NCBI RefSeq assembly: GCF_015529805.1
Contig: NZ_CP064654.1
Location: 868,001 to 932,000 of the forward strand
Source: Qipengyuania soli
GTDB taxonomy: Bacteria > Pseudomonadota > Alphaproteobacteria > Sphingomonadales > Sphingomonadaceae
Reading direction: 5' to 3'
Length of the DNA: 64,000 nt
Shown: piece after piece, positions 1 through 64,000 of the stretch
How positions within the stretch are numbered: position 1 is the stretch's first letter
How the letters are laid out: every line of letters starts with the position of its first letter
Notes under the pieces: model-generated
The model's input: the letters and a program-made list of their open reading frames with translations, nothing else
Database searches by the model: none
Told to the model about the DNA's origin: nothing
Translations under genes and position numbers: made by a program

Positions 1-273
1 GATCAGCGGTTCGCGGAACAACCAGATTCGCGCTGGCATGCGTCCGCTTTGCCAGATTGATCGATCGGGCAGCGGGTGACCTTCATAGAGTCCGGTCAAT
101 TGCCAGCGTTCCGTGAGGCCGACCGATGCGAGCTGTTCGGTGGTCGCGAAGTCCACCACCTGCATGACGATTTCGCCCATCTGCTCACGGAACTGCTCGG
201 GAAGGGAGGCAATCACCTCCTCGGCCATATGCTGCATCTGGCCAGGTGTCGGACCCTGTCGTCGCTCGAACAT
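1..273 (-). CDS. Metallopeptidase family protein (zincin-like), 3' end cut by window edge
   Basis: Only the first 91 codons are inside the window; the gene runs off the left edge. The reading starts at an ATG at 271-273. It contains an acidic helix (SLPEQFREQM) followed by the segment LTGLYEGHPLPDRS and then RIWLFREPLI. This order, 'LTGLYEG-P-L..RS' then a hydrophobic strand ending in REP(L/I), is what I know from the small cytosolic zincin-like metallopeptidase family (PF06262/DUF1025). The HExxH zinc site of that family would lie beyond the edge and cannot be checked. It is divergent from the hemerythrin gene. The substrate of the family is unknown. Confidence 0.72.
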   Translation of the reverse strand, partial: MFERRQGPTPGQMQHMAEEVIASLPEQFREQMGEIVMQVVDFATTEQLASVGLTERWQLTGLYEGHPLPDRSIWQSGRMPARIWLFREPLI

Positions 274-362
274 GGCTGGGGATATGGGCAGCACCGGTTT
301 CGGGCGCAAGCTGCGGAACCCGTGCGCCGCTGACCTGTTGGAAGGGCAAAGGAGACTTTCCC

Positions 363-854
363 ATGACCGACACCGCCGAAATTTTCGACCGCCTCAAGAA
401 AGATCACGACAAGCATCGCGAACTTCTCGATCGGCTGCTGGAGACCTCTGGCGAGAGCGAAGAGCGCAAGATGCTCTTCACCGAGCTGACCAAGGAACTG
501 AAGGCCCATGCCGCTGCCGAGGAGCAGGCGCTGTATTCCACGATGCTGCGCAAGCCCCCGACGACCGATGACACGCGGCACTCTGTGGCCGAGCATCACG
601 AGATCGAGGAGGCGCTGAACGATCTTGCTGCGACCGACATGTCCGAAGGCGGCTGGCTGACCAAGTTCAAGACCTTCGACCACGACTATCGTCACCACAT
701 CGACGAGGAAGAGCAGGAGCACTTCCCCGAGTGCGAGGAATACCTCGACGAGAACGACATGAAGCACATGCGCAGTGTTTTCGAGCGGCGGAAGAAGGAA
801 GAGAAGGCCGAAGCCGAGGTCACGCCCGAGAAGAAGGAAGACGCCAAGGAATAA
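363..854 (+). CDS. Hemerythrin HHE-domain protein
   Basis: A 163-residue cytosolic protein. The start is the ATG at 363, with AAAGGAGA about 8 bases upstream. It has the four-helix hemerythrin/HHE pattern of spaced His and Glu ligands: H16 and H19 in KKDHDKH, H50 with E54/E55 in KAHAAAEE, the pair in VAEHHEIEE, and HDYRHHIDEEEQEHFPE. The last 20 residues are a highly charged Lys/Glu tail. HHE proteins bind a di-iron centre and are variously linked to oxygen, NO or redox sensing; the role here is not predictable. The phospholipase D gene follows after 23 bases and is probably co-transcribed. Confidence 0.85.
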   Translation: MTDTAEIFDRLKKDHDKHRELLDRLLETSGESEERKMLFTELTKELKAHAAAEEQALYSTMLRKPPTTDDTRHSVAEHHEIEEALNDLAATDMSEGGWLTKFKTFDHDYRHHIDEEEQEHFPECEEYLDENDMKHMRSVFERRKKEEKAEAEVTPEKKEDAKE

Positions 855-877
855 CGGCCGGTACAGGGGGAAGACTT

Positions 878-2413
878 TTGGCTAACGACATCGATCCCAG
901 CTGCACTTCGCAGTTGGAGCCGGGCATCGAGCCCGGGACATGGCGCTATGAACACGCCACTCGCGCGACGATGATCGTCGATGCGGCGGACTATTTCACC
1001 CATATGCAGGATGCGATGCTCAATGCGCGCAATCGCATCCTGCTAATCGGCTGGGATTTCGACACCCGCATCCATCTCGACCATGGCCGCCGCTGGTGGC
1101 AGCGTGGCTGGAAGAGCGAGCACCCGAAGCGGCTGGGCAGCTTCATCGCCTGGATCGCGCGCAAGCGCAAAGACATCGACATCCGCATCCTCAAGTGGAG
1201 CGTCGGGCTCTTCTCGATGATCGGGCGCGGGACGATGTGGTACGACATCGCCCGCTGGGCGCGGCACAAGCGGATCACCTTCAAGTTCGATACGGCTCAT
1301 CCGGTTGCGTGCAGTCACCACCAGAAGATCGTCGTAATCGACAACAGGGTGGCGGTGTGCGGTGGAATCGACATGACCGACCAGCGCTGGGACACGCGCG
1401 AACATCGCGAAGAGGATGCCCGGCGCAGGACTCCACGTGGAAAGTCATATGGCCCCTGGCACGATGCGACCATGATGATGGAAGGCGACGTTGCCCTGGC
1501 CTTGGCCGAACTGGGCGCGGATCGCTGGACCTGCGCCGGGGGTGAAGCCATTCCCGAGATCGACCCGTGCGACAACTCCCCTTGGCCCGAAGCGCTCAAG
1601 GCACAGTTCGAAGACGTTGAGATCGGCATTGCGCGTACCCGCGCGGCCTATCGCGATTGGGACAAGGTCGACGAGATTCGCCAACTCTATGTCGAGCAGA
1701 TCAAGCGGGCGAAGAAGCTGATTTACGCGGAAAGCCAGTATTTCGCATCGCGTGCGGTTGCCGAGGCGATCCTTGCGCGCGTGCAGGAGGAAGACCCGCC
1801 TGAAATCGTCATCGTCCACCCGGCCAACGCCGATGGCTGGCTGGAACAGCAGGCGATGGACCATGCCCGTGCCGAACTGGTCCGCTGCATCAAGGAGGCG
1901 GACCACAAGAACCGCTTTTCGATCTGGAACCCTTATACCGGCGAAACGCCGATCTACGTCCACGCGAAAGTGACGATCGTCGACGACGAGATCATTCGCA
2001 TCGGTTCGGCCAATCTCAACAACCGCTCGATGGGTCTCGATTCGGAGTGCGATGTGTTCATCGACACCGCACGCCCGGCCAATTCCCATGCCGGCGATGC
2101 GATTGCGGCGCTGCGTCGTTCGCTCATCGCGGAGCATACCGGGGTGGACGAGGACGAGGTCGATGATCTCATTGCCCGCCATGGTTCGGTCGCGGAAATG
2201 ATCGATCACACCCAAACCGAAAGCGGCCGAAACCTCGTCCGCTATCATCCGCCAGAACTCAACGATGCGGAAAAGTCGCTGGCGCAGAGCCAGCTGCTCG
2301 ACCCCGAAGATCCCGGCGACATGTTCGAGCCATTTGCAAAAGGTGGAATGTTCCGCGATGGGAGCCGCTTGGGACGCATCCGGAACAGGATCAGGAGGAT
2401 CAGGGGCAAGTGA
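878..2413 (+). CDS. Phospholipase D family protein (two HKD motifs)
   Basis: A 511-residue protein of the PLD superfamily, which cleaves or exchanges phosphodiester headgroups. Two catalytic HxKxxxxD motifs are visible: HHQKIVVID near residue 147 and VHAKVTIVDD near residue 361. The second is followed by the usual IGSANLNNRS element. The start is taken at TTG 878 because GGGGGAAG lies 6-12 bases upstream and no good ATG fits. There is no clear signal peptide or N-terminal membrane anchor, so it resembles the soluble PLD-like phosphatidyltransferase group rather than the membrane-anchored cardiolipin synthase ClsA. Its stop overlaps the folE start (GTGA), so the two are translationally coupled. 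Exact substrate unknown. Confidence 0.88.
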   Translation: MANDIDPSCTSQLEPGIEPGTWRYEHATRATMIVDAADYFTHMQDAMLNARNRILLIGWDFDTRIHLDHGRRWWQRGWKSEHPKRLGSFIAWIARKRKDIDIRILKWSVGLFSMIGRGTMWYDIARWARHKRITFKFDTAHPVACSHHQKIVVIDNRVAVCGGIDMTDQRWDTREHREEDARRRTPRGKSYGPWHDATMMMEGDVALALAELGADRWTCAGGEAIPEIDPCDNSPWPEALKAQFEDVEIGIARTRAAYRDWDKVDEIRQLYVEQIKRAKKLIYAESQYFASRAVAEAILARVQEEDPPEIVIVHPANADGWLEQQAMDHARAELVRCIKEADHKNRFSIWNPYTGETPIYVHAKVTIVDDEIIRIGSANLNNRSMGLDSECDVFIDTARPANSHAGDAIAALRRSLIAEHTGVDEDEVDDLIARHGSVAEMIDHTQTESGRNLVRYHPPELNDAEKSLAQSQLLDPEDPGDMFEPFAKGGMFRDGSRLGRIRNRIRRIRGK

Positions 2414-3021
2414 GCAGCCTTGTAGGACCCGACGAAGACGACCCGCGCGGCAAGCCGCCGGTGCCCGAGCATGTGCAGGATGCAATTCGAACGCTCATCG
2501 AATGGGCAGGCGATGATCCGACGCGCGAGGGCCTTCTCGATACGCCCGCGCGCGTCGCGCGCGCGTGGAAGGAATACTGTCTCGGTTACGAGGATGACCC
2601 GGCGTACCATCTGAGCCGAGTGTTCGAGGAGGTCGGTGGCTACAACGAAATCGTTCTGCTCAAGGACATCCCGTTCCAGTCACACTGCGAGCACCACATG
2701 GCACCGATCATCGGCAAGGCCGCGATCGCGTATCTTCCCAATGACCGTGTCGTCGGCATCTCCAAGCTGGCCCGCGTGCTCCACGGCTTCGCCCGACGCC
2801 TACAGGTGCAGGAGCGCCTTACCGCCGAGGTTGCCGATTGCATCTGGGAAAACCTCCAGCCGCAAGGCGTAGCGGTGGTGATCGAGGCAGCTCATAGCTG
2901 CATGACCGCGCGCGGCGTGCGTACGCCCGGCGTCGGCATGATTACCAGCCGGATGATGGGTACGTTCCTGGAAGACCAGCGCAGTCGCAAGGAAGTGCTC
3001 AGCCTGATGGGCTACGGCTGA
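2410..3021 (+). CDS. folE: GTP cyclohydrolase I FolE
   Basis: A 203-residue enzyme converting GTP to 7,8-dihydroneopterin triphosphate, the first step of folate/pterin synthesis. Family hallmarks are present: the zinc and active-site segment SHCEHHMAPI, GKAAIAYLP, GISKLARV, and the second Cys motif HSCMTARGV, followed by the conserved R-rich C terminus ending LSLMGYG. The start is the GTG at 2410, inside the TGA of the upstream phospholipase gene. An N-terminal stretch of about 20 residues precedes the catalytic domain. It is convergent with a small hypothetical gene, 4 bases apart. Confidence 0.97.
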   Translation: MSSLVGPDEDDPRGKPPVPEHVQDAIRTLIEWAGDDPTREGLLDTPARVARAWKEYCLGYEDDPAYHLSRVFEEVGGYNEIVLLKDIPFQSHCEHHMAPIIGKAAIAYLPNDRVVGISKLARVLHGFARRLQVQERLTAEVADCIWENLQPQGVAVVIEAAHSCMTARGVRTPGVGMITSRMMGTFLEDQRSRKEVLSLMGYG

Positions 3022-3025
3022 CGGT

Positions 3026-3289
3026 TTAGCGGCTTAAGATGCGCTCTATCAGACCCGGTCGCTTGCGCCGGGGCGGTGTTTCGCCGGCTACCATGTAAAG
3101 GTAATTACCGAGCAGGACCGCCTGTTCCTTGGTAATGAAATAGCGGAACTCGCGCACGTCGTCGTTGCTCTGCGGAGTCTTGCGAGTGCTCTGCATGATG
3201 AGCAGCGTCTGGTTGCCGGCAGGCGTAGCCTTCCAGCCCAGCAGGACGCCGAAGTCTCTTTCGGGATCGGTTTCCGGAGTATCCACCAT
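3026..3289 (-). CDS. Conserved hypothetical protein, 87 aa
   Basis: A small soluble protein with no signal peptide or membrane segment. Visible features are an acidic N terminus (DTPETDPERD), a beta-rich core (LLGWKATPAGNQTLLIMQ), an aromatic element (REFRYFITKEQAVLLGNYLYMVAGE) and a very basic tail (PPRRKRPGLIERILSR). I do not recognise a named family. Start choice is open: ATG at 3289 sits almost on top of a G-run; GTG at 3286 would give better spacing; a TTG at 3298 is also in frame. It follows the peroxiredoxin gene on the same strand after about 90 bases. Confidence 0.72.
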   Translation of the reverse strand: MVDTPETDPERDFGVLLGWKATPAGNQTLLIMQSTRKTPQSNDDVREFRYFITKEQAVLLGNYLYMVAGETPPRRKRPGLIERILSR

Positions 3290-3375
3290 TCCCCCCAATC
3301 CCGCATATGATGAGCCCCGCCGTGCGAGTCGTGCAAGGCGGGGCGCAACATTGTCCGCAGATGGGACGGTTGGCG

Positions 3376-3855
3376 TCAGAGCTGCCCGAGCAGGTGCTCC
3401 GCACTCGAAACCGAGAAATCCCCCGGAGCCTCGACATTCAGTTCCTTGACCACGCCGTCCTCGACGATGGCCGACCAGCGCTGGCCACGCTTGCCCATGC
3501 CGAAGCCCGAACCATCCATCGTCAGGCCGACTGCTTCGGCGAAATCGCCGTTGCCATCCGCCAGCATGGTGACTGCATCAGCGCCGTTGGCAGCCTTCCA
3601 GGCACCCATGACGAAGGCGTCGTTGACCGCGGTAGCAACGATTTCGTCGACACCCTTGGCCTTGAGCTCGTCGGCTTTGTCGACATAGCCGGGAAGGTGG
3701 CGCGCGGAGCAAGTCGGGGTGAAGGCACCCGGGACCGAGAAAAGCGCGATAGTCTTGCCCTTGAAATATTCGCTCGACTGGACTTTCTCGGGACCGGCTT
3801 CGGTCGCCTTCACGAGTGTCACGTCGGGCAGCTTGTCACCCACCGAAATCGTCAT
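3376..3855 (-). CDS. Peroxiredoxin (Prx5/redoxin family)
   Basis: A 159-residue thiol peroxidase reducing hydrogen peroxide and alkyl hydroperoxides, usually with glutaredoxin or thioredoxin as reductant. The peroxidatic site is FSVPGAFTPTCS with C49; downstream elements AVNDAFVMGAWKAANGA and the GKRGQRWSAIVEDGVV strand fit the atypical Prx5 subfamily. There is no fused glutaredoxin domain. The ATG at 3855 has AAGGAAT about 9 bases upstream. The hypothetical gene at 3026-3289 follows it. It is divergent from the secreted protein at 4031, with an AT-rich element in between. Confidence 0.95.
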   Translation of the reverse strand: MTISVGDKLPDVTLVKATEAGPEKVQSSEYFKGKTIALFSVPGAFTPTCSARHLPGYVDKADELKAKGVDEIVATAVNDAFVMGAWKAANGADAVTMLADGNGDFAEAVGLTMDGSGFGMGKRGQRWSAIVEDGVVKELNVEAPGDFSVSSAEHLLGQL

Positions 3856-3956
3856 TGCCTGGATTCCTTGTCTATTCCGTCCGGTGCCGGAGGTAGGCGG
3901 GCGGTGTGGCAAGTGCAACCGCCGCCGGATGGTAAATTCTGCTTTACTGCGGCTCT

Positions 3957-3972
3957 TTAAAGACCGGTAAAC
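3957..3972. promoter_or_regulatory. CtrA-like box (one mismatch)
   Basis: TTAA, seven bases, then TAAAC in the divergent region between the peroxiredoxin gene and the secreted-protein gene. The full CtrA site is TTAA-N7-TTAAC, so this differs by one base. TTAA is uncommon in such GC-rich DNA. No binding can be shown from the sequence. Confidence 0.28.
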
Positions 3973-4030
3973 TTCTCGGTGCGAATTTCTCTCCAGCGGG
4001 CACAGGGACGCGCCGCAGGGAGACAGGGAC

Positions 4031-4495
4031 ATGCACATCGGGAAGACCTTCATTGCGGCCGCAAGCGCAGCAGCAGTGCTATTGACTCCAGTGGCGGCGG
4101 GCGCCGCACCTTCGCAAAACGCTGAAAATATCCGCAAGCTCGACATCATGCTGATGGTGACTTCGCTCCGTTGCCGCATGGGCAAGGACGATTTCCAGCC
4201 GCAGTATCGCAAGTTTTCGGCCAACCACATCACGACGTTGAACGGCGCTGCCAAGACGCTCGAGGCTGGCCTCGTAAAGCGTCACGGTGCCAAAGGGGCC
4301 AAGCGTGCACTGGACCGCATCAGCGTGGGCATGGCCAACCAGTACGGCCAGGGACACCCGTGGCTCGATTGCGGCGCGCTCAAGGACATCACCAGCGACC
4401 TCGCGGCCAGCAAGAATCCCGCAGACCTGTCAATCGCAGCCGATGAACTCCTGGCATCGGGACCGCGCAACGGGGGGCGCTTCGCGGCCCGCTAG
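4031..4495 (+). CDS. Small secreted protein of unknown function
   Basis: A 154-residue protein with a Sec-type signal peptide (basic MHIGK start, hydrophobic core, likely cleavage after AGAA near residues 23-26). The mature part is helical and has exactly two Cys, one in SLRCRMG and one in WLDCGALKD, which could form a disulfide in the periplasm. The sequence [15 protein letters not shown] is the most distinctive segment. I do not recognise a family. A GGGAGACAGGG stretch precedes the ATG. It is followed by an intrinsic terminator and then ahcY; any automatic naming after ahcY would be a transfer error, as no hydrolase motif is present. Confidence 0.85.
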
Positions 4496-4553
4496 GTTCT
4501 CTCGGGGTCGTCGGGTTACGGGGGTTGTTGCCCTCGACCCGGGGAGCGGCTAG

Positions 4554-4581
4554 GGGCGGCGCCGACAAGCGCCGCCCTTTT
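4554..4581 (+). terminator. Intrinsic terminator between secreted-protein gene and ahcY
   Basis: An 8-bp perfect GC stem (GGGCGGCG / CGCCGCCC) with an 8-base loop is followed by TTTT. It lies 58 bases after the stop of the secreted-protein gene and 42 bases before the ahcY start. It probably ends the upstream transcript. A role as an attenuator of ahcY cannot be excluded, since little room for an ahcY promoter remains downstream of it. Confidence 0.8.
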
Positions 4582-4623
4582 CGCATCTGCGGTGCATATC
4601 CCCTATCCACCCGAGGATTGACC

Positions 4624-6033
4624 GTGACCGCCTTCACCGACTTCGTGATCAAGGACATTGCGCTGGCCGACTATGGCCGCGCCGAAATTGCCATTGCCGA
4701 AACCGAGATGCCCGGCCTGATGGCGCTGCGTGAGGAATACGGCGCCAGCCAGCCGCTCAAGGGTGCGCGCATCACCGGCTCGCTGCACATGACGATCCAG
4801 ACCGCTGTCCTCATCGAGACGCTGGTGGCGCTGGGTGCCGACGTGCGATGGGCGACCTGCAACATCTTCTCGACCCAGGACCACGCCGCCGCCGCGATCG
4901 CCGCGCGCAACATTCCGGTGTTCGCGGTGAAGGGCGAGAGCCTGGCCGACTATTGGGATTATGTCGGCTCGATCTTCGACTGGTCGACCGATGAAGACCC
5001 GGACCTGACCGCCAACCTCATCCTCGACGATGGCGGCGATGCGACCATGTTCGCGCTGTGGGGTGCCCGCATCGAGGCCGGCGATGAACTGCCCGAGCCG
5101 CAGAATGCCGAGGAAATCGAATTCCAGCGTGCGCTCAAGGCCTTCGTTGCCAAGAAGCCGGGCTACCTCACCGCCTCGGTGAAGAACATCAAGGGCGTCT
5201 CCGAAGAGACGACCACCGGTGTCCACCGCCTCTACCACATCGCCAAGGGCGGCAAGTTGCCGTTCCCGGCGATCAACGTGAACGACAGCGTCACCAAGTC
5301 GAAGTTCGACAACCTCTACGGTTGCCGCGAGTCGCTAGTCGACGCGATCCGCCGCGCAACCGACGTCATGCTTTCGGGCAAGATCGCCTGCGTCGCCGGC
5401 TTCGGCGACGTCGGCAAGGGCTCGGCCCAGTCGCTCCGCAATGGCGGTGCGCGCGTGCTGGTGACCGAAATCGACCCGATCTGCGCGCTGCAGGCGGCGA
5501 TGGACGGCTTCGAGGTCGTGACCATGGAAGAAGCCGTGACCAAGGCCGACATCTTCGTCACTGCGACCGGCAACGAGCACGTCATCACCGCCGCCCACAT
5601 GGAGGCGATGAAGGACAAGGCGATCGTCTGCAACATCGGCCACTTCGACAGCGAGATCCAGATCTCGGCGATCGACAACTACGAGTGGAACGAACTCAAG
5701 CCCGGCACTGACGTGGTCAAGTTCCCCGACGGCAAGGAAATCATCGTGCTGGGCAAGGGGCGCCTGGTGAACCTCGCCTGCGCTACCGGCCACCCGAGCT
5801 TCGTGATGAGCTTCAGCTTCACCAACCAGACGCTGGCCCAGATCGAACTGTGGACCAAGGGCGACGACTACGACAACCAGGTCTACGTCCTGCCCAAGCA
5901 CCTCGACGAAAAGGTCGCTGCGCTGCACCTCGACAAGCTCGGCGTGAAGCTGACCCAGCTCAGCCAGAAGCAGGCCGACTACATCGGCGTGCCGGTGGCC
6001 GGGCCGTTCAAGCCGGACCACTATCGCTACTAA
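4624..6033 (+). CDS. ahcY: Adenosylhomocysteinase AhcY
   Basis: A 469-residue NAD-dependent enzyme hydrolysing S-adenosylhomocysteine to adenosine and homocysteine in the methyl cycle. Recognisable elements include [20 protein letters not shown], the substrate site [14 protein letters not shown], the NAD-binding loop [12 protein letters not shown] near residues 260-270, GHFDSEI, and the conserved C terminus KPDHYRY. The length matches alphaproteobacterial AhcY, which carries an insertion relative to the human enzyme. The GTG at 4624 is preferred over the TTG at 4618 because GAGG lies 7 bases before the GTG. It is 73 bases ahead of divL, a neighbour pair I know from other alphaproteobacteria. 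Confidence 0.98.
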
Positions 6034-6106
6034 GTGACAATCCTTTGCGGGGAAGTGCAGTGGCTTGCCATTGCATCCCCGCCACAGGGCGCATAGCTGG
6101 CAGGTG

Positions 6107-8449
6107 ATGGATTCCTCACCCGCTTTGCTAGCCGTCGTCGGCCTGCTGCTTGCCCTGTGGACCGCTGCCGCGGTCTGGGTGATGCTGCGCGCAAGCGGCC
6201 GCGAGCAGAAAACCGTCGCCAGCCGCAAAGCAGCGCTGCGCATGGCACGGATGCTGGAGGAATCTCCGGCGATACCCGTGCTCGTGCGGACCGACGGCAG
6301 GATCGAGGCGCCCGACCGCTTCGCGCGGTGGCTTGGGCTCGCCAAGGTGCCCGAATTCCTCAGCGAACTGGCCGATCTCGACGGCAGCGGGCTTTCCGAA
6401 CAGCAGGTCGAGGAACTGACGCGCAAGGTCCGGCGGACACAGAAGACCGCCAAGCCCTTCCGCATGTCGATCACCGTCCCCGGATCGCGCCGCGCGTTGT
6501 CGCTCAACGGCACGCTTGCCGACCCGGCGGTTTCGCCCAGTGGCGCGGCGCTCGTCTGGGTGTTCGACTACAGCGAGAGCCAGCAGGAACTCAGCCAGCT
6601 GCGCGAGGATGCGGCACGCGCGCAGGACGATTTCGGTGCACTTGTCGGCCTGATCGAGGCGGCGCCGATGCCGATGTGGTTTCGTGGGGCGGACATGAAG
6701 TTGCGCCTCGTCAACCGCGCCTATGTCGAAGCGGTCGGGGCCGAAAGCGCAGACCAAGTCGTCGCCGACCAGGTCGAACTGGTCGAGACCGTTGGTGGAC
6801 GCTCCGCCTCGCAAGTCGCGCAACAGGCGGCAGACCGCCGCCAGCCGATCGAGCGCATCGTATCCGCGACCATCGACAACGCCCGACGCACGATCCGCGT
6901 GACCGACCTGCCGCTGGTGGGCGAGGGGATCGCCGGCTACGCCGTCGACATCGAGGAGATGGAGGAGCAGGCGCGCGAATTCCGCGCCTTCCGCGAAGCC
7001 CAGCGCTCCATGCTCGACCAGCTTTCCATCGGCGTGGCGCAATTTGATGCCCAGCACCGGATGAACTTCGCCAACCAGCCGTTCCACCGCGTCTTCTCGC
7101 TGCCGCCGGGTGTGGTCAACGACCGCACCACGTTCGAGCAGATGCTGCTGATCGCGCGCGAGAACGGGCGTATTCCCGAGGTTCGCGACTTCCCCGCATG
7201 GCGCAACGAGGTCGCCCGCTGGTTCCTGTCCGACGAACCGCACGAGGAAGCATGGCCGCTTTCGGACAGCACCCACCTGCGCATCATCTCGCAGCCGCTG
7301 CCCGATGGGGGCCTCGTCATGATCGCCGAGGACCGGACCGAACAGCTGGCCTTGTCGGCCATGCGCGACACTCTGCTTCGCACTCGCACGGCAACCTTCG
7401 ACAGCCTGTTCGAGGCACTGGCGGTGTTCGCACCGGACGGTCACCTTGAGCTGTGGAACCGCGGTTTCCCCGGTGCATGGGGTGTCGATCCCGAAATGCT
7501 CGACGGGCATCCGCAGGCAGAGGACCTGCTAGAATCCATCGCGGCCAATCTCGCCGATCCCAAGTCCGTTGCGATCGTCGGCAACACCATCCGTTCGGCG
7601 ACCCTCGACCGAAAGAAGCGCGAAGGGCGGATCGAGATGGCGGACGGCCGCACGCTCGACTTCGCGGGCGTCCCGCTGCCCGACGGCAATGGCCTGCTGA
7701 CCGTGCTCGACGTCACCGCCTCGCGGCAGGCCGAAGAGGCCCTGCGCGAACGCAACCGCGCGCTGGAAGAGGCGGATGCGGTCATGACCCGCTTCCTTGC
7801 CAACATGAGCTACGAATTCCGCACGCCGCTGACCTCCATCGGTGGCTTTGCCGAACTTCTGTCCAGTGGTGTCGCAGGCGAACTCACACCGCAGGCTCTC
7901 GAATACGTGCAGGCGATCACGCTGTCGGTCGGCAAGCTCACCGAGCAGGTCGAGAACGTCCTCGACCTGTCGCAGAGCGAGGCCGGACTGATGCCGTTGC
8001 GGAAGCAGAAGATAGACCTGCTGCCTTTCGTCACTGACATCGTCCGCGCCGAGGAAGAGCGGATCGTCGAGGCTGGCCTGACGCTCGACCTCAAGGGCGA
8101 TCCGGGCAAGATCATCAATGCCGATCCGCAGCAGCTGCGCCGGGCAATCACCAACCTCCTCGACAACGCGATCAAGGGCACTCCCAAGGGCGGGAAGCTG
8201 CTTGTCGACATCGGCCGGAAGCGTGGCGACACCAGGATCGTCATCGCCGACAACGGCACCGGCATGAGCCAGCACGAACTCGCCCGCGCGCTGGAGGGCA
8301 TCCGTATGGCGCCTGACGGCAAGGGCATCGAACGCCGTCAGGGTCTCGGCATCCCGCTCGCCCGCCAGCTGGTCGAGGCGCATGGCGGAACGCTCGAGTT
8401 CCAGAGCCGTCGCAACGCCGGGACCACTGCGACGATCACGCTGCCGTGA
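6107..8449 (+). CDS. divL: DivL-type PAS-domain pseudo-histidine kinase (Tyr in place of phospho-His)
   Basis: A 780-residue protein. One N-terminal membrane segment (about residues 5-26) is followed by a long PAS-like sensory region (to about residue 540). Then comes a dimerisation helix pair and a HATPase domain with N-box (TNLLDNAIKG), G1 (DNGTGMS) and G2 (GLGIPLARQLVEAHGG). The phospho-acceptor motif reads NMSYEFRTPL, so Tyr569 stands where kinases carry His. This is the signature of Caulobacter DivL, which controls CckA-CtrA signalling with DivK; length (Caulobacter about 769) and neighbours (tsaE) agree. ATG 6107 starts just before the membrane segment. It overlaps tsaE by GTGA. Confidence 0.9.
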   Translation: MDSSPALLAVVGLLLALWTAAAVWVMLRASGREQKTVASRKAALRMARMLEESPAIPVLVRTDGRIEAPDRFARWLGLAKVPEFLSELADLDGSGLSEQQVEELTRKVRRTQKTAKPFRMSITVPGSRRALSLNGTLADPAVSPSGAALVWVFDYSESQQELSQLREDAARAQDDFGALVGLIEAAPMPMWFRGADMKLRLVNRAYVEAVGAESADQVVADQVELVETVGGRSASQVAQQAADRRQPIERIVSATIDNARRTIRVTDLPLVGEGIAGYAVDIEEMEEQAREFRAFREAQRSMLDQLSIGVAQFDAQHRMNFANQPFHRVFSLPPGVVNDRTTFEQMLLIARENGRIPEVRDFPAWRNEVARWFLSDEPHEEAWPLSDSTHLRIISQPLPDGGLVMIAEDRTEQLALSAMRDTLLRTRTATFDSLFEALAVFAPDGHLELWNRGFPGAWGVDPEMLDGHPQAEDLLESIAANLADPKSVAIVGNTIRSATLDRKKREGRIEMADGRTLDFAGVPLPDGNGLLTVLDVTASRQAEEALRERNRALEEADAVMTRFLANMSYEFRTPLTSIGGFAELLSSGVAGELTPQALEYVQAITLSVGKLTEQVENVLDLSQSEAGLMPLRKQKIDLLPFVTDIVRAEEERIVEAGLTLDLKGDPGKIINADPQQLRRAITNLLDNAIKGTPKGGKLLVDIGRKRGDTRIVIADNGTGMSQHELARALEGIRMAPDGKGIERRQGLGIPLARQLVEAHGGTLEFQSRRNAGTTATITLP

Positions 8450-8883
8450 GGGTGGAATTGCCCGATCTGGCCGCGATGGAGCACTTCGGCGCGGTAATCG
8501 CTGGAAAGCTCCAGCCGGGTAATGTCGTGGCACTTTCCGGCGATCTGGGGACCGGCAAGACCACGCTCGCACGGGCGATCATCGCCGCGCTCGGTCATGA
8601 AGGAGAGGTTCCTTCGCCGACCTATACGATCATCGAGACCTACGATGCGCTGCGCATCCCGCTGGTCCATGCCGATTTCTACCGGCTGGAGGACCCGGCA
8701 GAGGTCGAGGAGCTGGGGCTCGACGACTATCGCGAGGGCGCCGCACTGCTCGCGGAATGGCCCGATCACGCGGGCGGCTTCGCACATGAGGCAGGTTGCC
8801 TTTCAATCACGCTGGAAAAAGTGGGCGAGGGCCGCGAAGCCGTTGTAACCCCGGGCGACAATTGGCAAAGCCGCTGGCCATGA
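8446..8883 (+). CDS. tsaE: tRNA t6A37 biosynthesis ATPase TsaE
   Basis: A 145-residue P-loop ATPase that works with TsaB and TsaD to place threonylcarbamoyl on A37 of ANN-decoding tRNAs. The Walker A motif GDLGTGKTT lies at residues 32-40. The family signature continues with PSPTYTIIETYD and HADFYRLEDPAEVEELGLDDY. The start GTG is inside the divL stop (GTGA), and its own stop overlaps the amgK start (ATGA), so it sits in a coupled chain. TsaB and TsaD are not in this window. Confidence 0.96.
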   Translation: MRVELPDLAAMEHFGAVIAGKLQPGNVVALSGDLGTGKTTLARAIIAALGHEGEVPSPTYTIIETYDALRIPLVHADFYRLEDPAEVEELGLDDYREGAALLAEWPDHAGGFAHEAGCLSITLEKVGEGREAVVTPGDNWQSRWP

Positions 8884-9869
8884 GCGACGCGCTGCCGGAA
8901 GGCATACACGAATTTCTTGGCGATACCGAATGGGAGGGTGCGGAGATCGCACCGCTGGTCGGCGATGCCAGTTTCCGCCGGTACTTCCGCATCCGCATGG
9001 GCAGCCGCAGCGCCATGCTGATGCACGCCCCGCCGCCCCACGAGGATCCTCGCCCGTTCCTGCACGTCGCGCACTGGCTGAACGACAATGGCATGCGCGC
9101 GCCGCACATCCTCGCAGAGGATGCGGCAGGTGGCTGGGTGCTGACCGAGGACTTCGGTGACCAGCGCATGCGCGAATGGATCGACGACCATCCACGCGAT
9201 GAAGAGCACATCTACGCGCAAGCCATCGACGCATTGGTCCAGCTTCACCAGCTGCCGCCGGGACCTTTCGATCCATACGACATGGCCGTTTATCGGCGCG
9301 AGGTGGACCTGTTCGTCGAATGGTACTGTCCGGCGATGGGGCTCGAGGTGGACCTCGACGGCTGGCGTGCCACATGGGACGAGGCGCTGACACCGCTGCT
9401 GGTCCGCCAGATTCCGGGCGTGACGGTGCTGCGCGACTATCACGCGGAAAACATCATGCTTCTCGAACCGAGCAGGCTTGCGGGCGAACAGGGGCTGATC
9501 GATTTCCAGGACGCGCTGGTCGGGCATCCGGCCTACGACCTCGTCAGCCTGCTCCAGGATGCCCGCCGGGATGTCTCCGAAACGCTCGAGCATGACATGC
9601 TCTGCCGCTATCGCGCTGCGGCCGATCCGGGCGAGTTTTTCGAAGCCGACTACGCCCGCCTGGGTGCGCAGAGGAACACCAAGATCGTCGGTATCTTCAC
9701 CCGCCTGTGCAAGCGCGACGGCAAGCACCGCTACCTCGCCATGATTCCGCGCGTGTGGCAGGCGATGGAACGCGATCTCGCGCATGAGGCACTCGCGCCC
9801 GTGGCCGCGTGGTTCGCTGCCAATATCCCGCAGGAAATACGTGATTCGCTCGGCGGGGAGATGCAGTGA
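8880..9869 (+). CDS. amgK: N-acetylmuramate/N-acetylglucosamine kinase AmgK
   Basis: A 329-residue phosphotransferase of the APH/choline-kinase fold. It shows GDASFRRYFRI near the N terminus, a hinge segment VLTEDFGDQ, the catalytic loop LRDYHAENIMLL (Brenner-type motif HAEN) and the metal-binding IDFQDALVGHPAYDL. AmgK phosphorylates MurNAc (and GlcNAc) at C1 as the first step of the peptidoglycan recycling route that bypasses MurA and hence fosfomycin. The next gene, a murU-like nucleotidyltransferase overlapping by GTGA, makes this assignment much stronger than homology to aminoglycoside kinases alone. The start is the ATG at 8880 inside the tsaE stop. Confidence 0.9.
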   Translation: MSDALPEGIHEFLGDTEWEGAEIAPLVGDASFRRYFRIRMGSRSAMLMHAPPPHEDPRPFLHVAHWLNDNGMRAPHILAEDAAGGWVLTEDFGDQRMREWIDDHPRDEEHIYAQAIDALVQLHQLPPGPFDPYDMAVYRREVDLFVEWYCPAMGLEVDLDGWRATWDEALTPLLVRQIPGVTVLRDYHAENIMLLEPSRLAGEQGLIDFQDALVGHPAYDLVSLLQDARRDVSETLEHDMLCRYRAAADPGEFFEADYARLGAQRNTKIVGIFTRLCKRDGKHRYLAMIPRVWQAMERDLAHEALAPVAAWFAANIPQEIRDSLGGEMQ

Positions 9870-10588
9870 GCAAGCTCGCTTCCGACACCGCAATGCTGAT
9901 GGCGGCAGGGCTGGGCAAGCGCATGCGTCCCCTGACGGCTGCCACGCCGAAGCCCCTGGTTCGCGTGGCCGGCAAGCCGCTCATCGACCGTGCGCTAGAC
10001 CGGCTGGAGGATGCGGGCGTCGCCAAGGCGGTGGTCAACGTGCACTACCTCGCCGACGCGATCGAGGCGCATGTGGGCCAGCGCAAGGCTCCATCGGTAG
10101 TTTTTTCCGATGAACGGGCGGTCCTGCTCGAAACCGGCGGGGGCATGATCAAGGCGCAGGCTGCCGGCCAGCTTCCCGATCCCTTCTTTGCCTGCAATGC
10201 CGACAGCATCTGGCTCGACGGGCCGCGCAATGCCTTTGCCGACCTTTCCGCTCGCTGGGACGCGGACAAGATGGATGCGCTGTTGCTGGTGGTGAGCCAT
10301 GCGCGCGCATTCAACTTCGACGGTACGGGCGATTTCTACATGGACGGGGCAGGGCGCCTGACCCGCAAGCAGCCGGGACGTATCGCGCCCTTCATCTACA
10401 CCGGCATCCAGATCGTGTCGCATCGCCTTTTGCGTGACGCGCCGGAGGGCAAGTTTTCGACCAACGTGCTGTGGGATCGCGCGATCGAGGAAGGCCGGCT
10501 TTACGGCGTCGCGTTCACCGGGCTGTGGTATGAAGTAGGAACGCCCGCCCACATCGCTCCGACCGAGGAGGCGCTCAGGGGTGGCTGA
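9866..10588 (+). CDS. murU: MurNAc-1-phosphate uridylyltransferase MurU
   Basis: A 240-residue nucleotidyltransferase of the GT-A/NTP_transferase family. The nucleotide-binding signature is MLMAAGLGKRMRPLTAATPKPLV, shortened here from residues 9-31. Further motifs are VVNVHYLAD, ETGGGM, FFACNADSIW (metal site around D) and the C-terminal WYEVGTPAHI. It converts MurNAc-1-P plus UTP to UDP-MurNAc, the step after AmgK. It starts at a GTG overlapping the amgK stop and overlaps the addB start by 8 bases. A closely related alternative would be a sugar-1-P nucleotidyltransferase of other specificity, but the amgK neighbour argues for MurU. Confidence 0.9.
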   Translation: MSKLASDTAMLMAAGLGKRMRPLTAATPKPLVRVAGKPLIDRALDRLEDAGVAKAVVNVHYLADAIEAHVGQRKAPSVVFSDERAVLLETGGGMIKAQAAGQLPDPFFACNADSIWLDGPRNAFADLSARWDADKMDALLLVVSHARAFNFDGTGDFYMDGAGRLTRKQPGRIAPFIYTGIQIVSHRLLRDAPEGKFSTNVLWDRAIEEGRLYGVAFTGLWYEVGTPAHIAPTEEALRGG

Positions 10589-13583
10589 CCGCCCGGGTCC
10601 CAAGGTCTATTCGATCGCTGCCCACCGGGGTTTTGCCGATGCCCTCGTTGCAGGGCTGGTACCCCGATATGCCGACGGCGACCTTGGCCTAGCACGGCTC
10701 ACTCTCCTGCTACCGAGCAGTCGCGCGCGCCGCACTGTCTCCGAAGCCTTCATTCGTCACGCCGGCGAATCCGGCCAGAATGGCTTGCTGATGCCGCGCG
10801 TGGCGATCGTCGGCGACCTCGATCTCGACGAGACGCTCGGTCCCTTGCTCGACCCCCTCGGTGGTGCGGATGTACCACCCGCAATAGACCCGCAGCGCCG
10901 CCTCTTTGCCCTGGCCCAGATTCTCGGCAAGAACATGGACGATCCGCCCGGCGGGGCGACGCTCCTGCGGCTGGCACGTGAAACTGCTGCCACGATGGAT
11001 CGCCTGCTGGCGGAGGGCATATCGCCCTCCGACCTTGTCGACGACAAGGTCACCGGCATCTATCCCGACCTGTCGAGTCACTGGCAGGACAGCCTGAGGT
11101 TGTTCGCCGAGGTGCAGGCCCGCTGGCTGGCGCAGCTTGACGAATGGGGCGCAATCGACACCGCGACGCGCCGCAACCGGCTGTTCGAACATGCGGCGCG
11201 CGAATGGAAGGCCAACCCGCCGCTGACCCCGATCGTGGCGGCGGGCGTGACGAGTGCCGCGCCGGCGCTTGCCAATCTGCTGCGCGTCGTGGCCGACCTG
11301 CCGCAGGGTGCCGTGATCCTGCCCGATTTCGACCTGACAATGCCTGATGTCGTGTGGGACGAACTCGGCAGGGCAGGGGCGGCCCCCGAGCCCGGAGAGA
11401 GTCCTTTCGCCCGTGATGACGCGGTCACGCATCCGCAATACCACCTGAAGCTGTTGCTCAACCGCATGAGCGTGCGGCGCGAGGAGGTGCAGCCGTGGCA
11501 CCGACGCGGGATGACGGCTGCGCCGCCGGAGCGCAGCCACGCAATCGGCTCGCTCTTCCTGCCGCCCGAAGCGAGCAAGGCATGGGTCGATCTCCCCGCA
11601 GACAAGCGTCGCTTGGCAGGCGTGCGGGTGATGCAGGCGGCCAATCCCGAAGAGGAAGCTCAGGCTATCGCGCTGCTCGTTCGCGAAACCTTGGAGCAGC
11701 CGGAAAGGCGCGTCGCAGTCGTCACTCCCGACCGGGCGCTTGCCCGGCGGGTGGTGCATCACCTTTCCCGCTGGAACGTCACAGCTGACGATTCCGCCGG
11801 CCGGCCGCTGTCGCAGACCCCCGCCGGGCGTTTCCTGCTCCTGCTCGCCGAAGTTCTGGCCGAGGATGCGGCACCCGTGCCGCTGATGGCACTCCTGGGC
11901 CATCCGCTGGCGAACGGCGGCATGGAACGCGGGACATGGCTGCGCCAGCTTCGCCGGGTCGAGCGGGCGCTGCGCGGACCGCGAAGGGAAGGCGGGCTGG
12001 CTCCCGTTGCGTCCTGCGTGCGAATTCTGGCCGAACGCCACCCCAAGGTCGGTGAATGGTTCGCGGCCGTGGAAGCTGCCCTCTCACCGCTCTTCCAGCT
12101 GCCCGAGGAGGTCGGTCTTGTCGAACTTCTCGACGCATTGGCGAATGCGGGAGAGGCACTGTGCGGAGAGGGGCTCTGGGCCCGCGAGGACGGTCGCGCG
12201 CTTGCGGGGTTTGTCGAGGACATGCGCCTTCATGCGCGCGACGCAGGCTTCGCCCTCGATCGGCGCGAAGCAGTTGTCGCGTTGCGCGACGCGATGGAAC
12301 AGATCGCTGTACGACCACCCTATGGCGGCCACGCAAGGGTGCAGGTTCTGGGTTTGCTCGAAAGCCGCATGAACCGCGCGGACCTCGTCATCTGTGCAGG
12401 CCTTAACGAAGGTGTCTGGCCAGTGCGGGGCAGCGTCGATTCCCTGCTCGCCCCACCTGTGCTCCGCGCGCTTGGCGTGCCGGGAGGCGATTTCCGCATC
12501 GGGCTTTCGGCGCACGACCTTGCCGGTGCCCTGGGTGCTCCGGAGGTGGTCCTGAGCCGGTCTGCGCGCGACGAGGGCGGGCCTGCGATCCCCTCACGGT
12601 TCCTTTTGCGGGTGCAGGCGTTGCTCGGCGACATGCTCGACCGGCACAGCGAGACCGGCGCCATCGATCTCGCCCGCGCAATGGCCCGCGCTGCGCCCGT
12701 GGAAGCGCATCCGCGACCGCGACCGGTTCCCAGTGCCGAGCAGCGCAAGGTCGACATTTCCGCGACCGCACTGGATCGGCTCCTGGGCGACCCGTACCAG
12801 TTCTTTGCACAGAAGATCCTCGGCCTGTCGGAACTCGACACGCTCGATGCCGATCCCGACGCGCTTTGGCAGGGTAACGTCGCGCACAAGGTGCTCGAGC
12901 GCTGGCACGAGGAACGCATCGCCGGCCGACCCGCGAGCATTGTCGCGATCATGGAAGACGTGCTCGATGCCGAAAATGCAGACCCGTTGGTGAGGGGCCT
13001 GTGGCGCCCGCGGCTTCAGGCTGCGCTGCGCTGGGTCGAGGAGACGGTAGAGCAGTACGAGGATCGCGAGGTCCTTGCTGTCGAACAGCGTGGGTCCATG
13101 CAATTCGAAGGTGTGCCTGTGCACGGCCGAGCGGATCGCATCGATCGGCTGGAGAACGGCACGCTTGCCATCGTCGACTATAAGACAGGGCAGCCACCCA
13201 GTGCAGCCATGGTCGAGCAGGGTTTCGCGCTGCAACTCGGCATCCTTGGGCTGATCGCGGAGCGCGGAGGTTTCGAACAGCTGCGTGGCGACCCTGGCGG
13301 CTACGAGTACTGGTCGCTTGGCAAGGCGAAGGCCGATAACCCCCATGGGTTCGGCTATGTCGAGGTTCCGCTAAAGGTCGGACGCAAGACCTCGGGCGTA
13401 CTGCCGGAGGACTTCTTGCCCCTGACCGCGGCCAAGCTGAGCGAGGCGTTTGGTCGCTACATCAAGGGAAGCGACCCGTTTACGGCCCGCGAGAACCCGA
13501 ATTTCCCAGCCTACGACACCTACGACCAGCTCATGCGGTTGGACGAGTGGATCGCATTGCAGGACGGGGATGAAGCTGCATGA
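10581..13583 (+). CDS. addB: Double-strand break repair protein AddB
   Basis: A 1000-residue subunit of the AddAB helicase-nuclease that resects double-strand breaks for RecA-dependent repair, the alphaproteobacterial counterpart of RecBCD. The central region is a helicase-like fold without an obvious Walker A (the Chi-scanning subunit); LVICAGLNEGVWP is a typical AddB element. The C terminus holds a PDDEXK_1 nuclease domain (about residues 725-960): ISATALDRLLGDPYQFF, GNVAHKVLERWHEE, VHGRADRID and IVDYKTGQPP, carrying the catalytic D-x(n)-Y-K. It starts at a GTG at 10581 that overlaps murU; its stop overlaps addA (ATGA). Confidence 0.95.
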   Translation: MADRPGPKVYSIAAHRGFADALVAGLVPRYADGDLGLARLTLLLPSSRARRTVSEAFIRHAGESGQNGLLMPRVAIVGDLDLDETLGPLLDPLGGADVPPAIDPQRRLFALAQILGKNMDDPPGGATLLRLARETAATMDRLLAEGISPSDLVDDKVTGIYPDLSSHWQDSLRLFAEVQARWLAQLDEWGAIDTATRRNRLFEHAAREWKANPPLTPIVAAGVTSAAPALANLLRVVADLPQGAVILPDFDLTMPDVVWDELGRAGAAPEPGESPFARDDAVTHPQYHLKLLLNRMSVRREEVQPWHRRGMTAAPPERSHAIGSLFLPPEASKAWVDLPADKRRLAGVRVMQAANPEEEAQAIALLVRETLEQPERRVAVVTPDRALARRVVHHLSRWNVTADDSAGRPLSQTPAGRFLLLLAEVLAEDAAPVPLMALLGHPLANGGMERGTWLRQLRRVERALRGPRREGGLAPVASCVRILAERHPKVGEWFAAVEAALSPLFQLPEEVGLVELLDALANAGEALCGEGLWAREDGRALAGFVEDMRLHARDAGFALDRREAVVALRDAMEQIAVRPPYGGHARVQVLGLLESRMNRADLVICAGLNEGVWPVRGSVDSLLAPPVLRALGVPGGDFRIGLSAHDLAGALGAPEVVLSRSARDEGGPAIPSRFLLRVQALLGDMLDRHSETGAIDLARAMARAAPVEAHPRPRPVPSAEQRKVDISATALDRLLGDPYQFFAQKILGLSELDTLDADPDALWQGNVAHKVLERWHEERIAGRPASIVAIMEDVLDAENADPLVRGLWRPRLQAALRWVEETVEQYEDREVLAVEQRGSMQFEGVPVHGRADRIDRLENGTLAIVDYKTGQPPSAAMVEQGFALQLGILGLIAERGGFEQLRGDPGGYEYWSLGKAKADNPHGFGYVEVPLKVGRKTSGVLPEDFLPLTAAKLSEAFGRYIKGSDPFTARENPNFPAYDTYDQLMRLDEWIALQDGDEAA

Positions 13584-16500
13584 GCGGGAAGGTCTATCCC
13601 CTTCAGGGCGAGCAGCGCCCGGCGGTCGATCCGCACGAAAGCGTGTGGCTTTCGGCGAGTGCGGGGACTGGCAAGACCCAGGTCCTTTCCGCCCGCGTGC
13701 TACGGCTGTTGCTGGAGCCCGGTGCAGACCCGTCGCAAATCCTTTGCCTGACTTTTACCAAGGCGGGCGCGGCCGAGATGGCCGTGCGTGTAAATTCCGT
13801 TCTTGCCCGCTGGGTACGGATGGAGGGGACCGAGCTTGCGAAGGAACTCGGCTACCTCGGCGCACCGATCGATCCCGATACGCAGGCGCGAGCACGGGCG
13901 CTATTCGCGCGGGTGCTCGACTGTCCGGGCGGCGGCCTCAGGATCGATACGATCCACGCTTTCGCGCAGTACCTTCTCGCCGCTTTTCCGGGAGAAGCCG
14001 GCATGTTGCCGGGTTCGCGTCCCATGGAGGATCGCGAGCGCGACCTGCTGAGCCGCCAGGTTCTGTCCGACCTGCTTTCCGAAGATGATCCGCAAATCTG
14101 CGACGCAATTGCCGAAATGAGCCGCCGTAAGGGGCCCGACGCAGTGCGCGGCTGGCTGATGCGTTGCGCCGCGCACATGGAGCTTTGGCAGGGGCCGGGA
14201 AGCTGGCAGCCTCCGATGGCTGCGCGAGTTCATGCGACGCTCGGGATGCCGGCAGATGCCGGGCAGGGCTGGGTTGCCGAAGGATGCACCGACGCTGCCT
14301 TCCCTGTGGCTACCCTACGTTCGCTGCGAGACGCGGCCCGCGGCTGGAGCGCGGCCACCGGGCAGAACGCAGCCGATTTCGCCGATCGATGGCTCGCGAG
14401 CGGGGCCGAGGACCGGTTGGCCGAGCTCGGCGGATTCCTCGATACTTTCCTCAAGAAGGATGGCGATCCGCGCAAGATGGCGGGCGCGGAGAAAGTCGAT
14501 CCGTCGTTCTCGGCCCATCAGGAAATCCTCGCCGAAGCTGTGGCCATGGTGCGTGAACGCGCCGCCTTGCTCGATCTCGCCGCCTTCCTGGCGCCGCAAC
14601 TGGAAGCTGGCCGCGCATTCGCGCTTGCATGGGACAAGGCCAAGCAGCGTGAGGGGCTGGTCGATTTCGACGACCTGATCGCCCGCGCGGCAACCCTGCT
14701 GGCTGACAGCGAAATGGCCGACTGGATCCGTTACAAGCTCGATCGCAGCTTCGATCATATCCTTGTCGACGAGGCGCAGGATACCAATGCCGCGCAGTGG
14801 CAGATCATCAAGGCGCTGACGGACGACTATTTCTCGGGCGAAGGCGCACGGGGCGAAATCATCCGCACGATCTTCACGGTCGGTGACTATAAGCAGGCGA
14901 TCTTCGGCTTCCAGGGCACCAGCCCCGAGAATTTCCGCGAAGCGCGGGACTATTATCGCAAGCGCCTTGCGGATCTGGCCGAGGAATTGCGCGGGAGCCG
15001 AAGCAACCGGCGGTCGAACGGATTGCGCGAATACGGGCTCGACCAGAGCTATCGTACGAACGCCACTGTCCTCGAGTTCGTCGACCGCGCAATTCTGGGC
15101 ATCGGCCCCGAAGGTCTCGGTCTCGACGACTACGACGAGCACCGAGGCAGCAGCCGCCCCGGTCTCGTCACCCTGTGGAAGGAAGTGCGCGGGCCGGGTG
15201 GCGAGGGTGAAGAGCCGGGCGAGGAAGAAGGCTGGTTGTCGAAGCACGACCGCCGGATGGCCGACCAGATCGCTATGCAGGTCAAGCGCTGGTTCGATCC
15301 CGCAGGCGACGGCTTCACGCTGGTAAAGGGAGACAAGCCGCGGCGTGCTGGTCCGGGCGATGTGATGATCCTCGTCCAGAAACGCCGCGACCTTGCATCG
15401 CTGATAGTGGCCCGGTTGTATTGCCATGGCGTGCCTGTGGCCGGTGTCGACCGTTTGCGCCTCGGCAATCCGCTGGCGGTCAAGGACCTGATGGCTGCAA
15501 TCCGCTTTGCCGCGCAGCCGCTCGACGATCTCACTCTCGCCAGCCTGCTCGTGTCTCCGCTGGTCGGTTGGAGCCAGGAGGAACTGCTCGAATACGGCTA
15601 TCGAACCAAGGGAATGCGTTTGTGGGAGCACCTGCGCGACCATGACGCGCCACGGGTCCGGGAAACGGTCGATGCGCTGCGCGAAATTCTCCGTCGGGCC
15701 GACTACGACAGCCCGCAACAGCTCCTGCACTGGATACTGGTGGGGCCGATGGATGGGCGGCGCAGGCTGGTCGCGCGGCTCGGGCGCGAGGCCAACGATC
15801 CGATCGATGAACTGCTGAATGCCGCAAACGCCTATGCCAGCGCGCATGTTGCCAGCCTGCAGGGCTTCATCCGCTGGTTCGACGCCGGGGACGCCGACCT
15901 CAAGCGCGAGGCGGGCGAGGGCGGTGACCAGGTTCGCGTAATGACCGTCCATGGATCGAAGGGCCTGCAGGCGCCCATAGTCGTCCTTGCCGATGCAGCG
16001 ATCAGGCCGGATCCTTCTGGCGACCTTGAGCTGGTCGATGATGCCCATGGGTTCGGGCATCAGAGGACCATTCCTCTTCCGGCGCTCTCCAAGGAGGAGA
16101 AGGTCGGTCCGGTCCGCATGGCGGATGCGGCCAAGGCTGCGCGGGCGATGCAGGAGCACTGGCGGCTGCTCTACGTCGCAATGACGCGGGCAGAGGAGGC
16201 GCTGTTCATCGGCGGGTCGCTCGGGCCGCGCGAGGCGAAGAACGGGCCGCATGAGGACAGCTGGTTTGCGCGGCTTCATGCCCTGTTCGGCGAGGACGAG
16301 GGACTTGCCGACGATATCTGGGGTGCCCGCTGGGAAATCGGAACGCGAGCGCCGCCGGTGCCTGCGGAACACCAAGCGCCTGCGAATGAAGCGCTCGAAT
16401 TGCCCGAATGGGCGCGCCGAACAGTGGGACCCGAACCGCGCCCGCCAAGACCGCTGGCCCCCTCGGGACTGGGCGAGGTCGAGGGCAGCGATCCGCCGCT

Positions 16501-17056
16501 GCCTCCCGCCAATGCCGCTGAAGCCGCGCGGCGCGGCACGCTGATACATGCCCTGCTCGAACGCCTGCCGCAGGTGATGGAAGACCGCGAAGTGCGCGGG
16601 CGCAAATGGCTGGAGCGGCAAGCCGCCGAACTGTCCCGGGAAGCGCGCGAAGAGATGCTCGCACGCGCACTGGAAGTCCTGGCCGTGCCCGGTTTCGCCG
16701 ATATCTTCGGTCCCGATGCGCTTGCCGAAATCCCTCTGGCCGCCACGGTCGAAGGCCAGGTCGTCATGGGTACCGCCGACCGCCTGCTGGTCACGGGCGA
16801 GCGGGTGGTGGTGGTGGATTTCAAGACCGCGCGGCGGCCTCCGTCCTCGCTCGACGCCATACCCGAGAGCACGATGCGGCAGATGGCTGCCTATGTCGCT
16901 GCCCTTGAGCGCATCTATCCCGACCGGACAGTCGAGGCAGCTGTCCTCTATACCCAGACACCGCAACTCTTCGCCTTGCCCGGCGAACGGTTGGATGCCT
17001 ACAAGACGCAGTTTGCGGCCTCGCAGGAAAGTTTCGCCCTGCCGCCGCTTGAGTAA
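13580..17056 (+). CDS. addA: Double-strand break repair helicase AddA
   Basis: A 1158-residue UvrD/Rep-type superfamily 1 helicase with a C-terminal nuclease domain, the motor subunit of AddAB. Visible helicase motifs: Walker A SASAGTGKTQ (K32), motif Ia CLTFTKAGAAEMA, motif II ILVDEAQDTN, motif III TVGDYKQAIFGFQG, motif V VMTVHGSKGLQAPIVVL and motif VI LYVAMTRAEEAL. The nuclease domain near the C terminus has GTLIHALLERLPQ, GTADRLLV and VVDFKTARRPP. The ATG lies in the addB stop. trxA follows after 48 bases with its own ribosome-binding site. Confidence 0.97.
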   Translation: MSGKVYPLQGEQRPAVDPHESVWLSASAGTGKTQVLSARVLRLLLEPGADPSQILCLTFTKAGAAEMAVRVNSVLARWVRMEGTELAKELGYLGAPIDPDTQARARALFARVLDCPGGGLRIDTIHAFAQYLLAAFPGEAGMLPGSRPMEDRERDLLSRQVLSDLLSEDDPQICDAIAEMSRRKGPDAVRGWLMRCAAHMELWQGPGSWQPPMAARVHATLGMPADAGQGWVAEGCTDAAFPVATLRSLRDAARGWSAATGQNAADFADRWLASGAEDRLAELGGFLDTFLKKDGDPRKMAGAEKVDPSFSAHQEILAEAVAMVRERAALLDLAAFLAPQLEAGRAFALAWDKAKQREGLVDFDDLIARAATLLADSEMADWIRYKLDRSFDHILVDEAQDTNAAQWQIIKALTDDYFSGEGARGEIIRTIFTVGDYKQAIFGFQGTSPENFREARDYYRKRLADLAEELRGSRSNRRSNGLREYGLDQSYRTNATVLEFVDRAILGIGPEGLGLDDYDEHRGSSRPGLVTLWKEVRGPGGEGEEPGEEEGWLSKHDRRMADQIAMQVKRWFDPAGDGFTLVKGDKPRRAGPGDVMILVQKRRDLASLIVARLYCHGVPVAGVDRLRLGNPLAVKDLMAAIRFAAQPLDDLTLASLLVSPLVGWSQEELLEYGYRTKGMRLWEHLRDHDAPRVRETVDALREILRRADYDSPQQLLHWILVGPMDGRRRLVARLGREANDPIDELLNAANAYASAHVASLQGFIRWFDAGDADLKREAGEGGDQVRVMTVHGSKGLQAPIVVLADAAIRPDPSGDLELVDDAHGFGHQRTIPLPALSKEEKVGPVRMADAAKAARAMQEHWRLLYVAMTRAEEALFIGGSLGPREAKNGPHEDSWFARLHALFGEDEGLADDIWGARWEIGTRAPPVPAEHQAPANEALELPEWARRTVGPEPRPPRPLAPSGLGEVEGSDPPLPPANAAEAARRGTLIHALLERLPQVMEDREVRGRKWLERQAAELSREAREEMLARALEVLAVPGFADIFGPDALAEIPLAATVEGQVVMGTADRLLVTGERVVVVDFKTARRPPSSLDAIPESTMRQMAAYVAALERIYPDRTVEAAVLYTQTPQLFALPGERLDAYKTQFAASQESFALPPLE

Positions 17057-17104
17057 TCGCCTGCGCCACCCACATCGGTGCAAAGCATTTCAGGAGAAAT
17101 TCCC

Positions 17105-17425
17105 ATGGCAACCACCGCCGTCACCGATGCCAGCTTCAAGAGCGACGTGCTCGAATCCGACAAGCCCGTGCTGGTCGATTTCTGGGCCGACTGGTGTGGC
17201 CCGTGCAAGATGATCGCTCCGGCGCTCGAAGAGCTTTCGGAAGAACTTGCCGACAAGGTGACCATCGCCAAGATGGACATCATGGAAAACCCGGAGGTTC
17301 CCGGCGGCATGGGCGTGCAGGGCATTCCCTACCTCGTCCTGTTCAAGGACGGACAGCCCGCCGCCCACATGCGTGGCGCGGCACCGAAAGGTCAGCTCAA
17401 GCAGTGGCTTGAGAGCGTCCTCTAA
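17105..17425 (+). CDS. trxA: Thioredoxin TrxA
   Basis: A 106-residue cytosolic disulfide reductase. Active site DFWADWCGPCKM with C31 and C34, cis-Pro in GIPYLVLFKDG, and the usual beta-alpha fold length. The start is the ATG at 17105, with CAGGAGA about 8 bases upstream, giving the standard MATTAVTD start. It is the last gene of the divL-addA chain. Its TAA overlaps the stop of the convergent IMPase-family gene (shared bases 17422-17425, CTAA). Confidence 0.98.
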   Translation: MATTAVTDASFKSDVLESDKPVLVDFWADWCGPCKMIAPALEELSEELADKVTIAKMDIMENPEVPGGMGVQGIPYLVLFKDGQPAAHMRGAAPKGQLKQWLESVL

Positions 17426-18234
17426 TCCAGTTTCGAATAAAGTCCGGCGAGCTCTTCCCACAGGGAGGGGCTCGCCGCTCCTATGAGGCCGGTGCGACCG
17501 TGTTCGTCGACACGGTAGGGTGAACCGTCCGGTCTGGCTGCCATTCCGCCAGCCTCGTTTAGCCAAAGAACCCCAGCTGCATGATCCCAGGCCAGCGTCC
17601 GCTCGAAGATGGAAACATCGTTCGTACCGAGCGCGAGGCGCGGATACTGCTCGGCCGCGCAATAGGGCACGTCGACCAGGGCATAGTTGGGAGCAACATG
17701 ACGTTTCGTCGCCTCCCGGCGCGCCTCATCCATGAAGACCAGTGAAATCGCGGCGACGGGCGGTGTAGCGCCGGTGGGTCGCGAGGTAACGGCCTGCCCG
17801 TCGATCGAGGCGCCCTTGCCCATGTGCGCGACGCAGAACCGGCCGCTCAGGCAATCATAGATCCAGCCCGACCGGGCCTCGCCGCCGTCCGCGCGCGCGA
17901 CGATCACTCCGAAAGGCGGCTGTCCGGCAGCGAAGTTGCGCGTTCCGTCGATGGGATCGACAATCCAGCAGGGTCGGTCGAGCCGCTCGAGAATGCCCGG
18001 GTCGGCATGCGCCGCTTCCTCGCCAACGAAGGCGAGCGAGGAGTCGATAGCCGCCAGGCCTTCGCGCAGGAGCGCTTCGCTTTCCTTGTCGGCGATGGTG
18101 ACGGGATCGTTGCCGCCCTTGTCCTGCACCTCACCCTCGGCGAGGTTGCGATACCGGGGCAGGATTGCCTGTTCGGTGACCCGCCGCATGAGCGCGAGGA
18201 TTTCGCGGTCGAGGGCGCCTTCTGCTCCGGTCAC
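17422..18234 (-). CDS. Inositol monophosphatase family protein
   Basis: A 270-residue Mg/Li-sensitive phosphatase of the IMPase/FBPase superfamily. Metal-binding motifs are FVGEEAA (first Glu), WIVDPIDGTRNFAAG and the C-terminal AWDHAAGVLWLNEAGG. Members include SuhB, HisN (histidinol-phosphatase) and CysQ; this one is clearly different from the suhB copy at 59667, and its substrate cannot be fixed from sequence. The context argJ-GST-IMPase on one strand with an ATGA overlap to the GST points to a common transcript. A role as HisN is possible but unproven. Confidence 0.9.
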   Translation of the reverse strand: MTGAEGALDREILALMRRVTEQAILPRYRNLAEGEVQDKGGNDPVTIADKESEALLREGLAAIDSSLAFVGEEAAHADPGILERLDRPCWIVDPIDGTRNFAAGQPPFGVIVARADGGEARSGWIYDCLSGRFCVAHMGKGASIDGQAVTSRPTGATPPVAAISLVFMDEARREATKRHVAPNYALVDVPYCAAEQYPRLALGTNDVSIFERTLAWDHAAGVLWLNEAGGMAARPDGSPYRVDEHGRTGLIGAASPSLWEELAGLYSKLD

Positions 18235-18839
18235 GTCAGCGGGACCTGCGCGATGCGATCAAAAGCCTCACGCTTGCGCAGGCGCGCATACCAGTCCTTC
18301 ACCGCAGGCCGCTCGGCGCGCTCGATGGGGAGGGTCAGCCAGGTGTGGATGTAGACGCCCATCGGGATGTCACCGATCCCGAACCGCTTGCCCGATAGCC
18401 ACGGCTGCCGTTCGAGTTCGGCTTCGAGAATTGCGACCATCTTACCCGCTGCGCTGGCTGAGGCGGCAATAGCGTTCTCATCACGCTCTTCCGGCTTCTT
18501 GCGGACGAGACCGATGAAGGCATTGCGCTGGGCATCGGCGAAGGAAAACTGCCAATCCATCCACTTGTCTGCCGCGGCGCGCTGTTGCGCATCTGCCGGC
18601 TGAAATTCGGGCCCGTAGCGATCGGCAAGATAGCGCAGGATCGCATTCGATTCCCACAGCACGAAGCCATCATCGTCGATGGTCGGGATCAGGCGGTTCG
18701 GATTGGCTGCGAGATAGGCATCGGTGAAGCCGAACTGCCCGCCCATGTCGATGCGCTGGTGGGGAAGGCCGATTTCCTCGGCGAGCCAAACTACCTTCTT
18801 GACGTTGTGCGAATTGATGCGGCCCCAGATCGTCAGCAT
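18231..18839 (-). CDS. Glutathione S-transferase family protein
   Basis: A 202-residue protein with the N-terminal thioredoxin-like GST domain: MLTIWGRINSHNVKKVVWLAEE, the cis-Pro element NRLIPTIDDDGF and the GSH-gamma-Glu binding motif WESNAILRYLADRYG. The C-terminal helical domain contains FGIGDIPMGVYIHTW, the typical N-capping box region. The likely catalytic residue is the N-terminal Ser10 or Asn11 region. The physiological substrate is unknown. The start lies 6 bases after argJ, and the last 4 bases overlap the start of the IMPase-family gene. Confidence 0.93.
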   Translation of the reverse strand: MLTIWGRINSHNVKKVVWLAEEIGLPHQRIDMGGQFGFTDAYLAANPNRLIPTIDDDGFVLWESNAILRYLADRYGPEFQPADAQQRAAADKWMDWQFSFADAQRNAFIGLVRKKPEERDENAIAASASAAGKMVAILEAELERQPWLSGKRFGIGDIPMGVYIHTWLTLPIERAERPAVKDWYARLRKREAFDRIAQVPLT

Positions 18840-18845
18840 GGCGCC

Positions 18846-20072
18846 TCAGCTCCGGTAATCGGCGTTGATCGCGATGTATCCGTGGGTGAGATCGCAGGTC
18901 CACACTGTCGCCCGCCCTTCGCCGATGCCGAGATCGACGGAAATGTCGATCTCCTGCCCCTCGAGATGCTTTGCCACCGGCGCTTCGTCGTAGTCGGGCA
19001 GCGGCTGTCCGTCCCTTGCGGCCCAGGTTCCTGCGAAGCCGATGGAAAGCCTGTCGCGATCGGCGGGCTCACCCGCCTTGCCCACGGCCATCACCACGCG
19101 TCCCCAGTTGGCGTCGCCGCCGGCAATTGCTGTTTTGACCAAGGGAGAATTGGCGATGGAAAGCCCGACGCGGCGCGCGCTTGCGTCGCTGTCCGCACCG
19201 GTCACGGTGATCGCAATGAACTTCTGTGCGCCTTCCCCGTCACGGATGACAAGGTGCGAAAGTTCGCGGCAAACATCGAGTAGCGCCGCGTAGAAGGCAT
19301 CGGCGCCCGCATCGTCCCAAGAGGAGATAGGCGCGTTGCCCGCTTTGCCGGTGGCGAAGGCGAGTACCGTGTCGCTGGTCGAGGTGTCGCCATCGACCGT
19401 GATGCAAGAGAAGCTCGCATCATTGGCCCTGGACAGCATTTCCTGGAGGAATGCCGGTTCGACCGAAGCATCGGTGAAAACGTAGCCGAGCATGGTCGCC
19501 ATATCGGGAGCGATCATGCCGCTGCCCTTGATTATGCCTGCCAGTTCCACGCGAGTATTGCCGATCATTGCCGATGCCGCGGCGCCCTTGGTGAAGGTGT
19601 CGGTCGTACCGATAGCGGAGGCGGCTTCCTCCCACCCGCAAGGCTGGGCAGTCAGGGCAGCTTCCACGCCTGCACGGGCCTTGTCGCGGGGCAAGGGAAC
19701 GCCGATCACGCCGGTAGAAGAAACGAAGACTTCGCTCGGCTGGCAGTCCAGAGCCTCTGCCACCTGCGCCATGATCTGCTCGACCGCCTCGCGCCCGCGG
19801 TAGCCGGTGAAGGCGTTGGAATTGCCGGCATTGACCACCAGGGCCCGGGCCGATCCCAATCGCGCCTGTTCGCGCCCCAGTTCGACTTCGCTCGAAGCGC
19901 AGGCGCTCTTGGTGAACACCCCCGCTACAGCGGTGCCGGGTGTCAGCTCGGCGAGAGTCAGGTCGGCCCTGTCCCAGTTCTTGTAGCGGGCACGCGCCAC
20001 GCGCAACGTCACGCCGGATATGGCGGGCATTGCGGGAAACGGGCGGGCGAGGGGAGAGCGCGCGAGGTCCAT
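18846..20072 (-). CDS. argJ: Bifunctional ornithine acetyltransferase/N-acetylglutamate synthase ArgJ
   Basis: A 408-residue enzyme of the cyclic arginine pathway that transfers acetyl from N-acetylornithine to glutamate. The precursor cleaves itself before the Thr in the motif DMATMLGYVFTDA; the sequence around it (KGSGMIAPDMATML) is exactly family-like. Other markers: NAGNSNAFTG, VSSTGVIG, GDTSTSDTV and the C terminus HGYIAINADYRS. The ATG at 20072 gives MDLARSPLARPF; the reading frame stays open upstream but without family similarity. Whether it also uses acetyl-CoA (true bifunctionality) cannot be told. Confidence 0.96.
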   Translation of the reverse strand: MDLARSPLARPFPAMPAISGVTLRVARARYKNWDRADLTLAELTPGTAVAGVFTKSACASSEVELGREQARLGSARALVVNAGNSNAFTGYRGREAVEQIMAQVAEALDCQPSEVFVSSTGVIGVPLPRDKARAGVEAALTAQPCGWEEAASAIGTTDTFTKGAAASAMIGNTRVELAGIIKGSGMIAPDMATMLGYVFTDASVEPAFLQEMLSRANDASFSCITVDGDTSTSDTVLAFATGKAGNAPISSWDDAGADAFYAALLDVCRELSHLVIRDGEGAQKFIAITVTGADSDASARRVGLSIANSPLVKTAIAGGDANWGRVVMAVGKAGEPADRDRLSIGFAGTWAARDGQPLPDYDEAPVAKHLEGQEIDISVDLGIGEGRATVWTCDLTHGYIAINADYRS

Positions 20073-20112
20073 GCCCCGCGCGCTATATCGTCGCCCCTCC
20101 GCCCGCAAGCGT

Positions 20113-22173
20113 TCAGGCAGCTGCCATGCGTCCCTTGGGTACCAGCAGGAAGGCTGCAAGGTAGAGCAGGCCGGTCACGATCAGCAGGTTGTTGTAGCCA
20201 GTGAACAGCGCCGCATACTCAAGGCAGCCGCCGACGATCGTGCCGAGAAGGTTGATCGCAAAGGCGCTCTGCGAATCGCCGCTTTCACGGAAGCGCTTCG
20301 CAAAGGCGATGTTCGCCAGGTAGATCGGGACGAATGCCAGCAGGGTCGCTGCGATAAGGCGCGGCCAGAAGCCTAGCGGCAGCAGCCATTCGGGCTTGAT
20401 GATCCATGCCGCTGCAAGCGAGGCTGCAATCGCCACGAACACGACCTTGAGCGGCGGTGTCTTTACTCTCCGCTCAGTTTCGACAGCCGCAAGCACGACA
20501 ACAAGGACGCCTGCGAAGACGAGCGCGTTGACGAACCAGGTCGTGCCGAAAAGCAGGGCGAAAGTGGCAATGTTCTTGGTTTCCAGCAGCAGGAAGGCAG
20601 CACCCATGAAGAACAGGTCGGCGTAGGGACGCATGGTCCCCAGCGGTCCGCCGAGCACGCGGATGGTAGCCAGCGATGCGAGAAGGATCGCGGCAATGGT
20701 GATGGCGTACAGGGGCGGGAAAGTGCCGCCACGGAAATAGAGGAAGGGTGCATCGTCACTGACGGTGGAAATGGAGGTGGTCGGCTGCCATTCCTCGCCG
20801 CAGGTCTGGTCGGCTTCGTTCATCGCGACGCTGACCACGGCCTGAGCGTCAGCCCAGGTATCGACGCATGGCTTGTGGCCGAACACGGCCTGTGCAGTCC
20901 CGCCAAGACGGTCGATCAACCACGGCTCGCGGTAGTAATTGTACATTGCGAAGGCGCCGTTGGGCTTCAACACGTCCTTGACCGACTGCATTGCCTCCTG
21001 GGTGAAGAGGAAGCTTTCGAGCCGGATCTGCGATGCGCCACTGACCAGCGTAAGCGAGTCAGGCAGGGCGAACAGGACGAGATCGTACTTGCGATCGGTG
21101 TTCTCGAGGAAAGCGCGACCGTCGTTGACGTGACGGGTGACGCCCGGATTCTGGTAGGGGCGGTTGATGTTGTTCTTGGCGCCGATTTCCATGATCAGCG
21201 GGTCGATATCGACGGCATCGACATGCTTGGCGCCTTCGCTCAGCGCGATGGCCACGTCGGATCCCGAACCTGCGCCGACGATGAGGACATCGTCGAGCTT
21301 CTTGGGAAGGCGCAGGTAGGGCGTTTCATAGATGCGCTCACCCTGCTTCAGTTTCCATTCCGCTGGCGCCATCAGCTGGTGCGGAACACCGTTTGCGCGG
21401 ATAAGGAGGAAGCCCTTATCGCCTTCGACGACTTTCTGGGTTTGGACCTTGTAATATGGCGACCAGGCAACGCCTGGTTGCAGGGTTTCCATGCCCAGAC
21501 CGATCAAAAGGGCAATCGACCAAAGTGCGCTGACAAGGCGTCGGTTCTTCGCACTCAGGATCACGATCGGAATCAGTACGATTATGCCCCAGACGATCGA
21601 TGGGGCCTGCAGGAAACTAAGGGCGGTAAAGGCGAGAATACCAGCCAGCGAGCCAAGCAGGTCGCTGCGATAGGAAATTAGCGGGGGAAGATGCGCGAAG
21701 CAGCGACCGACCATTTCTGCCGGTCCCGCGAGAATAACCGCCACGAGAAGGAAGACGATCGGCAACGCGAGCCATGCAGGCGGTCCCTTAATCTCGAGCG
21801 AGGTAAAGTAGATCAGGTCCGACCCGCTTCTCTCGATCGAAACCGGGAAGACGATCACGAGGATCACCAGGATGCAGAGCAGCGGCAAGGTTATCGGCCA
21901 CACGGACCAGCTCTTCCGACTGATCAGGAAGCCCGCTCCGATACCGAGGAAAGATCCAAGAAGGACGAAATTCGAGAAATAGGACAGGTGGACGACATTC
22001 GAGCCGAGCCAGCGGATTAATGCCAGTTCGAGGAACAGCATGAGGAAGGCTGAAAGAACCAGCCGCCTGACTACCGGTTTTGCGGCGTACCCTTCCAACA
22101 CGTTGTTTCCGGTGGCTTCGGAGGCGTCGAGCGCCTGTGCGGTATCGTTGGTCACGTGATCCCCTGTCCCCAT
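20113..22173 (-). CDS. Large membrane protein with spermidine-synthase-like methyltransferase fold
   Basis: A 686-residue protein with about 6-8 N-terminal membrane helices (roughly residues 38-245), a soluble Rossmann domain (about 290-460) and about 6 more C-terminal helices. The soluble part has the polyamine-synthase/SAM-like site DVLIVGAGSGSDVAIAL, the acidic strand end VDAVDIDPLIMEIG and DGRAFLENTDRKYDLV. This is the layout of membrane-embedded spermidine synthase-like proteins; catalytic activity is not proven for most. The ATG at 22173 is used, but GTG at 22155 has a better ribosome-binding site (AGGGGA 6 bases upstream). It precedes argJ by 40 bases. Confidence 0.8.
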   Translation of the reverse strand: MGTGDHVTNDTAQALDASEATGNNVLEGYAAKPVVRRLVLSAFLMLFLELALIRWLGSNVVHLSYFSNFVLLGSFLGIGAGFLISRKSWSVWPITLPLLCILVILVIVFPVSIERSGSDLIYFTSLEIKGPPAWLALPIVFLLVAVILAGPAEMVGRCFAHLPPLISYRSDLLGSLAGILAFTALSFLQAPSIVWGIIVLIPIVILSAKNRRLVSALWSIALLIGLGMETLQPGVAWSPYYKVQTQKVVEGDKGFLLIRANGVPHQLMAPAEWKLKQGERIYETPYLRLPKKLDDVLIVGAGSGSDVAIALSEGAKHVDAVDIDPLIMEIGAKNNINRPYQNPGVTRHVNDGRAFLENTDRKYDLVLFALPDSLTLVSGASQIRLESFLFTQEAMQSVKDVLKPNGAFAMYNYYREPWLIDRLGGTAQAVFGHKPCVDTWADAQAVVSVAMNEADQTCGEEWQPTTSISTVSDDAPFLYFRGGTFPPLYAITIAAILLASLATIRVLGGPLGTMRPYADLFFMGAAFLLLETKNIATFALLFGTTWFVNALVFAGVLVVVLAAVETERRVKTPPLKVVFVAIAASLAAAWIIKPEWLLPLGFWPRLIAATLLAFVPIYLANIAFAKRFRESGDSQSAFAINLLGTIVGGCLEYAALFTGYNNLLIVTGLLYLAAFLLVPKGRMAAA

Positions 22174-22218
22174 TCCGCCCGTGATGGGCGTCCAGCAGCC
22201 ACCGATATGGCGTTATGG

Positions 22219-22233
22219 TTAGCGAACTCTTAA
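22219..22233. promoter_or_regulatory. CtrA-like box (one mismatch)
   Basis: TTAG, seven bases, TTAA in the divergent region between the membrane spermidine-synthase-like gene and the small secreted protein. It differs from TTAA-N7-TTAA at one base. Context (divL in the same window) makes a CtrA link imaginable, but the match is short and could be chance. Confidence 0.25.
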
Positions 22234-22287
22234 GCCGGACGACCGTCCATGGACAAAGGTGTGGGGCCTCACTATTGTGGAATAACG

Positions 22288-22560
22288 ATGTTCCGGCAGC
22301 TCCTCGCCCTCCTTGCCTTGCTCAGCGGTCTTGCCGCTTACGGCACGCCTGCACAGGCGGCCATCGGCAGCGGCGTGGACATCGGCGTGGAGCAGGCGGC
22401 GGACAATGCGGTCGCACCCAAGTCGGGCAAGCCGGTTTGCGCCGACCGTGAAGTCCAGCAGAAGCTGAAGGGCGAGAAATCGACTCCTTGCCGTCCTGCG
22501 CCGACCGTCGTCATCGTGGTCCCGACCGTGATGTTCGGGCCCGACCGCGCTTACGAATAG
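22288..22560 (+). CDS. Small secreted hypothetical protein, 90 aa
   Basis: A Sec signal peptide is clear: MFRQLLALLALLSGL then a likely cleavage after AQA (about residue 24). The mature chain of about 66 residues has two Cys, in PVCADREVQQ and STPCRPAP, and ends with a hydrophobic strand VVIVVPTVMFG. I do not recognise a family. The start ATG at 22288 is chosen because the hydrophobic core begins right after it; the open frame extends upstream without sense. It lies about 90 bases ahead of secA but is not obviously part of the Sec machinery. Confidence 0.78.
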   Translation: MFRQLLALLALLSGLAAYGTPAQAAIGSGVDIGVEQAADNAVAPKSGKPVCADREVQQKLKGEKSTPCRPAPTVVIVVPTVMFGPDRAYE

Positions 22561-22652
22561 CGCGCTTTCCACAAGTTTCCGATCCGGTCGCCCGGCACCA
22601 TCAGCGTGCGCGGGCATTTGCCATATAGAATTACCCAGGGGCTACCCAATCC

Positions 22653-25403
<2,751 letters not shown>

Positions 25404-25417
25404 CGCCGCAGGACCCT

Positions 25418-25453
25418 CCAGCCGCGGTTCCGCCCTATGCGGACCGCGGCTGG
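25418..25453. terminator. Long inverted repeat between convergent secA and GNAT gene
   Basis: CCAGCCGCGGT and ACCGCGGCTGG form an 11-bp perfect outer stem, with a further CCGC/GCGG inner stem around a CCTAT loop. It starts 15 bases after the secA stop and covers the last codons and the stop of the GNAT gene. There is no T-run on either strand, so it may act as a bidirectional, possibly Rho-assisted, end signal or protect the 3' ends. Confidence 0.55.
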
Positions 25454-26052
25454 CGCAACATGGGGACGAGGGGCGGGCTATTGGGCTGCGGATGTAGCGG
25501 ATCGCCGCAGACTTCGAAGCCGCACGAACTGTAGAAGCCGTGGTTTGCGGGGTTCGAATTCTCAAGATAGGCGGGCATTTCCGCCCTGTCACATGCGGCC
25601 AGGACCGGTGCGATGAGCTTGCGCCCAAGCCCCTTGCCCTGCGCCGCAGGTCGCACGCCGATGCTGAAGAGGTAGGCGTGCGGAAAGTTCGGATGGACCG
25701 AGTCCATGGCCTCGCCGGTCAATATGCCGCGCTTCACGGCGCCGGGACCGCACATGAGGGCAGTGGGCACTGCGAAACGGAAATAGTCCCAGTTGCTGAA
25801 ACTGGCATCGCCCCCCGGCAGCATCCACATGCATGCGCCTTCATCGCCAAGTGAATAGCAGTATCCGCGCGGTACGTAGATGTTGCGGGCCTGCATGTGG
25901 AACAGGTTACGGATTCCTGCAAAATTGCCGAACAGCCAAAGGTTGAACGGGTCGTTTCGGAAGGCATCGGCGGTGATGCTGCCGATCTTCCGCGCGTCGC
26001 GCTTGCTTGCGTGATTGAGTTGCAACCCAAGGTCGATTTCGCCGGCATCCAT
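25435..26052 (-). CDS. GNAT-family N-acetyltransferase
   Basis: A 205-residue acyltransferase. The acetyl-CoA pyrophosphate loop is in FSIGVRPAAQGKGLGRKLI (R/Q-x-x-G-x-G/A pattern), followed by the motif ENSNPANHGFYSSCGFEVCG, which matches the GNAT beta6-alpha4 region. The ATG at 26052 has GGGGGAAAG 6-14 bases upstream; the in-frame ATG further up lacks this. The substrate is unknown. It overlaps a large palindrome at its 3' end and is divergent from the TauE-type permease. Confidence 0.9.
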   Translation of the reverse strand: MDAGEIDLGLQLNHASKRDARKIGSITADAFRNDPFNLWLFGNFAGIRNLFHMQARNIYVPRGYCYSLGDEGACMWMLPGGDASFSNWDYFRFAVPTALMCGPGAVKRGILTGEAMDSVHPNFPHAYLFSIGVRPAAQGKGLGRKLIAPVLAACDRAEMPAYLENSNPANHGFYSSCGFEVCGDPLHPQPNSPPLVPMLRQPRSA

Positions 26053-26120
26053 GTGCTTTCCCCCAAGAAGCAAGCGCGGGAAGGCTAGCTGAGCGTCACC
26101 GGGCGGTCTAGGCGTCGCAA

Positions 26121-26858
26121 ATGCCGCTCTTGCTCGCTGCCTTCCTGGTTACTGCCTTGCTCTACGCCAGCGTTGGTTTCGGCGGGGGCTCAACATATAG
26201 CGCGCTCCTCGCCCTGTCCGGCATCGACTACCGCGTGCTTCCGCTGATTTCGCTGTGCTGCAACCTCGTCGTCGTCCTTGGCGGTACGATCAGGTTTGCC
26301 CGCGCAGGTGTGATACCCTGGCGCCCGGCAGCAATCCTGACAGCCATAGCTGCGCCAGCAGCATTCCTGGGCGGGCTGACGCCGATCGGGGAGAGCGCCT
26401 TCATGCTGCTGTTGGGGGCCAGCCTGGTTCTCACCGCATTGACGATGCTGCTGCCCGTCAAGGAAGGCGACGAGGGAAGGCCGCATGGGCTGGCAAGGCT
26501 TGCCCCGCTGGCCGCGGCGCCCCTCGGATACCTGGCGGGGCTGGTCGGTATCGGCGGCGGCATTTTCCTTGCCCCGCTTCTACACCTTACCCGGTGGAAC
26601 AATCCGCGCGCTATCGCCGCCACTGCGAGCCTGTTTATCCTGGTGAATTCCCTCTTCGGCCTTGCAGGACAGGTTCTGAAGGGCGGAGAAGGGCGTTTGG
26701 TCGCCGCGATGGATTTCGGCCTGCCCCTGCTGATTGCGGTGGCGATTGGCGGGCAGATCGGCAGCTGGATCGCGGTGCACAAACTGCCGCAGAAATGGAT
26801 CCGCTGGGGAACGGCCGCGCTGGTGTTCTGGGTGGGGTTTCGCCTGCTGACGGCATAA
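26121..26858 (+). CDS. TauE/SafE family membrane permease
   Basis: A 245-residue inner-membrane protein with about 7-8 hydrophobic helices. The repeated signature of this family is visible twice: YASVGFGGGSTYSALLAL near the N terminus and LAGLVGIGGGIFLAPLL in the second half. These proteins export sulfite, sulfoacetate or related organosulfur anions; the substrate here is unknown, and no sulfur-oxidation gene is nearby. No Shine-Dalgarno sequence precedes the ATG, so the start is less certain. It is followed at once by a hairpin shared with tRNA-Asn. Confidence 0.9.
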   Translation: MPLLLAAFLVTALLYASVGFGGGSTYSALLALSGIDYRVLPLISLCCNLVVVLGGTIRFARAGVIPWRPAAILTAIAAPAAFLGGLTPIGESAFMLLLGASLVLTALTMLLPVKEGDEGRPHGLARLAPLAAAPLGYLAGLVGIGGGIFLAPLLHLTRWNNPRAIAATASLFILVNSLFGLAGQVLKGGEGRLVAAMDFGLPLLIAVAIGGQIGSWIAVHKLPQKWIRWGTAALVFWVGFRLLTA

Positions 26859-26860
26859 CG

Positions 26861-26883
26861 AAAAAGCCGCCCGAAAGGCGGTT
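26861..26883 (-). terminator. Intrinsic terminator of tRNA-Asn
   Basis: Read on the minus strand: a stem of CCGCC and GGCGG (extended by A-T and G-T pairs) around a TTTCG loop, followed by CTTTTT. It lies 25 bases downstream of the tRNA-Asn 3' end. The same hairpin starts right after the stop of the permease gene, so it may serve both, but the T-run is only on the minus strand. Confidence 0.82.
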
Positions 26884-26907
26884 ATCGTTCTGGCGATGTG
26901 CAGAAAG

Positions 26908-26982
26908 TGGCTCCCCGAGTTGGATTCGAACCAACGACCAAGTGATTAACAGTCACCTACTCTACCGCTGAGCTATCGGGGA
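26908..26982 (-). tRNA. tRNA-Asn (anticodon GTT)
   Basis: A 75-nt cloverleaf on the minus strand: acceptor TCCCCGA/TCGGGGA, D arm GCTCAGCGGTAGAGT, anticodon loop CTGTTAA with GTT, T arm GGTTCGAATCC, discriminator G and an encoded CCA. All stems pair. Promoter and terminator are visible on both sides. Confidence 0.98.
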
Positions 26983-27005
26983 GCAGCCCGTCAGGCAGGG
27001 GTGCG

Positions 27006-27034
27006 CCTATATGGGTGGCTCCGCGGTTTGGCAA
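27006..27034 (-). promoter_or_regulatory. Promoter of tRNA-Asn
   Basis: On the minus strand TTGCCA, exactly 17 bases, then TATAGG. It is placed so that transcription would start about 17 bases before the mature tRNA end. A 14-base block AATTGCCCGCTTGC that includes the start of the -35 element recurs at the same distance in front of tRNA-Pro. Confidence 0.6.
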
Positions 27035-27078
27035 GCGGGCAATTGGCAAAAATTGCGCGGAATTTCCGGTGGTGTCGC

Positions 27079-27858
27079 TCAGAACACGAACTGTTCGGAA
27101 ACTATGCGTTCGTCGAGCGCGTGGCCGGGGTCGAAAAGCAGGGTCAACGCACTTTCGCGGGCGATCTCCAGGTGTACTTCGGCAACGTCGCGGATTTCCT
27201 TCTGGTCGGCGACGGCACTGACGGGCCGCTTCTGCGATTCATGGACCTTGAAAGAGATCCGACTGCGGTCGGGAAGGATGGCACCTTTCCACCGTCTCGG
27301 CCGGAACGCGGAGATGGGAGTTAGGGCGAGGAGCTGCGAATCGAGTGGCAGGATCGGCCCGTCGGCCGACAGGTTGTAAGCTGTTGAGCCTGCCGGAGTG
27401 GCGACCAGCACGCCATCGCAGACCAGTTCCTTGATCCGCACCTTGTCATCGACGCTGACTTCGATTTTGGCGGTCTGGCGCGTTTCACGCAGCAACGAGA
27501 CTTCGTTGATGGCGCAGTGGCGCACTACCGCGCCGTCTTGGGTTGTCGCCTCCATCGCCAGAGGCAGGATAGTGTGTGGCTTTGCCCGCGATATGCGCCC
27601 TAGCAGTTGGTCTGCCCGGCGATTGCGGTTCATCAGGAAGCCGACGGTACCGAGGTTCAGGCCGTAGGCCGGCACGATCTTTCCGGTGTAGAGCATGGTG
27701 TGGAGGCTCTGAAGCATAAAGCCGTCTCCCCCCAGGACCACTGCTGCATCGGCATCCTCGAGGGGAACCCAATCGGCCAGCTGGCGATAATCCTCCGCCG
27801 CCTCCTGAGCACGCTCCGAGTCGGAGACGAGAAGTGCCAAGCGGCTGTAATCTGCCAT
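27079..27858 (-). CDS. nadK: NAD kinase NadK
   Basis: A 259-residue ATP (or polyphosphate)-dependent kinase that makes NADP from NAD. The diagnostic GGDGFML motif (here VVLGGDGFML, about residues 41-50) and the NAD-binding NEVSLLRE, plus LVATPAGSTAYNLSADGPIL and the basic FRPRRWKGAILP segment, are all present. It is short compared with the E. coli enzyme (292 aa) but typical for alphaproteobacteria. The ATG at 27858 is chosen; the frame upstream has no family similarity. A promoter-like element lies about 50 bases upstream. Divergent from the EAL gene. Confidence 0.95.
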   Translation of the reverse strand: MADYSRLALLVSDSERAQEAAEDYRQLADWVPLEDADAAVVLGGDGFMLQSLHTMLYTGKIVPAYGLNLGTVGFLMNRNRRADQLLGRISRAKPHTILPLAMEATTQDGAVVRHCAINEVSLLRETRQTAKIEVSVDDKVRIKELVCDGVLVATPAGSTAYNLSADGPILPLDSQLLALTPISAFRPRRWKGAILPDRSRISFKVHESQKRPVSAVADQKEIRDVAEVHLEIARESALTLLFDPGHALDERIVSEQFVF

Positions 27859-27910
27859 TTTTGCGCCTCTACTCCACCACGCGACCGCGCAGGTTCCGGT
27901 TGCAAGCGCG

Positions 27911-27939
27911 TACCTATGGGTGCGCGTCCCATTTGGCAA
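27911..27939 (-). promoter_or_regulatory. Putative nadK promoter
   Basis: On the minus strand TTGCCA, 17 bases, TAGGTA, with a predicted start about 45 bases before the nadK ATG. The -35 element is identical to that of the tRNA-Asn promoter; the -10 is weaker. Confidence 0.42.
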
Positions 27940-27991
27940 CACAGCGGAATTGCTGGCCAAAATTTCGCGACAGGAGGATAAGAGTCATCAC

Positions 27992-29311
27992 ATGGCCACA
28001 TTGCCCGACCACGCGAACATGGAAAGCCGCGATAGCCTCACCGGCCTCGCCGACCCGGCGCACGCCCGGGCGACAATGGCGCGCTGGCAGGAAGAATGGC
28101 CGCGCGACAGCATTGCCTGCCCGATCCACGCCATGCTCATCTCGCTAGGGCGAATCGATACGGTCAACGTGGCATTCGGCGAGAGCGCCGGTGACGGCGC
28201 GCTGGTCGAAGTGGCGCAGCGGATACGTCATTTTGCCAGCGACGAGCTAGACAGCACTGCGTGGGTTGCTGCCAGATTGACCGGCGGCAATTTCCTTTTG
28301 CTCGCCCGTCAGCAGTGCAGTCGCGAGCGCTGGCAATGGCTTGCGGAAGCTCTGGCTGACGCCATCGCCATGCCCATTGCCAATCCCGAGGGTGGGGCGC
28401 GATTGCGATTGTGGCCGCGTATTGCGCTGATGCGCGTCACCGAGGGCGATGGACCCGACCAGGTGCTCGATCGGCTGTCGGAGGCCTCGGCGCGAATGCG
28501 CGGCGGACAGGGCCAACGCATCGACTGGTCCACCGGCGAAACCGCAAGCCTCGGCAGGACCTTTCGCGAACTGGAAGGCGATCTTCTCGCCGCGATCGAC
28601 AATGACGAGATCGAAATCCTCTTCCAGCCGCAATACACTCTGGCCGACGAACGTATGATCGGGGCCGAGGCGCTGGCCCGCTGGCATCACCCCACTGTGG
28701 GCCGCATCGGAGCAAGCACGCTGTTCCAGATTGCGGAGCGGGCGGATCACACCGCGCAGTTGTCGCGCCACATTGCAAAGCGCGCGCTCCAGCAGGCGGC
28801 GCACTGGCCATCGCACCTGCGGCTATCGTTGAACGTGACACCTGCCGACCTTGCAGCCGACAGTTTTGCGATGGAATTCGCTCGCATGGCGGAGCGTACG
28901 GGATTCTCGCTGTCGCGAATTACGCTGGAAATCATCGAACAGGTCCTGTTGTCGGACCTCGATCGCGTCGGCCATGTGCTCGATCAGCTGAAGCTGTTCG
29001 ACATTCGCCTGGCGCTCGACGATTTCGGGGCGGGGTTCTGCAATTTCCGTTACCTCAAGGTCTTGCCGATCGATTGTATCAAGCTGGACCGTTCGATGAT
29101 CGATGGCGTCTTGGAGGACGAACGTGATCTCGCCGTTTTCCGGGCGATTCTCGCGATGGCGCGCGCGCTTGATCTTGCCGTGGTGGTCGAAGGGGTGGAA
29201 AACGAGGCGCAGCGTCGCCTCGTCGCTGCGGAGGGATGCGAGTACTACCAGGGCTTCGTTCGTTCCGAACCGGTATCGGCGCAGAAATTTCTAGAGATGG
29301 CCGCCTCTTAA
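27992..29311 (+). CDS. EAL-domain phosphodiesterase with degenerate GGDEF domain
   Basis: A 439-residue cytosolic protein. The N-terminal part (about 1-170) starts like a GGDEF domain (DSLTGLADPAHARATM), but the GGDEF site has decayed to LTGGNFLLL, so diguanylate cyclase activity is unlikely. The EAL domain (about 190-435) keeps the key elements: GAEALARWHHP, LSLNVTPADL, LEIIEQ, LALDDFGAGFCNF, IKLDRSMI, VVVEGVEN and the loop YYQGFVRSEP. It therefore probably degrades c-di-GMP. AGGAGG lies 15 bases before ATG 27992, rather far; ATG 28019 is an alternative. No sensory or membrane segment. It is convergent with mfd, sharing TTAA. Confidence 0.9.
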   Translation: MATLPDHANMESRDSLTGLADPAHARATMARWQEEWPRDSIACPIHAMLISLGRIDTVNVAFGESAGDGALVEVAQRIRHFASDELDSTAWVAARLTGGNFLLLARQQCSRERWQWLAEALADAIAMPIANPEGGARLRLWPRIALMRVTEGDGPDQVLDRLSEASARMRGGQGQRIDWSTGETASLGRTFRELEGDLLAAIDNDEIEILFQPQYTLADERMIGAEALARWHHPTVGRIGASTLFQIAERADHTAQLSRHIAKRALQQAAHWPSHLRLSLNVTPADLAADSFAMEFARMAERTGFSLSRITLEIIEQVLLSDLDRVGHVLDQLKLFDIRLALDDFGAGFCNFRYLKVLPIDCIKLDRSMIDGVLEDERDLAVFRAILAMARALDLAVVVEGVENEAQRRLVAAEGCEYYQGFVRSEPVSAQKFLEMAAS

Positions 29312-29322
29312 GCGGCCTTTTT
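29299..29322 (+). terminator. Intrinsic terminator spanning the overlapping stops of the EAL gene and mfd
   Basis: Perfect stem GGCCGC/GCGGCC, loop CTCTTAA, then TTTTT. It ends the EAL gene's transcript on the plus strand. The loop contains the TTAA in which both genes' stop codons overlap, and the T-run is read on the other strand as the Lys-Lys codons of the Mfd C terminus. Confidence 0.85.
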
Positions 29323-32300
29323 CTCGTCTTTTCGAGATTTCTTGACGATTCCGGACAGGCCCTTGGTTAGTTGGAACAGGCCGTTCAGGCGGCTTTCGGG
29401 CGAATTCCAGGCACGGCTGATGACCAGCTTCATGTCCGGACGAAGCTTTGCCGTGCCCTGCAAACGATCGACGTAGGCCAGAAGCCCGACAGGATCGGGG
29501 AAGTCGTCCTTGTGGAAGGTCACCAGTGTCCCTGCTGCGCCCACATCGATCTTGGCAATGTTGGCGTCGATAGCCTGGTGCTTGATCTCGATCAGGCGGA
29601 CAAGGTTGGCGGTGGCAGGGGGCAAATCGCCGAAACGGTCGATCATTTCCGCCGCCAGCGCTTCGATCTCGGCCTTGTCGGCGGCATCGTTGAGGCGGCG
29701 ATAGAGGGCCATGCGCACGGCGAGGTCGGGGACGTAATCCTCGGGGATCATGATCGGTGCGTCGACCGTGATCTGAGGGCTGACTGCCTCGCGCTTGGCC
29801 TCGAGGCCGAGTTCACCCGCCTTGGCGGCGAGGATCGCGTCCTCGAGCATCGACTGGTAGAGTTCGAAGCCGACCTCGCGGATATGGCCCGATTGTTCGT
29901 CGCCCAGCAGATTGCCCGCGCCGCGGATGTCGAGGTCGTGGCTTGCCAGCTGGAAGCCCGCGCCGAGGCTGTCGAGGTCGCCCAGCACCTTGAGGCGCTT
30001 CTCCGCCACTTCGGAAAGCTGCGTGTCGGCGGCGTAGGTGAGGTAGGCGTAGGCGCGCAGCTTCGAACGACCGACGCGCCCGCGCAACTGGTAGAGCTGG
30101 GCGAGGCCGAAGATATCCGCGCGGTGGATGATGATCGTGTTCGCGCTCGGCAGGTCGAGGCCGCTTTCGACAATCGTGGTCGCCAGCAGTACATCGTACT
30201 TGCCCTCGTAGAAGGCGCTCATCCGCTCCTCGATCTCACCCGCGCCCATCTGGCCGTGTGCGGCGACGAACTTCACCTCGGGCACATGCTCGTGCAACCA
30301 GTCGGTGATCCCTTCCATGTCCGAAATGCGCGGCACGACGATGAAGCTCTGCCCGCCACGGTGGTGTTCGCGCAGCAACGCCTCGCGCATCACCATGTCG
30401 TCCCATTCCATCACGTATGTGCGCACCGCCAGGCGATCGACCGGCGGGGTTTGAATCGTCGAGAGCTCGCGCAGGCCCGACATGGCCATCTGAAGGGTGC
30501 GGGGAATGGGGGTGGCGGTCAGCGTCAGCATATGGACATCGGCGCGCAACTGCTTGAGCTTTTCCTTGTGGTTCACCCCGAACCGCTGCTCCTCGTCGAC
30601 GATGACGAGGCCCAGATTCTTGAACTCGGTCTGCTTCGACAGGATCGCGTGGGTGCCGACGACGATATCGATATCCCCGCTTGCAAGGCCATCGCGGGTG
30701 TCTTTCATTTCCTTTGCCGGGACGAGGCGTGAAAGCCTGCCAACTTTGAGCGGAAAACCGTTGAAGCGGTTTGCGAAATTCTCGAAATGCTGGCGTGCGA
30801 GCAGGGTGGTCGGCGCGACCACGGCGACCTGCTGCCCGTTCATCGCCGCCACGAATGCGGCGCGCAGGGCAACCTCGGTCTTGCCGAAACCGACGTCGCC
30901 ACAGACCAGCCGGTCCATCGGCTTGCCGCTTTCAAGATCAGCGAACACGTCGGCGATGGCGCGATCCTGGTCGTCGGTTTCTTCCCACGGGAAGCGGTCG
31001 AGGAACTGATTGTATGGGCCGGGTTCGACCTCGAGCACGGGCGCCTTGCGCAAGGCACGCTGCGCCGCGACCTTCAACAGTTCGCCGGCAATCTCGCGGA
31101 TGCGCTCCTTAAGCCGCGCGCGGCGCTTCTGCCAGGCCTCACCGCCGAGCTTGTCGAGCATGACCGCCTCTTCGGACGATCCGTAGCGGCTGAGGACGTC
31201 GATATTCTCGACCGGGATGTAGAGCTTGTCGCCCCCACGGTACTCCAACATCACGCAGTCGTGCTTCGACTTGCCGACAGTGATCGGTTCGAGGCCGAGG
31301 TATTTGCCGATGCCGTGTTCAGTATGGACGATCAGGTCGCCGACGCTGAGCGCCTGCAGTTCGGCGAGGAAAGCATCGGCGTCCTTGCGCTTCTTCTTCC
31401 GCCTGACGAGGCGGTCGCCGAGGATGTCCTGCTCGGTCAGCAGCTCCATATCGTCGTTGGCGAAGCTCGCCTCGAGCGGCAGGACCATCGCCGCTGCCTT
31501 GCCCTTCGCCGAAAGGCCGAGCGCTTCCTGCCACGTATCGGCCAGCTGCACCGGCATCCCCGCCTCGTCGAGGATCGAGGCGATGCGCGCGCGGCTGCCC
31601 TTGGAATAGGCAGCGATCAGCGGCCGCTTGCCCGCCTTGCCAAGTGCCTTGAGGTGATCGGCCAGCACCGGATAGACATTGTCGCCGCGCGCACGTTCGG
31701 GCGCGAAGTCGCGGCCCGAGCGGAAGCCGAAGCTGACGACCTTGTCGCTCTCCGGCTCGTCGAACGCGGTCGCGCGGTGGGCGGGGGCCGCGGCAAGGGC
31801 AGCCTTGAACTCTTCGTCCGACAGGTAGAGCGAGGCCGGATCAAGCGGGCGGTAACTGCCTTTTGCCTGGCCGCTCGCAGCCTTTCGCTGCTCGAAATAA
31901 TCGGCGATGTCCTTGATCCGCTCCTCCGCTGCACCGAGTGCGGCGGTGTCGACAACCAGCAGGTCATCCTTGCCGAGGTGGTCGAAGAAGGTTGCCAACC
32001 TTTCCTCGAACAGCGGGAGCCAGTTTTCCATGCCCGCCAGCCTGCGTCCCTCGCTGACCGCCTCGTAGAGCGGATCCTGCGTCGCATGGGCAGCGAAGAG
32101 TTCGCGATAGCGGGTGCGGAAGCGCTTGATGCTGTCCTCGTCGAGCAGCGCCTCGCTGGCGGGGAGCAAGAGGTGCGAGTCGAGCCGCCCAGTGCTCATC
32201 TGCGTGTTCGGATCGAAGGTGCGCAGGGACTCCAGTTCGTCGCCGAAGAAATCGAGCCGCAGCGCCTCTTCCATGCCACTTGGGAAGATGTCGACGATCG

Positions 32301-32799
32301 AGCCGCGTACCGCGTATTCGCCCTTGTCGATCACAGTATCGGTGCGGCTGTAACCCTGGCGCTGGAGCAGGGCGGCGAGGCTCTCGCGTCCCATCTCGGT
32401 GCCGACCTTGAATTCGCGTACGCTCTCGCGAATGCGGAAGGGGGTGAGTACCCGCTGCAATACCGCATTCGCTGTCGTGACGACCAGCTGCGCCTTTGCC
32501 TTGCCGACCTGCAGGCGGTGGAGCGCGGCAAGGCGGCGGGCGCTTATGGACAGGGCCGGGCTCGCGCGGTCGTAGGGTAGCGAATCCCATGCGGGGAATT
32601 CGATCACTTCCAGTTCGGGCGCGAAGAAGGCGGCGGCATCGACGATCCCGCGCATCGCCGCATCGTCGGGCGCGATGAACACAGCGCGGCCTGTGCTGGC
32701 GCGGGCGAGATCGGCCATCACCAGCGGCTGTGCGCCGCGTGCGACCTGGGCGAGCGTGAGGGGTTCGCGGGCTTTCAGGATACGGGAGATGTCGGGCAT
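29308..32799 (-). CDS. mfd: Transcription-repair coupling factor Mfd
   Basis: A 1163-residue superfamily 2 translocase that removes stalled RNA polymerase and recruits UvrA. It has the UvrB-like N-terminal module (residues 1-350, WDSLPYDRASP), the RNA-polymerase interaction domain (GDLIVHTEHGIGKYLGLEPI), the RecG-like motor with Walker A GDVGFGKTEVALRAAF near residue 640, DEEQ box IVDEEQRFGV, TATPIPRTL and the RVGRSK motif, and the C-terminal TRCF domain. It ends in a Lys/Ala-rich tail encoded by the EAL gene's terminator. sdhE lies 116 bases upstream on the same strand. Confidence 0.98.
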   Translation of the reverse strand: MPDISRILKAREPLTLAQVARGAQPLVMADLARASTGRAVFIAPDDAAMRGIVDAAAFFAPELEVIEFPAWDSLPYDRASPALSISARRLAALHRLQVGKAKAQLVVTTANAVLQRVLTPFRIRESVREFKVGTEMGRESLAALLQRQGYSRTDTVIDKGEYAVRGSIVDIFPSGMEEALRLDFFGDELESLRTFDPNTQMSTGRLDSHLLLPASEALLDEDSIKRFRTRYRELFAAHATQDPLYEAVSEGRRLAGMENWLPLFEERLATFFDHLGKDDLLVVDTAALGAAEERIKDIADYFEQRKAASGQAKGSYRPLDPASLYLSDEEFKAALAAAPAHRATAFDEPESDKVVSFGFRSGRDFAPERARGDNVYPVLADHLKALGKAGKRPLIAAYSKGSRARIASILDEAGMPVQLADTWQEALGLSAKGKAAAMVLPLEASFANDDMELLTEQDILGDRLVRRKKKRKDADAFLAELQALSVGDLIVHTEHGIGKYLGLEPITVGKSKHDCVMLEYRGGDKLYIPVENIDVLSRYGSSEEAVMLDKLGGEAWQKRRARLKERIREIAGELLKVAAQRALRKAPVLEVEPGPYNQFLDRFPWEETDDQDRAIADVFADLESGKPMDRLVCGDVGFGKTEVALRAAFVAAMNGQQVAVVAPTTLLARQHFENFANRFNGFPLKVGRLSRLVPAKEMKDTRDGLASGDIDIVVGTHAILSKQTEFKNLGLVIVDEEQRFGVNHKEKLKQLRADVHMLTLTATPIPRTLQMAMSGLRELSTIQTPPVDRLAVRTYVMEWDDMVMREALLREHHRGGQSFIVVPRISDMEGITDWLHEHVPEVKFVAAHGQMGAGEIEERMSAFYEGKYDVLLATTIVESGLDLPSANTIIIHRADIFGLAQLYQLRGRVGRSKLRAYAYLTYAADTQLSEVAEKRLKVLGDLDSLGAGFQLASHDLDIRGAGNLLGDEQSGHIREVGFELYQSMLEDAILAAKAGELGLEAKREAVSPQITVDAPIMIPEDYVPDLAVRMALYRRLNDAADKAEIEALAAEMIDRFGDLPPATANLVRLIEIKHQAIDANIAKIDVGAAGTLVTFHKDDFPDPVGLLAYVDRLQGTAKLRPDMKLVISRAWNSPESRLNGLFQLTKGLSGIVKKSRKDEKKAA

Positions 32800-32848
32800 T
32801 GGGTTCCTAGCGTTCCTGTCAGCGTGATGTTCCGCGCACGCACGATTG

Positions 32849-32872
32849 CCCCCTGCCCGTTCGGGAAGGGGG
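32849..32872. terminator. GC-rich hairpin between sdhE and mfd
   Basis: CCCCCT and AGGGGG with inner CCC/GGG around GTTC, one G/A mismatch. It lies between sdhE and mfd (both on the minus strand). No T-run follows on either strand, so it may be a weak terminator, attenuator or processing site. Confidence 0.4.
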
Positions 32873-32915
32873 TACGGCGTGTTATCAGCGCGAGATAGGC
32901 GCTAGGGCAGGAAGG

Positions 32916-33236
32916 TCAACGCGGAATGTCGACGTAATCGAGCAGCTGCATCGCCTCGATCAGCGGTCCGGCAAAGCGGAGCGGCACGGGCTGGGTCTTC
33001 AGTGCCCAGGCCATGACGTCGACGTCATCTTCCTCGAGCAGTGCTTCGAACCAGCGCAAGTCGTCCTCGCCCCAGCCTACGTGATAGCGGTCGAAGAATC
33101 CGCCGATCATGTAATCCGCCTCGCGCGTGCCCCGGTGCCATGCACGGAATCGCGCGCGCTGCTTGCGGCCTTCGAATGTGAGGTGGTCTGCCAAGGAAAA
33201 TGCCTGTCGTTCGCGTCGGTTCGCCCTTTGACCCAT
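32916..33236 (-). CDS. sdhE: Succinate dehydrogenase assembly factor 2 family protein SdhE
   Basis: A 106-residue protein of the SdhE/Sdh5 family, which promotes covalent flavinylation of SdhA. The signature Arg-Gly-x-x-Glu motif is present as HRGTREADYMIGGFF (RGTRE at 35-39), followed by the acidic helix EDDLRWFEALLEEDDVDVMAW. The ATG at 33236 is chosen; the frame extends upstream into Arg-rich sequence without similarity. It is divergent from the decarboxylase gene (52 bases) and upstream of mfd; the sdhE-mfd-recG neighbourhood is common in sphingomonads. Confidence 0.93.
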   Translation of the reverse strand: MGQRANRRERQAFSLADHLTFEGRKQRARFRAWHRGTREADYMIGGFFDRYHVGWGEDDLRWFEALLEEDDVDVMAWALKTQPVPLRFAGPLIEAMQLLDYVDIPR

Positions 33237-33288
33237 CGCCCGGTTTCGATCAAGGGTGGCGCGGGCGCGATAGCGGAGTGGACGGACA

Positions 33289-34710
33289 GTGGCGGACGAT
33301 CTCGAAAGAAGTTTTGCGGCCATGCGCCTTGCCGCTTCGATGGCGGAAGAGTTCCGGCGCGATATCGCCGAGGCCGAGGCTACGCCGACCGCCGGCTATC
33401 CTGAACTGGTCCGGCGGTTTCGCGGCCCGGTGCCCGAAACGGGCGGGGACGCAGAGGACATCATCCGCGAACTTGGCGAACTGGCGCGCAACGGTATTCG
33501 CGGGACGACCGCGCCACGTTTTTTCGGCTGGGTCATCGGCAATTCGCACCCGACCGGGGTCGCCGCCGACTGGTTGACCTCGGCCTGGGGGCAGAACGCC
33601 GCCAATGTCCAGGCCGCGCCGGCTGCCAGCGCGGTCGAGGCGGTGGCCGTCGAATGGCTGCTCGACCTGCTCGACCTCCCGCGGACTGCTTCGGTGGGAG
33701 TGGTGACTGGTGCGACGGTGGCGAACTTCGTGTCCCTCGCCGCTGCCCGCAGCGCGCAGCTTCGCAAAGTCGGCTGGAACGTCGAGGCGGACGGGCTCTT
33801 CGGGGCTCCACCCATCCGTGTCCTGATCGGGGCCGACGCCCATACGACGGTCTATGCCGCGCTCAAATTCCTTGGCCTTGGCGCACGGCGCGTCCGCGAG
33901 GTCGCGACCGATGACCTCGGCCGGATGCTCCCGGGCGACTTCGAAAAGGCGTTGGGCGAGGGCGAAGGGCCGGTCATCGCGATTGCCCAGTGCGGGCAGA
34001 TCAACACCGGCGTGAGCGATCCCTTCCACGAGATCGCCCCGATGGTCCGCGATGCGGGCGGCTGGATGCACGTCGATGGCGCATTCGGGCTGTGGTCGCG
34101 CTCTTCTCCGAAACTGCGCCACCTTGCCGACGGGGTCGAACTGGCGGACAGCTGGGCGACTGACGGGCACAAATGGCTGCAGACGCCCTATGACTGCGGT
34201 TTCGCCATTGTCCGCGATGCCGAGGCGCATCGGCGGGCGATGTCCTTTTCCGCTAGCTACCTGCCGCCAGCCAACGAGGACGAGCGCGATCCGTCCGCCT
34301 ATGTCATGGAACTCTCGCGCCGCGCGCGAGGCTTCGCCGCTTGGGCGATGATCCGTCAGCTCGGCCGTGAAGGCATTGCCCGCATGGTCGAAAGCAATGT
34401 CGCGGTGGCGCAGGCCATGGCGGCGGGTATGGCGGCAATCGAGGGTGCAGAATTGGTCTGCCCGGTCGAGCTCAACCAGTTCATGGTCCGCTTCGGTGGA
34501 GACTGTGACGTCGAAGAAGGTGACCGGCTGACGCTGGCGACCGTGCAGCGACTGCAAAAGGAATCGATCGCCTTCGCCGGTCCGGCGTTGTGGCGCGGGC
34601 AATGGGTCATCCGTTTCTCGGTCAGTTCCTGCGCCACCACGATGGAGGACGGCGCGATCACGGTCGAGGCCGTGCTCTCGGCCTGGAAGGCTGTGCAAGC
34701 CGGTGCCTAG
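33289..34710 (+). CDS. Pyridoxal-phosphate-dependent decarboxylase (group II, aromatic-L-amino-acid type)
   Basis: A 473-residue fold-type I PLP enzyme. Characteristic elements: FFGWVIGNSHPTGVAADWLTS, a TGATVANFVSLAAAR loop that binds the phosphate, the Asp-containing WMHVDGAFGLWS, and the Schiff-base lysine in SWATDGHKWLQTPYDCG (K295). Family members decarboxylate aromatic amino acids, glutamate or diaminobutyrate; substrate identity cannot be read from this. It starts at a GTG at 33289. recG follows after 17 bases, likely in the same transcript. Confidence 0.92.
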   Translation: MADDLERSFAAMRLAASMAEEFRRDIAEAEATPTAGYPELVRRFRGPVPETGGDAEDIIRELGELARNGIRGTTAPRFFGWVIGNSHPTGVAADWLTSAWGQNAANVQAAPAASAVEAVAVEWLLDLLDLPRTASVGVVTGATVANFVSLAAARSAQLRKVGWNVEADGLFGAPPIRVLIGADAHTTVYAALKFLGLGARRVREVATDDLGRMLPGDFEKALGEGEGPVIAIAQCGQINTGVSDPFHEIAPMVRDAGGWMHVDGAFGLWSRSSPKLRHLADGVELADSWATDGHKWLQTPYDCGFAIVRDAEAHRRAMSFSASYLPPANEDERDPSAYVMELSRRARGFAAWAMIRQLGREGIARMVESNVAVAQAMAAGMAAIEGAELVCPVELNQFMVRFGGDCDVEEGDRLTLATVQRLQKESIAFAGPALWRGQWVIRFSVSSCATTMEDGAITVEAVLSAWKAVQAGA

Positions 34711-34727
34711 CCGCTAACTCCCCCGCG

Positions 34728-36791
34728 ATGCGTCCCGATATTCTCAACCCGCTCTTCACCGAGACCGAGGCGCTCGAAGGTGTCGGCCCCAAGCTGAAGA
34801 AGCCGCTGGAGAAACTCGGCCTCACGCGGGTGCGCGATCTCGATTACCACCTGCCCGAACGCTTCGTTACGCGGCGGGCGGTCAACAATCTCGACGAGGC
34901 GGGCGAGGGCGAGCAGATCGTCGTCAAGCTGACCGTGACCGAGCACCGCGGCGGCCGGTCCCCGCGCGCTCCCTATCGCGTGCTGGCGCAGGACAGCGTC
35001 GGCAACATCCTCGCGCTGACCTATTTCGGGCGCGCATCCTATACCGCCAAGAAGCAGCTGCCGCAGGGCGAGACCCGCTGGGTCGCGGGCAAGCTCGAAC
35101 GGTTCGGCGACATGCTCCAGATCGTCCACCCCGACCATGTGGTCGAGGAGGGTGGCGAGACGCTGCAGCGCCTTTGCGAGCCGGTCTATCGCCTTTCCGA
35201 GGGGCTGACCCAGCCCAAGGTGGCGGGTCTCGTCGAGCAGGCTTTGGCGCGCACACCCGAGCTTCCCGAATGGATCGAGGAGCGTCAGGTCGAGAAATCC
35301 GGCTGGCCTGCCTGGCGCGACGCTCTGGTCCTGTCGCACAAGGGTGAACACAAGCTCGCCCGCGACCGGTTGGCCTACGACGAGCTGCTCGCCAACAGCC
35401 TCGCGCTGATGCTGGTGCGGGCCGACAACCGCAAGCGGCGCGGGCAGGCGTTGCAGGGCGACGGCAGCTATCGCGGCAAGCTCGACCTCCCGTTCCCGCT
35501 GACCGGTGCGCAGAAACGGTCGATTGCCGAAATCGAAGGCGACATGGCGCAGGAATCGCCCATGCTGCGCCTGCTCCAGGGCGACGTCGGTGCGGGCAAG
35601 ACCGTGGTCGCGCTCGAAGCCATGCTCATTGCGGTCGAGGCGGGAGCACAGGCGGCACTTCTCGCGCCGACCGAAATCCTCGCCCGCCAGCACTATGAGA
35701 GCTTGCGCCGCATGGCCGAACCGACCGGAGCGCATGTCGCGCTGCTGACAGGTCGCGACAAGGGCAGGGCGCGCGAAGCGACCCTCATGGGCCTCATCGA
35801 CGGCAGCATCGACATTGTCGTCGGTACCCACGCGATCTTCCAGGACGCGGTCGCCTATCACAATCTCGCCATGGTCGTGATCGATGAGCAGCACCGCTTC
35901 GGGGTCGGCCAGCGGCTGATGCTGGCGAGCAAGGGCAAGCGCGCGCCGCACGTCCTCGCCATGACCGCGACACCGATCCCGCGCACGCTGACGCTGGCCC
36001 AGTATGGCGAGCTCGATGTCAGCAAGCTCGACGAGCTTCCTCCCGGGCGTCAGGCGATCGATACGGTCGTCATGGGGCAGGACCGGGTCGGAGCGCTGGT
36101 CGAACGCCTTGCCGCGCAGCTTGACGAGGGATGCCAGGCCTATTGGGTCTGCCCGATGGTCCGCGAAAGCGACGGGCCGGACGAGATCGCCGCAGCCGAG
36201 GCGCGTTATGCCGCGCTGGCAGAACGGTTCGGCAAGGACGTCGTTCTCGTCCATGGGCAGCTTGCACCGGAGATGAAGGATGCGGCGATGGAGCGCTTCG
36301 CCAGCGGCGATGCCAAGCTGCTCGTCGCGACCACCGTCATCGAGGTTGGGGTCGATGTGCCCAATGCGACACTGATGGTCATCGAACAAGCCGAGCGCTT
36401 CGGCCTTGCCCAATTGCACCAGTTGCGCGGACGCGTGGGCAGGGGCAGCGAGAAGAGCTTTTGCGTCCTGCTCCATGGCGAAGGCCTGTCCGAAACCGCG
36501 CAGGAACGCCTCAAGCTGATGCGCCAGACGCAGGACGGGTTCCTGTTGGCGGAGGAAGACCTGCGCCTGCGCGGGGGGGGCGAACTGCTCGGCACGCGCC
36601 AGTCGGGCGACACGCCCTTCAGCGTCGCCGGCCTCGAGCAGATCACCGAACTGCTCCCGGTAGCCTATGACGATGCTCGCCTGCTCATGGAGCGCGACGG
36701 CGGCCTCGAGGGGCCGCGCGGTGAGGCGGCGCGCGTGTTGCTCTATCTTTTCGAGCGGGACTATGGCGTGAAGACCCTGCGCGGCGGCTGA
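34728..36791 (+). CDS. recG: ATP-dependent DNA helicase RecG
   Basis: A 687-residue superfamily 2 helicase that reverses stalled forks and branch-migrates recombination intermediates. An N-terminal wedge domain (about residues 1-235: LEGVGPKLKKPLEKLG, DLDYHLPERF) precedes the motor: Walker A QGDVGAGKTVVALEAML (K near 286), DEQH box VIDEQHRFGVGQR, TATPIPRTL, VGVDVPNATLMVIEQAERFGL (core shown) and LRGRVGRG. The ATG at 34728 matches the family N terminus; the longer frame overlaps the decarboxylase. The TIR-domain gene follows 63 bases downstream. Confidence 0.98.
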   Translation: MRPDILNPLFTETEALEGVGPKLKKPLEKLGLTRVRDLDYHLPERFVTRRAVNNLDEAGEGEQIVVKLTVTEHRGGRSPRAPYRVLAQDSVGNILALTYFGRASYTAKKQLPQGETRWVAGKLERFGDMLQIVHPDHVVEEGGETLQRLCEPVYRLSEGLTQPKVAGLVEQALARTPELPEWIEERQVEKSGWPAWRDALVLSHKGEHKLARDRLAYDELLANSLALMLVRADNRKRRGQALQGDGSYRGKLDLPFPLTGAQKRSIAEIEGDMAQESPMLRLLQGDVGAGKTVVALEAMLIAVEAGAQAALLAPTEILARQHYESLRRMAEPTGAHVALLTGRDKGRAREATLMGLIDGSIDIVVGTHAIFQDAVAYHNLAMVVIDEQHRFGVGQRLMLASKGKRAPHVLAMTATPIPRTLTLAQYGELDVSKLDELPPGRQAIDTVVMGQDRVGALVERLAAQLDEGCQAYWVCPMVRESDGPDEIAAAEARYAALAERFGKDVVLVHGQLAPEMKDAAMERFASGDAKLLVATTVIEVGVDVPNATLMVIEQAERFGLAQLHQLRGRVGRGSEKSFCVLLHGEGLSETAQERLKLMRQTQDGFLLAEEDLRLRGGGELLGTRQSGDTPFSVAGLEQITELLPVAYDDARLLMERDGGLEGPRGEAARVLLYLFERDYGVKTLRGG

Positions 36792-36854
36792 ATCCATTCG
36801 TTGGACGGAGCGCTGCAAATCCAATAGCATCACTCGACCGGCCATTGACGCGGG

Positions 36855-38624
36855 ATGCCTGTGAGCGACGTCTTCATCTCCTATGCCCGCAAGGACGCCG
36901 CCATTGCCGGCCAGTTTGCAAAGGCATTCGAGGCGCAGGGTCTGGAGGTCTGGTGGGACAATTCGCTCCAGACCGGCGAGGTGTTCGACGAGGTCATCGA
37001 GGCGGCTTTGCGTGCGGCCAGGGCGGTGGTGGTGCTGTGGTCGAGCAGTTCGGTCGCCTCGCGCTGGGTCCGGGCAGAAGCGACGATCGCCGACCGGCGA
37101 GGCACGCTGCTCCCGGCGATGATCGAGGATTGCGATCGGCCGATCGTTTTCGAACTCACTCACACCGCCGATTTGATCGGGTGGTCGGGAGACACGGGTG
37201 ACGCACGTTGGTTGGATCTGCTGGAGGGAGTCAGGCGTCTTGCCAGCACCAGGTCGGAAGCCGACCTTGCAAGCGTGGCGGCAATTACCGGGCCGAAGCC
37301 TGCGCAGCCATCATCGAGTGCTTCCCAACAGCCTTCGGTGCTGATCCTCCCCTTCGTGAACATGAGCGGCGAGTCGGCGCAGGACTATTTTTCCGACGGG
37401 GTGAGCGAAGACATCATCACCGACATGGGCCGCATTCCTGGCATGTCGGTCGTCTCCCGCAACACCGCCTTCTCGTTCAAGGGGCGGACGGTTTCGCCAA
37501 CCGATCTGGCCGCGCGCCTCGGTGTGACCCACATCCTTGAGGGCAGTGTCCGCAAGGCTGGCGAGCGGGTCCGGATCACCGCCCAGCTATTCGATGCCAG
37601 GAGCGACACCCAGTTATGGGCAGAGCGCTTCGACCGCACGCTCGACGACATATTCGCGATTCAGGACGAGATTTCGCAGTCCATCGTCGCGGCGCTGAAA
37701 CTGCATCTCGCCCCCGAAGATCGACAGGCTATCGGGCAGCGCGATGCGACGAATTCCGAGGCATACGAGCTCTTCCTCATCGCGCGGCAGTTCAACCGCA
37801 CCGGTAGCGAGCGGATTCGACCGCTTGTGATACGGTTGTGTCGCCGCGTGGTCGAACTCGATCCGGGCTTTGCGCGGGCGTGGGCGTTGATGTCGATCGG
37901 CGAGGCTGAAATGGCGCAGCGTGGCGTCCCGGGCACCTCGATGGCGCAGGCCCGCGAGTGGGCGGAAAGGGCCATCGCCGCGGATGCCAGCGTTGCGGAG
38001 GGGCATGCTGCGCTGGCCGAGGCAACCCTGCGTGATGCAGCCTCGAAATCGACCGCTTCGGCACCGCTGGTGCAAGCCGCGCTGGAACGGGACCCAGACT
38101 GCTACGACGCGCATGTCCTTGCCGGCTACCTTCATCTTGCGGAGCGAAATTATCCCGAGGCCATCGCCAGTTTCGAGCGTGCGATTGCGCTCGAGCCGCT
38201 CGAGTACCGGGCACGGGGAATGGTAATGCAGGGTTATTCCGGCCTTGGCGACGAGGAGCGATTGAAGGCCGCCGCGCGCCGTTTCATCACGCGGGGAGAG
38301 GAGATACTCAAGACCGAGCCCGACCATGGCGGGGTTCTGGGTTTCATGGTCGCTTCGCTGGTTGCCCTTGGGGAAGCCGAGCAGGCCATCGACATGACTC
38401 GCAAGGCCGAAATCTTCGACCCCGAGAACATGCGCCTTCTTTACAACCTTGCCTGCGCCATGGCGCAGCTGAACGAGCCCGAGATGGCGGTGCGGCTGTT
38501 GGGCAAGATGGCTGATGAGGTCCACCTCGGCTGGTTCGAGTGGATGGCGGTCGACAACGACCTCGATACCATCCGAGAAGATCCCGGCTTCAAGGCGCTG
38601 ATGGCGCGTGCTGCCCAGGCCTGA
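36855..38624 (+). CDS. TIR domain, TolB-like and TPR repeat fusion protein
   Basis: A 589-residue protein with three parts. Residues 1-135: a TIR domain starting SDVFISYARKDAAIAGQF, with the WWDNSL BB-loop region and SSSSVASRWVRAEA, where E75 is the candidate NADase glutamate. Residues about 160-265: a TolB/FlgO-like domain (VLILPFVNMSGESAQDYFSD, GVSEDIITDMGRIP, VVSRNTAFSFKG), as found in many adenylate cyclase/CadC-like regulators. Residues about 300-580: TPR-like helices. No membrane segment is evident. TIR domains either mediate protein contacts or cleave NAD; which applies is unknown. GTG 36861 is an alternative start. recG lies upstream on the same strand; no defence genes are adjacent. 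Confidence 0.88.
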   Translation: MPVSDVFISYARKDAAIAGQFAKAFEAQGLEVWWDNSLQTGEVFDEVIEAALRAARAVVVLWSSSSVASRWVRAEATIADRRGTLLPAMIEDCDRPIVFELTHTADLIGWSGDTGDARWLDLLEGVRRLASTRSEADLASVAAITGPKPAQPSSSASQQPSVLILPFVNMSGESAQDYFSDGVSEDIITDMGRIPGMSVVSRNTAFSFKGRTVSPTDLAARLGVTHILEGSVRKAGERVRITAQLFDARSDTQLWAERFDRTLDDIFAIQDEISQSIVAALKLHLAPEDRQAIGQRDATNSEAYELFLIARQFNRTGSERIRPLVIRLCRRVVELDPGFARAWALMSIGEAEMAQRGVPGTSMAQAREWAERAIAADASVAEGHAALAEATLRDAASKSTASAPLVQAALERDPDCYDAHVLAGYLHLAERNYPEAIASFERAIALEPLEYRARGMVMQGYSGLGDEERLKAAARRFITRGEEILKTEPDHGGVLGFMVASLVALGEAEQAIDMTRKAEIFDPENMRLLYNLACAMAQLNEPEMAVRLLGKMADEVHLGWFEWMAVDNDLDTIREDPGFKALMARAAQA

Positions 38625-38633
38625 AGGCCGGCG

Positions 38634-39095
38634 TTACCGCAACAGGTCGAGGATTGCCTTCGCGCCCAGGCTCACATCTTCCCAGGTGTCGCGAAAATTG
38701 TCCTCGCCGCCATACCAGGGGTCAGATACCTCGGCGCCTTCCCGCCCCGGCACGAGGTCCATCATCATCGCAACCCGTGCCTTGCCGTCGCCGGGATCGA
38801 TTCGCCCGATATTCGCCATGTTCGAGCGGTCCATGCCGACGATGATGTCGAAATGGTGAAAGTCCTCGACCGCCAGCTGGCGCCCGCGATAGTGCGAAAT
38901 GTCGATCCCGTGCCGCTCTGCCTCCGAGACGCTGCGCGGGTCCGGCGGCTCGCCGACATGGTAGTTGGCCGTACCCGCGCTATCGGTTTCGATATCCAGT
39001 CCCGCGTCCTGCGCCGCACGCCGGAATGCCGCCTCCGCCAGTGGCGAGCGGCAGATGTTTCCGAGGCAGACGAACAGGACCGCGGGCTTGGTCAT
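38634..39095 (-). CDS. Low-molecular-weight protein tyrosine phosphatase
   Basis: A 153-residue enzyme dephosphorylating phosphotyrosine. The P-loop CX5R(S/T) is at residues 10-17, FVCLGNICRSPLAEAAF. The general acid Asp sits in EVSDPWYGG. The conserved SAGT and HGIDISHYRGRQL elements are present. The ATG at 39095 gives the normal family start MTKPAVLFVC. No exopolysaccharide or tyrosine kinase gene is adjacent, so its target is unknown. The entericidin-like gene is 8 bases upstream on the same strand. Confidence 0.96.
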   Translation of the reverse strand: MTKPAVLFVCLGNICRSPLAEAAFRRAAQDAGLDIETDSAGTANYHVGEPPDPRSVSEAERHGIDISHYRGRQLAVEDFHHFDIIVGMDRSNMANIGRIDPGDGKARVAMMMDLVPGREGAEVSDPWYGGEDNFRDTWEDVSLGAKAILDLLR

Positions 39096-39103
39096 CGCCA
39101 GGC

Positions 39104-39232
39104 TCAGGTCGCGTCGTCGACCGAGTTGGCCGCCGACTGGAGGTCTTCCCCGAGCCCGCGAACGGTGTTGCATGCCGACAGCGAAAGCGCGCCGGCCGCC
39201 ATGAGCGATGCGATGATGATCTTGCGAAGCAT
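39104..39232 (-). CDS. Entericidin A/B-like small lipoprotein
   Basis: A 42-residue lipoprotein: signal peptide MLRKIIIASLMAAGALS and lipobox LSAC (Cys about residue 20), then NTVRGLGEDLQSAANSVDD, which matches the NTxxGxGxDxxxAG pattern of entericidins. These tiny cell-envelope lipoproteins form a toxin/antidote-like pair in enterobacteria; here only one copy is seen. The start ATG at 39232 has AGGGATCGT upstream. It lies between the phosphatase gene and tRNA-Pro. Confidence 0.85.
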   Translation of the reverse strand: MLRKIIIASLMAAGALSLSACNTVRGLGEDLQSAANSVDDAT

Positions 39233-39270
39233 TGATGACGATCCCTTGTCCGTGTGCCGCTTGCGCGGAG

Positions 39271-39294
39271 GTGACGGGCAAATTGCCGCGTCAC
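39271..39294. terminator. Hairpin downstream of tRNA-Pro
   Basis: GTGACG/CGTCAC outer stem with an inner GGCA/TGCC stem. It lies 23 bases beyond the tRNA-Pro 3' end and upstream of the entericidin start. No T-run. It could end the tRNA transcript or be a leader structure of the lipoprotein gene. Confidence 0.4.
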
Positions 39295-39316
39295 GCTTGA
39301 TCGTCAATGAACGAAG

Positions 39317-39393
39317 TGGTCGGGGAGAGAGGATTCGAACCTCCGGCCCCTGCCTCCCGAAGACAGTGCTCTACCAGGCTGAGCTACTCCCCG
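39317..39393 (-). tRNA. tRNA-Pro (anticodon CGG)
   Basis: A 77-nt cloverleaf on the minus strand: acceptor CGGGGAG/CTCCCCG, D arm GCTCAGCCTGGTAGAGC, anticodon loop TTCGGGA with CGG (reads CCG), T arm GGTTCGAATCC, discriminator A and an encoded CCA. Confidence 0.98.
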
Positions 39394-39443
39394 ACCGGAT
39401 CGGCCCGCTGCATCTGGTGCTGCGGGTGCGAAGCAAGGCGCGC

Positions 39444-39472
39444 CCTATAGGTGTGGAATGTGGGCTGCGCAA
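39444..39472 (-). promoter_or_regulatory. Promoter of tRNA-Pro
   Basis: On the minus strand TTGCGC, 17 bases, TATAGG. The -10 element, the spacing and the 14-base block AATTGCCCGCTTGC overlapping the -35 are the same as in front of tRNA-Asn. The predicted start is about 44 bases before the mature tRNA. Confidence 0.55.
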
Positions 39473-39530
39473 GCGGGCAATTCCTGCAAATTCGCTCTAG
39501 GAGGAAAATCTCCTGAAGAACGAGCCGGAC

Positions 39531-40457
39531 GTGTCCCAGAACCACCCCGAACAGCAATATCTCGACCTCATGCGCCACATCTGGAGCGCGGGGAGCGAAC
39601 GGGTGGACCGGACGGGAATCGGCACGCGCTCGGTCATGGGCGCGATGTTGCGATTCGACCTCGCTGACGGTGCCATGCCGCTGATCACGACCAAGCGCGT
39701 CTACTGGAAGACCGCGACGCGCGAACTGCTGTGGTTCCTTACCGGGGACACCAATATCCGTCCGCTGGTGCTGCAGGGCGTGAAGATCTGGAACGAGTGG
39801 CCGCACGCCAACTACGTCAAGGAAACCGGCGAGCAGATTTCGCTGGAGGATTTCGTCCAGCGCATTGCCGAGGACGAGGCCTTTGCCGAGCGCTGGGGCG
39901 ATCTCGGTCCCGTCTACGGTAAGCAATGGGTCGACTGGCCGACCTACCACTATCGCAAGGACGGGCTGTACGAGAAGGGCCCCGGGATCAACCAGGTTGC
40001 CGAGCTCGTCGAATCGCTACGCAACAACCCGGGCAGCCGCCGCCACATCATCGAAGGCTGGAACGTCGCCGAGCTCGACCGCATGGCTCTGCCTCCGTGC
40101 CACAAGACCTACCAGTTCCATGTGGCGGGCGACCGCCTCAATTGCGTACTCTACCAGCGCAGCTGCGACGTGGCGCTCGGTCTGCCGTTCAACCTATGGT
40201 CTGCCGCGCTGCTGACGCGGATGCTCGCGCAGCAGGTCGACCTGCTGCCGGGCGAACTGGTCTGGATGGGCGGGGATACGCACCTCTACCTCAACCACGC
40301 GCACCTCATCGAAGAGCAGCTGTCGCGGGAACCCCAGGGACACCCGACGCTTGAGATCATGCAGCGTCCGGCTTCGATTTTCGACTACCGCATTGAGGAT
40401 TTCGAGGTTCGCGACTACACGCCGCACGGGCCCATCAAGGCGCCCGTCGCGGTTTGA
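39531..40457 (+). CDS. thyA: Thymidylate synthase ThyA
   Basis: A 308-residue enzyme that methylates dUMP to dTMP with methylene-THF. The catalytic Cys is in RMALPPCHKTYQFHV; other markers are the phosphate-binding RRHIIEGWN, YQRSCDVALGLPFN and DTHLYLNH. The GTG at 39531 is listed, but it has no good ribosome-binding site. An in-frame CTG at 39513 has a perfect AGGAGG (39499-39504) 8 bases upstream and would add six residues; it may be the true start. The length includes the middle insertion seen in many alphaproteobacterial ThyA. The bkd promoter starts 12 bases after the stop. Confidence 0.96.
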   Translation: MSQNHPEQQYLDLMRHIWSAGSERVDRTGIGTRSVMGAMLRFDLADGAMPLITTKRVYWKTATRELLWFLTGDTNIRPLVLQGVKIWNEWPHANYVKETGEQISLEDFVQRIAEDEAFAERWGDLGPVYGKQWVDWPTYHYRKDGLYEKGPGINQVAELVESLRNNPGSRRHIIEGWNVAELDRMALPPCHKTYQFHVAGDRLNCVLYQRSCDVALGLPFNLWSAALLTRMLAQQVDLLPGELVWMGGDTHLYLNHAHLIEEQLSREPQGHPTLEIMQRPASIFDYRIEDFEVRDYTPHGPIKAPVAV

Positions 40458-40469
40458 TCCGGCCGACAC

Positions 40470-40498
40470 TTGACCGTTTCTCCTGCGTGAAATAATAT
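40470..40498 (+). promoter_or_regulatory. Strong sigma70-like promoter of the bkd operon
   Basis: TTGACC, exactly 17 bases, TAATAT: close to the housekeeping consensus and the most AT-rich -10 seen in this window. The predicted start is about 30 bases upstream of the E1alpha ATG. It separates thyA from the following operon. Confidence 0.7.
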
Positions 40499-40536
40499 AA
40501 CGCCAACGCGTAAGATTGCGTCTGGGAGAGTCTCAT

Positions 40537-41838
40537 ATGGCCGATAGGCCCGCAGGCGCGGCAGGTGAGGGCGATAATCGCCCCAAGCTGTCGCTCCATG
40601 TCCCCGAACCCAAGTTCCGGCCCGGCGACGCGGTCGACTTCTCGCACCTGCAGATTCCGGAGGCTGGCGTGCAGCCGCGCCCCGACGAGACCTGCGATCC
40701 CAAGGACATGCGCGACCTCGCCTTCGGGCTGGTCCGTGTGCTGGGCGAGGACAACAAGGCCCACGGCCCCTGGGACCCGAAGCTCGATCCCGAAACGCTT
40801 CGTCGGATGCTCGGCCACATGGCGATGACCCGCGCCTTTGACGAGCGCATGTTTCGTGGCCAGCGCCAGGGCAAAACCAGCTTCTACATGAAATGCACCG
40901 GCGAAGAGGCGACCAGCGTCTCCGCCTCGATGGCGCTGGCGGCGGATGACATGGTCTTCCCGAGCTATCGCCAGCAGGGCATCCTGATCCAGCGCGGCTA
41001 CCCGCTGATCGAGATGATCAACCAGATCTACTCGAACAAGGGCGACAAGCTGAAGGGCCGCCAGCTGCCGATCATGTATTCGAGCCGCGAGCACAGCTTC
41101 TTCACGATCAGCGGCAATCTCGCGACGCAGACGCCGCAGGCCGTGGGCTGGGCCATGGCCAGCGCCGCCAAGGGCGACAGCCGGATTGCCGCGACCTGGG
41201 TGGGCGAGGGCAGCACGGCGGAGGGAGACTTCCATTCGGCCTGCCTGTTCGCGACCGTCTACAACGCGCCGGTCATCCTCAACGTCGTCAACAACCAGTG
41301 GGCCATCTCGAGCTTCTCCGGTTTTGCCGGCGGCGAGCGCACGACCTTCGCAGCGCGCGCCATCGGCTATGGCCTCGCTGGCCTCAGGGTCGACGGTAAT
41401 GACGCGTTGGCCTGCTATGCGGCGCAGAAGTGGGCCGCCGATCGTGCGCGCGCCAATGCCGGTCCGACGCTGATTGAGTTCTTCACCTATCGCGCCGAGG
41501 GGCATTCCACCTCGGACGATCCTTCTGGCTATCGTAGCGCGCAGGAGCGTAACGAGTGGCCGCTCGGCGACCCCGTCACGCGGCTCAAGGACCACCTCAT
41601 CGCCATCGGTGAATGGGACGAAGAGCGCCAGCAGAAGATGGACCTCGAGGCGGCGGAATACGTCAAGGCCGTCACCAAGGAAGCGGAAGCCAACGGCATC
41701 CTCGGCCATGGCTTGCACCATCCGTTCCGCACCATGTTCGAGGACGTGTTCGAGGAGTTGCCCTGGCACCTCAAGGAACAGAGCGAGCAAGCGATCCGCG
41801 AACGCGAGACCAAGTTCCCAGGAGGGCTCAAGCTGTGA
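40537..41838 (+). CDS. bkdA1: Branched-chain 2-oxoacid dehydrogenase E1 component, alpha subunit
   Basis: A 433-residue thiamine-diphosphate enzyme subunit that decarboxylates the 2-oxoacids from Val, Leu and Ile. The ThDP motif starts GEGSTAEGDFHSACLF and ends about 30 residues later in NVVNNQWAIS; GEG instead of GDG is normal for this branch. MFRGQRQGKTSFYMKCTGEEA and the phosphorylation-loop region YRAEGHSTSDDPSGYR are also typical. The N terminus (about 60 residues) matches the long bacterial BCKDH alpha form. ATG 40537 has GGGAGAG 6-12 bases upstream. GTGA overlap with the beta subunit. Confidence 0.96.
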   Translation: MADRPAGAAGEGDNRPKLSLHVPEPKFRPGDAVDFSHLQIPEAGVQPRPDETCDPKDMRDLAFGLVRVLGEDNKAHGPWDPKLDPETLRRMLGHMAMTRAFDERMFRGQRQGKTSFYMKCTGEEATSVSASMALAADDMVFPSYRQQGILIQRGYPLIEMINQIYSNKGDKLKGRQLPIMYSSREHSFFTISGNLATQTPQAVGWAMASAAKGDSRIAATWVGEGSTAEGDFHSACLFATVYNAPVILNVVNNQWAISSFSGFAGGERTTFAARAIGYGLAGLRVDGNDALACYAAQKWAADRARANAGPTLIEFFTYRAEGHSTSDDPSGYRSAQERNEWPLGDPVTRLKDHLIAIGEWDEERQQKMDLEAAEYVKAVTKEAEANGILGHGLHHPFRTMFEDVFEELPWHLKEQSEQAIRERETKFPGGLKL

Positions 41839-42893
41839 GCACCGAGGTCAAGGGCGACGCGGCTCAGGCCGCGACCACCGAACGCCGCATCAATATGATC
41901 GAAGCGATCAACGAAGCGCTCGACGTCAGCATGGAGCGCGACGACAACATCGTCGTGATGGGCGAGGACGTCGGCTATTTCGGCGGCGTGTTCCGCTGCA
42001 CCGCGGGCTTGCAGGAAAAATACGGCAAGACCCGCGTGTTCGACACGCCGATTTCCGAATGCGGCATCATCGCCGCGGCGGTGGGCATGGGCGCCTATGG
42101 CCTGCGTCCGGTTCCGGAAATCCAGTTCGCCGACTACATCTATCCCGGTCTCGACCAGCTGATCTCTGAAGCTGCCCGCCTGCGCTATCGTTCGGCGGGC
42201 GAGTATATTGCACCGATGACCGTGCGCTCGCCATTCGGCGGCGGCATCTTCGGTGGCCAGACGCATAGCCAGAGCCCGGAGGCGCTGTTCACCCACGTCG
42301 CTGGTCTCAAGACGGTGATCCCTAGCACGCCGTACGACGCGAAGGGCCTGCTGATTTCGGCGATCGAGGACAATGATCCGGTGATCTTCTTCGAGCCGAA
42401 GCGCATCTACAATGGACCGTTCACCGGCTACTATGACAAGCCCGCCCAGCCGTGGAAGAACTTCGACGCCAGCCTGGTGCCCGAAGGTCATTACAAGATC
42501 CCGCTGGGCAAGGCGCGTCATGTCACCACTGGCGACGAACTCACCATCCTCGCCTACGGGACGATGGTCCACGTGGTCGAGGCGGTGTGCCGCGAGAAGG
42601 GCGTCGATGCCGAAATCCTCGACCTCCGCACGCTGGTACCGCTCGACATCGAAGCCATCGAGGCTTCGGTCGCCAAGACCGGCCGCTGCCTGATCGTCCA
42701 CGAAGCGACCCGCACCAGCGGTTTCGGCGCCGAGCTTTCAGCGCTCGTCACCGAACGCTGCTTCTATCATCTCGAGGCGCCCGTCGAACGCGTTACCGGC
42801 TTCGACACGCCTTATCCGCATAGCCTCGAATGGGCCTATTTCCCCGGACCGATCCGCATCGGCGAGGCCCTCGACAAGATCCTGAGCGAGTAA
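41835..42893 (+). CDS. bkdA2: Branched-chain 2-oxoacid dehydrogenase E1 component, beta subunit
   Basis: A 352-residue partner of the alpha subunit; together they form the alpha2beta2 E1. The conserved elements are MGEDVGYFGGVFRCT, DTPISECGIIAAAVG, EIQFADYIYPGLDQL, RSPFGGGIFGGQTHSQSPEA (shortened here to its core FGGGIFGGQTHSQS) and DLRTLVPLD. It starts at a GTG at 41835 within the alpha subunit's stop codon. The E2 gene follows after 5 bases. Confidence 0.97.
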   Translation: MSTEVKGDAAQAATTERRINMIEAINEALDVSMERDDNIVVMGEDVGYFGGVFRCTAGLQEKYGKTRVFDTPISECGIIAAAVGMGAYGLRPVPEIQFADYIYPGLDQLISEAARLRYRSAGEYIAPMTVRSPFGGGIFGGQTHSQSPEALFTHVAGLKTVIPSTPYDAKGLLISAIEDNDPVIFFEPKRIYNGPFTGYYDKPAQPWKNFDASLVPEGHYKIPLGKARHVTTGDELTILAYGTMVHVVEAVCREKGVDAEILDLRTLVPLDIEAIEASVAKTGRCLIVHEATRTSGFGAELSALVTERCFYHLEAPVERVTGFDTPYPHSLEWAYFPGPIRIGEALDKILSE

Positions 42894-42898
42894 CCGAC

Positions 42899-44182
42899 AT
42901 GGCAAAATTCACCTTCAAAATGCCCGACATCGGCGAAGGCATTGCCGAGGCCGAGATCGTGCAGTGGCACAAGGCTGTCGGCGACACGGTCAATGAGGAC
43001 GAAGAATTCGTCGACATGATGACCGACAAGGCGACTGTCCCGATGGAAAGCCCGGTCACCGGCAAGATCGTCGAGATCGCCGGCGCCGAGGGTGACATGG
43101 TCTCGATCGGCTCGATGCTGGTCGTGATCGAGGTCGAGGGCGAAGCGCCCGAAGACGCGCCCGAGGAAGAAGCGCCCGCGCCCAAGGCCGAAGTGGTCGA
43201 GGAGCGGATTGAGGTCGAAACTCCCGATGCGTCCGACGCGGACCACGCTCTCGCGGTCGATCCGGAACCCGAGCCGCTGCCTGCGCCGACCCCGGCACCG
43301 CACCCGCAGCCGCATGCCAAGGTCCTTGCGACCCCCGCCGTGCGCGCCCGTGCCAAGGATCTCGGCGTCGACCTGTCGCACGTGAAGCCTGCCGAGGATG
43401 GCCGCATACGCCACGGCGACCTTGATGCTTTCCTGTCGTATAATGGCGGCTACGGCGCTGCCGCTCCGGCTCGCAAGGACGAGGAAATCAAGGTCATCGG
43501 CATGCGTCGTCGCATCGCCGAGAACATGGCCGCATCGAAGCGCAACATCCCGCACTTCTCCTACGTCGAGGAATGCGACGTGACGGCGCTGGAAGAGCTG
43601 CGCGCGCAGCTCAACGCCAATCGTGGCGACAAGCCGAAGCTGACCATCCTGCCGCTGCTGATCACCGCGATCTGCAAGACCCTGCCCGATTTCCCGATGA
43701 TCAATGCCCGCTATGACGACGAGGCCGGCGTGGTGACCCGCTACGGTTCGGTCAACATGGGCATGGCGGCGCAGACCGATGCCGGCCTGATGGTCCCGGT
43801 GATCAAGGACGCGCAGGCGAAGAACCTGTGGCAGCTGGCGAACGAGATTGCGCGCCTTGCCGAAGCGGCGCGCACCGGCAAGGCCAAGGCCGAGGAGATG
43901 CAGGGCGGCACGCTGACCGTGACCTCGCTCGGCCCGCTCGGCGGCGTGGCGACCACTCCGGTCATCAACCGTCCCGAAGTCGCTATCATCGGCCCCAACC
44001 GCATCATCGAACGCCCGATGTTCGTCCCCGACGGCAATGGCGGCGAGCGGATCGAGAAGCGCAAGCTGATGAACATCTCGATCAGCTGCGACCACCGCGT
44101 CGTCGATGGCTGGGATGCAGCAAGCTTCATCCAGGCGGTGAGGAAGCTCATCGAAAGTCCGGCGCTGATTCTGGTGAGCTGA
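42899..44182 (+). CDS. bkdB: Branched-chain 2-oxoacid dehydrogenase E2 (dihydrolipoyl acyltransferase)
   Basis: A 427-residue core subunit. One lipoyl domain (1-80) with the lipoylated lysine in DMMTDKATVP (K44), an acidic Pro/Ala/Glu-rich linker (85-135), a peripheral-subunit-binding domain (ATPAVRARAKDLGVDLSHV, about 142-178) and the catalytic domain with CDHRVVDGWDAASF (His and Asp of HxxxDG) at the C terminus. It accepts the acyl group from E1 and passes it to CoA. No lpd (E3) gene is in the window, so E3 must be supplied from elsewhere. Confidence 0.96.
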   Translation: MAKFTFKMPDIGEGIAEAEIVQWHKAVGDTVNEDEEFVDMMTDKATVPMESPVTGKIVEIAGAEGDMVSIGSMLVVIEVEGEAPEDAPEEEAPAPKAEVVEERIEVETPDASDADHALAVDPEPEPLPAPTPAPHPQPHAKVLATPAVRARAKDLGVDLSHVKPAEDGRIRHGDLDAFLSYNGGYGAAAPARKDEEIKVIGMRRRIAENMAASKRNIPHFSYVEECDVTALEELRAQLNANRGDKPKLTILPLLITAICKTLPDFPMINARYDDEAGVVTRYGSVNMGMAAQTDAGLMVPVIKDAQAKNLWQLANEIARLAEAARTGKAKAEEMQGGTLTVTSLGPLGGVATTPVINRPEVAIIGPNRIIERPMFVPDGNGGERIEKRKLMNISISCDHRVVDGWDAASFIQAVRKLIESPALILVS

Positions 44183-44217
44183 TCGGCTATCATGGTTCTT
44201 CCCGTAGGGAGGGTACC

Positions 44218-44808
44218 ATGAAGACCGATCCGCGCGTCGACGACTACATCGCCAAGGCTGCGCCGTTCGCGCAGCCAATCCTCACGCATTTGCGGTCAGT
44301 GGCGCGCGAGGCGCTTCCGCAAGGTGAGGAAGGCATGAAGTGGGGCATGCCGCACTTCATGCTAGGCGGTAAGAACGTTGCCGGGATGAGCGCATTCAAG
44401 GCCCATTGCGCCTTCATCGTCCACGGCGAGGGGCGAGTGACGGGCGCCGATGGCATGGGTGCCTACGGCAAGATTGCATCGCTTGCCGAATTGCCGGGCA
44501 AGGAAGTGTTGGTCGCAGCAATCAAGGCCGCAGCAGAACGCGTTACCAGCGTGGGAAGCGCGACCAAGGGCAGGGGGCCAAGAACAGCCAAATCGGAAAT
44601 ACCCGTGCCGGAGGATTTTGCCGCAGCACTGGCTAAAAACGAAGCTGCACGGACCGCGTTCGACGGTTTCGCCCCCTCGCATCGCCGCGAATACCTGGAA
44701 TGGATCACCCGCGCCAAACGCGAAGAAACGCGCTCCAAGCGGATCGCTCAGGCGATCGAATGGCTAACCGAAGGCCGCAAACGGAACTGGAAGTACGAAT
44801 CCTGCTAA
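44218..44808 (+). CDS. YdeI/OmdA-like family protein (DUF1801 plus C-terminal OmdA region)
   Basis: A 196-residue soluble protein. The N-terminal part is DUF1801-like (DPRVDDYIAKAAPFAQPIL, EGMKWGMPHFML, FKAHCAFIVHGEG), a fold related to YdhG. The C-terminal part carries the OmdA pattern (EDFAAALAKNEAARTAFDGF, SHRREYLEWITRAKREETR, RIAQAIEWLTEGRKRNWKYE; shown in pieces). Function is not known. ATG 44218 has GGGAGGG 4-10 bases upstream. It stands 35 bases after the E2 gene and may be read through from the bkd operon. Confidence 0.88.
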   Translation: MKTDPRVDDYIAKAAPFAQPILTHLRSVAREALPQGEEGMKWGMPHFMLGGKNVAGMSAFKAHCAFIVHGEGRVTGADGMGAYGKIASLAELPGKEVLVAAIKAAAERVTSVGSATKGRGPRTAKSEIPVPEDFAAALAKNEAARTAFDGFAPSHRREYLEWITRAKREETRSKRIAQAIEWLTEGRKRNWKYESC

Positions 44809-44817
44809 GCAGCAGGG

Positions 44818-44934
44818 TTACTTGCCAGGTTTCGGACTGTAGGCAGCCGACTGGATGTCGAGAGCCGACTGCGCAGCATAGGCGCCGCCTGCCAGCATGG
44901 TCAGCGAAACCGCCAGAAATGTCATCCTCAGCAT
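44818..44934 (-). CDS. Very small secreted peptide, 38 aa
   Basis: MLRMTFLAVSLTMLAGGAYA is a convincing Sec signal peptide with a cleavage site after AYA (residue 20). The mature peptide would be only about 18 residues (AQSALDIQSAAYSPKPGK). A GGGGGG run lies about 5 bases before the ATG. Nothing similar is known to me. The signal-peptide pattern and a codon-like base composition support it; the short length argues for caution. Convergent with the YdeI-like gene. Confidence 0.55.
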   Translation of the reverse strand: MLRMTFLAVSLTMLAGGAYAAQSALDIQSAAYSPKPGK

Positions 44935-45061
44935 TGCAAACCCCCCGTTTGCCCCACGCCGATAACCCCGCCCGAATGTCGCGCGGCGAGGTAAATTTCG
45001 AGTAAACGGGAAGTGGAATTGCGACAGTTCGAAAAAGAGCAAAAAAGGGGCCAGATCGGCA

Positions 45062-45090
45062 TTGACAGGAATCGGACCCTGCCTTAGTGG
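45062..45090 (+). promoter_or_regulatory. Promoter of tRNA-Asp
   Basis: A perfect TTGACA -35 element followed after 17 bases by TAGTGG (or after 16 bases by TTAGTG). The predicted start is about 13 bases before the mature tRNA-Asp. It uses a different -35 type from the two minus-strand tRNAs. Confidence 0.5.
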
Positions 45091-45110
45091 CGCGGCTCCC
45101 AAGTGGCTGC

Positions 45111-45187
45111 GCGGGTGTAGCTCAGTTGGTTAGAGTGTCGGCCTGTCACGCCGAAGGTCGCGGGTTCGAGCCCCGTCACTCGCGCCA
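45111..45187 (+). tRNA. tRNA-Asp (anticodon GTC)
   Basis: A 77-nt cloverleaf: acceptor GCGGGTG/CACTCGC with one G-U pair, D arm GCTCAGTTGGTTAGAGT, anticodon loop CTGTCAC with GTC, T arm GGGTTCGAGCCCC, discriminator G and an encoded CCA. Confidence 0.98.
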
Positions 45188-45200
45188 CTTGGGGATTTTC

Positions 45201-46259
45201 CTACAATAGATCGTCGAATTCAATGCTCTCGCCATGCGTGGGTAGGCTGACGAGCATGCCGTCCTCACCGATCCTCAGCTCACCGTCGAATTTCTCTTCC
45301 GCGTTGCCGAGGAAGGCCTTGGCCACGGGCGCGACCGGCGGGCCGGGCACGAGGTGGTAGAGCACGAGGGCTTTCACTCCAGCTTCCTGCGCTACCTCCG
45401 CCGCCTCTTCGGGCGAAGTGTGATAGTCCGGAATGTCCGCCATGATCTTCGCGGCGTCGGCGTTTCCGCGCGCGGCCAGTGTCTTGCCGATATGTCCGAT
45501 CATCCCCGGGTTGAGCGCCTCGTGGAACAGCACGTCCGCGCCCTTGGCGAATTGGGCAAGCGCATCGGACTTTACCGTATCCCCGCTGATGACCAATGCG
45601 CGTCCGCCATAGTCGATACGATAGGCATAGGCGTTGTCGACGGGCCTGTGGTCGACTGCGATCACCCTGATCGTGACGCCGTCTCCCTGCCACGCAATGT
45701 CGCCCTTGGCCGGGTCCAATATGTGCGCGGTTCCGCCAAAGCCGCTAGGCCTCGCCACCTCGGGACCGTGATGGGCGATGCGGTATCCACGGTCGATGCT
45801 GTAGGCCTCCACGAACCCCGCCACGACCCGGTCAGTGCCTGGCGGGCCATAGATCGGCAGGGGGGTGTCGCGTCCGCCCGCCATCCACGCCTGCAACATC
45901 AGCTCGCCCAGGCCGTCGAGATGGTCGGAATGGAGATGGGTCAGGAACCCCGCTTCCAGCCTTTCCATCGGGAAGCCCATGCGACCGAGCTTGCGGATCG
46001 CGCCCGAACCTGCGTCGAAAACGAAGGCCTGTTTGCCGGCAAGGACGCCGATGCAGGGACCCGCGCGCTCAGCATCGGGGAGGGGGGAGCCACTACCGCA
46101 GAGATAGGCTTGGATGCCGTCGGGAAGCCTGGCTGCGGCATCACGCCCGACATTGCGGTCGACCGTCCTGTCGAACAGGAATTGGCCGATCCTTGCCTGG
46201 CCCAGCCAGAAACCAAGCGCGACCACCACGACAAGCGCGAGGATCGCAAGGCGTTTCAT
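45201..46259 (-). CDS. MBL-fold metal-dependent hydrolase, membrane-anchored
   Basis: A 352-residue protein with an N-terminal hydrophobic segment (residues 4-20, probably an uncleaved anchor or signal). The metallo-beta-lactamase zinc motif HxHxDH is HLHSDHLDG near residue 109. Further ligands lie in AVDHRPVD, ISGDTVKS and the late HTSPEEAAEVA and YHLVPG segments. The layout resembles the RNase Z/arylsulfatase-like MBL branch, but a periplasmic location makes tRNA processing unlikely; an ester or lactone hydrolase is more plausible. It starts inside the MFS transporter's stop (ATGA), so the two are coupled. Confidence 0.9.
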   Translation of the reverse strand: MKRLAILALVVVVALGFWLGQARIGQFLFDRTVDRNVGRDAAARLPDGIQAYLCGSGSPLPDAERAGPCIGVLAGKQAFVFDAGSGAIRKLGRMGFPMERLEAGFLTHLHSDHLDGLGELMLQAWMAGGRDTPLPIYGPPGTDRVVAGFVEAYSIDRGYRIAHHGPEVARPSGFGGTAHILDPAKGDIAWQGDGVTIRVIAVDHRPVDNAYAYRIDYGGRALVISGDTVKSDALAQFAKGADVLFHEALNPGMIGHIGKTLAARGNADAAKIMADIPDYHTSPEEAAEVAQEAGVKALVLYHLVPGPPVAPVAKAFLGNAEEKFDGELRIGEDGMLVSLPTHGESIEFDDLL

Positions 46260-47701
46260 GCGGCCTGTCCTTGCGAGTTGAGGGTTCTCAGGTTTTCCTC
46301 ATGTCCCGCTTTGTCGATCTTGTAACGCGAGACGAAAAACAGCGCACTCAGCCACAGGAAGAACATCGATGGGGCATACCACGCGCCCAACTTCCACAAG
46401 GTGTCTGGGTCGACCGAGGCCGGATCCGCCCCTTGGGGAAAGGAAATGGCTGACAGGATAAAGCCGGCGAACAGCACCCCCAGGCCCTGGGTCGTTTTTC
46501 GCGTGAAGGTCATCGCTGCGTAGTAGACACCTTCGCTCCGCCTGCCGGTTTTCACCTGGTTGGATTCAACCAGGTCGGCAATCATCGAGAAGGCGACTGC
46601 CGTAACCGCGATGATGAGTGCAAGGTCGATGACGTTGATCGACAGGACGAGGGGGAAGAGCAGCGGGTCTCCGTTCTCCGGCATCAGTCCGAGGAGCCGC
46701 AGCAGGACGGGAGCGGGCTGGATGGTGAAAGCGAGAAGGCCGAGGATGATGGTCCCCTTCTTCTTCCCGAAACGCTTGCCTATGCGCGGAGCGATCAGGA
46801 AGCCGAGCAGCGCGGAAAAGAACACCGTGCAAGTCCAGATGAAGATCTGGAATTCGCTGAAGCCCCAGAAGTAGTTGAGCAGGAGGAACGACAACGAGGC
46901 GGAAAGGCCTGTGGCTACGGCGAAGAGAACCGTGGCTGCGAACAGGGCCAGGAAGCTCCTTTCGCTCAAGGTTTCCACCATCTCGCGGAAGATCCGCCGC
47001 GCGCTGAACTTCTCTGTCGGGATTGGGGGGACATGGAGGTGGGGGATGCGGCTGTGGGTTCCCAGGGCAGACACGATGATCGCAATGAAAATCGCGATCG
47101 ATCCGATGATTCCGTACGTGACGTAGGCATCCGGGTCACGCATGCCGAGCGGGCCGGTAAGGAGGACTCCGAACATGATGATGCTCATGATGTTGCCCCC
47201 AGACCAGCCGAAGAACATTCGGTAGGACTGCAGCGTGGTCCGCTCGTCGTAATCGTGGGAGAGTTCGGGGATGAGCGCAGAACTCGGCGTCTCGTAGAAG
47301 GTGATGAAGGTCCGGATAAGGATCGAAATTCCGGTCAGGTAGAGGAACAGTCCGGTCTGCGAGAGCTCGGGCGGGTTCCACAGCATGAAATAGGTCAATG
47401 CTACCGGCAGGGCGGCTGCATACATGAACGGGTGGCGCCTGCCCCAGCGAGAGCGGAAGTGGTCGGACCAGTAGCCGACCAGCGGATCGCTCAAGGCATC
47501 GAAAACCAAGGCGATGAGGATGGCCAGACCGACGAGGCCTGGCTCGAGGCCAACGACCGTCCCGTAGAATAGCAGAAGGAAATAATCGAAGCCGTTGTTC
47601 TTGATCCCGTAGGCGGCCGATCCGAACCCGTAGGCCAGTTTGGTGCCGAGGGATGGCTTTTCCTGCGCCCCGTCCATGCGGGCGGCGGTGCTTGTGGCCA
47701 T
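46256..47701 (-). CDS. MFS transporter, GPH (sugar:cation symporter) type
   Basis: A 481-residue inner-membrane protein with 12 predicted helices. Family marks are FDALSDPLVGYWSDHFRSRWGRRHPFM (shown in part: SDPLVGYWSDHFRSRWGRR), the loop-2 signature of GPH/MFS_2 symporters, and FYETPSSALIPELSHDYDERT. The ATG at 47701 has GGGAGAGAG upstream. Substrates of this group range from disaccharides to small lipid-linked metabolites; unknown here. Coupling to the MBL hydrolase suggests import of a compound that is then hydrolysed, or the reverse. Confidence 0.9.
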   Translation of the reverse strand: MATSTAARMDGAQEKPSLGTKLAYGFGSAAYGIKNNGFDYFLLLFYGTVVGLEPGLVGLAILIALVFDALSDPLVGYWSDHFRSRWGRRHPFMYAAALPVALTYFMLWNPPELSQTGLFLYLTGISILIRTFITFYETPSSALIPELSHDYDERTTLQSYRMFFGWSGGNIMSIIMFGVLLTGPLGMRDPDAYVTYGIIGSIAIFIAIIVSALGTHSRIPHLHVPPIPTEKFSARRIFREMVETLSERSFLALFAATVLFAVATGLSASLSFLLLNYFWGFSEFQIFIWTCTVFFSALLGFLIAPRIGKRFGKKKGTIILGLLAFTIQPAPVLLRLLGLMPENGDPLLFPLVLSINVIDLALIIAVTAVAFSMIADLVESNQVKTGRRSEGVYYAAMTFTRKTTQGLGVLFAGFILSAISFPQGADPASVDPDTLWKLGAWYAPSMFFLWLSALFFVSRYKIDKAGHEENLRTLNSQGQAA

Positions 47702-47761
47702 GCGGTACTCTCTCCCTGTCTCTCCGGGAGAGAGGCTAGGGAAGCAATTTGCGATTGGCAA

Positions 47762-47977
47762 TCAGCGCCAGTGGCCGGTTTCCATCCAGATCAGGAAGCG
47801 CCTTAGAGGGAGCAGCCAGATGACCCCAAGGATAACATAGACGATCGTCTGGGCGAGCGTAGGCCAGCCGCCAATGATTTCCGGCACATAGCGGGCGACG
47901 ATCAGTCCATAGACGGCGAGCGCGGCAAGAAGGCCGAGAATGCCGACAGGAATGCGCCAGGTGGGCTCGGTTCTCAT
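47762..47977 (-). CDS. DUF2842 family membrane protein
   Basis: A 71-residue protein with two membrane helices (about residues 8-28 and 40-57). The motif RRFLIWMETGHWR at the C terminus is what I associate with DUF2842, an uncharacterised family restricted largely to alphaproteobacteria. The start ATG at 47977 overlaps the stop of the cyclo-ligase gene by 4 bases (ATGA). No function is known. Confidence 0.85.
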   Translation of the reverse strand: MRTEPTWRIPVGILGLLAALAVYGLIVARYVPEIIGGWPTLAQTIVYVILGVIWLLPLRRFLIWMETGHWR

Positions 47978-48555
47978 GCAAAGGGTCCGTAGATGCGGGT
48001 CGGGGTCACCACCGCTGCAAGCGGGTGGTCGTGCTGTTCGACGGGCAGGTTCTCGACCAGCTGGCAATCCCAGGCAAGGCCGATTGCAGTTACGCCGGGA
48101 TGATCGGCCAGCCAGCGGTCGTAATGCCCACCGCCCTGTCCGAGACGATCTCCTTCTGCGGTGAAGCCGACAAGCGGGACGAAAACGACGTCCGGTGTCA
48201 TGAGTGGGGCATCGCCGAATGGTTGGAGCAATCCATACGGCCCGTTCTCGAGGTCTTCCTCCTCGAACGGATCGGCAAAGCGGGCGAATTCCATTTCGGT
48301 CCCGCGCGACGAGAACCGCGGGAGCGCCAACTCGTGTCCGCGTTCGAAGAGGAATTTCGCATAGGACGCGGCTGGCGCTTCATGCTCGTTCGCCCGGTAA
48401 AGCCCGACGATCGCACCGAGCGGGATCAGATCGAGAAGCGGGGCTGGGGGCCTATGGAAGACAAGCCCGCGCATGCTGGCTGGCAAGGCCGCCACATGCT
48501 CGCGCCGTGCTGCGCGAAGCGCCTTGCGCAGTTCATCCTTTGCCTGTTTCGGCAA
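47974..48555 (-). CDS. 5-formyltetrahydrofolate cyclo-ligase
   Basis: A 193-residue ATP-dependent enzyme that returns 5-formyl-THF to 5,10-methenyl-THF. It starts with the basic helix KDELRKALRAARREH and carries the ATP/Mg loop GQGGGHYDRWL with the upstream FVPLVGFTAEGDRL, both family signatures. In many proteobacteria this gene (ygfA) is co-transcribed with 6S RNA; the same arrangement holds here, with the 6S RNA just upstream. The DUF2842 gene follows with a 4-base overlap. Confidence 0.96.
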   Translation of the reverse strand: MPKQAKDELRKALRAARREHVAALPASMRGLVFHRPPAPLLDLIPLGAIVGLYRANEHEAPAASYAKFLFERGHELALPRFSSRGTEMEFARFADPFEEEDLENGPYGLLQPFGDAPLMTPDVVFVPLVGFTAEGDRLGQGGGHYDRWLADHPGVTAIGLAWDCQLVENLPVEQHDHPLAAVVTPTRIYGPFA

Positions 48556-48569
48556 TGCGGTCTTCCTCG

Positions 48570-48728
48570 TTTCCCAGGTGAGAGTGGCGGAACCACCATG
48601 GGTCGTTTGCCGGCGAAATCCTCTGACGCCTCAACGTCAGGTGGGCGCCGTATATCCCAACCTCCAGGACGAACCCGCAGACCAGGATAGGGACAGCTCC
48701 CGTGGATTGCTTATAGCCTCAGGGATAT
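48570..48728 (-). ncRNA. ssrS: 6S RNA (SsrS)
   Basis: About 159 nt on the minus strand between zapA and the cyclo-ligase gene, the classical location. The 5' part (ATCCCTGAGG, then AAGCAATCCACGGGAGCTGTCCC in pieces) resembles the E. coli 6S start. The 5' TCCC and TGAG can pair with GGGA and CTCA at the 3' end to close the molecule. The apical part is a hairpin CTGACG-TTGAGG-CGTCAG (48623-48640) above a CGGCG/CGCCG stem. 6S RNA binds sigma70-RNA polymerase as an open-promoter mimic. Exact ends are estimates. Confidence 0.8.
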
Positions 48729-48766
48729 TCATGCAGCTCGTGCCGGGCAGTCCCGCCGCTGCCTAT

Positions 48767-49099
48767 CTAGGTGGTATGCGGGCCGCCCTCAAGCACCAGT
48801 GCAGCGTTTTCGAGTGCGCCTGCAATGCGTTCGAGCTGCGTCGCGATACGTTCGACGTCGAAATCGGAGCTTGGAGCCGGGGGCGGTGCAGTGTTGTTCC
48901 GCTTCGCTTCGTCAAGCTCGTCGGCCAGCAGCAGTGCCGCGAACAAGAGGTTCTTGGCTTCCTGCGACGAGAGGTTGGCGCCCATGGTCCCGAGCTTCCC
49001 GTCGATGACCGAGGCAAGGCGCTGGACGTGCTCTTCCTGCCCGTCGGCACAAGCGACGGTATATTTTCGCCCGCCGACCTCCAGCGAGACGTCGCTCAT
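48767..49099 (-). CDS. zapA: Cell division protein ZapA
   Basis: A 110-residue FtsZ-bundling protein. The N-terminal head has VSLEVGGRKYTVACADGQEEHVQRLA and VIDGKLG (in pieces), the standard ZapA pattern; a coiled-coil helix SQEAKNLLFAALLLADELDEAKR follows. It dimerises and cross-links FtsZ filaments at mid-cell. A Pro-rich linker and a second short helix end the chain. It overlaps the upstream small coiled-coil gene by 4 bases (ATGA); 6S RNA and the cyclo-ligase gene follow. Confidence 0.95.
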   Translation of the reverse strand: MSDVSLEVGGRKYTVACADGQEEHVQRLASVIDGKLGTMGANLSSQEAKNLLFAALLLADELDEAKRNNTAPPPAPSSDFDVERIATQLERIAGALENAALVLEGGPHTT

Positions 49100-49290
49100 T
49101 TCTCCAGCCTTTCGATGAGCGTGTCGAGTTCGCCCAAGCTGGTTCGTACGCTCGCCTTGAGCGCTTCGTGACGTATTGCGAGGTCATCTTCCCCGGTTCC
49201 TTCACGACGCCCGAGCGCGGCCTGCGTTTCGATCCGGGCAAGAGCCCTGTCGATACGGTCGATAGCCTGCGAGATGCGTGCGGAACTCAT
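49096..49290 (-). CDS. Small coiled-coil protein encoded upstream of zapA (ZauP-like position)
   Basis: A 64-residue, fully helical, charged protein (SSARISQAIDRIDRALARIE, then KASVRTSLGELDTLIERLEK) with heptad-like spacing, likely a coiled coil. It lies directly upstream of zapA with an ATGA overlap, the place occupied in Caulobacter by zauP, whose product binds ZapA. Sequence similarity to ZauP cannot be judged here. The ATG at 49290 is preferred: the ATG at 49299 lies inside a good -10 element (TATTTA), so transcription would start almost at 49290, giving a leaderless mRNA. Confidence 0.75.
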   Translation of the reverse strand: MSSARISQAIDRIDRALARIETQAALGRREGTGEDDLAIRHEALKASVRTSLGELDTLIERLEK

Positions 49291-49298
49291 CGCGCGCA

Positions 49299-49327
49299 TA
49301 AATACCAAGATTGGTGCGTGCAGGCAA
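49299..49327 (-). promoter_or_regulatory. Promoter of the zapA operon
   Basis: On the minus strand TTGCCT, 17 bases, TATTTA. The predicted transcription start (about 49292) is 0-3 bases before the ATG at 49290, which has no ribosome-binding site. The plus-strand stretch from here to tkt (49328-49465) shows nothing else I can name. Confidence 0.5.
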
Positions 49328-49465
49328 AGGGTTGGCCCGGCCTGTTGATAACTGGGGTGAGGGTCGTTGCGGGTGTGCACTTGCGAGGGGGCGGGTTGAC
49401 CTAGTGCGTCCCCTCCGCGATGGCGTGCGCGCGTCGAATCGGCCCCTTTTCCGGAGAGCAACAGA

Positions 49466-51466
49466 ATGAGCCTTCCCACCGCACGCATGACCCAGATGGC
49501 CAACGCCATCAGGGCGCTTTCGATGGATGCGGTGCAGGCGGCGAATTCGGGGCACCCCGGCATGCCGATGGGCATGGCCGATGTCGCCACCGTGCTCTGG
49601 AGCGAATACCTCCGCCACGATCCCAGGGCACCGGACTGGGCCGACCGCGACCGCTTCGTGCTGTCCGCCGGTCACGGCTCGATGCTGATCTACAGCCTCC
49701 TCCACCTGTCCGGCTACGCCCGCCCGACGATGGATGACATCCGCAATTTCCGCCAGCTCGGCAGCCCTTGCGCCGGCCACCCCGAAAACTTTCTTCTTGA
49801 TGGCGTGGAATGCACCACCGGCCCTCTCGGCCAGGGCCTTGCCATGGCGGTCGGCATGGCCATGGCGGAACGGCATCTGAACGCCGTCTTCGGAAGCGAC
49901 CTTGTCAATCACCGTACTTGGGTCGTGGCCGGTGATGGCTGCCTGATGGAAGGCATCAACCACGAAGCCATCGGTCTCGCCGGACATCTCAACCTCGGCC
50001 AGATGAACGTGCTGTGGGACGACAACCGCATCACCATCGACGGCGACACCGATCTTTCGACTAGCGAGAATATCAAGGCCCGCTACGAGGCGACCGGATG
50101 GCATGTCACCGAGTGTGACGGGCATGATTTTGCCGACATCCGCCGTGCGATCGACGAAGCGATTGCGGATGAACGCCCCTCGCTGATCGCCTGTCGCACG
50201 GTCATCGGCAAGGGCGCACCCAACAAGCAAGGCGGCCACAACGTCCACGGCGCTCCGCTCGGAGCCGATGAAGTTTCCGCTGCCCGCGAATATCTGGGCT
50301 GGACCGCCGAACCTTTCGTAGTGCCGGACGACATCCTCACCGACTGGCGCTCGACCGCCGATCGCGGTGCGCAGGCCCACGGCGAATGGCGCGCTCGTCT
50401 CGACAAGGACAGCGATCTGCGTACGCGCTTCGAAGAGCACATGGCGGGTATCGGCAATCGGGCGAGCCCGGCGCTCGAAGACTATATTCGCGATCTTGCC
50501 GCGAATCCCAAGACCGTCGCCACGCGCAAGGCGTCGGAAATGGCGCTCGGTCCGCTGACAGAGAAGCTTCCTCAGCTGATCGGCGGTTCGGCGGACCTTA
50601 CCGGTTCGAACAACACCAAGACCGCCTCGACCACGCCATTCAGCGCCGACGACTACAGCGGGCGCTATGTCTACTACGGCATTCGCGAATTTGGCATGGC
50701 CGCCGCGATGAATGGGATGGCGCTGCACGGCGGCGTCGCACCCTATGGCGGCACATTCCTGATCTTCAGCGACTATTGCCGCAATGCGATCCGCCTCTCG
50801 GCGCTGCAGCAGATCAACGCCACTTATGTCCTGACGCATGACAGCATCGGGCTGGGCGAAGACGGCCCGACGCACCAGCCGATCGAACAGATCATGAGCA
50901 TGCGCCTCATCCCCAATCTCAACGTTTATCGCCCGTGCGACACGATCGAGACGGCGGAATGCTGGGCGCTTGCACTCGAAGCGCCGAAGTCCCCTGCCGT
51001 CCTTGCGCTGAGCCGCCAGAACCTGCCGCAGCTGCGGGGCGAGGGCGATGCCGATTGGACCGCCGCGACAAACCGCTCCGCCAAGGGCGCCTATCGGCTC
51101 AAAGCTGCCGAAGCGGCGCGCAAGGTAGTGCTGGTTGCCACGGGTTCCGAAGTGGCCGTAGCAATGGACTGCGCTGTGCAGCTCGAGGCACAGGGCATCG
51201 GCGCCGACGTCGTGTCCATGCCCTGCATGGAATTGTTCGCGGCACAGGACGCGGCTTATCGTGCAGACGTATTGCCTGCCGATGTGCTCAAGGTTTCGAT
51301 AGAAGCAGGCGTAACCCAGGGCTGGGAGCGTTTCGTGGGCAGTGACGGCATTACCATCGGCATCGACCGCTTCGGCGCCTCGGCCCCGGCGGAACAGCTC
51401 TTCGAGAAATTCGGTCTCGTTGCGGACGCCATCGTTCCGCAAATCACCAAGAAATTGAACGGTTAA
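49466..51466 (+). CDS. tkt: Transketolase Tkt
   Basis: A 666-residue thiamine-diphosphate enzyme moving two-carbon units between sugar phosphates. Family elements: [20 protein letters not shown], the ThDP motif beginning [16 protein letters not shown] with Mg ligands further on in [10 protein letters not shown], and the C-terminal [15 protein letters not shown] and [18 protein letters not shown] blocks. GGAGAG-type sequence precedes the ATG. It heads the tkt-gap-pgk cluster; gap starts 16 bases later. Confidence 0.98.
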
Positions 51467-51482
51467 GCAGGAGTTCCTTGCA

Positions 51483-52490
51483 ATGACGACGAAGGTTGCA
51501 ATCAACGGTTTCGGACGTATCGGCCGCCTCGTGGCGCGGGCGATTCTCGAGCGCACCGACCACGACCTCGAGCTGGTCAGCATCAACGACCTGGCCGATA
51601 CCAAGTCGAACGCCTTGCTGTTCCAGTACGATTCCACCCATGGCCGTTTCCCCGGCACGGTCGAGGTCGGCGACGGCTTCATTGCGGTGAACGGCAAGAA
51701 GATTGTCGTCACCAGCGAACGTGATCCGGGCAACTTGCCGCACGCCGCGCAGGGCATCGACATCGCGCTCGAATGCACCGGCTTCTTTCAAAGCCACGAA
51801 GCTTCAGAACCGCACCTCAAGGCGGGTGCCAAGCGCGTGCTGATCTCGGCCCCGGCCAACAATGTCTCGGCCACCATTGTCTATGGCGTGAACCACAAGA
51901 CGCTGACCGCCGACGATGTGATCGTGTCGAACGCCAGCTGCACCACCAACTGTCTCGCGCCGATGGCCAAGGTGCTGCACGAGACCGTTGGCATCGAGCG
52001 CGGCTTCATGACCACGATCCACAGCTACACCAACGACCAGCGCATGCTCGACCAGATGCACAGCGACATGCGTCGTGCCCGTGGCGGTGCCCAAAACATG
52101 ATCCCGACCACCACCGGCGCAGCCCGCGCGGTCGGCCTCGTCCTGCCAGAATTGAAGGGCAAGCTCGACGGTTCGTCGGTCCGAGTGCCAACGCCCAACG
52201 TCAGCCTGGTCGACCTGGTGTTCACCCCGGGCCGCGCTACCAGCAAGGACGAGCTCAACGCGGCGCTTAAGGCCGCTGCCGAAGGCCCGCTCAAGGGCGT
52301 GCTCGACTACACCGACCAGCCGCTGGTCAGCAGCGACTTCAACCACCAGCCCGCCAGCTCGACCATCGACAGCCTCGAAACGGCGGTAATGGAAGGCAAG
52401 CTGTGCCGCGTGGTTAGCTGGTACGACAACGAATGGGGCTTCTCGAACCGCTTGATCGACACTGCGGGCGTGATGGCGAGCTTCCTCTAA
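51483..52490 (+). CDS. gap: Glyceraldehyde-3-phosphate dehydrogenase (type I)
   Basis: A 335-residue NAD-dependent enzyme converting GAP to 1,3-bisphosphoglycerate. N-terminal KVAINGFGRIGRLVAR for NAD binding, catalytic Cys in SNASCTTNCLAP, the partner His in TTIHSYTNDQ, and the C-terminal SWYDNEWGFSNR. GCAGGAG lies before the ATG. It follows tkt by 16 bases and precedes pgk by 10 bases, so all three are one transcription unit. Confidence 0.98.
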   Translation: MTTKVAINGFGRIGRLVARAILERTDHDLELVSINDLADTKSNALLFQYDSTHGRFPGTVEVGDGFIAVNGKKIVVTSERDPGNLPHAAQGIDIALECTGFFQSHEASEPHLKAGAKRVLISAPANNVSATIVYGVNHKTLTADDVIVSNASCTTNCLAPMAKVLHETVGIERGFMTTIHSYTNDQRMLDQMHSDMRRARGGAQNMIPTTTGAARAVGLVLPELKGKLDGSSVRVPTPNVSLVDLVFTPGRATSKDELNAALKAAAEGPLKGVLDYTDQPLVSSDFNHQPASSTIDSLETAVMEGKLCRVVSWYDNEWGFSNRLIDTAGVMASFL

Positions 52491-52500
52491 GGACTGACAC

Positions 52501-53700
52501 ATGAGCAACTTCAGGACCCTGGACGACCTTGGCGACATCACCGGCAAGGTCGCGCTGGTGCGCGTCGATCTCAACCTGCCGATGCAGGAAGGCCGCGCCA
52601 GCGACGTCACCCGGGTCGAGGCGGTCAAGCCGACCATTCTCGAACTGGCGGACAAGGGCGCCAAGGTCCTGCTCCTCGCCCATTTCGGCCGACCCAAGGG
52701 GGCGCGCCATTCGACCATGAGCACCAGCATGGTGCAGGGCGATGTCGAGCGTGTGCTCGATCGCGAGATCATGTTCATCCCCGAAGTCATGGGCCCGGTG
52801 GTCGAACAGGCGGTCGGCATCCTGCGCAATGGCGACATCGGCCTGCTCGACAACGTCCGCTTCTGGCCGGGCGAGGAAGCCAACGATCCCGAATTTGCCA
52901 AGGGCATCGCGGCGATCGGCGATTTCTATGTCAATGATGCCTTCTCCGCCTCGCACCGCGCACATGCGACAACCGAGGGCATCGCGCACTTACTGCCTGC
53001 CTATGCCGGAAGGGCGATGGAAGCCGAACTGCGGGCGCTCAACGCCGCTCTCGGCGATCCTGAAACCCCGGTTGCGGCGGTGGTCGGTGGAGCCAAGGTT
53101 TCGACCAAGCTAGACGTGCTCCACAACCTCGTCGGGAAGGTCCAGCACCTGATCATCGGCGGGGGCATGGCCAACACCTTCCTCGCCGCAAAGGGCGTCA
53201 ATGTCGGGAAATCGCTGTGCGAGCATGACCTGACCGACACTGCGAACCGCATCATGGACGAAGCCGGGCATGCCGGATGCACGGTGCACCTGCCCTATGA
53301 CGTCGTGGTCGCGAAGGAATTTGCCGCCAACCCGCCGAGCATGCGCACCTGCAACGTGCACGAGGTCGCAGCGGACGAGATGATCCTCGACGTCGGCCCG
53401 CTTGCGGTCGAGGCGCTGGGCGATGTCCTCAAGACCTGTCGCACGCTGGTCTGGAACGGCCCGATGGGCGCGTTCGAGACGGCGCCGTTCGATGCGGCAA
53501 CTGTGGCTTTGGCGCGCACGGCCGCGGCACTGACGCAGGACGGTTCGCTCACGTCGGTTGCAGGCGGGGGCGATACCGTTGCGGCGCTTGCCCACGCGGG
53601 CGTGAAAGACGATTTCACCTTCGTCTCGACCGCAGGCGGGGCCTTCCTCGAGTGGATGGAAGGTAAGGACCTGCCCGGCGTGGCAGCGCTGTCCGAATGA
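52501..53700 (+). CDS. pgk: Phosphoglycerate kinase
   Basis: A 399-residue kinase interconverting 1,3-bisphosphoglycerate and 3-phosphoglycerate with ATP formation. N-domain: VRVDLNLPMQEGR, LLLAHFGRPKGAR, NVRFWPGEE and FYVNDAFSASHRAHATTEG; C-domain: VGGAKVSTKLDVL, LIIGGGMANTF, WNGPMGAFE and VAGGGDTVAAL. Unlike many Pgks it starts with a short FRTLDDL segment. Its stop overlaps the thioesterase ATG (ATGA). Confidence 0.98.
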   Translation: MSNFRTLDDLGDITGKVALVRVDLNLPMQEGRASDVTRVEAVKPTILELADKGAKVLLLAHFGRPKGARHSTMSTSMVQGDVERVLDREIMFIPEVMGPVVEQAVGILRNGDIGLLDNVRFWPGEEANDPEFAKGIAAIGDFYVNDAFSASHRAHATTEGIAHLLPAYAGRAMEAELRALNAALGDPETPVAAVVGGAKVSTKLDVLHNLVGKVQHLIIGGGMANTFLAAKGVNVGKSLCEHDLTDTANRIMDEAGHAGCTVHLPYDVVVAKEFAANPPSMRTCNVHEVAADEMILDVGPLAVEALGDVLKTCRTLVWNGPMGAFETAPFDAATVALARTAAALTQDGSLTSVAGGGDTVAALAHAGVKDDFTFVSTAGGAFLEWMEGKDLPGVAALSE

Positions 53701-54137
53701 GCGAGATGGAAAACCGCGGCCCGACCCTCATTACCGAGGGCGAATGGGCTGGTTGGCGCACCTGGGACCACGACGCCTTCGAAACGCGCACCGGTCCGTT
53801 CTACATGCGCGAGGAAGGCGATAGCTGGGTCTCCGCCTTTCGCGCCGGGCCGCAGCACATGAACGGCGGCGGGTCGATGCACGGCGGCTGTATGCTGACC
53901 TTTGCCGACTTCGCGCTCTTCTCCATCGCCTATCCCGAACTGGGCAACAGTTTCGGTGTCACGATCAACCTTTCGGGCGATTTCCTCGGCCCGATCGCGG
54001 TCGGGGAACTGGTCGAAGCACGAGGCGAGATTACCCGTGGCGGGGGCAAGACGATCTTCGTGCGCGGCATGATCACGGGCGACGGCAAGCCTGCGCTGAG
54101 CTTCACCGGCATCATCCGGAAGATAAACCGGACCTAG
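53697..54137 (+). CDS. PaaI-type hotdog thioesterase
   Basis: A 146-residue hotdog-fold protein. The family motif is GGGSMHGGCMLTFADFALF, followed by VTINLSGDFLGPIAVGELVEARGEI and the strand GKTIFVRGMI. These enzymes hydrolyse small acyl-CoA or aryl-CoA esters; the substrate here is unknown. Its ATG overlaps the pgk stop, so it is translationally coupled to a glycolytic gene. The stop is followed by the putative fba promoter. Confidence 0.9.
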   Translation: MSEMENRGPTLITEGEWAGWRTWDHDAFETRTGPFYMREEGDSWVSAFRAGPQHMNGGGSMHGGCMLTFADFALFSIAYPELGNSFGVTINLSGDFLGPIAVGELVEARGEITRGGGKTIFVRGMITGDGKPALSFTGIIRKINRT

Positions 54138-54151
54138 GCGACGCGCTGCTG

Positions 54152-54180
54152 TTGCAGGTGCGAAGAGGCTTGGCTATTGG
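54152..54180 (+). promoter_or_regulatory. Putative promoter of fba
   Basis: TTGCAG, 17 bases, TATTGG, beginning 15 bases after the thioesterase stop. The predicted start is about 30 bases before the aldolase ATG. It suggests that fba can be transcribed apart from tkt-gap-pgk. Confidence 0.45.
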
Positions 54181-54217
54181 GCCGCGCATACGAATGCACG
54201 GACACGGGGATTCTCGG

Positions 54218-55105
54218 ATGACTTTCGACGAAATGCGCGCGCGGGTCGCGACCGGACAGGGTTTTATCGCGGCGCTCGACCAGTCGGGCGGCTCCACGCC
54301 CAAGGCGCTTAAGGGCTATGGCATCGAGGAAGGTGCCTGGACCACCGAGGACGAGATGTTCGGCCTCATCCACGCGATGCGCCAGCGGATCATCGAAAGC
54401 CCCTGCTTCGGCAATGGCAAGGTCATCGGCGCCATCCTGTTCGAAAAGACGATGGACGGATCGAGCGGCGGCAAGCCGGTCCCGCATCGCCTGGCCGAGC
54501 GTGGCATCGTCCCCTTCCTCAAGGTCGACAAGGGCCTCGAGGACGAGCGTGACGGTGCGCAGCTGATGAAGCCCAACCCGGGTCTGGAGGACATGTGCAA
54601 CCGCGCCCGGGAGCTCGGTGTCTTCGGCACCAAGATGCGCTCGGTCATCAAGTCGGCCAATCCGGCAGGCATCAAGGAAGCAGTCGCACAGCAGTTCGCC
54701 GAAGGTTCGCGAATCCTGTCCTGCGGCCTCGTCCCGATCCTCGAGCCCGAATACGACATCACTGCGGCCGATCGTGCCGAGGGCGAGAAGATCATGCTCG
54801 CGGCCATCGAGGAAGGTCTTGATGCGCTTCCCGATGGCCAGCAGGTCATGCTCAAGCTGTCGATCCCCAAGGAAGCAGGGCTCTACACCGGCCTGACCAG
54901 CCATCCCAAGGTGCTGCGCGTAGTCGCGCTCTCGGGTGGCTATTCGACTGACGAAGCCTGCGAACACCTGGCAAAGAACCCGGGCATGATCGCCAGTTTC
55001 AGCCGCGGCCTGCTGCAGGACCTGCGCCACCAGCAGAGCGACGAGGAATTCGACGGGACGCTGTCGAGCGCGATCGACCAGATCCACGCCGCCAGCGTCG
55101 CCTGA
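54218..55105 (+). CDS. Fructose-bisphosphate aldolase, class I
   Basis: A 295-residue Schiff-base aldolase of the short bacterial class I type. It begins GQGFIAALDQSGGSTPKAL, has FLKVDKGLEDE and the likely Schiff-base lysine in QVMLKLSIPK, and ends with FSRGLLQDLRHQQSDEEFD, where FSR.L..(D/G)L is typical. No metal-binding His cluster of class II enzymes is seen. The ATG at 54218 has CGGGGA about 12 bases upstream. It completes the lower glycolysis/gluconeogenesis cluster; RuBisCO and phosphoribulokinase are absent, so this is not a Calvin cycle operon. Confidence 0.94.
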   Translation: MTFDEMRARVATGQGFIAALDQSGGSTPKALKGYGIEEGAWTTEDEMFGLIHAMRQRIIESPCFGNGKVIGAILFEKTMDGSSGGKPVPHRLAERGIVPFLKVDKGLEDERDGAQLMKPNPGLEDMCNRARELGVFGTKMRSVIKSANPAGIKEAVAQQFAEGSRILSCGLVPILEPEYDITAADRAEGEKIMLAAIEEGLDALPDGQQVMLKLSIPKEAGLYTGLTSHPKVLRVVALSGGYSTDEACEHLAKNPGMIASFSRGLLQDLRHQQSDEEFDGTLSSAIDQIHAASVA

Positions 55106-55108
55106 CGC

Positions 55109-55534
55109 CTACTTGTACTCGACGTACCAGGCACCGTCTTCGTAGGTGAAGCGGTACTGGTTCGGCTTGATCTCTTCCTGCGTGGTCTTGTTCGGTTCGC
55201 CTGCGATCAGGCGGACGACTTTTTCGTGCGTGCCGTAGGTTTCGCCCAGCGTGATGTTGGCGGTATCGCGCCAGCCCGCGCCGTCGATCCGTGTCTCCAC
55301 GACGAGGCGGCCGGCCCAAACGCAGCGTGCGTTGATCGGACAGCGGCTGTCCTCGACAACGCGGATCGGCGTGACCACGATGTCCGCCACTTTCACCGGC
55401 TGACCGAGCGGAACCGGCGTTCCCTCGTTCCAGGGTGTGCCGATGACATTGGGTGCATCGGGCACCACAACGCAGGCAGCGAGAGTGGACGAGGCGAGGG
55501 CGAGTGCGGCAAGTGCCGTGCGGGTCGTGGTCAT
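55109..55534 (-). CDS. Secreted lipoprotein with CPxxxxCVWAG motif
   Basis: A 141-residue lipoprotein: signal peptide ending in lipobox LAAC (Cys about residue 21). The mature part carries SRCPINARCVWAGRLVVE, a Cys-pair motif I know from small uncharacterised secreted proteins, and ends FTYEDGAWYVEYK. No function is known. The ATG at 55534 has no clear ribosome-binding site; a hairpin and a 9-codon upstream frame (MQNGAISAP) whose TGA overlaps this ATG lie directly upstream. It separates fba from thiE on the opposite strand. Confidence 0.85.
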   Translation of the reverse strand: MTTTRTALAALALASSTLAACVVVPDAPNVIGTPWNEGTPVPLGQPVKVADIVVTPIRVVEDSRCPINARCVWAGRLVVETRIDGAGWRDTANITLGETYGTHEKVVRLIAGEPNKTTQEEIKPNQYRFTYEDGAWYVEYK

Positions 55535-55556
55535 GGCGCTGAAATAGCGCCGTTTT
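55535..55556 (+). terminator. Hairpin with T-run between the lipoprotein gene and thiE
   Basis: GGCGCT-GAAAT-AGCGCC followed by GTTTT on the plus strand. It could end transcripts reading through from fba. On the minus strand it sits immediately before the lipoprotein start codon and could limit its translation. Confidence 0.6.
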
Positions 55557-55614
55557 GCATTGCGCCAATCTGAATAGGTGACGAAACGCCCTTGCGACGA
55601 TACGAAGCGCGCCG

Positions 55615-56250
55615 ATGACCGACGAAACCACTCTTTGCCAGCTCTACCTGATCTCTCCGCTCGACGTTTCGGGGGATTTCCCGCAGCGGCTCGAACGCGC
55701 GCTCGTGGCGGGCAAGGGTCTTGTCACTGCGTTCCAGTTCAGGGTGAAGGGTGTCGACCAGCACGAGGCCGCGCGGCTTGCCCAGCCTTTGCAGGCCATA
55801 TGTGCGGCACACGACGTGGCTTTCATCGTCAACGATTCCGTTGCGCTCGCAAAGCGGCTTGGTGCCGATGGCGTTCATCTGGGCCAGAAGGACGGCGATC
55901 CGCGGGAGGCGCGTGAGGAACTGGGCCGCGACGCGCAGATCGGGGTGACTTGCCATGGCTCGCGCCACCTCGCACTCGAAGCCGGAGAGGCGGGCGCCGA
56001 TTACGTCGCTTTCGGTGCATTCTTCCCCAGCTCGACCAAGGAAACCGAGCACGAGGCCGACCTCGAACTGCTTGAATGGTGGAGTGAAATGGTCGAGCTT
56101 CCTTCGGTCGCCATCGGGGGAATTACACCACAGAATTGCCGTCCGCTGGTCGAAGCTGGAGCAGACTTCCTCGCCGTGTCCGGCGCAGTCTGGTCGGGCG
56201 ATGAAGTGGCTGCAATCAATGCTTTCGCGGAGCAAATGGCGCCCAAGTGA
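55615..56250 (+). CDS. thiE: Thiamine-phosphate synthase ThiE
   Basis: A 211-residue TIM-barrel enzyme that joins HMP-pyrophosphate and thiazole phosphate to thiamine phosphate. Signatures: FQFRVKG, AFIVNDSVALAKRLGADGVHLGQKD (in part), GVTCHGSRHLALEAGEAGADYVAFGAFFPSSTK (start and end shown: GVTCHGS, GAFFPSSTK) and VAIGGITPQN. Several elements deviate slightly from E. coli ThiE (for example CHGS instead of CH(N/S)), but the substrate loops are intact. No TPP riboswitch fits in the 60 bases upstream. Confidence 0.92.
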   Translation: MTDETTLCQLYLISPLDVSGDFPQRLERALVAGKGLVTAFQFRVKGVDQHEAARLAQPLQAICAAHDVAFIVNDSVALAKRLGADGVHLGQKDGDPREAREELGRDAQIGVTCHGSRHLALEAGEAGADYVAFGAFFPSSTKETEHEADLELLEWWSEMVELPSVAIGGITPQNCRPLVEAGADFLAVSGAVWSGDEVAAINAFAEQMAPK

Positions 56251-56304
56251 GTTGAATGCCCTGAATGGGGGCGGGTCGCGTCCCTGAACACTAGGGAGTT
56301 TCTC

Positions 56305-57510
56305 ATGCGCCACCTCATCGCCACCGCTTCGCTATTCGCGCTCGCCGCCTGCGGCCTTGCCGGTCAGGACAACGCCAAACAGGACACCGATAGAGTCGCC
56401 ACCACCGATGCGGGCGAGGACTGGGGATACGACACCTACGACGCCGACAACCTGGCGGATTCGATGGCTTCCAACGACGACGGGTCCATCTCCAAGGACG
56501 CCATTCCCGATGCCGAGGAGCGTCCCATCATGCAGGCGCAGGTGGTGCTCGATCGTATCGGCTTCGGGCCGGGAGTGATCGATGGCAAGATGGGTATGTC
56601 GACCGAGAACGCGCTGCGTGGCTTCCAGGAGGCAAATGACCTGTCCGTCACCGGAAAGCTGGACGAACAGACAAAGGCCAAGCTGAGCGCATGGAAGCAG
56701 ATCCCGGCAACCCGTGTAGTCACCATTCCGGCCAGCTGGGGAACAACCGAATACACCGACATGCCCGACGACGTTGCCGAGAAAGCCAAGCTCGAAACGC
56801 TTGGATATGCGTCACTGGACGAGCGGTTGGCAGAACGCTTTCACACCACGATCGGCGTCCTCAAACAGCTCAACCCGAACGGCCAGCCGGCGGGGGCTGT
56901 TGAAGGCAAGGGGCCCAACCCTGCCGCTTCCCCGACGCCTGATGTTGCTCGCCCGGATGGACAACAACCGAGTTTCTTCCGCGCCGGGCAGCAGATCCGC
57001 GTTCCGAATATCGGCGCGGACAAGATCGCGAAGGGATCGGTCAAGGAGAGAAGCTGGCAGCAGACGCTTGCATCGCTTGGCGTGGGGACCGAACAGCCAG
57101 AGGTTGATCGCATCGTCGTCAGCAAGGCGGGCAAGACCCTCAAGGCCTACAATGGCGACAAGCTGGTCGCGCTATTCACCGTCAGTTCGGGTTCGAGCGA
57201 GTTTCCGCTCCCTCTGGGCGAATGGAAGATCCTCGGCGAGGCCTACAATCCGCCTTACGCCTACGATCCCGAAGTCCTTGGCAAGGACAACTCCGACGAC
57301 GGTACGCACAAGCTGCCGCCGGGTCCCAATTCGCCGGTCGGCGTCGTCTGGATCGACCTCAGCAAGGAACACTACGGTATTCACGGCACGCCTGATCCGG
57401 AAACAATCGGCCGCGCGCAGAGTAGTGGATGCGTGAGGCTCACGAACTGGGATGCAGCGCGCCTTGCCGGAATGGTCTCGCAATCGACCAAGGTAATTTT
57501 CGAGGCATGA
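56305..57510 (+). CDS. L,D-transpeptidase lipoprotein with peptidoglycan-binding domain
   Basis: A 401-residue envelope protein. Lipobox LAAC near residue 16, so it is probably a lipoprotein. A PG_binding_1 domain (about 70-130) contains LDRIGFGPGVIDGKMGMSTENALRGFQ (in part) and LDEQTKAKL. The YkuD catalytic domain (about 270-400) has HGTPDPETIGRAQSSGCVRL, with the nucleophile C376 in SxGCxR(L/M). Such enzymes form 3-3 cross-links or attach proteins to peptidoglycan. The M23 peptidase gene follows directly; an in-frame ATG overlaps this stop. Confidence 0.95.
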   Translation: MRHLIATASLFALAACGLAGQDNAKQDTDRVATTDAGEDWGYDTYDADNLADSMASNDDGSISKDAIPDAEERPIMQAQVVLDRIGFGPGVIDGKMGMSTENALRGFQEANDLSVTGKLDEQTKAKLSAWKQIPATRVVTIPASWGTTEYTDMPDDVAEKAKLETLGYASLDERLAERFHTTIGVLKQLNPNGQPAGAVEGKGPNPAASPTPDVARPDGQQPSFFRAGQQIRVPNIGADKIAKGSVKERSWQQTLASLGVGTEQPEVDRIVVSKAGKTLKAYNGDKLVALFTVSSGSSEFPLPLGEWKILGEAYNPPYAYDPEVLGKDNSDDGTHKLPPGPNSPVGVVWIDLSKEHYGIHGTPDPETIGRAQSSGCVRLTNWDAARLAGMVSQSTKVIFEA

Positions 57511-57527
57511 GGAGCCAGGGTGGCGCC

Positions 57528-58217
57528 ATGAGCTTTGCTGACCGGATACTGACCATCGTCGTCACCGCCACGTTGACCAGCGCTGTCTGGATCGTGGCAG
57601 GCGGCACTCTAATCGAGAATGCCGGAAGCGCCAGCCAGCGCGGTTCCACCCGGCCTGCCGAGGCCGCGCCGAGCCCTTCGTCCACCGCGGGGGCGTCCGG
57701 TGCCGCCGGCTCGGCGACCGATGCTCCGCAGGCTGGAATGCTTGATACGCGACCGGTCTCTGCGCCGAGCACGCTCGCGGCGGGCGATCTCCTGATCCCG
57801 GTGCTCAACATCCGCGCAGGCGATCTGACGGACACCTTCAGTGACTCGCGCGCCGGGGGGCAGCGGCTCCATGAGGCCATCGACATCATGGCCCCCAAGG
57901 GCACGACGATCGTCGCGGCTGCGCCAGGAGAGGTGGAGAAACTCTTCCGTTCCGATGCCGGGGGCAACACGATCTACGTGCGTTCGACCGACGGCGAGAC
58001 GATCTACTACTACGCGCATCTCGACAAATATGCGGAGGGCCTCAAGGAAGGCCAGAAAATCCGTCGGGGGCAGCGGCTCGGGACGGTAGGCAGCACGGGC
58101 AATGCCTCGGACGAAGCACCGCACCTGCACTTTGCCATCCTGCAGACGATGCCCGATGCCGAATGGTGGGAACCGGCTGTTGCGCTCAATCCCTATCCGC
58201 TGCTGCGCGGCAAGTAG
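57528..58217 (+). CDS. M23 family metallopeptidase, membrane-anchored
   Basis: A 229-residue protein with one N-terminal membrane segment (residues 7-26), a long Ala/Ser/Pro/Thr-rich linker (about 30-90) and a LytM/M23 domain. Zinc ligands: the His and Asp of RLHEAIDIMAPKGT and the HxH of APHLHFAI; the beta-hairpin VGSTGNASD is also typical. M23 enzymes cleave peptidoglycan cross-bridges or act as activators if inactive; here all visible ligands are present. ATG 57528 is used; ATG 57507 would overlap the transpeptidase stop (ATGA). Confidence 0.93.
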   Translation: MSFADRILTIVVTATLTSAVWIVAGGTLIENAGSASQRGSTRPAEAAPSPSSTAGASGAAGSATDAPQAGMLDTRPVSAPSTLAAGDLLIPVLNIRAGDLTDTFSDSRAGGQRLHEAIDIMAPKGTTIVAAAPGEVEKLFRSDAGGNTIYVRSTDGETIYYYAHLDKYAEGLKEGQKIRRGQRLGTVGSTGNASDEAPHLHFAILQTMPDAEWWEPAVALNPYPLLRGK

Positions 58218-58220
58218 GAC

Positions 58221-58586
58221 CTAGCGAAGCGGTCCGGCGCGATGGCAGCGCAGGCGGGTCAATTTCCCGTCGCGCCCGATTTCCTGGAGCAGGCCCGAAC
58301 CCAGCACCATCAGCTTCATTCCCTTGAGCGGGCCGCGCGTGAAAGTGATCTGGCGACCTTCGGCAAGATAGGTGCCGTTGCCGCGGTCGGTGCGATAGCT
58401 GGAGCCCTCGATAATCGAGAACGCCTTCCCCTCCTGCTCGATCCATGCCGCGCCAGTGGCGTCGCCGGGCAGGGCACAGACATATTCCCCCTGTTCGACA
58501 AGGCCGAGGCGGCCCTGCGCCGCCAGCGGCGTGGTGAGGGAGCCCGCTGCGGCAGCAGCGAGAAGCAGTCTTGCAAGTGTCTTCAT
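58221..58586 (-). CDS. Small secreted hypothetical protein, 121 aa
   Basis: Signal peptide MKTLARLLLAAAAAGSL with cleavage likely after LAAQ/LAA (residues 22-24). The mature chain has two Cys, YVCALPGD and RLRCHRAG, and a beta-rich middle (FSIIEGSSYRT, YLAEGRQITFTRGPLKGMKLMV, split here). I do not recognise a family. ATG 58586 is chosen by the signal peptide. It is convergent with the M23 gene (3-base gap) and divergent from efp. Confidence 0.85.
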   Translation of the reverse strand: MKTLARLLLAAAAAGSLTTPLAAQGRLGLVEQGEYVCALPGDATGAAWIEQEGKAFSIIEGSSYRTDRGNGTYLAEGRQITFTRGPLKGMKLMVLGSGLLQEIGRDGKLTRLRCHRAGPLR

Positions 58587-58637
58587 ACGATCCGTCCGAT
58601 GTACATATAACACCTAGCCGGCCGATTTTCCACTCGC

Positions 58638-58666
58638 TTGCCCGATGCCTCGCTCTCCGCTAAGGC
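58638..58666 (+). promoter_or_regulatory. Putative promoter of efp
   Basis: TTGCCC, 17 bases, TAAGGC, about 65 bases before the efp start. The -35 matches the TTGCC type seen before tRNA-Asn and nadK, the -10 is poor. Confidence 0.33.
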
Positions 58667-58732
58667 GCGCGGCGCACAACGCCTCCCCAATCGGGCAGGC
58701 ACGCTCTTTTACAAGTCGAAGGTAGCTTCCCC

Positions 58733-59296
58733 ATGAAGATCAGCGGCGTGGACATCCGTCCGGGCAACATTCTCGAATACGAAGGCGGCATCTGGAAGGT
58801 CGCCAAGATCCAGCACACCCAGCCCGGCAAGGGCGGTGCCTACATGCAGGTCGAGATGAAGAACCTGCAGGACGGCCGCAAGACCAACGTCCGCTTCCGC
58901 AGCGCCGACACGGTCGAGCGCGTGCGGCTCGACACCAAGGAATTCCAGTTCCTCTACGAAGACGGCGAGATGCTGGTGTTCATGGACAACGACACCTACG
59001 AACAGATCACCCTGCCGAGCGATCTCCTTGGAGATGCACGCCCGTTCCTCCAGGACGGCATGCAGGTTACCCTCGAACTGTGGGAAGAGAAGCCGATCTC
59101 GGTGGAACTGCCCGCCCAGATCGAAGCCACCATCGTCGAGGCGGACGCGGTGGTTAAGGGCCAGACGGCATCGTCATCCTACAAGCCCGCGATCCTCGAC
59201 AACGGCGTGCGCATCATGGTGCCCCCGCACATCGAAAGCGGCACGCGCATCGTGGTCGACGTTTACGAACAGACCTACGTCGGCAAGGCCAACTGA
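58733..59296 (+). CDS. efp: Elongation factor P
   Basis: A 187-residue tRNA-mimicking factor that rescues ribosomes stalled at polyproline. All three beta-barrel domains are present. The modification loop is [12 protein letters not shown] with K33; no epmA/epmB or earP-type gene is in the window. The C-terminal signature is [26 protein letters not shown] (in part). The ATG at 58733 gives the standard [13 protein letters not shown] start. A small conserved gene follows 6 bases after the stop. Confidence 0.97.
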
Positions 59297-59302
59297 CCGG
59301 GC

Positions 59303-59656
59303 ATGGGCAAGTCCGTCGCCAGCCGGTTCGAGAATGTCGATGTCGCCAACAGCGTCCTGCTGGGGGTGGTGATCAACGACGATGAACTGACGCTGGAGAT
59401 GGACTTCTGCCTGGCGCCCGAGCACCCCGACTACGAGGCGCCGGGCGAGGGTGAGGAGCATTGCTTCCATCCCGGCATGCTGAAATTCGCCGGCATCTCG
59501 AAGCTGACGCTCGAGCGTGCCGACAACGCAAGCGGCGGGAACAAGCGCCGCTTCGCCATTCATTCCTTCAATATCGAGGGCACGAAGTTCGACATGAGTT
59601 GCGAGTGGGGTGACATCCATTTGCAGGCCCGCTCGATCCGTGTCCTGACCGAATAA
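59303..59656 (+). CDS. Hypothetical protein between efp and suhB, 117 aa
   Basis: An acidic, beta-rich soluble protein without signal or membrane segment: VANSVLLGVVINDDELTLEMDF, an acidic loop EHPDYEAPGEGEEHCFHPGML, KRRFAIHSFNIEGTKFDM and CEWGDIHLQARSIRVLTE. Two or three Cys and a His are scattered (residues about 36, 54 and 100). I do not recognise a family. It lies 6 bases after efp and 10 bases before suhB, so it is probably in one operon with them, which supports its reality. Confidence 0.8.
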   Translation: MGKSVASRFENVDVANSVLLGVVINDDELTLEMDFCLAPEHPDYEAPGEGEEHCFHPGMLKFAGISKLTLERADNASGGNKRRFAIHSFNIEGTKFDMSCEWGDIHLQARSIRVLTE

Positions 59657-59666
59657 GAGAGTACCC

Positions 59667-60488
59667 ATGGCCGCAGTATCCGGACTCATCCGCGTAATGG
59701 AGAAAGCCGCGCGCAAGGCGGGTGGCCGCCTGCGCCGCGATTTCGGCGAGGTCGAGCACCTGCAGGTGAGCTTCAAGGGCCCGGCAGACTTCGTGTCCAA
59801 GGCCGACATGCGCGCCGAACGCGCGATCTACGACGAGCTCCTTGCCGCGCGCCCTGACTGGGGCTTCGTGATGGAGGAAGCCGGTACGATCGAAGGCGAT
59901 CCGACCAAGCCGCGCTGGATCGTCGATCCGCTCGACGGAACCAGCAACTTCCTCCACGGCATCCCGCATTTCGCCATCTCGATCGCCGCGCAGGAGCCCA
60001 AGCTCGACGGATCGGGCTGGGGCGATGTGGTTGCGGGCGTCGTCTACAACCCCGTTACGGACGAGACCTTCTGGGCCGAGAAGAGCCGCGGTGCGTGGCT
60101 GCACGACGGGCGCCTGCGTGTTTCCGGCCGCAGCCGCCTTCCCGAAGCGCTGATTGCAACCGGTATCCCGTTCCAAAGCCACGGCGACTTCGGCGAATGG
60201 ACCAAGATCTTCGCAGCGGTGGGTCCGCAGGTTGCTGGCATCCGCCGCTTCGGCACTGCTTCGCTCGACCTCGCATGGCTTGCTGCGGGACGTTTCGACG
60301 GCTTCTGGGAAAGCGGCCTCAACGACTGGGACACGGCTGCCGGTTGCCTAATCGTGCGCGAAGCGGGTGGTTTCGTGTCCGACTTCCGTGGACGTTCTAT
60401 GCCGATCCATGCGAGCCAGGTGCTCGCCGCCAACGATGCCTTGCATTCGAAGCTGCACAAATTGCTGGCAAACGCCTTGAAGGCTTGA
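59667..60488 (+). CDS. suhB: Inositol-1-monophosphatase SuhB
   Basis: A 273-residue phosphatase of the SuhB type. Metal-binding motifs are FVMEEAGTIEG, WIVDPLDGTSNFLHG and NDWDTAAGCLIVREAGG; LRRFG-like GIRRFGTASLDLAWLAAGR is also standard. SuhB additionally acts with NusA/NusG in rRNA antitermination in E. coli. GAGAGT lies before the ATG. It is much closer to classical SuhB than the IMPase-family gene at 17422-18234. The tRNA-Leu gene begins 35 bases after its stop. Confidence 0.96.
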   Translation: MAAVSGLIRVMEKAARKAGGRLRRDFGEVEHLQVSFKGPADFVSKADMRAERAIYDELLAARPDWGFVMEEAGTIEGDPTKPRWIVDPLDGTSNFLHGIPHFAISIAAQEPKLDGSGWGDVVAGVVYNPVTDETFWAEKSRGAWLHDGRLRVSGRSRLPEALIATGIPFQSHGDFGEWTKIFAAVGPQVAGIRRFGTASLDLAWLAAGRFDGFWESGLNDWDTAAGCLIVREAGGFVSDFRGRSMPIHASQVLAANDALHSKLHKLLANALKA

Positions 60489-60523
60489 ACGAGCGCGGCT
60501 AACTCCCGCGCTCCCGACCCAGT

Positions 60524-60607
60524 GCCCCTGTGGCGGAATTGGTAGACGCGCTCGACTCAAAATCGAGTTTCTTTGAAGTGCCGGTTCGAGTCCGGCCAGG
60601 GGTACCA
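60524..60607 (+). tRNA. tRNA-Leu (anticodon CAA)
   Basis: An 84-nt tRNA with a short variable arm (GTTTCTTTGAAGT): acceptor GCCCCTG/CAGGGGT (first pair G-U), D arm GGCGGAATTGGTAGACGC, anticodon stem CTCGA/TCGAG with loop CTCAAAA giving CAA (reads UUG), T arm CCGGTTCGAGTCCGG, discriminator A and an encoded CCA. A weak promoter TTGAAG-N17-TAACTC overlaps the end of suhB. Confidence 0.97.
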
Positions 60608-60692
60608 GCCACCAGATCGCTTGCGACCTCCGGGTCGGGAAATCCCGAATTACCTTGTGTTGTGGGCAAAGGTTTGAAATTGCCCGGCACAG

Positions 60693-62492
60693 ATGATCGG
60701 GGTTCCTTCATACCACGCCATCGCGGCCATGGCCGTGACCATTGCAATGTTCGTCGGCTTTGCGCGCGGAAAGATGTCGGTCGAGATCATCTCGCTCCTG
60801 ACGATCGCCGTCATTGCCGTCGGCCTTTATTTCTTCCCGCTGCCCGATACCAAGCCCACTGACGGGCTGACGACGGCATTCTCAGGCTTCGGGCACTACG
60901 CACTCATCACAATTTGCGCACTGATGATCATGGGGCGGGGGCTAGTCGTCACCGGGGCGCTGGATCCGGCGGCGCGATTCCTCGAGCGGGTGTTCAAGCT
61001 GAACGGCCAGTTGGGCCTCCTGCTGTCGCTGGTTGTTGCGTTCCTCCTTTCAATGGGAGTCAACGACACGCCGGTCATGGTGCTCCTGCTGCCGATATTC
61101 GTGCAGCTTGCCGCACGCGGTGGCATGGCCTCGTCGAAGACACTGATACCGCTCAACGCCGCAGTGTTGATCGGCGGCATGGCCACGACGATCGGCACCT
61201 CGACCAATATCCTGGTGGCCTCGATCGCCGTCGACCTCGGTCTGCGACAGATGTCGGTGTTTTCGTTCACGCCAATTGTGCTCGTGTCCGCAATTTTCGC
61301 CTTGCCGTACCTCTGGCTGGTGATGCCTCGCATGCTGGGCGACAACCGGGTGGAGAAAACCCACGCCTCGCGCAGGTTCGAAACGCGTTTGCGGATTACC
61401 GAAAATTCGATTCTTAACGGGCGTGAGCTGAGCGAGGTATTCTCTAGGCTTCCCGCGGAAATCGAGTTTGGCGACGTCCCGCTGGGACTCCTGCGTCCCA
61501 ACCAACGCCTGCGCATGTCGGGGACCCACGAGGCGATCGAGGAGGCATCGCGCATCCTGAGGGGTGATACGGCACCCAGCTGGGTCCTCGACCGCATAAA
61601 GCGCAGGTCCGATGAAAGCCGTGTCGATATCGCGGTCGTCGAAATGACCGTAACGGTGGACTCCCGGCTTATCGGTCGCACTCTCCCGTCATCCGGAATT
61701 GCCGACCTTTATGGCGTAGCGGTGATCGGCATTCACCGGCCGGACCGCATTCTGGGTGAGCGCGAAATTCCCCTGGAAGGCGGAGAACAGCGTTTTGCCG
61801 AGGGTGATGTCCTGCTGGTCATGGGCCTGCCCGACGATCTCCAGTCCTTCGCCCGTGCGGACAGCCTGCTCATACTCGAAGGTATGCGCGAACTCCCCCG
61901 CCGCTCGAAGGCACTCCTGGCCGGAGGGATCATGGTCGGTTCGGTTGGGCTTGCCTCGGTCGGCTTCCTGCCGATCGCGATTTCCGCCCTTGCCGGGGCG
62001 ATCCTGATGTTCGTTACCGGATGCGTGAAGTTCGACCGTGTCGGGCGTGCACTCTCGGCAAAGGTCATCGTCCTCGTCGCCGCAAGCATTGCGATCGGCA
62101 AGATCATCCTCGACAGCGGGGCTGCGGAATGGATTGGCGGTGTCATGGCGCTGGGCCTGCAACACCTGCCTCCTGCTGCCGCACTCGCGGCGATCATGCT
62201 GGCGGTTACATTCCTCACCAACTTCGCCTCGAACGCGACCGCTGCCACGGTGGGCACACCCATCGCCTTTGCCATCGCGACCCGACTTGGCTTGCCTCCC
62301 GAACCGCTGGTGCTTGCCGTGCTGTTCGGCTGCAACCTATGTTACGCGACGCCCATTGCGTACCAGACGAACATGTTGATCATGTCCGAAGGCTCCTACG
62401 AATTCCGGGATTATATCCGTACCGGCGTGCCGCTGGTCTTGCTCATGGTCACTACCTTGTCGATCGCGTTGGTGGTGACCTACGGGCTGTGA
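60693..62492 (+). CDS. SLC13 family permease with two RCK_C-like domains
   Basis: A 599-residue membrane protein. N-terminal helices (about 5-205) with SMGVNDTPVMVLLLPIFV and GGMATTIGTSTNILVASIA, the two-fold DASS/ArsB-like core; a central cytosolic region (about 225-400) with two TrkA-C/RCK_C-like units (for example GEREIPLEGGEQRFAEGDVLLVMG, in part); and a second half (about 410-599) with FLTNFASNATAATVGTPIAFAIA and GCNLCYATPIAYQTNMLIMS. Members import sulfate or dicarboxylates with sodium; the substrate is unknown here. ATG 60693 may be followed by a better start at 60729. Confidence 0.92.
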   Translation: MIGVPSYHAIAAMAVTIAMFVGFARGKMSVEIISLLTIAVIAVGLYFFPLPDTKPTDGLTTAFSGFGHYALITICALMIMGRGLVVTGALDPAARFLERVFKLNGQLGLLLSLVVAFLLSMGVNDTPVMVLLLPIFVQLAARGGMASSKTLIPLNAAVLIGGMATTIGTSTNILVASIAVDLGLRQMSVFSFTPIVLVSAIFALPYLWLVMPRMLGDNRVEKTHASRRFETRLRITENSILNGRELSEVFSRLPAEIEFGDVPLGLLRPNQRLRMSGTHEAIEEASRILRGDTAPSWVLDRIKRRSDESRVDIAVVEMTVTVDSRLIGRTLPSSGIADLYGVAVIGIHRPDRILGEREIPLEGGEQRFAEGDVLLVMGLPDDLQSFARADSLLILEGMRELPRRSKALLAGGIMVGSVGLASVGFLPIAISALAGAILMFVTGCVKFDRVGRALSAKVIVLVAASIAIGKIILDSGAAEWIGGVMALGLQHLPPAAALAAIMLAVTFLTNFASNATAATVGTPIAFAIATRLGLPPEPLVLAVLFGCNLCYATPIAYQTNMLIMSEGSYEFRDYIRTGVPLVLLMVTTLSIALVVTYGL

Positions 62493-62615
62493 GCCTTTCC
62501 TAACGGTGACGGCTCTGCAACAGTGAGCGCAACGCCGATGTAAGGTCATGCGGCGAGTTTTCAGGTTTCATGGACCGTGTTCCATGTGTTCCATCCCGTT
62601 GGGAGAGTGAGAAGA

Positions 62616-63947
62616 ATGTCCAATCCGGGTCCTGCAGCACTCGTCGCTCTGGCAATGGCCGCTACGGCGACTCCTGCCAGCGCGGATGACCTGCGCACCG
62701 CCATCGCCGCCGACATGCCGTCACTGATGGCAATCTACCGTGACCTGCACCAGCACCCCGAGCTGAGCTTCCAGGAGGTACGGTCGGCCAAGGTCATGGC
62801 CGATGCCGCGCGCAAGGCGGGCTTCAAGGTCACCGAAGGCGTCGGCAGGACAGGCATCGTCGCAGTTCTCGAGAACGGGCCGGGGCCGACCGTCATGATC
62901 CGGGCCGACATGGACGCCTTGCCCGTGGTCGAGCAGACCGGGCTTCCCTTTGCCAGCAAGCAGCGCGGCATCCCGCCTTCCGGCGGCGAAACCGGCATCA
63001 TGCACGCCTGCGGCCATGACACGCACATGACAGCGTGGATCGCGACCGCTCGCCAGATGGCTGCACGCAAGGGCGAATGGTCAGGCACGCTCGTCATGAT
63101 CGGACAGCCGGCGGAAGAAACGGGCGAGGGCGCCAAGGCGATGCTCGACGACGGGCTCTACACGCGCTTTCCCAAGCCCGACTACGCTCTGGCCTTTCAT
63201 GACATGTCGGGCGTTCCGGCGGGCATGATTGCCTATGCCAGTGGTCCGGCAATGGCCAATGTCGACAGCGTCGACATCTACGTGAAGGGGGTCGGCGGCC
63301 ACGGCGCGGCTCCGCATACGACAAAGGACCCGATCGTCCTTGCGAGTGCCATCGTGATGCGCCTGCAAACCCTGGTCAGTCGCGAGAACAATCCGATAGA
63401 ACCCGCGGTCGTGACCGTTGGCAGCTTCCATGCGGGCTCGCGCTACAACATCATTTCGGATTCCGCCCACCTCCAACTTACCGTGCGCAGCTTCACCGAT
63501 GAACAGCGAGCGCGGCTGATCGACGGGATCAAGCGGATCGTTGCGGGCGAGGCCATGGCTTCGGGCGTGCCCGAGAACCTGATGCCCGAGGTGAAGTTCG
63601 GCGAGGGCTTCACGCCATCGCTGATCAATGAACCCGGCTTCACTGCGCAGGTCGTCGCTCCGCTGGTCGAACGTTTCGGTGCTGAAAGGGTTGTGAGCGC
63701 CCCGCCGATCATGCCGGGCGAGGACTTCTCGCGCTATCGCCGGGCCGATCCGGCGAATGTCCAGTCGGTGATGCTGTGGGTCGGAGGCGAACGGACTGAA
63801 GTCATCGAGGAGGCCGCAAAAACGGGGGCGACCTTGCCTTCGCTCCATTCACCCTTCTGGGCGCCGGATGCGGAAAAGGTTATCGCAGCGGGGGCAGAGG
63901 CTCTGGCGAGCACGGCCATCGACCTCATGTCGAAAACCAAGGGCTAG
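62616..63947 (+). CDS. M20 family amidohydrolase, secreted
   Basis: A 443-residue metallo-amidohydrolase of the hippurate/IAA-amino-acid hydrolase type with a Sec signal peptide (cleavage after ASA, about residue 22). Markers: DLHQHPELSFQE, MIRADMDALPV, the Cys/His metal site MHACGHDTHM, GQPAEETGEGAKAML with the catalytic Glu pair, and the dimerisation region VGGHGAAPHTTKDP. The C-terminal metal His is in LPSLHSPFWA. It cleaves amide-linked amino acids from N-acyl conjugates in the periplasm. GGGAGAGTGAG precedes ATG 62616. Confidence 0.94.
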   Translation: MSNPGPAALVALAMAATATPASADDLRTAIAADMPSLMAIYRDLHQHPELSFQEVRSAKVMADAARKAGFKVTEGVGRTGIVAVLENGPGPTVMIRADMDALPVVEQTGLPFASKQRGIPPSGGETGIMHACGHDTHMTAWIATARQMAARKGEWSGTLVMIGQPAEETGEGAKAMLDDGLYTRFPKPDYALAFHDMSGVPAGMIAYASGPAMANVDSVDIYVKGVGGHGAAPHTTKDPIVLASAIVMRLQTLVSRENNPIEPAVVTVGSFHAGSRYNIISDSAHLQLTVRSFTDEQRARLIDGIKRIVAGEAMASGVPENLMPEVKFGEGFTPSLINEPGFTAQVVAPLVERFGAERVVSAPPIMPGEDFSRYRRADPANVQSVMLWVGGERTEVIEEAAKTGATLPSLHSPFWAPDAEKVIAAGAEALASTAIDLMSKTKG

Positions 63948-63959
63948 TCATAAAATTGT

Positions 63960-63992
63960 GGCCGCCGGAGTGTTGGGGACACTCCGACGGCC
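63960..63992 (+). terminator. Hairpin downstream of the amidohydrolase gene
   Basis: CGGAGTGT/ACACTCCG (8 bp) around TGGGG, extended after one C/A mismatch by GGCCG/CGGCC. It starts 12 bases after the stop. A T-run is not visible before the window ends, so a Rho-independent role is likely but not certain. Confidence 0.6.
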
Positions 63993-64000
63993 GTATTCTC

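Follow-up and report, generated by a model that had tools for sequence, protein, structure and literature searches.

The open reading frame at 6107-8449 (+) of the window, the 64,000-nucleotide stretch of Qipengyuania soli DNA analyzed here, encodes what, judged by its sequence, is a true DivL orthologue, a pseudo-histidine kinase with a tyrosine (Tyr569) at the site of the phospho-accepting histidine. We put at roughly 0.86 the probability that this membrane-anchored, multi-PAS protein works as a receiver and not as an enzyme: its former kinase core has most likely ceased to phosphorylate, phosphorylated DivK (DivK~P) would dock on the DHp helices around Tyr569, and the PAS region would relay the change caused by docking to CckA, a hybrid kinase that would then set the phosphorylation of ChpT and CtrA. 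The sequence, architecture and orthology of the protein, the presence of its partner genes and its pattern of co-loss with DivK were obtained in this analysis. A DivL in this bacterium is of a kind already known and the finding is in itself ordinary, since DivL of Sphingomonadales is already in print; in what Brilli 2010 (PMC2877005) and Tomasch 2021 (PMC8116508) report of DivL from that order, we found no difference that sets the window protein apart. The gene, its parts and its conserved neighbours are placed as follows.

4525..6033, + strand: ahcY, conserved upstream neighbour (NCBIfam TIGR00936 over cut-off; synteny)
6107..8449, + strand: divL, 780-aa pseudo-histidine kinase (translation, Pfam, 4q20 match, tree)
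6119..6196, + strand: hydrophobic N-terminal membrane-anchor helix, about residues 5-30 (hydrophobic sequence; model helix 5-52)
6269..6568, + strand: PAS-like fold 1, residues 55-154 (model secondary structure only)
6674..6949, + strand: PAS fold 2, residues 190-281 (Pfam PAS_8 at 182-218, E 4.7e-6; model)
7031..7333, + strand: PAS fold 3, residues 309-409 (Pfam PAS_7 best stretch 303-414, E 3.8e-26 for the protein; model)
7415..7711, + strand: PAS fold 4, residues 437-535 (Pfam PAS_4 431-540, E 7.4e-10; model)
7715..7981, + strand: DHp (HisKA) helices, residues 537-625 (Pfam HisKA 560-627, E 1.1e-15; model)
7811..7813, + strand: Tyr569 codon, phospho-acceptor site (translation; Tyr in 71/71 family DivLs with DHp)
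8006..8446, + strand: CA (HATPase_c) domain, residues 634-780 (Pfam HATPase_c 673-780, E 7.1e-21; model)
8153..8176, + strand: N-box NLLDNAIK, residues 683-690 (family alignment)
8249..8263, + strand: G1 box DNGTG, residues 715-719, DNGTGM in the sequence (sequence, family alignment)
8342..8359, + strand: G2 box GLGIPL, residues 746-751, with the GLG glycines (sequence, family alignment)
8446..8883, + strand: tsaE, conserved downstream neighbour (NCBIfam TIGR00150 over cut-off; synteny)

The translation of divL gives 780 residues and a stop. The longest version of the frame starts at TTG 6065 and has 794 residues, but ATG 6107 was preferred as the start because it agrees with the open frames of the relatives. 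Tyr569, a TAC codon, lies inside ANMSYEFRTPLTSIGGF in a box that reads NMSYEFRTPL, where a histidine is expected, and the translation confirms the replacement of the phospho-accepting histidine claimed in a preliminary description of this DNA. The same description called the ATP-binding boxes intact, which is slightly overstated: the N-box, G1 and G2 are present, but no canonical F-box is recognizable by eye, and residues 733-745 (ATP lid) are among the least certain stretches of the AlphaFold2 model. This model (mean pLDDT 83.8) contains an N-terminal helix, four PAS-type folds, DHp and CA, with a relative placing of the domains that is unsure because the pTM is 0.34. An N-terminal anchor and tandem PAS folds ahead of DHp-CA make up the layout that defines DivL. 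Pfam and the model both find this layout in the window protein, and the earlier statement that its PAS region and anchor match DivL therefore stands.

Among solved structures, the best sequence match of the window protein is 4q20, Caulobacter DivL (E 2.6e-29), whose acceptor box reads NVSYELRTPL. In a tree of the DHp-CA part, with the acceptor column masked and with own_L003, own_L004, L150, L333 and five His-less rows left out, 29 DivL rows, including the window protein and 4q20, lie on one side of a branch from 19 His kinases (100/97), so that the phylogeny of the catalytic part groups our protein with Caulobacter DivL. In a first catalytic-core tree, DivL did not fall on one side of a branch; that tree was disturbed by own_L003 and own_L004, long-branched kinases of the same genome whose top NCBIfam models are ChvG and PhoR, both under cut-off. 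In a Foldseek search with the whole model, 4q20 is outranked by 20 other chains, most of them kinases with PAS domains or phytochromes; DivL thus does not stand out by fold, as it does by sequence match and by tree. No DivL model appears among the best 25 of 71 NCBIfam matches, those 25 all being kinase models far under cut-off. One could suppose an ordinary PAS histidine kinase, not a DivL, that lost its histidine recently, considering that the core matches many kinases and is 33% identical to the kinase L002 of its own genome and 35% to 4q20. We regard the chance of this as next to negligible in view of the 100/97 DivL clade, of the tyrosine in 71/71 family members with DHp, and of the ahcY-divL-tsaE order, which is found in the loci of 78/80 named relatives. 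These relatives were scanned with a pattern requiring Ser-Tyr and are excluded from all Tyr counts; two of them (L174 and L177) are 85 and 86% identical to the window DivL in the best segment, which puts the bacterium among the Erythrobacteraceae, close to Qipengyuania, and the congener G312 has a DivL 82% identical to it. In class-wide loci, ahcY lies upstream in 58/80, tsaE downstream in 47/80 and both in 38/80, within about 4 kb of divL. Caulobacter crescentus DivL (4q20) shares with the window protein the tyrosine at the His site, the PAS-DHp-CA layout and the clade, whereas HisKA kinases of the DivJ/PdhS/PnpS type share the DHp-CA fold but differ by a histidine at the acceptor site and by forming a separate clade.

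Tyrosine is the usual state of DivL at the acceptor site across the class. Of 241 class genomes, 145 had a match at E <= 1e-30, and the best match was taken from 80 of these, all at E <= 2.2e-81 and picked by similarity to the window protein, not by Tyr; the acceptor was Tyr in 74, His in four, Val in one and Phe in one. Within the family, DivL was found in 73/79 genomes (E <= 1e-60), and all 71 proteins that have a DHp carry the tyrosine. With such numbers Tyr569 is not there by chance, and the preliminary description was right to read it as DivL, although not as a hallmark of Caulobacter DivL in particular, given its presence in 74/80 class loci. On a class tree (acceptor column masked; quick and midpoint-rooted), the non-Tyr states correspond to four changes nested among Tyr forms, and for that reason look derived. 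The His-bearing orthologues, L135, L136 and L145 (family f33) and L168, also nested among Tyr forms, are apparently Tyr-to-His reversions, judging from their position on this tree; the first three are sited between ahcY and tsaE, and L168 has neither gene within 4 kb. The relatives L103 and L150 carry Val and Phe at the acceptor site, respectively, and no ChpT match exists in G035, the genome to which L103 belongs.

Conservation in the family is not uniform along the catalytic part. Mutations R553A, T557N, Y562A and H579E were reported to disrupt DivK binding by Caulobacter DivL (Childers 2014 PMC4211667). The first two residues are conserved between Caulobacter and the window as Arg572 and Thr576, each present in 70/70 family members; the equivalent of Y562 is Phe581 (Phe in 67 and Tyr in 3 of 70) and that of H579 is Tyr600 (70/70), two points in which the family departs from Caulobacter. 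In the acceptor box of the 71 family DivLs, Tyr, Glu, Arg and Pro never vary, whereas 66 of the 71 retain the N-box Asn, 68-69 the G1 residues and 66 and 67 the G2 glycines. A constant Tyr box beside eroding ATP boxes is the pattern that would be expected if the docking surface were more constrained than catalysis. The first role proposed for Caulobacter DivL was that of a tyrosine kinase. With Tyr569 as phospho-acceptor, such a role would suit a tyrosine that is invariant in the family and a window protein that keeps its N, G1 and G2 boxes, but we judge it very improbable: the N-box Asn or G1 residues are gone in 6/70 Tyr-bearing family members, some DivLs of the class carry His, Phe or Val instead, and Caulobacter DivL is described as having neither autokinase nor phosphatase activity and as binding ATP weakly (Childers 2014 PMC4211667). 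The same source reports that Y550H confers no autonomous autokinase activity, though it is stimulated by DivK~P, and that growth is perturbed; because this mutant takes phosphate in a DivK~P-dependent manner, the core of Caulobacter DivL is not entirely inactive (Childers 2014 PMC4211667). For Caulobacter DivL, DivK~P binding, CckA activation, polar localization and a lack of autonomous kinase activity have been reported (Childers 2014 PMC4211667; Tomasch 2021 PMC8116508), and it is from the Caulobacter work (Childers 2014 PMC4211667) that we infer DivK~P binding, catalytic inactivity and control of CckA for the window DivL. Counted against the proposed receiver are the class-wide acceptor, which can be His, Phe or Val, and a window core only 35% identical to 4q20.

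The genome (2.91 Mb, one contig) was searched for CckA, ChpT, CtrA and DivK, and gene types for all of them were found, as in Caulobacter. CtrA scored 424.9 bits against an NCBIfam cut-off of 350 (best named structure 4qpj, E 1.2e-54) and CpdR 183.3 bits against a cut-off of 180. The top models of the CckA candidate are CckA (504.6 and 436.3 bits, both below cut-off, with a query covering 783 codons of a 915-codon frame), and its best named structure is 5idm (E 3.5e-34), with 5idj, an unnamed 'histidine kinase', scoring higher. The ChpT candidate has ChpT as top NCBIfam match (162.6 bits, under cut-off), is over the Pfam PF10090 cut-off and matches 4fmt at E 5.4e-25, and the best structure match of the DivK candidate is 1m5t, Caulobacter DivK (E 2.4e-34). 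CckA and CtrA genes, whose absence would count against the DivL assignment, are thus present; the preliminary description went further and had the CckA-ChpT-CtrA circuit operate, for which gene presence alone is no proof. When the 23 HATPase_c matches of the genome were sorted by eye, no stand-alone kinase of the DivJ/PleC type with an intact His was recognized among them, and hence the input of the circuit is probably unlike that of Caulobacter. Apart from DivL, two proteins have a box of the HE-RTP type: L004, with NASHELRTPL, has PhoR as its top model, and the hybrid kinase L002, with NMSHEIRTPM, has TorS, both models being under cut-off. That no stand-alone DivJ/PleC was recognized is in accord with Brilli 2010 (PMC2877005), according to which Sphingomonadales, like the present genome, keep CckA-ChpT-CtrA, with DivJ-PleC-DivK degenerate or lost; Tomasch 2021 (PMC8116508), which includes Sphingomonadales genomes, describes divL as more widely conserved.

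The distribution of DivK in the family bears on the role of the DHp helices. DivK matches in the 79 family genomes are bimodal, with E values either <= 1e-34 (and >= 50% identity) or of 8e-19 and worse, and on this basis DivK is present in 68 and absent in 11. DHp and DivK are both kept in 68 genomes and both lost in eight, DivK alone is lost in three and DHp alone in none; all eight genomes without a DivL DHp (six without a DivL match, two with the DHp missing) are therefore without DivK (Fisher p 6.3e-9, relatedness ignored). On an AhcY tree of 59/79 genomes (20 had no usable AhcY), DivK changes seven times and DHp six, and independent pairs on supported branches change in the same direction in four cases, in opposite directions in none and show no difference in one (p 0.125), too few for significance. 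Against the reading of DivL as a DivK~P receiver, three genomes that have no DivK (G254, G290 and G291) retain a DHp with its tyrosine. Overall, the co-loss fits a DivL that would receive DivK~P rather than act as a kinase, but the test corrected for relatedness has too little power; a like remark, with data not shown, was made by Brilli 2010 (PMC2877005) on DivL lacking its kinase domain in the absence of DivK. In G251 (L371) and G279 (L372) the frame stays open without the DHp segment, the PAS part is retained and the CA is decayed; both genomes lack DivK and keep ChpT. G279 is parted from G251 on the AhcY tree by the Tyr-keeping G281 and G300, and the two DHp deletions are, on the evidence of that tree, separate events.

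In the six family genomes without a DivL match (E <= 1e-60), ChpT is missing from four and weak in G243 (E 4.8e-11) and G297 (6.9e-8), both over the Pfam cut-off; these six were scored as without ChpT together with G254, whose sole match is short, at 2.2e-4 and within a 664-codon frame. In five of the six (G243, G306, G297, G265 and G273; L418-L422), tsaE still comes after ahcY, immediately in G265 and at a distance of up to about 0.9 kb in the remaining four, and since the two genes are still so close (G256 being the exception), divL is missing from its usual place. At these five empty sites, the genomes have also lost DivK, and ChpT is absent or weak. Of the 241 class genomes, 133 have both DivL and ChpT, 12 have only DivL, 27 have only ChpT and 69 have neither, counts in which some DivL matches may be other kinases. 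CtrA has been reported to be dispensable in Sphingomonas melonis (Tomasch 2021 PMC8116508), and DivL may accordingly be weakly selected. A DivL decaying as a relic would account for the 6/79 DivL-less genomes with no or weak ChpT and for the eroded CA boxes of some family members, but is quite improbable for a full-length frame 82% identical to that of G312, with a Tyr box constant in 71/71 and with DivL and ChpT inherited together.

The best lead of the analysis is a second kinase-like gene of the same genome that has no histidine at the acceptor site.

G000:C1:1192713-1194158 (locus L014:1429-2874), - strand: L014, His-less kinase-like paralogue (box residues, ATP-site residues)

Its box is GRDLTPVLRQPINRII, in which the phospho-accepting His followed by Glu, as in DivJ/PleC/PdhS, is replaced by Pro-Val. 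Relatives of L014 were matched in 61/79 family genomes (E <= 1e-40), and 59 were left after L367 and L368, kinases with HELRTPLN boxes, were dropped. At the His site these have Pro (36), Ala (six), Arg (four), Gln (three), Lys (two), a gap (one) and, once each, Asn, Gly, Glu, Val, Thr, His and Asp, and their N-box, G1 and G2 residues are kept in 58-59/59. The gene and DivK are both present in 58 of the 79 genomes and both absent in 10, with DivK alone absent in one and L014 alone in 10 (Fisher 1.2e-6, uncorrected for relatedness); the independent pairs are weak, with on average 2.4 in the same direction, 0.3 opposite and 2.3 without difference. Tracing L014 to PleC or DivJ failed, as nine class relatives match DivJ, PdhS, TorS, HrmK and PnpS models alike; L014 itself scores 92 bits with the NCBIfam DivJ model (cut-off 1000) and has no PleC model among the NCBIfam matches listed. 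Of eight neighbouring open frames scanned, just two were recognized, one as a competence protein and the other as a protein of the RNase J type, and a library search on sphingomonad histidine kinase pseudokinases found no publication on a protein of this type. As a tentative and rather doubtful possibility, the DivK branch of Sphingomonadales may run without DivJ/PleC through two His-less kinases of opposite decay. DivL would be the DivK~P receiver, with an invariant Tyr-DHp, deleted in DivK-less lineages, and an ATP site that erodes; the L014 type, with a near-perfect ATP site and an erased His (Pro in Erythrobacteraceae), would stand in for DivJ/PleC as a DivK sensor or scaffold that binds ATP but does not phosphorylate.

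As a gene find, this DivL is routine, and what the analysis adds is the pattern of joint loss with DivK and a further kinase without the acceptor His. The question raised is what sets DivK phosphorylation where DivK and DivL occur without a recognizable DivJ or PleC. Two lineages without a Tyr-bearing DHp, which have kept the PAS part and are both without DivK, amount to a natural experiment, and the co-loss supports, beyond Caulobacter, the view that a dead kinase core may serve as an input sensor.
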